A stretch of 34,489 nucleotides of DNA, from NCBI GenBank assembly GCA_945948915.1, contig CAMFCQ010000023.1, positions 1 through 34,489 of the forward strand, in the 5' to 3' direction. Position 1 is the stretch's first letter. Each line of letters begins with the position of its first letter. Positions 1 through 34,489 of the stretch are shown in pieces. This stretch comes from an uncultured Clostridia bacterium. Its GTDB lineage: Bacteria > Bacillota > Clostridia > Christensenellales > Aristaeellaceae. A model generated the notes under the pieces. It saw only the letters and a list, made by a program, of their open reading frames with translations, was not told where the DNA came from and did no database searches. The translations under genes were made by a program, and so were the position numbers.

Positions 1-54
1 AGCGTTACCTGACGGCCGGTTATTGCATGGCCGATTTTATTTGAGAGTAGTATT
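1..54 (+). repeat. Right end of a dispersed hairpin repeat, cut by the window edge
   Basis: The first ~54 bases are identical to 22170-22223, the right-hand end of the complete repeat at 22029-22223. They include the small inverted repeat GGCCGGTT/ATGGCC and the terminal TTTGAGAGTAGTA. The rest of this copy lies outside the window. A second terminus-like sequence (GTTTCTATTTGAAAACAGTA, 67-86) follows; it matches the reverse complement of the left terminus at 22029-22048 in 18 of 20 bases and may be a solitary end. Confidence 0.75.
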
Positions 55-96
55 AGCACTTGGCTGTTTCTATTTGAAAACAGTATGACATACAGA

Positions 97-130
97 AAAG
101 GCATCCGGCCATCAGCGGCCGAATGCCTTT
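97..130. terminator. Hairpin terminator after the SH3/PDZ gene
   Basis: A 14-bp stem (97-110 with 117-130, one mismatch) around a six-base loop lies just beyond the minus-strand stop codon at 161. Read on the minus strand the stem is GC-rich in its centre and ends in TTTTC, which fits a rho-independent terminator for the SH3/PDZ gene. The stem also ends in TTT on the plus strand, so it could work both ways. Confidence 0.7.
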
Positions 131-160
131 ATACTTTGGGGAAAGCGGTTCCTTCAGGGA

Positions 161-2062
161 TTATTCCTTCTCTGCCGGGCGGAACAGCTCCGTCTCGTAG
201 TAGACGCCGTCGCGCCAGAAGGTCATCGTCGCACTCTCGCCCGGGAGAAGATTGCCGCGGGCCTTGCGCAGCGTCGCATCGCCGAGGATCGTGATCTCGC
301 CAATGCCGACGATCACGTCGCCAGGCTCGATGCCGGCGTCCGACATGGGTGAGAAGTCCGCAACCTTCTTAACCCACGCACCCTGCGGGAGATTGTAGCA
401 GGACTGATAGACGGGCAGAACATAGTGCGTCGTCACGCCCATGTCCCAGTCGGAATTGGCAAGCTCTTCGCTGCTGATGCTGATGGGCAGCGTGTGGATC
501 AGACTGTCGCCTACGCCGTAGTCAATGCCCACAAAGACCAGCTGATCGTCATCGACGGACACCTTCCTGCCGCCCACGCGATACCAGCTGACGGCGGCCT
601 GTGCGCTGGAGAAGAAGATCTGGTCGCTGACCTGGAAGTGATGCGGCGTGTAGACGCCGGAAGTGCCATCGTCATTCAGACCGGGGAAGATGAGGTTGCC
701 GTCCTCATCCTCAATCCAGCCGTCTTCGCCGCTGTCGCTGCTGCCGTCGTCCGCGTCCTCCGGCTCCCAGAAGTCGGAATAGTTGCGGCCGTCGGCAATG
801 GAGATATCGGAGATGGAATAGACGCGTTCAATCTCCTCGGCGAAGGTTTCCTTCATGTCGGCGGGAGAGCCGTCGCGGAAATAGGGGATGATCTTCAGGC
901 CGAACGAGGTGAGACGCTTGCCGGAGTTGTTGCGCACGGAGACCTGAATGCTGCCGAAGTAGCCGTACGAGGTAATCGCCGCTTTCTGGATATACAGCGG
1001 CTGCTCGCGATTGTTCAGGTACTTGATCTCCTTGCTGCTGCCTACGCGCGCGAGCACGCGGTCGTCAAAGAGCGTCGCCTGGGTCTGCGGATCGGCCTCG
1101 CCAGTGGCGGGCAGACCGTTGTCCTGCTGGAAGACCCTGATGATCTCCGCGGTGGAATCGGTGTAGCGCGTATTGTTGTTTTCCTTTTTGAAATAGCCCA
1201 GCTCGTACAGGCGCAGCTTGAGCCGACGCACGGCCTCGCTGCTGTCGCCGGGGCGCAGCGTGCCGTATTGAGCCAGCTCTTCGGCGCTGTACTCAAACGG
1301 CTCGGCGCGCTGAATGTCGTTGATGGGATCGCAGGAGAGCACGGGGTATTTATCGAGCACCGTCTCGGCGTCCACCTCCACCAGGGTCGCAGGCTTGAGC
1401 TGGCGAATGTATTCGGCAAGCATGTAGCCCTCCATGCCGGTATCCTTGACGACGATGTGCAGCCAGCGTTCGCCATCCGATTCGACCTCGCCCAGGATGC
1501 GCAGGCGCTCTCCGGAGAGGAGCTGCGCCAGCCGCGTGCCTCCGGGCTTGCGGCGGATGTTCGCGTTCTTTTCCGTGCGGCCGACGCCCTCTTCCTCATA
1601 GAAGATTTCGCCGATCACATAGGAACCGTTCGGTGTGGCCGTCGGCTCGGGCGAGGGCGTGGGGGTCGGCGTGGGTACGGGCGTCGGGGTTGGCACGGGG
1701 GTTGGCGTGGGTACCGGCGTCGGCGAAGGCGTGGGGGTCGGCGTGGGCACTGGTTCGAGCAGGTTCATCATGATGTAGCCGGTCTTGCCGGTTTTGACGA
1801 CCCGGACATAGGCCCAGGCGTTCTCCCCGATGCCGGTGCGGTCGAGCACCTCCACCTGTGTGCCGGACTTGAGGGTCTCGCGGATATCGCTCTTTTTATC
1901 GGGCTCCTTGCGCATGTTGGCTTTCTTGGCTGTCTGCAGGATGCCGCTGCCGGCCGTCTCGCTTTCCGCGAGCGCATAGCCTTGCATCGGGTCGGACGCA
2001 GGAACAAGGAGCAGCGCGCAGGCTGTGAGCACAGCGGCGCAGAGTCTTGTTGGTGTATTCAT
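161..2062 (-). CDS. Secreted SH3 / peptidoglycan-binding / PDZ protein
   Basis: A 633-residue exported protein. Residues 1-32 look like a signal peptide (hydrophobic CAAVLTACALLLVPA). Two bacterial SH3 domains follow (about 43-104 and 158-222), separated by a low-complexity linker of Pro-Thr repeats (about 105-145). Next come a peptidoglycan_binding_1 domain (about 266-336, with the LRPGDSSEAVRRLKLRL and GLPATGEADPQT hallmarks), an unrecognised central region containing an acidic patch, and a C-terminal PDZ domain (about 555-633, with AGIEPGDVIVGIG). SH3b and PG-binding domains usually tether proteins to the wall, and PDZ domains bind peptide termini. No protease catalytic domain is visible, so a wall-associated scaffold or sensor is inferred. 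The start is supported by AAAGGA six bases upstream and a sigma-A promoter at 2131-2159. It is monocistronic. Confidence 0.85.
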   Translation of the reverse strand: MNTPTRLCAAVLTACALLLVPASDPMQGYALAESETAGSGILQTAKKANMRKEPDKKSDIRETLKSGTQVEVLDRTGIGENAWAYVRVVKTGKTGYIMMNLLEPVPTPTPTPSPTPVPTPTPVPTPTPVPTPTPTPSPEPTATPNGSYVIGEIFYEEEGVGRTEKNANIRRKPGGTRLAQLLSGERLRILGEVESDGERWLHIVVKDTGMEGYMLAEYIRQLKPATLVEVDAETVLDKYPVLSCDPINDIQRAEPFEYSAEELAQYGTLRPGDSSEAVRRLKLRLYELGYFKKENNNTRYTDSTAEIIRVFQQDNGLPATGEADPQTQATLFDDRVLARVGSSKEIKYLNNREQPLYIQKAAITSYGYFGSIQVSVRNNSGKRLTSFGLKIIPYFRDGSPADMKETFAEEIERVYSISDISIADGRNYSDFWEPEDADDGSSDSGEDGWIEDEDGNLIFPGLNDDGTSGVYTPHHFQVSDQIFFSSAQAAVSWYRVGGRKVSVDDDQLVFVGIDYGVGDSLIHTLPISISSEELANSDWDMGVTTHYVLPVYQSCYNLPQGAWVKKVADFSPMSDAGIEPGDVIVGIGEITILGDATLRKARGNLLPGESATMTFWRDGVYYETELFRPAEKE

Positions 2063-2130
2063 GGGATCCTTTCAGCGCGTGATGCGCACAGAGATGTCGA
2101 TAGGTTTGCCATCACGATATGGTTATGAGT

Positions 2131-2159
2131 ATTATACCAGTTTTGAAAATGATCGGCAA
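2131..2159 (-). promoter_or_regulatory. Sigma-A promoter of the SH3/PDZ gene
   Basis: On the minus strand, TTGCCG (2159-2154) and TATAAT (2136-2131) are separated by exactly 17 bp, about 70 bases upstream of the start codon at 2062. Confidence 0.7.
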
Positions 2160-2212
2160 CCGCTTTTTGCAATCCGCAGCTTTGCGCGGCGGCTGATGTC
2201 GAATGAAGGCAC

Positions 2213-2241
2213 AAAAACGGGGCTGCCGTGCAGACAGCCCC
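2213..2241 (-). terminator. Terminator of the alcohol/aldehyde dehydrogenase operon
   Basis: On the minus strand a perfect 7-bp stem (GGGGCTG/CAGCCCC, 2241-2235 with 2225-2219) is followed by GTTTTTG. It begins 31 bases past the aldehyde dehydrogenase stop codon and fits a rho-independent terminator. Confidence 0.8.
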
Positions 2242-2271
2242 TTATTGGGGAAGTTGATGAAGGCGCGCGCT

Positions 2272-3642
2272 TTATCGCAGGAACATCCTCAGCAGCCTAT
2301 CCTTCAGCGGAGAATAGGGCATGTAGCGCACCGGCAGATCCATCCAGGTTGACTTGCTGACAATGCTCTTCTCGTGGCTGAAGGTGTCAAAGCTCCTCTT
2401 GCCATGATAGCTGCCCATGCCGCTGTGGCCTACGCCGCCGAAGCCCATGCGGCTGGTGGCGAGGTGGATGATGGTGTCGTTGATGCAGCCGCCGCCGAAG
2501 GGCACGCTGCGCAGGAAGCGCTCCTGTGTCCGTTTGTCCTCGGAGAAGAGGTACAGCGCCAGCGGATGCTCGCGGCTGTTGATGAAATCAACGGCTTCGT
2601 CGAGGGTATCGTAGGCGATGACCGGGAGCACCGGGCCGAAGATTTCCTCCTGCATGACGGCGTCCTCAGCCGTCACGCCGCAAAGAACCGTCGGCGCAAT
2701 GCGCAGCGTGTCGGGATCGCCTTGCCCGCCCAACACGACCTTCGCTGGATCGATCAGCCCCATGACGCTGTCATAGTGCTTGCGGTTGATCATGTGGACG
2801 TATTTGTCATTGACCAGCGCGTTTTCGCCGACCATGGCTGCGATGTGCTTGCGCAGCAGGACGAGGAATTCATCCTTGACCTTTCGGTCGATGAGCAGGT
2901 AATCCGGCGCCACGCAGGTCTGACCGCAGTTGAGCAGCTTGCCGAAGGCGATGCGCTTGGCCGCCAGGTCGAGCTTTGCGGTGGCATCGACGACGCACGG
3001 GCTCTTGCCGCCCAGCTCGAGCGAGACGGGCGTGAGATGCTCGGCGGCCTTGCGCATGACCTCCCTGCCGACGGTGACGCCGCCGGTGAAGAAGATGTAG
3101 TCAAACCGCTGCTCAAGCAGCGCCTGGTTTTCCTTGCGGCCACCCTCGACGACGGCGACGTATTCCGGCGGGAAGCACGCGGTGATGATCTCACGGATGA
3201 CGGCGGACGTGGCTGGCGCGTAGGCGGAGGGCTTGAGCAGCACGCAGTTGCCCGCAGCCAGCGCGCCGATGAGCGGCTCCATCGTCAGCATGAAGGGATA
3301 GTTCCACGGGGACATGACCAGCACCACGCCGTAGGGATTGTGCACGGTGAAGCTGCGCGCGTGGAAATGCGCCAGCGGCGTGAGCACGGGATGCCTGCGC
3401 GCCCAGCGGTCAATGTGGGAGAGAGCGTAGGACAGCTCGGAGAGCGTCATGCCGACCTCGCACATGTAGCTTTCAGACGGCGATTTGCCCAGATCCTGCG
3501 CGAGCGCGGCGTTGATCTGCGCTTCGTGGGAAAGAATGGCTGCGCGCAGACGGCGCAGCGCGTCCTTGCGGAAGGCGATGTCCAGCGTCTCTCCCTGGGC
3601 GAAATACGCGCGCTGGGCGGCGACGGTGCTTTCGATGCTCAT
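2272..3642 (-). CDS. Aldehyde dehydrogenase (class 3-like)
   Basis: A 456-residue NAD(P)-dependent aldehyde dehydrogenase that oxidises an aldehyde to the acid. The length is typical of the shorter class 3 / YwdH-like group. Visible hallmarks are the Rossmann entry SPWNYP (about 111-116), the FTGGVTVGREV turn, the general base Glu209 in LELGGKSPC, and the nucleophile Cys243 in NCGQTC. Its start codon overlaps the stop codon of the upstream alcohol dehydrogenase by one base (TGATG), so the two are probably translationally coupled. Together they suggest reversible alcohol-aldehyde-acid interconversion; the actual substrate cannot be read from the sequence. A terminator follows at 2213-2241. Confidence 0.93.
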   Translation of the reverse strand: MSIESTVAAQRAYFAQGETLDIAFRKDALRRLRAAILSHEAQINAALAQDLGKSPSESYMCEVGMTLSELSYALSHIDRWARRHPVLTPLAHFHARSFTVHNPYGVVLVMSPWNYPFMLTMEPLIGALAAGNCVLLKPSAYAPATSAVIREIITACFPPEYVAVVEGGRKENQALLEQRFDYIFFTGGVTVGREVMRKAAEHLTPVSLELGGKSPCVVDATAKLDLAAKRIAFGKLLNCGQTCVAPDYLLIDRKVKDEFLVLLRKHIAAMVGENALVNDKYVHMINRKHYDSVMGLIDPAKVVLGGQGDPDTLRIAPTVLCGVTAEDAVMQEEIFGPVLPVIAYDTLDEAVDFINSREHPLALYLFSEDKRTQERFLRSVPFGGGCINDTIIHLATSRMGFGGVGHSGMGSYHGKRSFDTFSHEKSIVSKSTWMDLPVRYMPYSPLKDRLLRMFLR

Positions 3643-4852
3643 CAGGCTTCCTCCTTGCGCATCAGTTCGAAATAGACGGTTTCCAGCTCCATTTGATCCA
3701 TCAGCATGGGGACGGGGTAGAGCGGATTGCTCTCCCTGTCGGCGCGGCGGGCCATCTGAGGAATGTCTTCTTCACGGATCTGGGAAAACCCTGTCGGCAG
3801 ACCGAAGGATTCGTTCCTCTCTTCGATCCAGCTGATGAAGTGCTCCGCGGCGGTCTGATCGTCGTTTCAGGCGGCACAAGCCCCGCGACTGCCGCCAGAC
3901 GCGCGAGCCTGGCGGTGCAGGACGCGCCGTAGCGGCGCAGCATGTGCGGCAGGATGACGGCGTTGGCCAGACCGTGCGCGATGCCGTACTGGCCGCCCAG
4001 GGAGTGCGCGATGCCGTGCACATAGCCGACGTAGGAGCGGGCGAAGGCGATACCCGCGCAGTACGCGGCGCGCAGCATGTGCTGCCTTGCCTCCAGATTG
4101 CCGCCGTCCAGATAAACGGCCTGCAGGTTTCCGGCGATGAGTGCAACGGCCTCCTCGGCCATGGCGCGGGTCAGCCTGTTGGTGCTGCGGCCGATGTACG
4201 CCTCTACCGCATGGGTCAGCGCGTCCAGGCCGGTGGTCGCGGTGATCTGCGGCGGCAGGCCGAGGGTCAGCTCTGCGTCGAGCACGGCGTAATCCGGGAT
4301 CAGCGCAAAGTCGTTGATCGGGTACTTGTAGTGCGTCTCGCTGTCGGTGATGACGGCGGCCAGCGTCGTCTCGCTGCCGGTGCCGGCGGTGGTGGGCACG
4401 GCGATCATCAGCGGCGTTTTGCGCAGGATGCGCAGCAGGCCGCGCATCTTCTGCACGGGCTTGTTCGGGCGGGCAATGCGCGCGCCGACGACCTTGGCGC
4501 AGTCCATCGCAGAGCCTCCGCCCACGGCGATGATGGCCTGCGCTTTGCCTTCGATGTACAGCGCGCGCGCCTCTTCGACGTTGGCGATGGTCGGGTTGGG
4601 CATGCGCTGCTCATAGACGGCGCAGGCGATGTGCGCACGTTCAAGCGATTCCTCGAGCGCGGCGGTCAGGCCCAGGCTGCGTACGCCCGCGTCCGCGACG
4701 AGCAGGATGGAGGAAATCTGCTTGTCCTCAAGCAGCGGCACGATCTCCCGAAGGTGGTCAAGCAGCTTGGGCTGGCGGTAGGGCAGCACCGGCAGGGCGG
4801 TGCGGAAGACGAGCTGATAAGCGCGGCAGTACAGGCGCTTGATGGCTTTCAT
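3642..4852 (-). pseudogene. Iron-containing alcohol dehydrogenase with a one-base frameshift
   Basis: The N-terminal ~320 residues are a clear group III (Fe-dependent) alcohol dehydrogenase: GGGSAMD for NAD binding, TAGTGSETT, and the metal-site histidines in GLDALTHAVEAY and HGIAHSLGG...GIAHGLANAV. Around 3861-3862 the frame is lost; the uncorrected frame ends at 3701 with an unrelated basic tail. Restoring one missing base gives ETTDQTAAEHFISWIEERN, continuing to a family-like C-terminus that ends ELMRKEEA, with the TGA at 3644-3642 overlapping the aldehyde dehydrogenase ATG. The repaired product would be about 403 residues. The gene is first in a two-gene operon with a promoter at 4903-4931. 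Either the gene is broken in this strain or one base was lost in sequencing; the intact tail and overlap favour a recent event or an error. Confidence 0.85.
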
Positions 4853-4872
4853 GAATGAACATCCCTCTCATG

Positions 4873-4884
4873 GATCAATTGATC
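4873..4884. promoter_or_regulatory. Palindrome in the leader of the dehydrogenase operon
   Basis: GATCAATTGATC is a perfect 12-bp palindrome lying between the predicted transcription start and the ribosome binding site of the alcohol dehydrogenase gene. A second short palindrome, GCATATGC, sits at 4887-4894. The position suits a repressor operator. No regulator gene is adjacent, so this is inference. Confidence 0.35.
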
Positions 4885-4902
4885 AAGCATATGCAGCAAT
4901 AT

Positions 4903-4931
4903 ACGATACCACGATTGGAATAATAAGTCAA
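4903..4931 (-). promoter_or_regulatory. Promoter of the dehydrogenase operon
   Basis: On the minus strand, TTGACT (4931-4926) and TATCGT (4908-4903) are separated by 17 bp, about 50 bases upstream of the start at 4852. The -10 element is imperfect. Confidence 0.55.
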
Positions 4932-4967
4932 ATAAATTAACTAAAAAGTTTTATATAAAATTTCGGC

Positions 4968-4997
4968 AAAAAAGCCGGAACCGCGATAGGCTCCGGC
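4968..4997 (-). terminator. Terminator of the MATE exporter gene
   Basis: On the minus strand a 9-bp stem, GCCGGAGCC with GGTTCCGGC (4997-4989 with 4982-4974, one G-T pair), is followed directly by TTTTTTG, eight bases past the stop codon at 5005. This is a textbook rho-independent terminator. Confidence 0.9.
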
Positions 4998-5004
4998 GAA
5001 GAAA

Positions 5005-6339
5005 TCAGGCGCGCACGCTGCGCAGATAGCGGAGGGTGAAGACGACGGCCAGGATGGTGCCCAGCGCCCAGCCCACAGGCCAGGAGCACCAGATGCCGAC
5101 GCTGCCCATCAGGGCGGAGAAGACGATGCACAGGCCCACGCGCAGCACCAGATCGGTGAACGTGTCGATCATGAACGCGGCCATCTGGCCCGCGCCGCGC
5201 AGCACGCCGTCGAGCACCAGCTTGATGCACACGACGACATAGAACGGGGAGACGATGCGCAGGAACTGCACGCCGGTGCGCATGGCCTCGCCGCTGACCT
5301 CGCCGTCCATGAACAGGCTGATGGGCAGCGTGGGGATGCCGAAGTACAGCAGGATGACCGGAACGCACAGCGCAAGACTCATCAGGATGCCGGCCCGCAT
5401 GCCGGGCGCGATGCGCTCGTGCTTGCCCGCGCCGATGTTCTGGGAGACGTAGTTGCTCACGCCGGTGCCCAGCTGGGTAAAGCTGGTGATGATCAGGTTG
5501 TTGAGCTTGATGGCGGCGGCATAGCCGGCGATCACAGCCGGGCCGTAGCTGTTGATGACGGCCTGGATGATGATGTTGCCCACGGAGACGAAGCTCTGCT
5601 GCGCGGTGCTGGGCAGGGCAATGAAGACGACCTGACGCAGCAGCGGGAAGGAAAACCGGCGCGGCGCGGCGGCGTCCCTGGGCAGCGTGCGCAGGCGGCG
5701 CAGCACGGCGAGGACAGCCAGCACGCAGCTGACGCCCTGGCACAGGAACGTCGCCCAGGCGACGCCGGCCACGCCCATGTGAAAGCCCGCGACAAAGAGG
5801 ATGTTGACCAGAATGTTGACGGTGGAGGAGCAGGCCAGGAAGAGGAACGGCGTGCGGGAGTCGCCCATGGCGGAGAAGATGCCGGTGGAAACGTTGTAGT
5901 AGAAGAGGAACGGCAGGCCGAGGAAGTAGATGTTCAGGTAGAGCCGGCAGTCGGCCATGAGCTGATCGGGCGTGTTGATGAGGGCGAGCAGCCTTGTGCA
6001 CAGCAGCAGGCCCAGCGTCATGAGGACGGCGCAGAGCACGCCCACGGCGATGAACACGGTGGACACGGCGGTCTTGAGGTCCGCGTACTTCTTCGCGCCG
6101 AAGAGGCGGGAGATGATGATGGAGCAGCCGACGCTGCTGCCCATGGCGAAGGCGATGAAGATCAGCGTGATCTCGTACGCATTGCCGACGGCGGCCAGCG
6201 CGTTTTCACCGATCCAGCGGCCGGCGACGAGGCTGTCCGCGATGTTGTAAAGCTGCTGAAAGATGACGCTGCCCAGCAGGGGCAGGGAAAATTTGAGCAG
6301 AACGGTCTGCGGATTGCCGACCGTCAGATCCTTATTCAT
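5005..6339 (-). CDS. MATE family multidrug/metabolite exporter
   Basis: A 444-residue inner-membrane protein with about 12 hydrophobic segments, the usual size for MATE (multi antimicrobial extrusion) antiporters, which use Na+ or H+ gradients to export cationic drugs or metabolites. The N-terminal MNKDLTVGNPQTVLLKFSLPLLGSV and the FQQLYNIADSLVAGRWIGENALAAVG stretch are typical of the clostridial NorM/DinF-like branch. The substrate is unknown. Gene edges are well defined: AAGGAG upstream of the ATG, promoter at 6372-6401 and a strong terminator at 4968-4997. It is monocistronic and divergent from the barnase-like gene, whose promoter almost touches its own. Confidence 0.93.
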   Translation of the reverse strand: MNKDLTVGNPQTVLLKFSLPLLGSVIFQQLYNIADSLVAGRWIGENALAAVGNAYEITLIFIAFAMGSSVGCSIIISRLFGAKKYADLKTAVSTVFIAVGVLCAVLMTLGLLLCTRLLALINTPDQLMADCRLYLNIYFLGLPFLFYYNVSTGIFSAMGDSRTPFLFLACSSTVNILVNILFVAGFHMGVAGVAWATFLCQGVSCVLAVLAVLRRLRTLPRDAAAPRRFSFPLLRQVVFIALPSTAQQSFVSVGNIIIQAVINSYGPAVIAGYAAAIKLNNLIITSFTQLGTGVSNYVSQNIGAGKHERIAPGMRAGILMSLALCVPVILLYFGIPTLPISLFMDGEVSGEAMRTGVQFLRIVSPFYVVVCIKLVLDGVLRGAGQMAAFMIDTFTDLVLRVGLCIVFSALMGSVGIWCSWPVGWALGTILAVVFTLRYLRSVRA

Positions 6340-6371
6340 ACAGAGCGCTCCTTTTCAAAATATGCGGTGAG

Positions 6372-6401
6372 ATTATACCACCGCGTCGGGAAAGGAATCA
6401 A
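6372..6401 (-). promoter_or_regulatory. Promoter of the MATE exporter
   Basis: On the minus strand, TTGATT (6401-6396) and TATAAT (6377-6372) are separated by 18 bp, 33 bases upstream of the ATG at 6339. The -35 element is only seven bases from the -35 of the divergent barnase promoter. Confidence 0.7.
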
Positions 6402-6408
6402 GCGGAAG

Positions 6409-6437
6409 TTGGCAGCGCCGGACGAATATGGTATAAT
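6409..6437 (+). promoter_or_regulatory. Promoter of the barnase/barstar genes
   Basis: TTGGCA (6409-6414), 17-bp spacer, perfect TATAAT (6432-6437), followed 19 bases later by the GGGAGG ribosome binding site and the ATG at 6470. It lies back-to-back with the MATE promoter. Confidence 0.8.
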
Positions 6438-6469
6438 GGAACAAAAGAATCGGAACGGGAGGAAACAGG

Positions 6470-6997
6470 ATGATGATGCTCAAGCGCGCGGCTGCTGTGC
6501 TGCTGGCCCTGATCGTGCTGATGCTTGCGCCAGCAGCGCTGGCGAAGACGATCACCGTGGACGCGGCGGATTACGACGTGGAGAAGGGCGGCCGCTATGA
6601 CACGATGGAGGAGGTGGCGATCTACCTCACCTTCTTTGAGGAGCTGCCGGACAACTACCTCACCAAGAAGGAGGCGCAGGCGCTCGGCTGGGACAACAGG
6701 AAGGGCAACCTGTGGAAGGTGGCCGAGGGCTGCTCCATCGGCGGCGACCGGTTTGGCAACTATGAGGGGCTGCTGCCGGACGCGAAGGGCCGCAAGTGGA
6801 CCGAGTGCGACATCGGCTTTGACGGCGGCTACCGAAACGGTAAGCGCGTCGTGTTTTCAAACGACGGCCTGATCTACTACACGGATGACCATTACGCCTC
6901 CTTTGACGAAATCGAGGTCATCTGGACGGATACGGAGGACAGCTTCCTCTCCGGCGAGGAATTGAAGGCGTTTGTCGAGTGGCTGTTTGAGGAGTGA
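6470..6997 (+). CDS. Secreted barnase-like ribonuclease
   Basis: A 175-residue guanyl-preferring RNase of the barnase (N1/T1, microbial RNase) family. Residues 1-25 form a signal peptide ending APAALA, so it should act outside the cell. The mature part follows barnase closely: LPDNYLTKKEAQALGW, GNLWKVAEG, SIGGDRFGN, WTECDI, GYRNGKR and TDDHYASF. Using barnase numbering, the catalytic Glu73, Arg83, Arg87 and His102 and also Lys27 are all present, so it is probably active. Arg59 of the guanine-binding loop is replaced by Tyr (FGNYEG), while Glu60 is kept. Compared with barnase it carries an acidic C-terminal extension (LSGEELKAFVEWLFEE). The barstar-like gene follows immediately and would protect the cytoplasm. 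It may serve in RNA scavenging or competition. Confidence 0.92.
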   Translation: MMMLKRAAAVLLALIVLMLAPAALAKTITVDAADYDVEKGGRYDTMEEVAIYLTFFEELPDNYLTKKEAQALGWDNRKGNLWKVAEGCSIGGDRFGNYEGLLPDAKGRKWTECDIGFDGGYRNGKRVVFSNDGLIYYTDDHYASFDEIEVIWTDTEDSFLSGEELKAFVEWLFEE

Positions 6998-7002
6998 GCG
7001 GG

Positions 7003-7269
7003 ATGAAGACGATTAAGTTGGACGTGACGAACATCAGCACGGTGAAGGCGCTGCACGTGTACCTGGCCTATGCGCTGGATCTGCCTTCCTACTATGGAAA
7101 GAATCTGGACGCGCTGCACGACGTGCTGTGCGAAATCTGCGAACAGACGCGCATCGTGCTGGCCGGAGAGCCGGCGAGCGAGGAGATGGCGGCGTATCTG
7201 CCGCGTCTTGCCCGGGTGCTGGAGGATGCGGCGCAGGAGAACCCGGCGCTGCACCTGGAGCAGGCTTGA
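7003..7269 (+). CDS. Barstar-like RNase inhibitor
   Basis: An 88-residue cytoplasmic protein of the barstar family, the same size as barstar, which plugs the barnase active site. The inhibitory helix is recognisable: LPSYYGKNLDALHDVL matches barstar residues 26-41, with Tyr29, Asp35 and Asp39 conserved and Trp38 changed to His. The start chosen is the ATG at 7003, eight bases after GAGGAG; a GTG at 6994 would also be in frame and would overlap the RNase stop codon. Co-transcription immediately behind the RNase gene guarantees immunity. The replacement at Trp38, next to the key Asp residues, alongside the Arg59 replacement in the RNase, suggests a co-adapted pair. Confidence 0.9.
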   Translation: MKTIKLDVTNISTVKALHVYLAYALDLPSYYGKNLDALHDVLCEICEQTRIVLAGEPASEEMAAYLPRLARVLEDAAQENPALHLEQA

Positions 7270-7396
7270 GGCACAAAACTGACATTTGGGTACGCGGTCT
7301 GTATCACTTGGCGAGAATCCCTTGCGGCGGCCAATGGTGTGTGGTAAGCTTTCATCATCCCAAGCAGCAAGGAACCATCGGGAAAGGATGATCGGC

Positions 7397-7501
7397 ATGA
7401 TGGAAACGCTCAAATGGAAAGTGATTGCACTGCTGGTTCGCATGAACGTTCTGGCGGTGGTGCCGGTGAGGGCAAACAGCGGCTACGGCATGCGCCGGTA
7501 A
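7397..7501 (+). CDS. Small hydrophobic peptide ORF, function unknown
   Basis: A possible 34-residue peptide, MMETLKWKVIALLVRM followed by NVLAVVPVRANSGYGMRR. It has GGAAAGG nine bases upstream and a strong terminator directly after it, so the region looks like a real transcription unit. The N-terminus is a short amphipathic or hydrophobic helix with basic residues at the end. The helix-then-ANS arrangement is loosely reminiscent of clostridial AgrD precursors, but the Cys/Ser macrocycle and the Pro-rich tail are missing and no agrB is adjacent. It may be a degraded gene, a small membrane peptide or no gene at all. The 7270-7396 stretch in front holds no other recognised feature. Confidence 0.3.
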   Translation: MMETLKWKVIALLVRMNVLAVVPVRANSGYGMRR

Positions 7502-7530
7502 CACTGTGCAGATAGAGTGTATATGAATGG

Positions 7531-7560
7531 AAAGAGGCTCCCCGGGCGGGAGCCTCTTTT
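7531..7560 (+). terminator. Strong terminator after the barnase/barstar/small ORF unit
   Basis: A perfect 12-bp stem, AAAGAGGCTCCC with GGGAGCCTCTTT, encloses a short CGGGC-type loop and ends in TTTT. It closes the plus-strand transcription unit that begins at 6409. Confidence 0.9.
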
Positions 7561-7614
7561 GCATGTGCAGCGAAAGGTCTGCGCTCAAATCAATTCGAAC
7601 TATGCGGAAATCCT

Positions 7615-7745
7615 CGTCAGGTAACGCTTCGCTCCCTGACTGCTTTTTTGATCGCTTTGTGATGAGGGTACGTTGGGGGATGTCATCCCCCCAACCCCCT
7701 GGCCTGAGGGACGCAGTCCCTCAGACTCCCTTCTTCGCTTCGCGT
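7615..7745 (-). repeat. Dispersed modular hairpin repeat, internal copy
   Basis: In reverse orientation this copy shares the module order of the complete repeat at 22029-22223: GCGAAGCGAAGAAGG, a TGAGGGAC/GTCCCTCA hairpin, a TTGGGGGGATG/CATCCCCCAA hairpin, then AGCGATCAAA and GCAGTCAGGGAGCGAAGCG with the TTACCTGACG end. The terminal inverted repeats are not evident. It sits between the terminator at 7560 and the 3' end of ybaK, a non-coding stretch of about 200 bases. Confidence 0.8.
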
Positions 7746-7765
7746 GCTCAAAAGCCATGTGGGAA

Positions 7766-8242
7766 TCAGTCCGTCAGCTGCGCGTACGCTCCGCCTGTGA
7801 TGCGGCAAAGCTCGTCTGGCGGGAGCTCCGCCTGCGCGCCGATTTTGCCGGCGGAGACGCAGATGGTGTCAAAGAGCTGGGCGGTTTCGTCAATGAACGT
7901 GGGGAAGGCCTTCTTCATGCCGATGGGGCTGCATCCCCCGTGCACATAGCCGGTGGTCGGCAGCAGGAGCTTCTGGGGAATCATCTCCACGGACTTTTCA
8001 CCGCAGGCCTGCGCGGCGCGCTTGAGGCTGAGCGTCGCGTTCACCGGGATGACGAAGACGAAGAACTGGCGGCTCTTGCCCTGCGTGACGAGCGTCTTGA
8101 AGACGGCCTGCGGATCCTGCCCCAGCTGGCGGGCGACGGACACGCCGTCGATGCCCTGATCGGGATCGTAGTAGTGAACGCTATGGGGAACGCCTTCCCT
8201 TTCGAGAATGCGCATGACGTTGGTTTTGGCGGCATCTGCCAT
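7766..8242 (-). CDS. ybaK: YbaK/EbsC family aminoacyl-tRNA deacylase
   Basis: A 158-residue cytoplasmic protein of the YbaK/EbsC (Cys-tRNA(Pro) deacylase-like) family, which hydrolyses mischarged aminoacyl-tRNAs to protect proline decoding. Diagnostic segments are KTNVMRILEREGVPH at the N-terminus, the VFKTLV strand with its lysine, FFVFVIPVNATLSLKRAA, the MIPQKLLLPTTGYVHGGCSPIG core and the FDTICVSAGKIG strand. The start is the ATG at 8242, with AGGAAGG seven bases upstream; an upstream in-frame ATG at 8365 would add 41 unrelated residues. It is monocistronic, with a possible weak promoter whose TACAAT lies at 8277-8272. The exact tRNA specificity (Cys-tRNA(Pro) versus others) is assigned by family only. 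Confidence 0.92.
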   Translation of the reverse strand: MADAAKTNVMRILEREGVPHSVHYYDPDQGIDGVSVARQLGQDPQAVFKTLVTQGKSRQFFVFVIPVNATLSLKRAAQACGEKSVEMIPQKLLLPTTGYVHGGCSPIGMKKAFPTFIDETAQLFDTICVSAGKIGAQAELPPDELCRITGGAYAQLTD

Positions 8243-8328
8243 GGGAATCCCTTCCTTTCTGAATACCCAGCATTGTAGCACAGAAGCGCTGAAAAGGAAA
8301 GAACCGCCGCCATTTTGGGAAAACTGCA

Positions 8329-8357
8329 TTGAACCGGAGGAAAAAACATGGTATACT
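8329..8357 (+). promoter_or_regulatory. Promoter of the KDG kinase-like gene
   Basis: TTGAAC (8329-8334), 17-bp spacer, TATACT (8352-8357), 54 bases upstream of the ATG at 8412. Confidence 0.7.
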
Positions 8358-8411
8358 GTTATCAAACATCAAGCGAAAGACGCGCTCAAACCGGAAGGAA
8401 GGGACGAAATC

Positions 8412-9497
8412 ATGATTCATCGCAATCCTCTGATCAGCGACAAGCCCGGCAAGAAGTTCATCACCATGGGTGAAATCATGCTGCGCCTGACCCCGCCGAA
8501 CTATGAAAAGCTCCGCATGGCGTCGAGCTTTGAAGCCAGCTACGGCGGCTCAGAGGCGAATATCGCGCTGGCCCTGGCCAACCTGGGTATTGATTCCACG
8601 TTTTTCTCCGTCGTGCCGAACAACTCGATCGGCAAGAGCGCTATCCGCATGCTGCGCTCCAACGACGTGCACTGCACCCCGGTGATTCTCTCTTCCCCGG
8701 AGGAGACGCCGAGCCATCGCCTGGGCACCTATTACCTGGAGACCGGCTACGGCATCCGCCCCAGCAAGGTCATCTATGACCGCAAGCACAGCGCGCTGAC
8801 GGAATACGATTTCTCCGGCGTGGATCTGCATGCGCTGCTGGAGGGCTTTGACTGGCTGCATCTGTCCGGTATCACCCCGGCCATCGGCGGCAACTGCCCG
8901 CAGCTGATTCTGGATATGCTCAAGACCGCCAAGGAGCTGGGCCTGACCGTCTCCTTTGACGGCAACTTCCGCTCCAAGCTCTGGTCCTGGGAGGAGGCCC
9001 GCGATTACTGCACGATGTGCCTGCCGTACGTCGATGTGCTGCTGGGCATCGAGCCGTATCACCTGTGGAAGGACGAGGAGGATCACAGCAAGGGCGACTG
9101 GAAGGACGGCGTGCCGCTGCAGCCGACCTACGAGCAGCAGGACGAGATCTTCCAGCACTTTGTGGAGCGGTATCCGAACCTCAAGTGCATTGCGCGCCAT
9201 GTGCGCTATGCGCACTCCGGCTCGGAGAACAGCCTCAAGGCGTTCATGTGGTATGAGGGCCATACGTTCGAAAGCCGCATGTTCACCTTCAATATCCTCG
9301 ACCGCGTGGGCGGCGGCGACGCGTTCGCCAGCGGCCTGATCTACGCGATGTTCCACGACTACAAGCCGATGGACATGGTGAACTTCGCGGTTGCCTCGAG
9401 CGTCATCAAGCACACCATCCATGGCGATGCGAACATCACGGACGATGTGCAGAGCATCAAGAACCTGATGAACATGAATTACGACATCAAGAGATAA
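8412..9497 (+). CDS. kdgK: PfkB sugar kinase, probable 2-keto-3-deoxygluconate kinase
   Basis: A 361-residue ribokinase-family (PfkB) kinase. The N-terminal GGSEANIALALANLG signature (about 45-59) and the C-terminal ATP-site signature DRVGGGDAFASG (about 297-308, with catalytic base Asp303) are both present. The TPPNYEKLRMASSFEASYGG opening and SFDGNFRSKLWSWEEAR resemble KdgK proteins, which phosphorylate 2-dehydro-3-deoxygluconate from pectin or uronate breakdown. A gap-filling insert (WKDEEDHSKGDWKDGVPLQ) makes it slightly longer than typical KdgK. The start was chosen at 8412 because GGAAGGAAGGG lies just upstream and the long in-frame extension back to 8208 overlaps the promoter and ybaK. 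It is monocistronic, with a terminator at 9527-9553. Other PfkB substrates remain possible. Confidence 0.85.
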   Translation: MIHRNPLISDKPGKKFITMGEIMLRLTPPNYEKLRMASSFEASYGGSEANIALALANLGIDSTFFSVVPNNSIGKSAIRMLRSNDVHCTPVILSSPEETPSHRLGTYYLETGYGIRPSKVIYDRKHSALTEYDFSGVDLHALLEGFDWLHLSGITPAIGGNCPQLILDMLKTAKELGLTVSFDGNFRSKLWSWEEARDYCTMCLPYVDVLLGIEPYHLWKDEEDHSKGDWKDGVPLQPTYEQQDEIFQHFVERYPNLKCIARHVRYAHSGSENSLKAFMWYEGHTFESRMFTFNILDRVGGGDAFASGLIYAMFHDYKPMDMVNFAVASSVIKHTIHGDANITDDVQSIKNLMNMNYDIKR

Positions 9498-9526
9498 GCG
9501 ACCCTGCTCGCTTCGGGCGGGATTTG

Positions 9527-9553
9527 AGGGCTGCCGCGTAGCAGCCCTCTTTG
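9527..9553 (+). terminator. Terminator of the KDG kinase-like gene
   Basis: A perfect 9-bp stem, GAGGGCTGC with GCAGCCCTC, around CGCGTA, is followed by TTT and begins 29 bases past the stop codon. The remaining stretch to 9747 holds only a 27-residue alanine-rich ORF (9601-9684) without a ribosome binding site and a small CCTGT/ACAGG inverted repeat at 9703-9718; I see no supported gene there. Confidence 0.75.
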
Positions 9554-9747
9554 CGCGCATGGCGTTCAGACGGGCGGGCGTGCCGATGGGCCTGCCGGTG
9601 ATGAGCGAGTACGAGCGCTTTGTGACCGACGCGCAGGCGGTCGCTGCGGCCAGGCAGGCGCTTGCGGCTGCGGCGCGGGCATAAGAGTCTACCTGAACAA
9701 TTCCTGTGCTTTGACAGGATGAATGGACAGATCAAGGAGGAAGAAAC

Positions 9748-11046
9748 ATGGAATTGAGCTATCCTGTGCGCGTGGCGATCTGCGGCCTGGGCAGCCGCGG
9801 CAAGGATACCTACGCGCCGATGAGCGAGGTGCTCTCCGGGCAGATGGAGATTGTCGCCGTCGCCGAGCCGGTTGAGGAGAAGCGCGAGTACGTCCGCAGG
9901 CGCTATCACGTCCCGGCGGACATGTGCTTTGAGACGGGTGAGGAGATGTTTGCGCGCGAGCGGCTGGCGGATGTGGCGTTCATCTGCACGCAGGACGCCA
10001 TGCACGTGCGCCATGCGGTGGCGGCGCTTCGCAAGGGCTATCACCTGCTGCTGGAAAAGCCGATTGCCACGTCGCAGGCGGATGTGGAGGAGATCGAGCG
10101 GACGGCGAGGGAGATGGGCCGCAGCGTGGTCGTCTGCCATGTGCTGCGCTACGCGCCGTTCTTTGAGCAGATCTTCGAGGCCATCGCACACGGCGAAGTG
10201 GGCGAGGTCATGTGCATCCAGGCGCTGGAGAACGTGGGCTACTGGCATCAGGCGCACAGCTTCGTGCGCGGCAACTGGCGCAACGAAGAGGAATCGACGT
10301 TCATGCTGCTGGCCAAGTGCTGCCATGATCTGGATTACCTCGTCTGGCTGACGGGCCAGCGCTGCGCGCGGGTGTCCTCTTTCGGCAGCCTGCGCCACTT
10401 CCGGCCGGAGTGCGCGCCTGAGGGCGCGGCGCCGCGCTGCACGGCGGGCTGCAGGGCCAAGGAAGGCTGCCCCTACGACGCGGAGAAGATCTACCTCACG
10501 AATGAAAAGACGGGCATTCTGCGCGGCAACACGGGCTGGCCGTGCAACATCCTGGCACAGGAGCCGACGGAGGAGAAGATCCGCGCGGCGATCGAGACCG
10601 GGCCGTACGGCCGCTGCGTCTATGCCTGCGACAACGACGTGGTGGACAGCCAGATCGTGAACATGGAGATGGAGAACGGCGTGCTCTGCCAGCTGATGAT
10701 GACGGCGTTCTGCGAGCACGGCGGGCGGACGATCCGCGTGATGGGTACGCATGGCTGCATCGAGGGCGACATGGAGAGCAACATCCTGCGCGTCCGCCCG
10801 TTCGGAAAGCCGGAGCGCACGATCGACGTGGCGGCGCTTTCGCGCGACCTGGCGGGTCACGGCGGCGGCGACGGCCGGATGATCGCGGAGCTGATGCGCA
10901 TGCACGGCGAGACCGGCAGGCCCACGCCGCGCATGACGACGCTGCAGGCGTCCAGCGAAAGCCACTACATCGCCTTCGCGGCGGAGCGGTCGCGCAAAAA
11001 CGGCGGCATGGCCGTCGAGCTCAAGGACGTGCGCGGTATGTTGTGA
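9748..11046 (+). CDS. Gfo/Idh/MocA family oxidoreductase
   Basis: A 432-residue NAD(P)-dependent sugar or cyclitol dehydrogenase of the Gfo/Idh/MocA family. The N-terminal Rossmann fold starts at VAICGLGSRGKDTYAP, the EKPIAT signature (about 105-110) carries the conserved lysine, and the substrate domain follows with CHVLRYAPFFEQI. A cysteine cluster, ECAPEGAAPRCTAGCRAKEGC (about 214-234), is found in one branch of the family and could bind a metal; its role is not established here. The ATG is preceded by AAGGAGGA. The position behind the KDG kinase-like gene suggests uronate or inositol-type sugar metabolism, but the two genes are separated by a terminator, so they are not one operon. Substrate unknown. 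Confidence 0.9.
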   Translation: MELSYPVRVAICGLGSRGKDTYAPMSEVLSGQMEIVAVAEPVEEKREYVRRRYHVPADMCFETGEEMFARERLADVAFICTQDAMHVRHAVAALRKGYHLLLEKPIATSQADVEEIERTAREMGRSVVVCHVLRYAPFFEQIFEAIAHGEVGEVMCIQALENVGYWHQAHSFVRGNWRNEEESTFMLLAKCCHDLDYLVWLTGQRCARVSSFGSLRHFRPECAPEGAAPRCTAGCRAKEGCPYDAEKIYLTNEKTGILRGNTGWPCNILAQEPTEEKIRAAIETGPYGRCVYACDNDVVDSQIVNMEMENGVLCQLMMTAFCEHGGRTIRVMGTHGCIEGDMESNILRVRPFGKPERTIDVAALSRDLAGHGGGDGRMIAELMRMHGETGRPTPRMTTLQASSESHYIAFAAERSRKNGGMAVELKDVRGML

Positions 11047-11107
11047 ACGAAGGCGTTCGCAATCGCGTCATTGCGCACGGCTGAACGCGCAAAGTGAATA
11101 TGCATGA

Positions 11108-11148
11108 AAAACAGGAGCTGCATCCATCTGGGATGCCGCTCCTGTTTT
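11108..11148. terminator. Bidirectional terminator between converging genes
   Basis: A long two-part hairpin: outer stem AAAACAGGAGC (11108-11118) with GCTCCTGTTTT (11138-11148), and inner stem GCATC/GGATGC. It ends in T-runs on both strands, so it serves the oxidoreductase gene (plus) and the histidine kinase gene (minus, stop at 11153). Confidence 0.88.
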
Positions 11149-11152
11149 GCTG

Positions 11153-13036
11153 TCATCCATTGTCCTGCTGCGCGATGTGCAGCGTGAACATGAAGGCGCT
11201 GCCTTCGCCCAGCACGCTGTCCACCTTCATCTCCTCGCCGAGCTGCTTCATGATCTCGTAGGCAATGGCCAGGCCCAGGCCTGTGCCCTTGCCGCCGTGG
11301 GATTTATCCGCCTTGTAGAAGCGGTCAAACACGTGGGGCAGATCCTCCGGGCTGATGCCGATGCCCGTGTCGCGCACGGTCACGCGGATCACGCTGCCGT
11401 CCACGACGGCGCTGAGGGTGACGGTGCCGCCTTCGGCGGAATACTTGAACGCGTTGTCCAGCAGCGCGATGAGCACCTGCTGGGTGCGGTCCGAATTGCC
11501 CAAAACCGGGGGCAGCTCGCTTGGCACGTCGTAGATAAACGTCTGCTGGTAGTCCTCGGCATAGGCGGAGTACGTCTCGCGGATGATGCTCAGCACCGGG
11601 CCGGGGGAGAAGACGGATTTGTTCAGCGAGGCCTTGCCGCTCTGCAGGCGGGAGAGCTCCAGCATGTCGCTGACCAGGCGCGTCAGGCGCATGGTCTCAC
11701 GCAGCACGACATCATAGGTCTGCTGGCGCTGCTCCTCGGTCTTGATGAGGCCGTCGCGCAGCGGCTCAATCAGCGCGCGCATGGCGGTCAGCGGCGTGCG
11801 CAGCTCGTGGGAGACGTTGGCGACATAGTCGCGGCGGGTCTGCTCCAGGCGCTCGGCGCTGGTCACGTCAGACAGCACGCCGACACAGCCGGTGAGCTGA
11901 CCGTCCGTGCGGCTGAGCGGCGAGACGGAGATGTGCAGCGCCGTCTTGCCCTGCCAGATGGTCTTGCGGGCGGACTCGGCGGAGGCAAGCGCCTCGTCAA
12001 AGACGGAGAGCACATCCGGCGCGGCGGCGCGCAGATCGGCCGTTCCCTCCGGCAGGCCGAGCAGGCTGCATACGGCCGGATTGATGACGGTGGTTTCGCC
12101 CTGCTGATCAAGCGCGATGACGCCCTCGGACATGCCGTTGATCAGGCTCTGCAGGCGGTTGCGCTCCAGCTCCAGCGAGGAGATGGTGCTGCCCAGCTCC
12201 GAGCTGAGGAAGTTGAGTGCGCCGCCGAGCTCGCCGAACTCGTCCCTGCGCTGATCGTCCGCGCGCACGGACAGATCGCCGCCGGCCATGGTGAGCGCGA
12301 CAGCGCGCATCTGCGCGACGGGACGGGAGAAGCGCGAGGCGAAGAAGAGCACCATCGGCAGCAGCAGCAGCGCGATGAGCAGCACCGAGAACGTGATGGT
12401 GTCCGACAGCGCCTGCATGCCGCTCATGATTTCGGTCATCGTTTGGGCCATGAACACCGCGCCGACGACCTCGCCGAAGAACGTGATGGGCACGGCGACG
12501 GCGACGATGCTGCCGGAGAGCACCTCCTCCGTCGCGGGCGCGCTCTGCTCGCTCTGCCCGGCGATGTCATTGAGCACGTTGGAGGCAGTGCGGCTGGTGC
12601 GCTGCGAGGATGTGCCTGTCCCGGAGGAGGTCAGATCCTCCTGAGCGCCGATATGCGTGGCGATTTCGCCGCTCAATACGGTGGGCAGCATGGCCTTGGC
12701 CAGGCTGGCGGGCAGACGGCCCACGCGGCGCCCGCCCTCCTGTTGGGTGCGGATGAGGGTATCGCCGCCGCTGTCCACGACCCAGACGGTCGCCTCCCAC
12801 TGCGCGGTGCTGCGGCCGATGAGCGGGACGAGGTACGCGGTGGAAATCTCGCCGCGCAGGGTGCTCTCAATGTAGCAGGAGATGATCTGGCCCTTGGAGG
12901 TCAGATCGTCGATCTTGTTGCGCGCAAACAGCTGCGGGGAGATGGCCGTGTAGATGGCGACAATCAGCGCAGCAAAGAGGGCAACCGTGCCGTACACCAG
13001 CACGAGCGTCTTGGTAAAGAAGCCGCTGCGTTTCAT
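11153..13036 (-). CDS. Sensor histidine kinase (PhoR/WalK-like)
   Basis: A 627-residue membrane histidine kinase. Order of parts: transmembrane helix (about 9-31), a roughly 180-residue extracytoplasmic sensor region containing a Ser/Thr-rich stretch (SSGTGTSSQRTSRTAS), second transmembrane helix (about 215-235), HAMP (about 236-290), PAS (about 295-395), HisKA with phospho-acceptor His410 in NVSHELRTPLTAM, then the HATPase domain with LLDNAFKYS, DTGIGISPEDLPHVFDRFYK and GKGTGLGLAI. This architecture matches PhoR/WalK-type kinases that respond to envelope or phosphate signals. Its start overlaps the response regulator stop by four bases (ATGA), so the pair is co-translated. The signal is unknown. 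Confidence 0.94.
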   Translation of the reverse strand: MKRSGFFTKTLVLVYGTVALFAALIVAIYTAISPQLFARNKIDDLTSKGQIISCYIESTLRGEISTAYLVPLIGRSTAQWEATVWVVDSGGDTLIRTQQEGGRRVGRLPASLAKAMLPTVLSGEIATHIGAQEDLTSSGTGTSSQRTSRTASNVLNDIAGQSEQSAPATEEVLSGSIVAVAVPITFFGEVVGAVFMAQTMTEIMSGMQALSDTITFSVLLIALLLLPMVLFFASRFSRPVAQMRAVALTMAGGDLSVRADDQRRDEFGELGGALNFLSSELGSTISSLELERNRLQSLINGMSEGVIALDQQGETTVINPAVCSLLGLPEGTADLRAAAPDVLSVFDEALASAESARKTIWQGKTALHISVSPLSRTDGQLTGCVGVLSDVTSAERLEQTRRDYVANVSHELRTPLTAMRALIEPLRDGLIKTEEQRQQTYDVVLRETMRLTRLVSDMLELSRLQSGKASLNKSVFSPGPVLSIIRETYSAYAEDYQQTFIYDVPSELPPVLGNSDRTQQVLIALLDNAFKYSAEGGTVTLSAVVDGSVIRVTVRDTGIGISPEDLPHVFDRFYKADKSHGGKGTGLGLAIAYEIMKQLGEEMKVDSVLGEGSAFMFTLHIAQQDNG

Positions 13037-13743
13037 GCTTCCGCCTCAAACTTGTAGCCCACGCCGTAGACGGTGATGATGTCCCACACCTTGCCCATCT
13101 CCTCGCAGGCGAGCTTCTGGCGCAGGCGCTTGATGTGGGTATCCACGGTGCGGGTATCGCCGAAGAAGTCGTAGCCCCATATGCGCGAGAGAATCTGCTC
13201 GCGGTCGAATACGCGGCCCGGATGGGAGGCGAGCAGGTACAGAAGCTCCACCTCGCGCGGGGTGCAGGCGATGCTCTGACCATCGAGGCGGACGCTGTAT
13301 CGCTCGGGCTGGATTTCCAGCGTGCCGTAGCGCAGCGTGGTGAGCTGTTCCTCCTGCGGCGCGCCCGTGCCGGCATTCGTGCGGCGCAGCACGGCCTTGA
13401 TGCGGGAGACGACCTCGCGCGGGGAGAAGGGCTTGACGATGTAGTCGTCCGCGCCCATCTCCAGGCCCAGGATGCGATCGATCTCCTCGCCGCGGGCGGT
13501 GAGCATGATGATGGGCAGCTGGCTCTCCCGGCGCACGCTCTGGCAGACCTCCATGCCCGTCATGCCGGGCATCATCTGATCGAGCAGCATGAGGTCGTAG
13601 TGCTCCTTGCGGGTCATCTCCAGCGCGGTCTTGCCGTCGTAGGCGGAGTCATGCTCGTAGTCCTCGTTGTCCAGATACAGGGAAAGCGACTGATGGACGA
13701 TCGGGTCGTCGTCGCAGATGAGAATCTTGGGATGTTTGTTCAT
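13033..13743 (-). CDS. OmpR/PhoB-family response regulator
   Basis: A 236-residue DNA-binding response regulator. The receiver domain (about 6-118) has the acidic pocket DDD at 11-13, phospho-acceptor Asp55 in LMLLDQMMPG, the TAR switch threonine, and the KPF lysine. The C-terminal winged helix (about 135-232) ends with the classical recognition-helix region TVDTHIKRLRQKL and VYGVGYKFE. It is the partner of the overlapping histidine kinase. The upstream region carries a PhoP-box-like direct repeat at 13780-13796, suggesting autoregulation. Assignment to PhoP, WalR or another subgroup is not possible from sequence alone. Confidence 0.95.
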   Translation of the reverse strand: MNKHPKILICDDDPIVHQSLSLYLDNEDYEHDSAYDGKTALEMTRKEHYDLMLLDQMMPGMTGMEVCQSVRRESQLPIIMLTARGEEIDRILGLEMGADDYIVKPFSPREVVSRIKAVLRRTNAGTGAPQEEQLTTLRYGTLEIQPERYSVRLDGQSIACTPREVELLYLLASHPGRVFDREQILSRIWGYDFFGDTRTVDTHIKRLRQKLACEEMGKVWDIITVYGVGYKFEAEA

Positions 13744-13779
13744 GGCGGATCACCTCTATCATCCATTGTATCCGTCGGG

Positions 13780-13796
13780 TGTGACGGCATTGTGAA
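13780..13796 (-). promoter_or_regulatory. Direct repeat, candidate response-regulator box
   Basis: On the minus strand, TTCACA-ATGCC-GTCACA: two hexamers with an 11-bp period, the layout expected for a dimer of an OmpR/PhoB-family regulator and close to the Bacillus PhoP box pattern (TTNACA-N5-TTNACA). A TACAAT -10 element lies at 13770-13765, so the repeat covers the -35 position. Confidence 0.45.
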
Positions 13797-13838
13797 GGGA
13801 GGATGATTTTTCATCAATAGGATGCTGCCTGCGGCCGC

Positions 13839-15695
13839 TTACACGACGGGGAACAGAGACAGGCGGATGGGCGAGGCAGCGTAGGGCACGAGCGTCACAT
13901 CGACGCGCTCGCCCTGCTCGCTGACGGTGATGGGCGGCTGGTCGCAGCTCTCGCCGCGCATGCCCCACTGAGGCACGGTCACGCCTCGGGTGTGCAGCAC
14001 GACGCCGTCTTCAGTCTCCTCGGCTGTGATGTCCTCATCCTGGCACAGCGCCACGCCGAAACCCTCGCGGGCGGCGAAGATGCTTCTTCCGTCCGCTCCT
14101 TCGGTCCGGTCATACGCGGGGACGCTGGCAAAGCGCAGCGGGCCGCGCGCGACGCTCACGGCCTGATGGAAGCCGGACAGGCGCTGGGCGGTCATGGGTA
14201 GGGTGAGCAGCAGCTCGTCGCCGTCGTTCCACTGGCGGTTGATGGTGAGGATGGTGCCGGCCTGCGCGGGGAGGATCTCGCCTGCGACTGCGGCGGTTGC
14301 GCCCTTGGCCCAGGACGGGATGCGCAGGTGCATCGGGAACGCGATGCTCTGGCTGAGGCCCACCGAAATGCGGATGCTGCCGCTCACGGGATAGCGGCTC
14401 TCGACGTTCAGGCGGACCGAGGCGCCGCTGAGGCGGTAGCGCACCTGGCAGGGCGCATAGCTGGCGGCGTAGAGGCCGTCGTCGCGGGAGAGCAGCCACT
14501 GGCTGGCGGCATAGCGCGGCCACGCGGCCAGCAGCGCGCACAGCGTCTTGCTGTCCTCCAGTGAGAAGCAGTTGGCCGTATCGCCGGAGAGCGGGAAGCG
14601 CATGCCGCGATCGATGCGCACCTGGTTGGCTTGCTGGATGGGCTGCACGCTGTGCAGATCCGGCGCAAACGCGGCGGCGACGCCGTTGTACATGAGCGTG
14701 TCGAGCTGATCGGCAGCGTGCTCGCCGGCGGGGCAGGAGAGCAGCAGTTCCAGAGACGCGGCCAGCTCGCACAGGGACGCGGCGCTTACGCCGCGGCTGG
14801 GATGCGAGCCCGCCAGCAGCGGGTCGCCGGTGATGCCGCCGCAGACCGCGCCGTGCGACTTGTTCATGCGGGCGAGACCCTTTTCCGGCGCGGCCAGGTG
14901 CTTGCCCGAGCCGGTGAGCACGGCGTACAGCGCGCTGGTGCGCACGCCCTCACAGAGGTTGGCGGCATCGGCGGTGCGCAGCAGATGATGCGCATAGCCG
15001 TCCTCGTTTTCCGTGCTCAGGACGCGGCGCAGCTCGGCGGCATCGAGCGTCCGGGAGACGGGCGTGCGGTACGGGAACGCGCTGAAGATCGAGGAGTAGT
15101 CCGCGCCCTGCGCAGCCAGCGTGCTGAGCACGGAGAGGATCGCCTTCTGCCCGGTGACGTTGTACAGGAAGATGCCAGCCTCCAGCGTGTCGCTGACGTG
15201 CATGGCCTCGTCGGCGTCAAGCGGCGCTTCCTCCAGCGCGTCCTTGAGGAACTTCATGTAGCGCAGCATGAAGGTGAGCATGCGCTTGTCGCCGGTCATG
15301 GAATACGCCGCTTCAAGCGCGCGCAGCATGCGGCCGCGGGCGGCAAAGGTCTCGTCCTCCGCGCCGAAGCTGCCGTCCTCGCGCTGCCCGGACAGCACCG
15401 CGTCCACAAGGCGCAGGCTGGCGCGGCGCAGCTCCTCGTCGCCCAGCAGGCTGCTTGTGAGCAGCGCGGCTTCCAGCGCATTGGCCGCGTCCGTGCCGGA
15501 GGCCAGCCCGCCGCCGAACCAGGCGCTCCCGCTGCCGGTGTGCGGGAAGAGCGATTCGCAGCGGGAGAGCAGCCCGGAGCGCAGGGCGATCAGGCGGTCG
15601 CGCATCTCGCCGCGGGCGGTAATCGCGCCGGCGGGCAGGGGGGCGAAGCGGCCCGGCGCGAGCGGTGCGCGGGCAAAGAACGTACGGGTGAGCAT
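13839..15695 (-). CDS. DUF1680 (GH127-like) glycoside hydrolase-family protein, divergent
   Basis: A 618-residue protein with the alpha/alpha-barrel plus beta-sandwich pattern of DUF1680 / GH127-type beta-L-arabinofuranosidases. Supporting segments are WFGGGLASGTDAANALEAA, the helical repeats (REDGSFGAED, TGDKRML), MYNGVAAAFAPDLHSVQ, QQANQVR, AWPRYAASQWLL and the beta-rich C-terminus (LHLRIPSWAKG-like). The usual zinc/nucleophile residues are not where expected: the Glu-x-Cys element reads SLC (Cys309), and the adjacent Cys-Cys dyad is missing, with only isolated Cys376 and Cys386 nearby. It may be inactive or may use another mechanism. No signal peptide, so cytoplasmic. The ATG at 15695 is chosen because AAGGAGGAG lies ten bases upstream; an in-frame ATG at 15728 lacks a site. 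Confidence 0.75.
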   Translation of the reverse strand: MLTRTFFARAPLAPGRFAPLPAGAITARGEMRDRLIALRSGLLSRCESLFPHTGSGSAWFGGGLASGTDAANALEAALLTSSLLGDEELRRASLRLVDAVLSGQREDGSFGAEDETFAARGRMLRALEAAYSMTGDKRMLTFMLRYMKFLKDALEEAPLDADEAMHVSDTLEAGIFLYNVTGQKAILSVLSTLAAQGADYSSIFSAFPYRTPVSRTLDAAELRRVLSTENEDGYAHHLLRTADAANLCEGVRTSALYAVLTGSGKHLAAPEKGLARMNKSHGAVCGGITGDPLLAGSHPSRGVSAASLCELAASLELLLSCPAGEHAADQLDTLMYNGVAAAFAPDLHSVQPIQQANQVRIDRGMRFPLSGDTANCFSLEDSKTLCALLAAWPRYAASQWLLSRDDGLYAASYAPCQVRYRLSGASVRLNVESRYPVSGSIRISVGLSQSIAFPMHLRIPSWAKGATAAVAGEILPAQAGTILTINRQWNDGDELLLTLPMTAQRLSGFHQAVSVARGPLRFASVPAYDRTEGADGRSIFAAREGFGVALCQDEDITAEETEDGVVLHTRGVTVPQWGMRGESCDQPPITVSEQGERVDVTLVPYAASPIRLSLFPVV

Positions 15696-15763
15696 CGGGA
15701 TATCTCCTCCTTGTATGGGTGCTGTCAAAGGGACAGGGGCAAAATCATAATCTTACAGCCTAT

Positions 15764-15792
15764 AGTTTACATCGTGGCAGGAATCGCGTCAA
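15764..15792 (-). promoter_or_regulatory. Promoter of the DUF1680 gene
   Basis: On the minus strand, TTGACG (15792-15787), 17-bp spacer, TAAACT (15769-15764), about 70 bases upstream of the ATG at 15695. It is back-to-back with the glgB promoter. Confidence 0.55.
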
Positions 15793-15800
15793 TAAAAGAG

Positions 15801-15829
15801 TTGAAAACAGGTACAAAATAGAGTACAAT
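15801..15829 (+). promoter_or_regulatory. Promoter of the branching enzyme gene
   Basis: TTGAAA (15801-15806), 17-bp spacer, TACAAT (15824-15829), 39 bases upstream of the ATG at 15869. Confidence 0.7.
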
Positions 15830-15868
15830 CAGATTATCAAAATTATATTGGGAAGAGGTGTCCATTTT

Positions 15869-17959
15869 ATGCCCGGTCAAACGAAGAAGGCTCCGCAGAA
15901 GCTGAAGATTTTCGAGCTTGATCCGAGTCTGACGGCTTATGAAGGCGACATTAACGACCGCGTTGGCAGATATAAGGCCAGAAAGAAGGCGCTGCTTGGC
16001 AAGGAACAGACCCTGTCTGATTTTGCCAGCGGCTATCTGTACTATGGCCTGCACAAGGTCAAGGGCGGCTGGGTGTACCGCGAGTGGGCGCCAGCCGCGA
16101 AGGAGATGCACCTGATCGGCGATTTCAATGGCTGGGATCGCACGGCGCATCCGATGACGCCCGTGGGCGACGGCAGCTGGGAGGTGCAGATCAAGGGCGT
16201 TCACACCATCAAGCATCTCTCCCGCTATAAGGTGGCCGTGACCCATCAGGACGGCGTGACCGAGGACCGCATCCCGCTCTATGCCCGCTATGTCAAGCAG
16301 GACAAGGAGAGCAACGGCTTCAACGCCGTGGTCTGGAATCCGCGCAAGACCTTTGCGTGGACGGACGAGAAGTTCAAGCCGGCCAAAAACATCCCGCCGA
16401 TCATCTATGAATCCCACGTCGGCATGGCAACGGAAAAGGAGCGCGTGGGCACCTATCTGGAGTTCATGACGGATATTCTGCCGCGCATCAAGGCGGACGG
16501 CTACAACACCGTGCAGCTGATGGCGATCATGGAGCATCCGTATTACGCCAGCTTCGGCTATCAGGTGAGCAATTTCTTCGCCGCGTCCTCCTGGTACGGC
16601 ACGCCGGACGACCTCAAGGCGATGATCAACGAGGCGCACCGCCTCGGCCTGAGTGTGCTGCTGGATGTGGTGCACTCCCATGCAGTCAAGAACACCGCCG
16701 AGGGCATCAACTGCTTTGACGGCACGGTGGAGCAGTTCTTCCACGCAGGCGGCAAGGGCGACCATCCGGCCTGGGGCAGCAAGTGCTTTGATTACGGCCG
16801 CACGGGCGTGCTACACTTCCTGCTGTCCAACGTGAAATTCTGGATGGACGAGTATCACTTCGACGGCTTCCGCTTTGACGGCGTGACCAGCATGCTCTAT
16901 CACGATCACGGCCTGGGCACCGCCTTCTCCAGCAACGCGCAGTACTTCTCCATGAACACCGACGTGGACGCTGTGACCTACCTGATGCTGGCCACAGACC
17001 TGATCCACAGCTACAAGAAGGGCGCCGTCGCCATCGCGGAGGACATGAGCGCGATGCCGGGCATGTGCCTGCCCATCAAGGACGGCGGCATCGGCTTTGA
17101 CTACCGCCTGTCCATGGGCCTGCCGGACTTCTTCATCAAGACGATCAAGGAGAAGCAGGACGGCCACTGGGACATCAGCAAGATGTACTGGGAGCTGATC
17201 GCGCGCCGCAATCAGGAGAAGGTCATCGGCTACGCGGAATCCCACGATCAGGCGCTGGTGGGCGACAAGACCATCATGTTCCGCCTGGCGGACAAGGAAA
17301 TGTACACCGGCATGGACCGCGCGAGCCAGAACATGCTCGTTGACCGCGCCGTCGCGCTGCACAAGATGATCCGCCTGGTGACCATCGGCGCGGGCGGCGA
17401 GGGCTACCTCAACTTCATGGGCAACGAGTTCGGCCATCCGGAGTGGATCGACTTCCCGCGCGAGGGCAACGGCTGGAGCTTCAAGTATGCCCGCCGCCAG
17501 TGGAGCCTCGCGGACAACGGCTTTTTGCGCTACGAGTTGCTGGGCAACTTCGACAAGGCGATGATTCAGCTGGTCAAGGACTACAACGTGATGAGCGCCG
17601 GTATGGCCAACTGCCTGCGCCAGCACGAGAGCGACCAGCTGCTGGCCTTTGAGCGCGGCGGCTGCATCTTCCTGTTCAACTTCCATCCGACCAATTCCCA
17701 GCCGGGCATGTTTGTCAACGCGCCGGAGCACGGCGATTACAAGGTGATCCTCTCCTCGGACGACAAGCAGTTCGGCGGATTTGACCGCATCGACAAGGAA
17801 ACCGTCTATCACACCTGGTCGCACGATCCGCAGCTGGGCGACGGCTTTGCCATCTATCTGCCGGCGCGCACGGCGGTGGTGCTGCAGAAGGTGGAGCGCA
17901 TCGAGGAAGAAAAACCCGCAGCGAAGCGGAAAAAGACCGATAAGAACGAAGAAAAGTAA
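15869..17959 (+). CDS. glgB: 1,4-alpha-glucan branching enzyme (eukaryote-like GH13)
   Basis: A 696-residue glycogen branching enzyme that cuts alpha-1,4 chains and rejoins them as alpha-1,6 branches. An N-terminal CBM48-like domain (about 60-160, YREWAPAAKEMHLIGDFNGW) precedes the GH13 barrel. Catalytic residues are Asp337 (DGFRFDGV), Glu391 (AIAEDMSAMPGM) and Asp460 (YAESHDQ); the DVVHSHA region is also present. The wording YESHVGMATEKERVGTY, QLMAIMEHPYYASFGYQV and MGNEFGHPEWIDFPREGN is that of the plant/animal-type branching enzymes, found in a minority of bacteria, rather than of the E. coli type. The C-terminus adds a lysine-rich tail (KPAAKRKKTDKNEEK). The ATG at 15869 has GAAGAGG upstream; the longer in-frame start at 15719 overlaps the promoter. 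The next gene follows after 18 bases. Confidence 0.95.
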   Translation: MPGQTKKAPQKLKIFELDPSLTAYEGDINDRVGRYKARKKALLGKEQTLSDFASGYLYYGLHKVKGGWVYREWAPAAKEMHLIGDFNGWDRTAHPMTPVGDGSWEVQIKGVHTIKHLSRYKVAVTHQDGVTEDRIPLYARYVKQDKESNGFNAVVWNPRKTFAWTDEKFKPAKNIPPIIYESHVGMATEKERVGTYLEFMTDILPRIKADGYNTVQLMAIMEHPYYASFGYQVSNFFAASSWYGTPDDLKAMINEAHRLGLSVLLDVVHSHAVKNTAEGINCFDGTVEQFFHAGGKGDHPAWGSKCFDYGRTGVLHFLLSNVKFWMDEYHFDGFRFDGVTSMLYHDHGLGTAFSSNAQYFSMNTDVDAVTYLMLATDLIHSYKKGAVAIAEDMSAMPGMCLPIKDGGIGFDYRLSMGLPDFFIKTIKEKQDGHWDISKMYWELIARRNQEKVIGYAESHDQALVGDKTIMFRLADKEMYTGMDRASQNMLVDRAVALHKMIRLVTIGAGGEGYLNFMGNEFGHPEWIDFPREGNGWSFKYARRQWSLADNGFLRYELLGNFDKAMIQLVKDYNVMSAGMANCLRQHESDQLLAFERGGCIFLFNFHPTNSQPGMFVNAPEHGDYKVILSSDDKQFGGFDRIDKETVYHTWSHDPQLGDGFAIYLPARTAVVLQKVERIEEEKPAAKRKKTDKNEEK

Positions 17960-17977
17960 ACTGGAGAACCGACATTG

Positions 17978-18862
17978 ATGAACCGTTTCAACAACAAAAG
18001 GGCGCTGCTTGCCGTGATGCTGCTGGCGCTTGTGCTCGTGCTGGTGACGGGCGATGAATCCAAGGCAGAAACGGCGTACCGTCCGATCCCGCTGGAGGCG
18101 GAGACCGGCCGCGTGCCCAAGCCGGAGTGCTATCTGCCGGACATGGGCGGCTACGAAGACGGCAGCCTGAGCGTGAGGATGGAGACGATGCGCGTCCATG
18201 AGACCAACGTCCTGATTGCGCGCGTCAAGATTGTCGATCCCTCGCAGCTGCGCACGGCGATGGCGGCCCGCTACGGCACCAATACCATCGTACTGCCGGA
18301 CAGGATGGCCAGGCGCGCGAACGCCGTGCTGGCGATCAACGGCGATTTCTTCAACTTCAACTCCACCGGTTATCTGGTGCGCCAGGGCCAGCTCTATCGT
18401 GACAAGACGCATGAGACGTACGATGTGCTGATTATCGATGAGAACGCGGACTTCCACATTCTCATCGATCCGACGCCGGAGGACACGCACGGCTTTGAGG
18501 GGACGATCATCAATTCGTTCAACTTCGGCCCGGCGCTGGTCAAGGATGGCGAGGTTGTGCAGACCACCAAGCGGATGAACGTGGGCCTGGAGAAGGAGAC
18601 GCAGCGCATGGGCATCGGTCAGCTGGGCCCGCTGGAGTACATCTGCGTGGCGACCGACGGCCCGGAGCAGAAGGGCAGCGACGGCCTGACGATCCCGGAG
18701 TTTGCGCAGCTGATGAAGGATCTGGGTGCGATTCAGGCATATAACCTGGACGGCGGCGGATCCAGTGCCATGATGCTGGGCGGCGAGAAGATCAACGCAG
18801 GCATGAGCCGAAAGATGCGCGCGATCTGCGATATCCTGTATTTTTCGACGCTTGAGGAATAA
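17978..18862 (+). CDS. Secreted phosphodiester glycosidase (NAGPA domain) protein
   Basis: A 294-residue exported protein. Residues 1-30 form a signal peptide or anchor (RALLAVMLLALVLVLVTG). The rest is a NAGPA/phosphodiester glycosidase domain, the family of the uncovering enzyme that removes N-acetylglucosamine from phosphodiesters; bacterial members are thought to act on cell-wall or exopolysaccharide sugars. Hallmarks are LAINGDFFNFNSTGYLVRQG (about 110-130), the FGPALVKDGEV segment and the closing NLDGGGSSAMML motif. The start is the ATG at 17978, with GGAG upstream; a TTG at 17975 is also in frame. It lies 18 bases behind glgB and is probably co-transcribed with it, with a terminator at 18871-18897. 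Confidence 0.85.
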   Translation: MNRFNNKRALLAVMLLALVLVLVTGDESKAETAYRPIPLEAETGRVPKPECYLPDMGGYEDGSLSVRMETMRVHETNVLIARVKIVDPSQLRTAMAARYGTNTIVLPDRMARRANAVLAINGDFFNFNSTGYLVRQGQLYRDKTHETYDVLIIDENADFHILIDPTPEDTHGFEGTIINSFNFGPALVKDGEVVQTTKRMNVGLEKETQRMGIGQLGPLEYICVATDGPEQKGSDGLTIPEFAQLMKDLGAIQAYNLDGGGSSAMMLGGEKINAGMSRKMRAICDILYFSTLEE

Positions 18863-18870
18863 CCCCTGAG

Positions 18871-18897
18871 TACCCGCCCGATGTGGCGGGTATTTTT
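18871..18897 (+). terminator. Terminator of the glgB operon
   Basis: A perfect 8-bp stem, TACCCGCC with GGCGGGTA, around a six-base loop, is followed by TTTTT, nine bases past the stop codon. Confidence 0.9.
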
Positions 18898-19000
18898 AGA
18901 AGCAGGGATATGCGCGAATCCTCGTGCGCGAGATGGCGAGAGCTGCAAGGCTGCTCGGAAGTGGGCGCGCACGGCGCGCTTTGGAGAAAAGAGGTTTATG

Positions 19001-19759
19001 ATGAAGACGGTACTGCTGATGGGCGATCTCACCGGCCGCAGCCGCGTGGCGCTGCGGATGCTCTGCACCGTGCTGGAGGCGCGCGGGCACGAGGTGCTGA
19101 TGCTGCCGACCGCGCTGATTTCCAACACGCTGAACCTGGGCAGGCATGCGGCGTTGGACACGACGGCGTATCTGCTGAAGAGCCTTGAGACATGGCAGGC
19201 GCTGGGGCTCCATGCGGATCTGGCGTACATCGGCTACATCACGGGCATGGAGCAGGCGCAGAAGCTGGCCGCCGTGGCGGACGGCCTGCGCGCAAAGGGC
19301 GTGCCGGTGGTGCTCGATCCGATCCTGGGCGACGGCGGGGAACGATACAATTCCGTCAGCGAGGGCCAGGCGCAGGGCATGAAGCTGCTTGCGCAGCATG
19401 CCGACCTCATCACGCCGAACCTGACGGAGGCCTGCCTGCTTGCGGGCGAGGCGTATCACGAGGAAGGCGTGGAAGCGCTGGCTGCGCGTCTGGCGCAGAG
19501 CGGCTGCGATGTGCTGGTGACCAGCGGCAGAGCGGCGGACGGCGGCGACGCGGTCGTCGGCTGCGCGGCGGGCAGGACGTTTGTCCTTCCCTTTGAGCGC
19601 GTCCCCGGCCATCACTGGGGCACAGGCGATCTGTTCACCGGTCTGCTGATCGACGGCCTGCTCGCGGGCAAATTGCCTGAGGACGCTGCGCGCGCGGCGA
19701 GCGCCGGCGTGGCCAGGCAACTGCGCGGCGAAGGGGAGAACGTGCTGCCGCAGCCCTGA
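19001..19759 (+). CDS. Pyridoxal/pyridoxine kinase-like protein
   Basis: A 252-residue ribokinase-fold kinase of the PdxK/PdxY group, which phosphorylates B6 vitamers towards pyridoxal 5'-phosphate. Features: LLMGDLTGRSRVAL at the start, LPTALISNTLN, GYITGMEQ, VVLDPILGDGGERYNSV, LITPNLTEACLLAGE and the HHWGTGDLFTGLLIDGLL ATP/catalytic motif (GTGD). It is slightly shorter than E. coli PdxY. The start at 19001 (second of two adjacent ATGs) gives the better spacing from GAGAAAAGAGG. It stands 135 bases upstream of the iscR start, in front of a separate promoter. A PLP-making enzyme next to a PLP-dependent cysteine desulfurase is suggestive but may be chance. A GCGCGC/GCGCGC hairpin lies upstream (18964-18980). 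Confidence 0.82.
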   Translation: MKTVLLMGDLTGRSRVALRMLCTVLEARGHEVLMLPTALISNTLNLGRHAALDTTAYLLKSLETWQALGLHADLAYIGYITGMEQAQKLAAVADGLRAKGVPVVLDPILGDGGERYNSVSEGQAQGMKLLAQHADLITPNLTEACLLAGEAYHEEGVEALAARLAQSGCDVLVTSGRAADGGDAVVGCAAGRTFVLPFERVPGHHWGTGDLFTGLLIDGLLAGKLPEDAARAASAGVARQLRGEGENVLPQP

Positions 19760-19799
19760 CGCCTGGCGCGCGGCGTCGCGGAGGCTGTATAATTCCTAC

Positions 19800-19847
19800 T
19801 GAATTCGTAGAAAATAGCTTAAATCCTATTGACGGAGTATGAATTCG
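19800..19847 (+). promoter_or_regulatory. Repeated TGAATTCG, candidate IscR operator
   Basis: TGAATTCG occurs at 19800-19807 (within CTACTGAATTCGTAG, a near-palindrome) and again at 19840-19847 inside the -35/-10 spacer of the iscR promoter. The two are exactly 40 bp apart. Rrf2/IscR regulators usually autoregulate by binding such AT-centred inverted sites over the promoter. Confidence 0.5.
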
Positions 19848-19857
19848 GTGATATACT
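19829..19857 (+). promoter_or_regulatory. Promoter of the isc operon
   Basis: TTGACG (19829-19834), 17-bp spacer, TATACT (19852-19857), 36 bases before the iscR ATG. This is a strong sigma-A match. Confidence 0.85.
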
Positions 19858-19893
19858 CTCTCATGTGACAAAAATCGACGGGAGGAACGCGCC

Positions 19894-20325
19894 ATGATGA
19901 TCTCCACCAAAGGCCGGTATGCGCTGCGGATCATGGTCGATCTGGCGCAGCACGACGGCGACGAACCCGTCAGCGTGCGCGCGATTGCCCAGCGGCAGGA
20001 CATTTCCGGCAAGTACATGGAGCAGATCATCAGCGTGCTGACCCGCGCGGGGCTTTTGCGCAGCGTGCGCGGCGCGCAGGGCGGCTACCACCTGGCGTAT
20101 GCGCCCGGCGAGATCACCGTTGGCATGATCCTGCGGGCGACGGAGGGCGACCTCGCCCCGGCGGAGTGTGTGCTCGAAGGCGCGCAGCACTGCGACCGGC
20201 GCGGCGCATGCCCGTCGCGCACGGTGTTCTCCAAGGTGTACAGCGCCATCAACGAGGTGATCGACGGCGTGACGCTGCTGGAGCTGATGCCGGAGGACAG
20301 TGTCTCCGCATGCGGGACGGTCTGA
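19894..20325 (+). CDS. iscR: Rrf2-family Fe-S regulator (IscR-like)
   Basis: A 143-residue transcription regulator. The winged-helix N-terminus MMISTKGRYALRIMVDLA with SVRAIAQRQDISGKYMEQII and LRSVRGAQGGYHLA is classical Rrf2. Three cysteines, Cys92, Cys100 and Cys106 (Cx7Cx5C), occupy the place of the [2Fe-2S] ligands of IscR (Cx5Cx5C in E. coli), so it can probably sense Fe-S status. It is the first gene of iscR-iscS-iscU and likely represses its own operon through the TGAATTCG sites at 19800-19847. CymR-type Rrf2 proteins usually lack these cysteines, which supports the IscR assignment. Ribosome binding site GGGAGGA eight bases before the ATG. Confidence 0.9.
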   Translation: MMISTKGRYALRIMVDLAQHDGDEPVSVRAIAQRQDISGKYMEQIISVLTRAGLLRSVRGAQGGYHLAYAPGEITVGMILRATEGDLAPAECVLEGAQHCDRRGACPSRTVFSKVYSAINEVIDGVTLLELMPEDSVSACGTV

Positions 20326-20364
20326 TTCATTTCGCAATTCAATTTGGGAAGAGAGGATTTTCTC

Positions 20365-21537
20365 ATGATTTATATGGACAATGCCGCGACCACGCGGATG
20401 AGCGAGCGCGCCTTTGAGGCGATGCGCCCGTTCTTCATGGAGCAGTACGCCAACGCGGCGGGCACCTATTCCTTCGCCAACGCGAGCAAGGAGGCGGTGG
20501 AGAACGCGCGCAAGCAGATCGCGCGGGTCATCGGCGCGAAGCCGGCTGAGATTTTCTTCACCTGCGGCGGCACCGAGAGCGACAACTGGGCGCTCAAGGG
20601 CGTGGCCCAGGCGTATGCGGGCAAGGGGAAGCACATCATCATCTCCGCCATCGAGCATCACGCAATTCTGCACAGCGCGCAGGCGCTTGAAAAGCAGGGC
20701 TGGGATGTGACCGTGATGCCGGTGGACGAGTATGGCATGGTCTCCGCCGAGGCTATCGACGCGGCGATCCGCCCGGATACCGTGCTCGTCTCCATCATGG
20801 CGGCGAACAACGAGATCGGCACCATCCAGCCGCTTGCGGCCATTGGTGCGGTGTGCAAAAAGCACGGCGTGCTCTTCCACACCGACGCGGTGCAGGCGTT
20901 CGCGCACATCCCGCTCAATGTGGATGAGATGCACATCGATCTGCTCAGCGCCAGCGGCCACAAGTTCCATGGCCCCAAGGGCGTCGGCTTCCTGTATGTG
21001 CGCAAGGGCGTGAAGCTCACGCCGTTCATGGACGGCGGCGCGCAGGAGAAGAAGCGCCGTGCGGGCACGACCAATGTCCCGGGCATCGTGGGCATGGGTG
21101 CGGCGGCGGAGGAAGCCGCAGCGAACATGGAGGCCGCCATGGCGAAGGTCTCCGCGATCCGCGACCACATGATCGCGCGCATCGAGAAGGAGATTCCGTA
21201 CTGCCGCCTCAACGGCCACCGCACCGAGCGCCTGCCAGGCAACGTCAATTTCTGCTTCCGCTTCATCGAGGGCGAGGGCATGCTGATGCTGTTGGACGCG
21301 AACGGCATCTGCGCTTCCAGCGGCAGCGCCTGCACGAGCGGCTCGCTGGATCCGTCCCATGTGCTGCTGGCCATCGGTCTGCCGCATGAAATCGCGCACG
21401 GCTCCCTGCGCATGAGCCTGAGCGAGGCGACCACGATGGAGGAGGCCGACAAGGCGGTTGACGCGCTGCTTACGATCATTCCGAGACTGCGCAGCATGTC
21501 CCCGCTGTACGAGGACTTTGTCCGCCAGCAGGCGTAA
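20365..21537 (+). CDS. iscS: Cysteine desulfurase (NifS/IscS)
   Basis: A 390-residue PLP-dependent cysteine desulfurase that passes sulfur from cysteine to the Fe-S scaffold. Visible residues: YMDNAATTR at the N-terminus, GGTESDNWALKG, the PLP-stacking His in IEHHAI (98-99), HTDAVQAF, PLP-Lys200 in SGHKFHGPKG, and the sulfur-carrying Cys323 in SSGSACTSG. The short loop around the catalytic cysteine is that of the NifS/IscS class I type. The start at MIYMDNAATT is fixed by GAGAGG upstream; an in-frame ATG at 20344 lacks a site. It is the second gene of the isc operon, 39 bases after iscR and 53 before iscU. Confidence 0.95.
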   Translation: MIYMDNAATTRMSERAFEAMRPFFMEQYANAAGTYSFANASKEAVENARKQIARVIGAKPAEIFFTCGGTESDNWALKGVAQAYAGKGKHIIISAIEHHAILHSAQALEKQGWDVTVMPVDEYGMVSAEAIDAAIRPDTVLVSIMAANNEIGTIQPLAAIGAVCKKHGVLFHTDAVQAFAHIPLNVDEMHIDLLSASGHKFHGPKGVGFLYVRKGVKLTPFMDGGAQEKKRRAGTTNVPGIVGMGAAAEEAAANMEAAMAKVSAIRDHMIARIEKEIPYCRLNGHRTERLPGNVNFCFRFIEGEGMLMLLDANGICASSGSACTSGSLDPSHVLLAIGLPHEIAHGSLRMSLSEATTMEEADKAVDALLTIIPRLRSMSPLYEDFVRQQA

Positions 21538-21590
21538 GCATCCGGATATCACAACACCATCATAGAGAATTCTGACGGAGGCAAGCTGTT

Positions 21591-22028
21591 ATGTATACCG
21601 AAAAAGTGATGGATCACTTCATGCACCCGCGCAATGTCGGCGAGATCGAGAACGCCAGCGGCGTGGGCACCGTGGGCAACGCCAAGTGCGGCGACATCAT
21701 GCGCATCTATCTGGACATTGACGAGAACCAGGTCGTGCGCGACGCGAAGTTCAAGACCTTTGGCTGCGGCGCGGCGATCGCGACCAGCTCCATGGCGACG
21801 GAGCTGATCATCGGCAAGACCGTGCAGGACGCGCTGAAGGTCACCAACAAGGCGGTCATGGAGGCGCTGGACGGCCTGCCGCCGGTCAAGGTGCACTGCT
21901 CCCTGCTGGCCGAGCAGGCGGTGAACGCTGCACTGTGGGACTACGCCAAGAAGAATAACCTCACCATCGAGGGCCTCAAGCCGCCGGTTGACGACGTGGA
22001 CGAGCTCGAGGAAGAAGAGGAAGAGTAA
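21591..22028 (+). CDS. iscU: Fe-S cluster scaffold IscU/NifU
   Basis: A 145-residue scaffold on which iron and sulfide from IscS are assembled. The three ligand cysteines and the aspartate are present: Cys33 and Asp35 (KCGD), Cys59 (FGCGAAIATSS) and Cys103 (VHCSLLAE). The C-terminus ends in a long acidic tail (DVDELEEEEEE), which is a clostridial trait. It is the last gene of the isc operon. Its TAA stop codon (22026-22028) directly adjoins the terminal inverted repeat of the element at 22029-22223 and matches a TAA on the far side, so the element appears to have inserted exactly at the stop. Confidence 0.95.
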   Translation: MYTEKVMDHFMHPRNVGEIENASGVGTVGNAKCGDIMRIYLDIDENQVVRDAKFKTFGCGAAIATSSMATELIIGKTVQDALKVTNKAVMEALDGLPPVKVHCSLLAEQAVNAALWDYAKKNNLTIEGLKPPVDDVDELEEEEEE

Positions 22029-22223
22029 TACTATTCTCAAATAGAAACGAGCTATAAGCGCGAAGCGAAGAAGGGGTCTGGGGACTGGTCCCCAGGCTAG
22101 GGGTTTGGGGGATGAAATCCCCCAACGTCTCCATATCGCGAAGCGATCAAAGAAAAGCAGTCAGGGAGCGAAGCGTTACCTGACGGCCGGTTATTGCATG
22201 GCCGATTTTATTTGAGAGTAGTA
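22029..22223 (+). mobile_element. Complete 195-bp hairpin repeat with terminal inverted repeats (MITE-like)
   Basis: The ends are imperfect inverted repeats: TACTATTCTCAAATAGAAA on the left and, reversed, TACTACTCTCAAATAAAAT on the right (16 of 19 match). A TAA flanks each side (22026-22028 and 22224-22226), a possible 3-bp target duplication; TA is an alternative. Inside are stacked small hairpins: CTGGGGAC/GTCCCCAG, TTGGGGGAT/ATCCCCCAA, TCGCGAAGCGA, CAGTCAGG/CCTGACG and CGGCC/GGCCG. No ORF is present, so movement would need a transposase elsewhere. Internal modules recur at 7615-7745, 22246-22299, 25500-25592 and 28047-28168. Confidence 0.65.
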
Positions 22224-22245
22224 TAAAACGCAAACTCGCTTAAGA

Positions 22246-22300
22246 GCGCGCAAAGCAAAGAAGGAGTCTGAAGGACATTGTCCCTCAGACTCCCTTTTTT
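22246..22300. terminator. Repeat-derived hairpin terminator between iscU and guaB
   Basis: A partial copy of the dispersed repeat (GCGCGCAAAGCAAAGAAGG then a hairpin). The hairpin has GGAGTCTGA (22263-22271) paired with TCAGACTCC (22285-22293) and an inner GGAC/GTCC, followed by CTTTTTT on the plus strand. It can end isc transcription; on the minus strand, where guaB ends at 22322, the following tail is TTCTTTG, weaker. Confidence 0.7.
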
Positions 22301-22321
22301 GTTTCATTTGCTAAGCGCAGC

Positions 22322-23824
22322 TTAGACTTCCTTATTGGTGGTCTTGAGCACGACGTCGTGCGCGCCGCCCTCGACGATGGAGACGGCGGAGACGAGCGTC
22401 AGGCGGGCCTTCTGCTGCAGCTCCGGAATGGAGAGCGCGCCGCAGTTGCACATGGTGGAGCGAACCTTCGCCAGCGTGATGTGCACGTTGTCGGAGAGCT
22501 TGCCGGCGTAGGTGACGTAGGAATCGACGCCTTCCTCAAACTTGAGCTTCTTGTCGCCGCCCAGGTCGTAGCGCTGCCAGTTGCGCGCGCGGTTGGAGCC
22601 CTCGCCCCAATATTCCTTCATCAGCGTGCCGTTGACATTGACCTTCGCGGACGGGCTCTCGTCGAAGCGGGCGAAGTAGCGGCCCAGCATCACGAAGTCC
22701 GCGCCCATGGCCAGCGCCAGCGTCAGGTGATGATCGTGCACGATGCCGCCGTCGGAGCAGACCGGAACGTAGATGCCGGTTTCCTCGAAGTACTCGTCGC
22801 GGGCCTTGCAGACCTCAATCAGCGCGGTCGCCTGGCCGCGGCCGATGCCCTTGGTCTCACGGGTGATGCAGATGGAGCCGCCGCCGATGCCGACCTTGAT
22901 GAAGTCCGCGCCGCAGTCGGCCAGGAAGCGGAAGCCCTCGCGGTCAACGACGTTGCCCGCGCCGATCTTCACGCTGTCGCCGTAGTTCTCGCGAACCCAG
23001 GCGATGGTGCGCTTCTGCCACTCGGAGAAGCCCTCGGAGGAGTCGATGCACAGCACGTCCACGCCGGCCTCAAGCAGCGCCGGAACGCGCTCGGCGTAGT
23101 CGCGGGTGTTGATGCCCGCGCCGACGACGTAGCGCTTGTTGGCGTCCAGCAGCTCCATCGGGTTCTTCTTGTGGGAGTCATAGTCCTTGCGGAAGACGAA
23201 GGAGGACAGGCGGCCGTCCTTGGTGACGATCGGCAGAGAGTTCAGCTTGTGATCCCAGATGATGTCGTTGGCTTCCTTCAGGGAGGTGCCCTCCGGCGCG
23301 GTGACGAGCTTGCCCAGCGGAGTCATGAACTCGGAAACCTTGGTAGCGGTGTCCATGCGGCTGACGCGGTAGTCGCGGCTGGTGACGATGCCCAGCAGCT
23401 TGCCGTTGGCGGTGCCGTCCTCGGTGACGGCGACGGTGGAGTGACCGGTCTTTTCCTTCAGCGCGAGGATGTCCGCGAGGGTCTGATCCGGGCGGATGTT
23501 GGAATTGCTGGTGACAAAGCCCGCCTTGTAGCCCTTGACGGCGGCGACCATCGCGGCCTCGTCCTCAATGCTCTGGGAGCCGTAGATGAAGGACACGCCG
23601 CCCTCCTGCGCCAGCGCGATGGCCAGGTCCTTGCCGGAAACGGCCTGCATGATCGCGGAGACCATCGGGATCTTCATGGTGATCGCGGACTTTTCGCCCT
23701 TCTTATAACGCACGAGCGGCGTCTCCAGATTCACGTTGTCCGGGATGCACTCTGCGGAGGAGTAGCCCGGCACGAGCAGGTACTCGTTGAACGTATGGGA
23801 CGGTTCAGAGAAATAGTAAGCCAT
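22322..23824 (-). CDS. guaB: IMP dehydrogenase
   Basis: A 500-residue IMP dehydrogenase, which oxidises IMP to XMP with NAD+, the first committed step to GMP. The barrel starts with EYLLVPGYS and contains two CBS domains (about 105-225), the [16 protein letters not shown] loop with nucleophile Cys319, and [26 protein letters not shown]. The active-site flap region reads [13 protein letters not shown] and YVTYAGKL, the version seen in many Clostridia rather than the GMGS-type flap. It is the last of the purine genes in the window, but a strong promoter at 23886-23914 and the 420-bp spacer with a tandem repeat indicate separate control. Confidence 0.96.
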
Positions 23825-23885
23825 GACAATCTTCCCCTCTCTCTTATGTCTTTATACTGAAGCGGTGAATGGTTTAATGTTGCCG

Positions 23886-23914
23886 ATTATACCACGGTTT
23901 GATTCTGCTGACAA
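23886..23914 (-). promoter_or_regulatory. Promoter of guaB
   Basis: On the minus strand, TTGTCA (23914-23909), 17-bp spacer, perfect TATAAT (23891-23886), giving a leader of about 55 bases. The -35 hexamer TTGTCA is the same as in the purE promoter. Confidence 0.85.
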
Positions 23915-23948
23915 CCCCGTATTTCCAAATCACGCGGGAAATACGGGG
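23915..23948. promoter_or_regulatory. 12-bp perfect inverted repeat abutting the guaB -35
   Basis: CCCCGTATTTCC (23915-23926) and GGAAATACGGGG (23937-23948) form a perfect 12-bp stem around a ten-base loop, ending exactly where the -35 hexamer starts. On the plus strand a T-rich TTTATTCT follows, on the minus strand no U-run. It may be a terminator for the upstream purine operon or a binding site above guaB. Confidence 0.5.
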
Positions 23949-23977
23949 TTTATTCTATCAATCGATTATAGGCGTAA

Positions 23978-24248
23978 GGCCCAAGGCCCACCTCCGGCCT
24001 CGTCCGACAAAGATTGACATTTACCAGACTTCGTCGGAAGCGGGCCCGGGCACAGCCCGGTTAGGGGTCAGCCCAACGCCGACCTCCGGCCTCGTCCGGC
24101 AAAGATTGACATTTACCAGACTTCGTCGGAAGCGGGCCCGGGCACAGCCCGGTTAGGGGTCAGCCCAACGCCGACCTCCGGCCTCGTCCGGCAAAGATTG
24201 ACATTTACCAGACTTCGTCGGAAGCGGGCCCGGGCACAGCCCGGTTAG
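23978..24248 (-). repeat. 92-bp tandem repeat, about 2.9 copies
   Basis: The anchor AAAGATTGAC recurs at 24009, 24101 and 24193, an exact 92-bp period. Complete units run 23990-24081 and 24082-24173; a third partial unit ends at 24248, so it includes the TAA stop codon of the AICAR transformylase gene. Units 2 and 3 are essentially identical; unit 1 differs at a few bases. Each unit holds the palindromes CCGGGC-ACA-GCCCGG and CTTC-GTCG-GAAG. No ORF or spacer structure. Confidence 0.9.
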
Positions 24249-25429
24249 TGGTGGAACAGACGCATGCCCGTGAAGGCCATCACCATGCCGTTCTTGTTGC
24301 ACTCGTCAATCACCGCGTCGTCGCGGATGGAGCCGCCCGGCTCGGCGATGTACTTCACGCCGGACTTGGCCGCGCGCTTGATGTTGTCGGAGAACGGGAA
24401 GAACGCGTCGGAGCCGAGCGCGACGTTCGTCTGCGCGGCCAGGAAGGCGGCCTTGTCCTCAGCAGTCAGCGGCGCGGGCTGCTCGGTGAAGTAGTTCTGC
24501 CAGATGCCCTCGGCACAGACGTCCTCTTCGTTGCCGTTGATGTAGCTGTCAATCACGTTGTCGCGGTCGGCACGGCCCATGCCCGGGCGGAACGGCAGCG
24601 CGAGCGTCTTGGGATGCTGGCGCAGGAACCAGGTGTCCGCCTTGGTGCCTGCCAGACGGGTGCAGTGGATGCGGGACTGCTGGCCCGCGCCCACGCCGAT
24701 GGCCTGACCGTCGTACGCGTAGCAGACGGAGTTGGACTGGGTGTACTTCAGGGTGATCAGCGCGACGATCAGGTCGATCTTTGCGTCCTGCGGGAGCTCC
24801 TTGTTTTCGGTGACGATGTTCTCAAGGAGCGCCTCGTCGATCCTGAAGTTGTTGCGGCCCTGCTCGAAGGTCACGCCAAAGACCTGCTTGGTCTCCTGCG
24901 CAGCCGGGACGTAGCTTTCGTCGATGGCGACGATGTTGTAGCCGCCCTTGCGCTTCTTCCTGAGGATCTCCAGCGCTTCCGGCTCGTAGCCCGGGGCGAT
25001 CACGCCGTCGCTGACCTCGCGGGCAATCAGCTTCGCGGTGGTCACGTCGCACACGTCGGAGAGCGCGACCCAGTCGCCGAAGGAGCACATGCGGTCCGTG
25101 CCGCGGGCGCGGGCATAGGCGCAGGCCAGCGGGGACTCGTCCAGGCCCGGCACGTCGTCCACAAAGCACGCCTTCTTCAGGTTCTCCGGCAGCACGCGGC
25201 CGATGGCGGCTGAGGTGGGGGAGACGTGCTTGAAGGAGGTCACGGCGCACAGGCCGGTCGCTTCCTTGAGCTCCTTGACCAGCTGCCAGGAGTTGAGCGC
25301 GTCCAGGAAGTTGATGTAGCCCGGACGGCCGTTGAGGATGGTGATGGGCAGATCGCTGCCGTCCTTCATGTAGATCTTGGCCGGCTTCTGATTCGGGTTG
25401 CAGCCGTACTTCAGTTCAAACTCTTTCAT
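24245..25429 (-). CDS. purH: Stand-alone AICAR transformylase (PurH C-terminal half)
   Basis: A 394-residue phosphoribosylaminoimidazolecarboxamide formyltransferase, the step that turns AICAR into FAICAR with 10-formyl-THF. Bacterial PurH is normally a ~510-residue fusion with an N-terminal IMP cyclohydrolase; here only the transformylase part is present, starting at MKEFELKYGCNPNQKPAKIY. The catalytic Lys-His pair is at 67-68 (SFKHVSPTSAA), and the family segments LKYTQSNSVCYA, GAGQQSRIHCTRLAG, DAFFPFSDNI and PGGSIRDDAVI follow. The missing activity is supplied by the purO-type gene immediately upstream in the operon. A repeat-rich spacer (25430-25609) separates the two. The stop codon falls inside the 92-bp tandem repeat. 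Confidence 0.93.
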   Translation of the reverse strand: MKEFELKYGCNPNQKPAKIYMKDGSDLPITILNGRPGYINFLDALNSWQLVKELKEATGLCAVTSFKHVSPTSAAIGRVLPENLKKACFVDDVPGLDESPLACAYARARGTDRMCSFGDWVALSDVCDVTTAKLIAREVSDGVIAPGYEPEALEILRKKRKGGYNIVAIDESYVPAAQETKQVFGVTFEQGRNNFRIDEALLENIVTENKELPQDAKIDLIVALITLKYTQSNSVCYAYDGQAIGVGAGQQSRIHCTRLAGTKADTWFLRQHPKTLALPFRPGMGRADRDNVIDSYINGNEEDVCAEGIWQNYFTEQPAPLTAEDKAAFLAAQTNVALGSDAFFPFSDNIKRAAKSGVKYIAEPGGSIRDDAVIDECNKNGMVMAFTGMRLFHH

Positions 25430-25499
25430 GATGATAATCTCCTTGTTCTGCGGATCAGACCCGTTTCAATCGTAGGCTGCTGCGCAGCCTGCTCTGAAA

Positions 25500-25592
25500 C
25501 TGCTTTCTTCTTGACTGATCGGGGACGTTAGGGCTGCCGCCCTAAAACCTGCTCGGGGACATTGTCCCCGAACCCCTTCTTCGCTTAGCGCG
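25500..25592 (-). repeat. Dispersed hairpin repeat inside the pur operon
   Basis: A copy of the modular repeat lying between the IMP cyclohydrolase and AICAR transformylase genes: CTGCTTTCTTCTTGACTGATCG, hairpin TTAGGGC/GCCCTAA, hairpin TCGGGGAC/GTCCCCGA and ACCCCTTCTTCGC. A further hairpin, GGCTGC/GCAGCC, lies just before it (25474-25488). Being transcribed with the operon, it would form a series of RNA stem-loops. Confidence 0.75.
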
Positions 25593-25609
25593 GGTAAAAG
25601 CATTTTTGG

Positions 25610-26329
25610 TTATTTGTTCTTGTTCACCATGCGGCTCTCCACCGCGCCGGTTGCAAGGTCGGTATAGCGGACGTACAGGGAAATCTTGTTCTCCTCGTCC
25701 AGCGCGTTCCACAGGCTCGCGGTGAACGCGTCGATGTCGTCCTCCATCGCGACGCGCTCCGGCTCGCCCTGGAAGGTCGGGATCGGGTTGCCGTCGCAGA
25801 CGTAGGTGTGGATGAAGTGGCCCAGGCCCGCGCAGGCGCCGTAGGAGAAGGTGTAGCGGTTGCAGAAGGTGCCTGCCGCGTCGCCGGACTTGAGGATGCT
25901 CATCTCATAGGTGAAGTCGTTGTTTTCAAAGGTGAGCATGCCGCTGATGCGCGGGGTGAGGTTCGGCGCGTCCGGCTCGAACTCGCGGCTGGTGAGCGCC
26001 TGGGAGAAGCTCTTGCCCGCAGCGAGGCCGTCATAGATGGTGTCGGTCTGGTTGCCGTTGGTGACGATCAGCTTGTTTTCGTAGCTGCGCACGGCGGCGT
26101 AGATGATCAGGGACGGGTCCTCGACCTTGGAGGCGTCAAACGGCTCGGTGAAGATTTCGCCGTCCTTCTCGGTGAAGACGCGGTTGCGGCTGTTGGCGCT
26201 GCGGCCCATGATGAAGTACGCGATGGCGGCCTTTTTGCCGTCCGGCGTCTTGCCGATGACGATGCCGCGGCCCGGATAACGGTTGCCCTCCAGGCGCTCG
26301 GAGAGGGTCTTGATCTCGTAGATGTTCAT
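25610..26329 (-). CDS. purO: IMP cyclohydrolase, PurO type
   Basis: A 239-residue IMP cyclohydrolase of the PurO family, first known from archaea, which closes FAICAR to IMP. Recognisable features are NRYPGRGIVIGKTPDGKKAAIAYFIMGRSANSRNRVF near the N-terminus, DPSLIIYAAVR, VTNGNQTDTIYD and the TPRISGM stretch. It has no similarity to the N-terminal half of bacterial PurH. Its start lies one base after the purN stop codon, with AGGAGG upstream, so it is firmly in the operon. It pairs with the stand-alone transformylase downstream to replace bifunctional PurH. Confidence 0.88.
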   Translation of the reverse strand: MNIYEIKTLSERLEGNRYPGRGIVIGKTPDGKKAAIAYFIMGRSANSRNRVFTEKDGEIFTEPFDASKVEDPSLIIYAAVRSYENKLIVTNGNQTDTIYDGLAAGKSFSQALTSREFEPDAPNLTPRISGMLTFENNDFTYEMSILKSGDAAGTFCNRYTFSYGACAGLGHFIHTYVCDGNPIPTFQGEPERVAMEDDIDAFTASLWNALDEENKISLYVRYTDLATGAVESRMVNKNK

Positions 26330-26330
26330 C

Positions 26331-26921
26331 TTATTTGCTCCTCCTGATTTCTTCGGACACCAGTTCCACGGCCTGCGGAAGCAGCTTCCACTCGGCCTGC
26401 TCCATCACGCGGCGCTGAAGGATTTCGGGCGTGTCGCCTTCCTTGACCTCCACGGCCTTCTGCAGGATGATCTCGCCGCCGTCGGGAATCTCGTTGACAA
26501 AGTGGACGGTCGCGCCGGTCAGCTTCACGCCGCGCTCGAGCGCGGCCTCGTGCACGCGCAGACCGTAGAAGCCCTCGCCGCAGAACGCGGGGATGAGGGA
26601 GGGGTGGATATTGAGGATACGGCGCGGATACCTGCGGGTGAAGTCCTCGCTGAGGATCGTCAGGAAGCCCGCGAGTACGATCAGGTCGATCCGGTATTCC
26701 TCAAGCGCCGCGCACAGCTTTTCCTCAAATGCCTCCTGCGTGCTGCCCTTTTTGGCAATCACCATGGAGGGGATGCCGGCCTTGTAGGCGCGCTCGAGCG
26801 CGTACACGCCCGGGCGGGAGGAAACCACCAGCGCGATCTCGCCTGCCTGCAGGTTCGCGTCCATCAGCGCCTGCAGGTTGGTGCCGCCGCCGGAAACGAG
26901 AACGGCAATACGGGTCTTCAT
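26331..26921 (-). CDS. purN: Phosphoribosylglycinamide formyltransferase
   Basis: A 196-residue GAR transformylase that formylates glycinamide ribonucleotide with 10-formyl-THF. The N-terminal [16 protein letters not shown] binds the phosphate, and the catalytic Asn and His are in NIHPSLIP with the Asp in PDGGEIILQ. The usual length. Its ATG overlaps the purM stop codon by four bases (ATGA), and its stop lies one base before the next start, so translation is coupled on both sides. Confidence 0.95.
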
Positions 26922-27970
26922 TCGAGAACCACCTTTTCCTCACCGGCGATGATGTCGCCGATGACGTACGCGTCGATGCCGTTGGCCTTCAGGATGGAGA
27001 GCGCGGTCTCCGCCTGCGCGGCCGGCACCACGACGCTCATGCCCACGCCCATGTTGTAGGTATTGAACATGTCGCGCTCGGGGATGTTGCCCCACTTGGC
27101 GATGATGTCGAAGATCGGCAGGACCTTCACGGCGCTCTTGTCGATGCGGGCGCACAGGCCGTCCGGGATGGAGCGCGGGATATTCTCGTAGAAGCCGCCG
27201 CCGGTGATGTGGCTGATGCCCTTGACATCAACCTGATCAAGCAGCGCCAGCACGGGCTTGACGTAGATCTTTGTCGGGGTCAGCAGGGTTTCGGCGATGG
27301 TCTTGCCGCCCAGCTCCTCGCGCGGGACGTAGAGCTCGGGATTGTTGTTGTCGATGTCAAAAACCTTGCGGCACAGGGAGAAGCCGTTACTGTGAATGCC
27401 GGTGGACGGCAGCGCGATGACCACGTCGCCCGCGGCCATGCGGGTGTTGTCCAGGATCTTCTTCTTGTCCACGATGCCCACGGCGAAGCCGGCCAGGTCG
27501 TAGTCCTCGGCGGGCATCATGCCCGGGTGCTCGGCGGTCTCGCCGCCGATGAGCGCGGCGCCGGACTGGACGCAGCCCTCGGCCACGCCGGATACGATCG
27601 AGGCGATCTTCTCCGGCACATTCTTGCCGCAGGCGATGTAATCCAGGAAGAACAGCGGCCTGGCGCCGACGCAGATGATGTCGTTGACGCACATGGCCAC
27701 CGCGTCAATGCCGATGGTGTCGTGCTTGTCCATCAGGATGGCCAGCTTCACCTTGGTGCCGCAGCCGTCCGTGCCGGAGACCAGCACCGGCTCCTCCATG
27801 CCCGCGATGGGCAGGCCGAAGCAGCCGCCGAAGCCGCCCACGTCGTCCAGGCAGCCCTCGTTGCGGGTGCGGGCGACGTGCTTTTTCATCAGTTCCACCG
27901 CGCGGTAGCCCGCGGTGATGTCCACGCCGGCCGCGGCGTAGGACTCGGAGCGCGAAATCTCGTGTGCCAT
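26918..27970 (-). CDS. purM: Phosphoribosylformylglycinamidine cyclo-ligase (AIR synthetase)
   Basis: A 350-residue ATP-dependent ligase that makes aminoimidazole ribonucleotide. Features: [22 protein letters not shown], the [16 protein letters not shown] opening, [52 protein letters not shown] and [13 protein letters not shown]. Typical length. The ATG is preceded by GTGAGGA. It overlaps purN and is separated from purF by a 216-base spacer holding a dispersed repeat. Confidence 0.96.
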
Positions 27971-28046
27971 AAACGATAGTCCTCACTTTCGTGTTCTACG
28001 GTTGAGCATTGCTTTTCATGTTCTTTTCGAGTTGGAGGCCATTCTC

Positions 28047-28168
28047 CGTCAGGTCACGCTTCGCTCCCTGACTGCTTTTGTCTGATCGCTTCGCGAAAGG
28101 GAACGTTGGGCTGCCGCCCAAGCCCGCTTGGGGATTTCATTCCCAAACCCCTTCTTCGCTTTGCGCGC
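28047..28168 (-). repeat. Dispersed hairpin repeat between purF and purM
   Basis: A copy of the modular repeat in the same orientation as 7615-7745: CGTCAGGTCACGCTTCGC, CCTGACTGCTTTTG, TGATCGCTTCGCGA, hairpin TTGGGC/GCCCAA, hairpin TTGGGGAT/ATTCCCAA and ACCCCTTCTTCGC. The stems differ from other copies but remain paired. It fills most of the purF-purM spacer (27971-28186). Confidence 0.8.
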
Positions 28169-28186
28169 ATAGCCGTAGCTTGGCAA

Positions 28187-29611
28187 TCAGCCCTTGCCGT
28201 TCCAGCAGTAGGTGCAGACCTTGCAGGGCTCCAGGCCGATGGCCTCATAGATGCCCTCCAGGGACTGATACTCCAGCGACGCGAAGTGCAGCTTCTGGCA
28301 GATGGCGTCGCGCATTTTGCGGCCGCGCTCGCTGTCGCCGTCGCAATATTCGTCCAGATGATTGAAGCCCTCCTCGCCCTCGAGCTCCATGATGATGCTG
28401 CGCGCCAGCAGGTCCATGGGAGAGGTGGAGCGGGAGAAGTTGAGGTACTTGCAGCTGTAGAGGATCGGCGGGCAGGCGGAGCGGATGTGCACTTCCTTGG
28501 CGCCGTTCTCGTAGAGGAACTCGACCGTTTCGCGCAGCTGCGTGCCGCGCACGATGCTGTCGTCCACGAACAGCAGCTTCTTGTCCTGAATCAGCTCGTG
28601 CACCGGAATCTGCTTCATCTTGGCGACCATGTTGCGCTCGCGCTGGGTGGCCGGCATGAAGCTGCGCGGCCAGGTCGGCGTGTACTTGATGAACGGGCGC
28701 GCGAACGGGACGCCGCAGGCGTTGGCATAGCCGATGGCGTGCGGCGTGCCGGAATCCGGAACGCCGGCGACGTAGTCGATGTCCTGCGCGAGACCCTTTT
28801 CCCGGTCGTTCTTGGCCATGATCTCGCCGTTGCGGCAGCGCATGACCTCGACGTTGCGGCCCTCATAGCTGGAGGTCGGGTAGCCGTAATAGGACCACAG
28901 GAAGGCGCAGATCTTCATCTCCTTGCCCGGCTCCTGCAGGACGGTGATCGTCTCCGGCGTGATCTCCACCACCTCGCCCGGGCCCAGCTCGCGCAGCGCC
29001 TCGTAGCCCAGCTTCATGCCCGCAAAAGACTCAAAGCTCACGCAGTAGCCGTCCTCGTCCCTGCCGATGCAGATCGGAAGGCGGCCCATGCGATCGCGCG
29101 CGGCGATCAGGTCGCCGTTGTCTCGAAGGATCAGGATGGACGCTGTGCCGTCGATGACGCTCTGGGCGAAGCGGATGCCCTCCACGAAGCTGCTCTTCTG
29201 GTTGATGAGCGCGGCGATGAGCTCGTTGCTGTTTACGCGCCCGCCGGTCATCGCATCGAAGTGGCCGCCGCTGAAGGACAGGAACTGATCGATCAGCGCT
29301 TCCGCGTTGTTGATGATGCCGATGGTGGCGATGGCGTAGGTGCCCAGGTTGGAGCGGATGAGCAGCGGCTGCGGATCGCTGTCAGAGATGCAGCCGATGG
29401 CCGCGTTGCCGGTCATCTCATCGAGAATGTGCTCGAACTTCGTGCGGAAAGGAGAGTTCTCGATGTTGTGAATCTCGCGCTGCAGGCCGATTTCGGGGTC
29501 ATAAGCGGCCATGCCGCCGCGGCGCGTGCCCAGATGGGAGTGGTAGTCGGTGCCGAAAAAGACGTCCAGAATACAGTTCCTGCGGGAAGTGACCCCGAAA
29601 AAGCCGCCCAT
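28187..29611 (-). CDS. purF: PurF-like amidophosphoribosyltransferase lacking the catalytic cysteine
   Basis: A 474-residue member of the PurF family, whose enzymes make phosphoribosylamine from PRPP and glutamine. The synthase half is intact: LLFVDDSIVRGTQLRE holds the PRPP loop (about 349-356). Cysteines at 235, 387 and 463/466/469 match the positions that hold a [4Fe-4S] cluster in Bacillus-type PurF. The N-terminal glutaminase is abnormal: it begins MGGFFGVTSRR, so the nucleophile Cys that follows Met in the family (CGxFG) is Gly; the usual RYSTAG and HNGN motifs are also degenerate (AIGCISDSD, IGIINNAE). A strong AGGAGG fixes the start, so no Cys start has been missed. It may use free ammonia or a separate glutaminase. 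Confidence 0.9.
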   Translation of the reverse strand: MGGFFGVTSRRNCILDVFFGTDYHSHLGTRRGGMAAYDPEIGLQREIHNIENSPFRTKFEHILDEMTGNAAIGCISDSDPQPLLIRSNLGTYAIATIGIINNAEALIDQFLSFSGGHFDAMTGGRVNSNELIAALINQKSSFVEGIRFAQSVIDGTASILILRDNGDLIAARDRMGRLPICIGRDEDGYCVSFESFAGMKLGYEALRELGPGEVVEITPETITVLQEPGKEMKICAFLWSYYGYPTSSYEGRNVEVMRCRNGEIMAKNDREKGLAQDIDYVAGVPDSGTPHAIGYANACGVPFARPFIKYTPTWPRSFMPATQRERNMVAKMKQIPVHELIQDKKLLFVDDSIVRGTQLRETVEFLYENGAKEVHIRSACPPILYSCKYLNFSRSTSPMDLLARSIIMELEGEEGFNHLDEYCDGDSERGRKMRDAICQKLHFASLEYQSLEGIYEAIGLEPCKVCTYCWNGKG

Positions 29612-29686
29612 ACAGTCAGTCCTCCTGTTCAGGTAAAGAAGTAGGAAACCGGGGCAGATTGCAAACCTGTCCCGGATCGGTATGAA

Positions 29687-30376
29687 TTAAGCGAAGAAGA
29701 GCTTGGAGAGGGTCATCGGATCGATGTACTGACCGTCCTTATAGACGCGCATGTTGCCGGAGGCGATCTCGTCGATGAGGATCACCTTGCCGCTCTCATC
29801 GTAGCCGTATTCAAACTTGATGTCGTAGAGCACCAGACCCTTTTCCTTCAGGTCGTCGGCGACGATCTTCGTGATCTTCTGGGTCATCTCCTTGATGGTG
29901 TCATACTGCTCGCCGGTCATCACGCCCAGCACGGTCAGGCCATCGCGGGTCACCAGCGGATCGCCCAGCGCGTCGTTCTTGAAGGTCATCTCGACATAGG
30001 CCGGCAGATCTGCGCCCTCCTCGACGTAGTCCCTGTAGCGGCGCAGGAAGGAGCCCACGGCCTTGTGGCGGCAGATGACCTCCAGGCCCTTGCCGAACGG
30101 CTTGCACGGCACGACCTCCATGGTGGTGTTGGTGAGGTCCGCGCTCACGAAGTGGGTCGGAATGCCAGCGGCGTTGATCTTCTCAAAGAAGTAGATGGAC
30201 ATGCGCAGGTTCACGTCGCCCACGCCGTCAATGGTCAGGCCGACAGAGTTCTCGCCCGGATCGAACACGCCGTCCTTGCCGGTGCAGTCGTCCTTGAACT
30301 TGAGCAGATAGTTGCCGTTGTCAAGAGCATAAACATTCTTGGTCTTGCCGGTGTATACGAGTTTGAGATTCTCCAT
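29687..30376 (-). CDS. purC: SAICAR synthetase
   Basis: A 229-residue ATP-dependent enzyme joining CAIR and aspartate to make SAICAR. Family features: [82 protein letters not shown] and [10 protein letters not shown]. The start is placed at 30376 because AAGGAG lies nine bases upstream; in-frame ATGs at 30382 and 30403 are badly spaced. It lies 66 bases after purE and 75 before purF in the same operon. Confidence 0.95.
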
Positions 30377-30442
30377 TGTCATAAACTCCTTTGTCGATGT
30401 CAATATGGGGGAAGGGCAGGCCGCTTGAGCGGCTGGCCAGAG

Positions 30443-30940
30443 TCAGCTGTTAAATTGGTGCTCGCAATCCGCGTTGGCAGCAAGCACCTTCCGGGTGTCC
30501 GCGGCGCGGCGCTCAGCCAGACGGGCAGCCAGCGCGTCTTCGCTCACGGCGAGGATTTCGCAGGCCAGCAGCGCGGCGTTGACCGCGCCGTCCACGGCGA
30601 CGGTGGCCACCGGGATGCCGGAGGGCATCTGCACAGTGGAGAGCAGCGCGTCCATGCCGTTGGCGAACGCGGTGGATTTCATCGGGATGCCGATGACCGG
30701 AAGGGTGGTGTTGGCGGCGAGGCTGCCGGCCAGATGCGCGGCCATGCCTGCAGCTGCGATGATCACGCCGAAGCCGTTCTCGCGCGCATTCGCGGAGAAG
30801 GCGTGGGCCTCTTCGGGCGTCCTGTGCGCGGAATAGATGTGCACCTCATGAGGGACGTCCATGTCCTTCAGGGTTTTGATGGCCTTTTCGATGACGGGCA
30901 GATCGCTTGCGCTGCCCATGATGACGGCCACTTTTTTCAT
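30443..30940 (-). CDS. purE: N5-carboxyaminoimidazole ribonucleotide mutase
   Basis: A 165-residue class I PurE that interconverts N5-CAIR and CAIR. The signature segments [17 protein letters not shown], the [13 protein letters not shown] loop, [27 protein letters not shown] and [25 protein letters not shown] are present. Normally it works after PurK, which is not in the window. It is the first gene of the pur operon and is read from the promoter at 30996-31024; the leader is about 50 bases, leaving no room for a riboswitch. Confidence 0.96.
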
Positions 30941-30995
30941 AGAGAATACCTCCCAATGATGTCACAGCCTGTTGGTGAGCAGAAAACTCAAGAAC

Positions 30996-31024
30996 AGTAT
31001 ACCGAGACGCACAAAAAATGACAA
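30996..31024 (-). promoter_or_regulatory. Promoter of the pur operon
   Basis: On the minus strand, TTGTCA (31024-31019), 17-bp spacer, TATACT (31001-30996). The -35 hexamer is identical to that of guaB. Confidence 0.8.
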
Positions 31025-31040
31025 TCGGCAAAATAGCCGA
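31025..31040. promoter_or_regulatory. Candidate purine operator adjoining the purE -35
   Basis: TCGGCAAAATAGCCGA, a 5-bp inverted repeat around AAAATA, lies directly against the -35 hexamer. ATAGCCGAATATT (31033-31045) resembles the Bacillus PurBox consensus AWWWCCGAACWWT (11 of 13), and ATATACGAACAAA at about 31073-31085 is a second 11-of-13 match. PurR regulation is inferred, not shown. Confidence 0.4.
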
Positions 31041-31086
31041 ATATTCACAGGGTGTTTGTCGTTTTCTTTCGGATATACGAACAAAC

Positions 31087-31103
31087 CGCGCAGACGCTGC
31101 GCG
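31087..31103. terminator. Terminator of the GT8 gene
   Basis: A perfect 7-bp stem, CGCGCAG-ACG-CTGCGCG, flanked by TTTGTTT-type tracts on both strands; it lies 50 bases past the glycosyltransferase stop codon on the minus strand. Confidence 0.65.
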
Positions 31104-31152
31104 TCTTTGTTTACGGTATCAGAAGATTGTTCGGGAAACGGCCGGTGCGGCT

Positions 31153-31974
31153 TTACGGCATGCAGCGGGCGGCCAATTGCATGTAGTGCTTGTAGAGCAC
31201 GCCGAAGCGGCCGACATACGCCTTGTTCCAGGGCTTGCGCTTGCCGCAGAAGTGCAGAATGCGGGTGTTGGTCATCACGTAATCCATGTCGGCCTCGCCC
31301 TGGCTGGCGAGCAGGTAGCCGTTGTACTTGCGCGCGTCGTAGTTGTAGAGCTTTTCGTCCAGCTCCAGAATCCTCTCGCCGTACAGGCCGTTGAGCACGT
31401 CCTGGTCGGGCAGCACGAGCAGCGCGCGGTTCTGCTCCACATAGGCGAAGATGTCCTGCGGGCGCACGCTTTTGCGGATCTCCGGCAGATTCATCAGCAG
31501 CATGCCGGAGTTGAAATAGCCCTCCGCGGCCTGCGTGGACAGGCGGATGCGGTTGACCGGCGTGGAGAGATCGACCAGACCGTGATGGATGCTTGCGGCG
31601 TAGAGGTGTTCGCCCAGGACCGTGTCGTACAGCGCGCGCAGGGAGCCGATGACCAGCATGTCCGGGTCGAGATAGAGGATGCGGTTAAGCGTTTCGGGCA
31701 GCATCTGCGCGGCCAGAAGGCGGTAGTACATCGCGCGGGAATAGTAGCGCAGCGTCGGCGCCTCGTCAAACCAATGCGCATCGATGGATACGGGATGCAC
31801 CTCGGCGCCGAAGCGGGCGCACAGCGCGGAAACGCTGTCCCAGTCCTCCTGCGTGAAGCCGTCCCCGGCCAGATAGATGTGGAATTCCTCGCCGGGGTTG
31901 TTCATCAGCAGCGAGAAGAGCAGCACGCGCAGCGGCGGCAGGTAGTTGCGGTCGAGCGTTAACAGAATATTCAA
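31153..31974 (-). CDS. Family 8 glycosyltransferase
   Basis: A 273-residue GT8 glycosyltransferase, a retaining enzyme using a nucleotide sugar such as UDP-glucose or UDP-galactose, often in lipopolysaccharide-like or wall glycan building. Features: MNILLTLDRNYLPPLRVLLFSLL at the N-terminus, the metal-binding DxD in YLDPDMLVIG (Asp103 and Asp105), GYFNSGMLLMNL, LPDQDVLNGLY and the metal-site His near the end (ILHFCGKRKPW). It lacks a membrane segment. Promoter candidate at 32044-32073 (TTTACA, 18 bp, TACAAT), divergent from the next gene. Acceptor unknown. Confidence 0.93.
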   Translation of the reverse strand: MNILLTLDRNYLPPLRVLLFSLLMNNPGEEFHIYLAGDGFTQEDWDSVSALCARFGAEVHPVSIDAHWFDEAPTLRYYSRAMYYRLLAAQMLPETLNRILYLDPDMLVIGSLRALYDTVLGEHLYAASIHHGLVDLSTPVNRIRLSTQAAEGYFNSGMLLMNLPEIRKSVRPQDIFAYVEQNRALLVLPDQDVLNGLYGERILELDEKLYNYDARKYNGYLLASQGEADMDYVMTNTRILHFCGKRKPWNKAYVGRFGVLYKHYMQLAARCMP

Positions 31975-32043
31975 AAACGTATTCCTCCTGAATGTTCGGT
32001 TTTGATTCGGACGGATGCAAGAGAACAGACTGCAATATCATCT

Positions 32044-32073
32044 ATTGTACAGAAGTATATGAGGAGCTGTAAA
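32044..32073 (-). promoter_or_regulatory. Promoter of the GT8 gene
   Basis: On the minus strand, TTTACA (32073-32068), 18-bp spacer, TACAAT (32049-32044), about 70 bases before the ATG at 31974. Confidence 0.5.
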
Positions 32074-32114
32074 GAAAAAATGCGCGGCGTTCAGTCGCGG
32101 CGCGGAAGATGTGC

Positions 32115-32120
32115 TATAAT
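32115..32120 (+). promoter_or_regulatory. Probable -10 element of the nucleotidyltransferase gene
   Basis: A perfect TATAAT 23 bases before the ATG at 32143. The -35 position has no good match. Confidence 0.5.
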
Positions 32121-32142
32121 GCTGAAAAGGGGGGAATGCGGG

Positions 32143-32922
32143 ATGCAAGAGGTTAAGCAGCTGTTTGCGGAGCTGGCGGGGCTTGACGCCGTCGAGGCGA
32201 TTGCGCTGGGCGGTTCGCGCGCGGGCGGGCATTTTGACGAAAAGTCCGATTACGACGTGTATCTGTATGTGACACGGCCCGTCCCGGAGGCAGCGCGGCG
32301 GGGCATTCTTTCAAGGTACTGCGGACGGATGGAGATCGGCAATCATTTCTGGGAAGCCGAGGACAACTGCACGCTGCATGACGGCGTGGACATCGACATC
32401 CTGTATCGCAGCCTCGACGATTTCACGCGGGACGTCGCCGCCGTCGTGGAGGAATTTCAGGCGCGCAATGGCTATACCACCTGCATGTGGCACAACCTGC
32501 GCACCTGCAGGATCCTGTACGACCGGGACGGGCATCTGGCGGCGGCGAAGCGGCGCTTTGACGTGCCCTATCCCGAGCCGCTGCGCTCAAGCATCATCGA
32601 GAGAAACATGCGCCTGCTCACCGGCAGCCTGCCGTCCTACGACGCGCAGATCGCCAAGGCGGTTCGACGGGGCGACCTGGTGAGCGTGAACCACCGCACG
32701 GCGGCATTCATGGAGTCGTACTTTGACGTGATCTTTGCGCTCAACCGCCTGACGCATCCGGGGGAAAAGCGGCTGGTCTCCCTGTGCAGGGCGCAGTGCG
32801 CCGTGCTGCCGGAGGACTTTGAGGAGAACATTGCGCGGCTTTACGGCGATCTGTTTGCCAGACCTGAACGCGTGAACGAGGATGTCGCGCGGATGGTGAA
32901 GGCACTCGGACGCCTGCTGTGA
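32143..32922 (+). CDS. Nucleotidyltransferase-fold protein (DUF4037-like)
   Basis: A 259-residue protein with an N-terminal MNT-type nucleotidyltransferase core: LGGSRAGG followed by SDYDVYLYV gives the GSx(9-10)DxD metal-binding motif, and VDIDILYRS supplies the third acidic position. The helical C-terminal half (RSSIIERNMRLL, VNHRTAAFMESYFDVIFALNR) resembles DUF4037 proteins. Proteins of this fold transfer nucleotides to antibiotics, proteins or RNA; the target here is unknown. The ATG at 32143 has AAGGGGGGAA upstream; a longer in-frame start at 32002 overlaps the promoter. It is followed after ten bases by the acetyltransferase gene, with which it probably forms an operon. Confidence 0.82.
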   Translation: MQEVKQLFAELAGLDAVEAIALGGSRAGGHFDEKSDYDVYLYVTRPVPEAARRGILSRYCGRMEIGNHFWEAEDNCTLHDGVDIDILYRSLDDFTRDVAAVVEEFQARNGYTTCMWHNLRTCRILYDRDGHLAAAKRRFDVPYPEPLRSSIIERNMRLLTGSLPSYDAQIAKAVRRGDLVSVNHRTAAFMESYFDVIFALNRLTHPGEKRLVSLCRAQCAVLPEDFEENIARLYGDLFARPERVNEDVARMVKALGRLL

Positions 32923-32932
32923 GGAGGATAAC

Positions 32933-33460
32933 ATGGAAATTATTCGGCTGCAGACGGAGAATCACCCGCTGATGGAGCGAGCGCGCATGCTGTATGCGCA
33001 GAGCTTCCCTGTGCATGAGCAGAGGCAGTATCCCTCTCAGCGCCGCATCATGGGGCATGAGGCCTATCATTTCGGGCTGGTCATGGAAAACGGTGAATTC
33101 GCGGGCATGATGCTGTATTGGGAGACGGAGAACTTCATCTATGTGGAGCATTTCTGCATGCTGCCCGAGCTGCGCGGCAGGGGGCTGGGCAGCCGTGCGC
33201 TGACGCTGCTGGGCGCATGCGGCAAGACGGTGATCCTGGAGATCGATCCTCCTGTGGACGCCATCTCTGTGCGCCGCAGACAGTTTTATGAGCGGGCGGG
33301 CTTTGTCACCAATCCGTATCGCCATGTGCATCCGCCGTATTACCGGGAGCATGCCGGGCACGAGCTGATTGTGATGTCCCGGCCGTCTGGCCTGACGCAG
33401 GAGCAGATGGATGCGTTTGTGCAGTTCCTGACACAGACGGTGATGAAGGATGCATTCTGA
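32933..33460 (+). CDS. GNAT family N-acetyltransferase
   Basis: A 175-residue GNAT acetyltransferase that transfers acetyl from acetyl-CoA to an amine. The CoA-binding motif RGRGLGSRALTLL starts at residue 81, after the strand FIYVEHFCMLPEL, and the C-terminal RQFYERAGFVTN is the usual motif B. AGGAGGATA lies right before the ATG. It sits between the nucleotidyltransferase and the transporter in a three-gene run. Nucleotidyltransferase, acetyltransferase and exporter together recall a small-molecule (drug) modification and export set, but no target is evident. Confidence 0.9.
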   Translation: MEIIRLQTENHPLMERARMLYAQSFPVHEQRQYPSQRRIMGHEAYHFGLVMENGEFAGMMLYWETENFIYVEHFCMLPELRGRGLGSRALTLLGACGKTVILEIDPPVDAISVRRRQFYERAGFVTNPYRHVHPPYYREHAGHELIVMSRPSGLTQEQMDAFVQFLTQTVMKDAF

Positions 33461-33478
33461 ACTGGAGGACGGAGCTGG

Positions 33479-34392
33479 ATGGCAAAGCGGAACACCAATC
33501 TGATGACCGGCTGTTTGTGCGCGCTGGGGTGCGAGACGCTGTTTGGTCTCAGCTATGTGATGACCAAGTGGTCTTCGGCGCAGGTCAGCGCGCTGGCGCT
33601 GCTGGGCTGGCGCTTTGTTCTGGGCGCGCTGGTCATGGGGCTGTGCGCGGCGCTGGGGCTGGTGAAGCTTCAATTAAAGGGAAAGAAAAGGCGCCGCTTC
33701 TTCGCGTGGCGCTGCTGCATCCGGTGCTCTATTTCATCGGCGAGACGCTGGGCATCCGCTTGACGACGGCTTCGGAAAGCGGTGCATTTCTGGCGTGCAT
33801 CCCCGTGGTCTCGTTGGCGGCTCCCGCGCTGATTCTGCAAAAAAAGCCGGGCAGTCGGCAGCTTGCGGGCATTCTGGTGACGCTGCTGGGCGTGCTGATC
33901 ACGGTGCTGGCCGTGGAAGCTGCGGCCAGCCTGTCACCGGCGGGCTATGCGTTTCTGCTGATGGCGGTGCTGGCCTATGCGCTGTACAGTGTGCTGGTGG
34001 AGAAGGCGGACGGATACAGCAGCGAGGAGATCACGTTTGTGATGCTGCTGGCCGGGGCTGCTATGTTCGGCACGCTGGCCGTCGCCCAGGCATGCGCCGG
34101 CGGCGGTCTTGGGCTGCTTTTGAGCCTGCCGCTGCGGGACGCCCGTTTCCTCACGGCGATTCTGTACCAGGGCGTGGGCTGCTCGGTGCTGGCGTTTTTC
34201 CTGTCCAATGTGGCGATTGCCAGGATCGGGGTGAACCGCACGTCGTCGTTCATTGGCGTATCCACGGTCGTTTCGATTCTGGCCGGCATGCTGCTGCTCG
34301 GGGAAGGCTTTTCTGCGATGCAGATGCTGGGCGCGGCGGTCATCCTTGTGGGCGTGTATGCGGCCAATGCGAGCGGCATGCCCGAAGGGTGA
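33479..34392 (+). pseudogene. EamA/DMT family transporter with a one-base frameshift
   Basis: The first ~70 residues (TGCLCALGCETLFGLSYVMTKWSS...LALLGWRFVLGALVMG) and the remainder in the next frame (APLLRVALLHPVLYFIGETLGIRLTTASESGAFLACIPV ... ILAGMLLLGEGFSAMQMLGAAVILVGVYAAN) are the two parts of a 10-helix drug/metabolite transporter of the EamA type. The frame changes within 33677-33692 in AAAGGGAAAGAAAAGG, consistent with one lost A or G in a homopolymer-rich stretch. Repaired, the product is about 304 residues. The site does not match a canonical -1 slippery heptamer. It is either a degenerate gene or a sequence error. It starts 18 bases after the acetyltransferase stop. Confidence 0.85.
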
Positions 34393-34489
34393 CAGGCAAA
34401 GGAGAAAAAGGATCTATTTGTGATCGATAAGGTACTTAAGGGAGCTAAAGTTCATTAAGAAATATGAAGACAGCCGTCTTCAGGGGAAG
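34393..34489. other. Non-coding end of the window
   Basis: No supported gene. A 12-codon ORF from GTG at 34420 and an ATG at 34463 opening a frame that runs off the end are both unsupported. The palindrome GAAGAC-AGCC-GTCTTC (34463-34480 region) could be part of a terminator cut by the window edge. Confidence 0.4.

Follow-up and report, generated by a model that had tools for sequence, protein, structure and literature searches.

The window, the whole 34,489-nt stretch of DNA that we analysed, is contig C23 of a 2.90-Mb assembly (158 contigs, 88.7% complete) from an uncultured Clostridia bacterium. Between its genes lie four copies of a repeat, which a covariance model matches at 25523-25593, 28100-28168, 22056-22131, and 7667-7747 (E from 7e-14 to 3e-10). 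Read from the letters, the four copies follow one plan, in which a head hairpin is followed by a mini-hairpin around GCTTCGC (H2), then by the G-run hairpins H3 and H4, and finally by a fixed tail. The features are as follows.

1-52, minus strand: right end of a further MITE-1 copy, cut by the contig start
53-85, minus strand: end of a MITE-2 copy, with the TIR TACTGTTTTCAAATAGAAAC at 66-85
7590-7750, plus strand: copy 1, with decayed left flank, head A, mini-hairpin, H3, H4, and tail; intact TIRs are absent, and by eye the flank CTCAAATCAATTCGAACTATGCGGAAATCC resembles a MITE-1 end
7616-7640, plus strand: head hairpin A of copy 1, GTCAGG (7616-7621) / CCTGAC (7635-7640), then the T-rich TGCTTTTTT
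7651-7663, plus strand: mini-hairpin H2 of copy 1, ATCGC-TTT-GTGAT
7672-7695, plus strand: H3 of copy 1, GTTGGGGG (7672-7679) / CCCCC(C)AAC (7687-7695), with one C unpaired
7704-7724, plus strand: H4 of copy 1, CTGAGGGAC / GTCCCTCAG, loop GCA
7728-7744, plus strand: conserved tail of copy 1, CCCTTCTTCGCTTCGCG
22026-22028, and again at 22224-22226: target-site duplication TAA of copy 2
22029-22223, minus strand: copy 2, a complete 195-bp MITE with TIRs TACTATTCTCAAATA.. / ..TATTTGAGAGTAGTA
22246-22312: degenerate double-tailed relative, an H4-type stem with tail-like sequence on both sides (covariance model E 0.0012 on the minus strand, 0.044 on the plus strand)
25463-25593, plus strand: copy 3, with head B GTTTCA (25463-25468) / TGAAAC (25495-25500), H3 TTAGGGC/GCCCTAA (25528-25545), H4 TCGGGGAC/GTCCCCGA (25553-25571), and tail at 25574-25590
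28048-28168, plus strand: copy 4, with head A (28048-28072), H3 TTGGGC/GCCCAA (28106-28121), H4 (28128-28146), and tail at 28149-28165

The first-pass annotation had placed four copies in the window, and all of them are present, although copy 2 is on the minus strand. Some details needed correction. The first hairpin of copy 1 had been described as perfect; the hairpin exists, but in TTGGGGGATG..CATCCCCCCAA the 5 G face 6 C and leave one C unpaired; the extra base had been misplaced on the G side. In copy 4, the second hairpin (TTGGGGAT/ATTCCCAA) includes one G-T pair and so is not compensated. The linker GCAGTCAGGGAGCGAAGCG is conserved in copies 1, 2, and 4; copy 3 has a different head hairpin (GTTTCA..TGAAAC).

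By eye, H2 reads ATCGC-TTC-GCGAT or ATGGC-TTC-GCCAT in other copies. GCTTCGC/GCGAAGC is common to the head, H2, and tail modules; d(GCGAAGC) is an unusually stable DNA mini-hairpin. Also, in 22070-22131 and similar sequences, a second C-run (CCCCAAACCCC, CCCTCAGACTCCC, or CCCTTGACCC) comes after each G-run hairpin and changes with the stem type, and the opposite strand therefore carries paired G-runs with short spacers.

Read head to tail, head A of copy 1 and its T-rich TGCTTTTTT would resemble an intrinsic terminator. A simple terminator scan of 7400-7900 reported none; its loop limit was 8, and head A has a 13-nt loop. By eye, a separate terminator-like hairpin, the palindrome AAAGAGGCTCCC..GGGAGCCTCTTTT at 7531-7560, lies behind the upstream gene and just before copy 1, and the scan did not report it either.

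The TAA duplication at 22026-22028 doubles as the stop codon of the plus-strand gene that ends at 22028. The 136-base core of copy 2 is identical at 21 places in the genome, its own place included, which we read as a recent burst. At the start of the window, positions 1-53 are identical to 22172-22224. There, the MITE-1 end abuts the MITE-2 end at TTA (window 1-88), which, as judged from one side, suggests a nested insertion of MITE-1 into MITE-2. In at least seven contigs of this genome, a TIR lies within about 105 bases of the contig start, so the assembly breaks at these repeats.

Across the genome, the tail pattern has 176 matches with up to 2 mismatches (79 forward and 97 reverse), compared with 1 for a reversed control. 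The covariance model finds at least 150 copies of the family in the 2.9-Mb genome; this is a lower bound, as 150 of 1218 candidates were scored. Fetched loci have three main head types: A (GTCAGG..CCTGAC), B (GTTTCA..TGAAAC), and C (GGAATCGC..GCGATTCC). None of the three is present at 111 of 283 sites.

With up to 1 mismatch, the tail is found in the genome itself and in 17 of 28 relatives from the same genus; of 51 genomes beyond that genus, 0 have it. Three of the 17 have 1-2 matches only, which is near the reversed control (0-1 per genome). Within the genus, 14 of 29 genomes have the TIR pattern. In the class (391 genomes, with 12 candidates scored per genome and stricter filters), the covariance model matched this genome and gave one borderline match at E 0.001. 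The matches listed for the head sequence include relatives that are MAGs of uncultured Clostridia, among them one with the label Candidatus Avichristensenella. An exact 20-mer of the head also occurs in one viral contig. A Halieaceae match, also among those listed, is a single 20-mer, which we estimate to be around chance level for such a collection, so we disregarded it. A 196-base MITE query (window 22029-22224) found nothing in phages and plasmids at E 0.001.

That the family is undescribed, as had been proposed, agrees with our searches. In the window, no Rfam family matched at its gathering threshold; the matches were weak, and the best was the Clostridiales-2 RNA, to which 22091-22148 bears a weak resemblance (19 bits versus a threshold of 58.6), with a GGGG-GAAA-CCCC hairpin and CGAAG. 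A text search of the open-licence literature with two sequence strings of the family found no paper, and no description of the family or its loop module (see below) was found in the open-licence literature that we searched.

Beyond the first-pass annotation, we found that a subset of the copies are MITEs. In this genome, 43 copies have paired TIRs, and an exact 3-base flanking duplication is present in 41 of them. The three flanking bases are TNA on both sides in all 43, and the middle base is free: the 41 exact duplications are 14 TCA, 11 TAA, 9 TGA, and 7 TTA. These copies are 190-195 bp, or 286-288 bp with an extra module. In relatives, similar TIRs and TNA duplications bound elements of 86, 188, 284, 287, 288, and 333 nt, and two named MAGs have such elements of about 88, 196, and 289 nt. 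As in MITEs, this subset of copies combines TIRs with a target-site duplication, and the elements are short, transposase-free, and numerous (190-195 and 286-288 bp; at least 150 copies of the family). Because 204 of the 283 sites have no TIR match (both TIRs are present at only 54), the evidence of MITE-type mobility covers a subset only. The copies that lack TIRs may have decayed or may have spread otherwise.

Because the TIRs adjoin TNA duplications, a DDE-type transposase acting in trans would be the likely mover. If an autonomous transposase is present, its expected ends are TACTNTTYTCAAATA. With the PF01609 and PF13359 profiles, we found no autonomous partner with the same TIRs in this genome (89% complete). 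PF13359 had no hits in any of 29 genomes; the control responded in 1 of 14. PF01609 (DDE_Tnp_1) identified three IS5-type places in this genome; the ends of the IS in L176 and L178 read GGGTGTGTTTC and GAGTGTGTTTC. Where their ends are readable, the TIRs of these IS5-type elements are unlike those of the family, so we dropped the presence of an IS5 transposase beside MITE copies (L177 and L178) as evidence. At L176, L177, and L178, the IS5-type transposase is split over two frames, with GAGTGTGTTTC-like TIRs. The same IS has a family copy beside it in contig C62 and in contig C143, on opposite sides.

To describe where the elements lie, we used 283 distinct sites from this genome and related genomes (302 elements, from which 11 that lacked a G-run stem and 8 duplicates of a site were removed), with gene calls from a home-made caller based on codon usage. 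Loci from the named MAGs overlap in part with those of other relatives (the same loci at 100%), and two loci that had been grouped with this genome but come from another (L219 and L231) contributed no element. The copies are tied to gene ends: 101 sites are between convergent genes, 124 are between tandem genes, and just 2 are between divergent genes. Another 16 are inside a called gene, and the remaining 40 lack a neighbour within 600 nt. Intervals of this genome without an element are quite different (109 tandem, 12 divergent, and 9 convergent).

Between tandem genes, the tail faces the stop codon at 93 sites and the head at 31 (p = 2e-8, although the sites are not fully independent across species). 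This bias is seen in the genome itself (39:9), in the named MAGs (24:7), and in the relative G020 (13:4, p = 0.049), is unclear in G017 (11:5, p = 0.21), and is absent from the remaining relatives (6:6). For copies with both TIRs, it is 15:6 (p = 0.08). From the end of the tail to the facing stop codon, the median distance is 28 nt, and 122 of 217 distances are 40 nt or less. We considered whether heads A and B set the orientation because they are harmful inside operons as terminators. A smaller, earlier count had looked supportive (A 35:8, B 10:2, no head 18:8), but headless elements are equally biased (43:16, versus 47:13 for A or B; Fisher's exact p = 0.53), so we rejected this explanation. 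Once behind a gene, the hairpins are probably passive 3'-end structures that are tolerated or co-opted.

The first-pass annotation had also claimed that the hairpins covary. We examined 193 tail contexts and found a hairpin in 149; the other 44 were mostly copies with the loop module or chance tails, with a few decayed stems. From 118 distinct cores with both hairpins, dropping 6 odd ones and duplicates of a type left 91, which we aligned with MAFFT, and we scored the H4 helix (the tail-side hairpin) against shuffled and slid controls. Standard pairs fill 92.0% of the cells, versus 75.5% after shuffling; the presence of both hairpins was a condition for inclusion in the alignment, which inflates this percentage. 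Two-sided changes occur at 7 of 9 pairs (5.5 in shuffles), with 176 cells changed on both sides versus 5 on one side. The covariation score is 0.523, compared with 0.209 for shuffled and at most 0.080 for slid controls. For instance, one pair reads GC in 31 of the 91 sequences, UA in 25, AU in 20, CG in 14, and another combination in 1. From the same alignment, RNAalifold predicts the inner 8 pairs of H4. One measure is contrary, as H4 has fewer pair types than the shuffles (14 versus 17.6). At the outermost column pair, 57 of 90 are unpaired. Overall, the covariation of H4 exceeds both controls, in sequences from several species, which bears out the claim. H3 varies similarly (TTGGGC/GCCCAA, CTGGGC/GCCCAG, CCGGGC/GCCCGG, and TTAGGGC/GCCCTAA), but its length is too variable for a column test. 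Folding suggested a possible outer closing stem, which would be formed by the GGG before ACG and the tail; this duplex beats shuffles in 36 of 59 copies with head A, 8 of 22 with B, 11 of 15 with C, and 58 of 90 headless copies. Because the tail pattern far exceeds its reversed control and the helix covaries above its controls, the repeats in the window are not due to chance.

The stems have few G-T pairs: 5 of 719 standard pairs (0.7%), versus 35 of 665 (5.3%) in 32 tRNAs from the same genome (Fisher's exact p = 1.7e-7). This rarity fits better with maintenance or exchange at the DNA level than with ordinary RNA compensation.

Orthologous sites show how the hairpins change. A flank comparison of the 302 elements listed 36 pairs; in nine of these both members are one locus (100% identity), and another, L151 and the window, matches in coding sequence. 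We aligned ten pairs between species, and by our own reading, at least one boundary looks continuous in seven: L094/L307, L164/L277, L306/L045, L321/L182, L337+/L189+, L093/L345, and L356/L198. Throughout these seven, H4 keeps its pairing in each member, with arms that differ between the members in five cases and agree in two (L321/L182 and L093/L345). In L094/L307, whose flanks are 81-88% identical and whose head-side boundary is continuous, H4 differs by two compensated pairs (TCGGGGAC.GAT.GTCCCCGA versus CCGGGGAT.GCA.ATCCCCGG). An apex pair differs between L337 and L189 and is compensated. In L164/L277, the head, H3, H4, and linker all differ together, as if modules had been swapped. One-sided changes also exist: in L093/L345, H3 differs by such changes (L345 has a G-T where L093 has an A-T), and others are the unpaired C of copy 1 and the G-T of copy 4 in the window. 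At some shared sites, the elements are in opposite orientations (window 25573 and L111; L188 and L114), which look like independent events.

Some copies carry a folded module of 88-106 nt (about 95 nt), with core GAACTCGCATAGTCG, mostly inside a hairpin loop (noted at L053/L059, L094/L307, L359-L379, and L383). Of its 49 occurrences in the fetched loci, 38 have flanking arms with 5 or more Watson-Crick pairs between them. By eye, these arms are mostly of the H3 or H4 type, and some of their bases may belong to the module's own ends. Relative to the element, 35 modules are forward, 8 are reverse, and 2 are undecided; for the other 4, the tail is not nearby. At L094, H3 carries the module, and the orthologous L307 is without it. 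Because those loci had been fetched for the element, we searched the genome for the module core as such. With up to 3 mismatches there were 25 matches, versus 21 for a reversed control; 20 of the 25 have the recognised end, 2 have a variant end, and 3 are unrelated, while all 14 exact matches are real modules. Among the 20 with the recognised end, 19 are beside a family tail and 16 are inside a stem of at least 5 bp (11 in a stem of at least 7). Random stretches of the same loci have stems of at least 5 bp in 9% of cases and of at least 7 in 1.3%. Swapping flanks between module copies gives 58% and 29%, as the hairpin types are shared among copies.

Tentatively, the hairpins could be landing sites, with the module inserting into their loops in either orientation. 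The target would be a hairpin extruded in single-stranded or cruciform DNA, and the arms would be kept paired because folded DNA is what target recognition (and module exchange) works on. The result would be a system of nested mobile hairpins in two tiers. If this is true, the module would be an unusual mobile sequence that is aimed at DNA hairpins.

As a whole, we think that the repeats are best explained as one modular family of intergenic elements in an uncultured Clostridia genus, part of which is mobile (probability roughly 0.65). A unit has the parts named above, with at least one G-run hairpin (H3, H4) between the GCTTCGC mini-hairpin and the fixed tail; some copies have no head hairpin. 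New variants would spread when elements transpose, and also when copies recombine and exchange entire modules of hairpin plus linker. One-sided mutations would be corrected or purged because the perfect inverted repeats would matter as DNA, as a hairpin or cruciform in single-stranded DNA. Template switching from arm to arm could restore pairing without selection; it has been proposed to create and mend hairpins, with compensatory changes that need no selection (excerpts of PMC8794818). Frequent switching through the loop predicts inverted loops, which are scarce (TTTCA 37 versus TGAAA 0; CCAG 33 versus CTGG 0; the exceptions are CATCG 7/CGATG 1 and CACTG 1/CAGTG 1), so we rejected it. Fold-back copying that stops before the loop may be compatible with these counts.

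Three forces fit the matching of the arms: selection on RNA, correction or recognition at the DNA level, and exchange between copies. The scarce G-T pairs and the module-wise differences favour the last two. It is possible, but to our minds doubtful, that RNA selection keeps the stems paired, with the repeats being transcribed behind genes and ending transcription or protecting mRNA 3' ends, as has been proposed for REP, SPRITE, and other stem-loops at gene ends. The location at gene ends, the 93:31 bias of the tail towards the stop codon, and the short distances to that codon would suit such a role, as would the T-rich tract after many A and B heads. RNA folds are also more stable than shuffles (z = -2.9 and -3.5); a DNA fold gave z = -4.5 versus -2.9 for RNA, but these are opposite strands with different parameters, so the difference carries no weight. 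However, parasitic repeats are also expected to show a 3'-end bias (excerpts of PMC3049150), and by eye we saw no T-tract when reading from tail to head, onward from the stop codon. The near absence of G-T pairs argues against it as well: REPs with the GTAG tag often have G-T pairs, which is taken as a sign of RNA function in the available parts of PMC3733652. The first-pass annotation had proposed selection on, or gene conversion within, a folded DNA or RNA form. The orthologous sites make module exchange plausible, but covariation alone does not show RNA selection, because G-T intermediates are nearly absent, REPs vary likewise (PMC3733652, in part), and template switching can give compensatory changes without selection (PMC8794818, in part).

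Alternatively, nothing might maintain the stems: fixed subfamilies would have been perfect when they spread and were then inherited, the covariation would reflect subfamily ancestry, and the differences at shared sites would reflect independent insertions. The hairpin types do recur across species with their own linkers, and the 21 identical copies and the opposite orientations at some shared sites also fit. But the compensated differences, two H4 pairs in place in L094/L307 and the apex pair in L337/L189, argue against this, and copies without TIRs pair too, so we consider the absence of maintenance to be unlikely. Mobilisation as REP elements by a RAYT (Y1 tyrosine transposase) is far less probable still. 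The many short palindromes behind genes, with complementary variation of their stems, are reminiscent of REPs. Yet the genome (89% complete) has no match to Y1_Tnp (PF01797), the composite unit has TIRs and 3-bp duplications, and the 4 nt before H3 are mostly NACG (TACG 26, AACG 18, and GACG 11 of 71 copies tallied), with GTAG outside the twelve commonest. The elements provide natural replicates by the hundred, some at orthologous sites in sister species, with stems that change and pairing that stays. They therefore open to testing a long-standing question, namely where compensatory change in repeated hairpins originates: in RNA selection, in DNA-level correction such as template switching, or in the exchange of sequence among copies.

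Correia/NEMIS and ERIC MITEs have a TA target duplication, while this family has a TNA duplication and a modular interior with multiple hairpins. Like the family, they are non-coding, bear TIRs, lie near genes, and have structured transcripts (excerpts of PMC10969869). BOX from Streptococcus pneumoniae (boxA-boxB-boxC) is also similar: excerpts of PMC3049150 describe it as modular and dispersed, with over 100 copies, a TIR and target-site duplication, predicted stem-loops, and over-representation between convergent genes. Compared with BOX by description only, the family has another sequence and host, several head types, compensated G-run hairpins, TNA duplications, and the loop-inserted module. 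REP/BIME and the CGTC-tagged palindromes are also short palindromes at gene ends, with complementary stem changes between subfamilies, and no dedicated transposase is known for the CGTC class (PMC3733652, in part). The tag of our family is neither GTAG nor a 5' CGTC, G-T pairs are nearly absent, and the unit is a larger composite, with some copies transposing as a MITE. It does not fit the pattern of CGTC-tagged REPs, an unpaired CGTC 5' of an 8-9-bp stem with a CCA tail; GACG, where it precedes H3, has the opposite polarity to that tag. Finally, some IS elements insert into REP palindromes, so that a mobile sequence targets a repeated palindrome (PMC1525189, in part); the insert in our family is a folded module of ~95 nt, which is too short for a transposase gene. 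Structured, MITE-like repeats at gene ends are a known kind (parts of PMC10969869, PMC3049150, and PMC1590033), and we would file the family as a new and unusually modular member of the MITE/BOX-like modular repeats, with BOX compared by description only.

The window also contains a tandem repeat: at 23979-24254, three head-to-tail copies of a 92-bp unit lie between two genes, and the second and third copies are 97% and 93% identical to the first.
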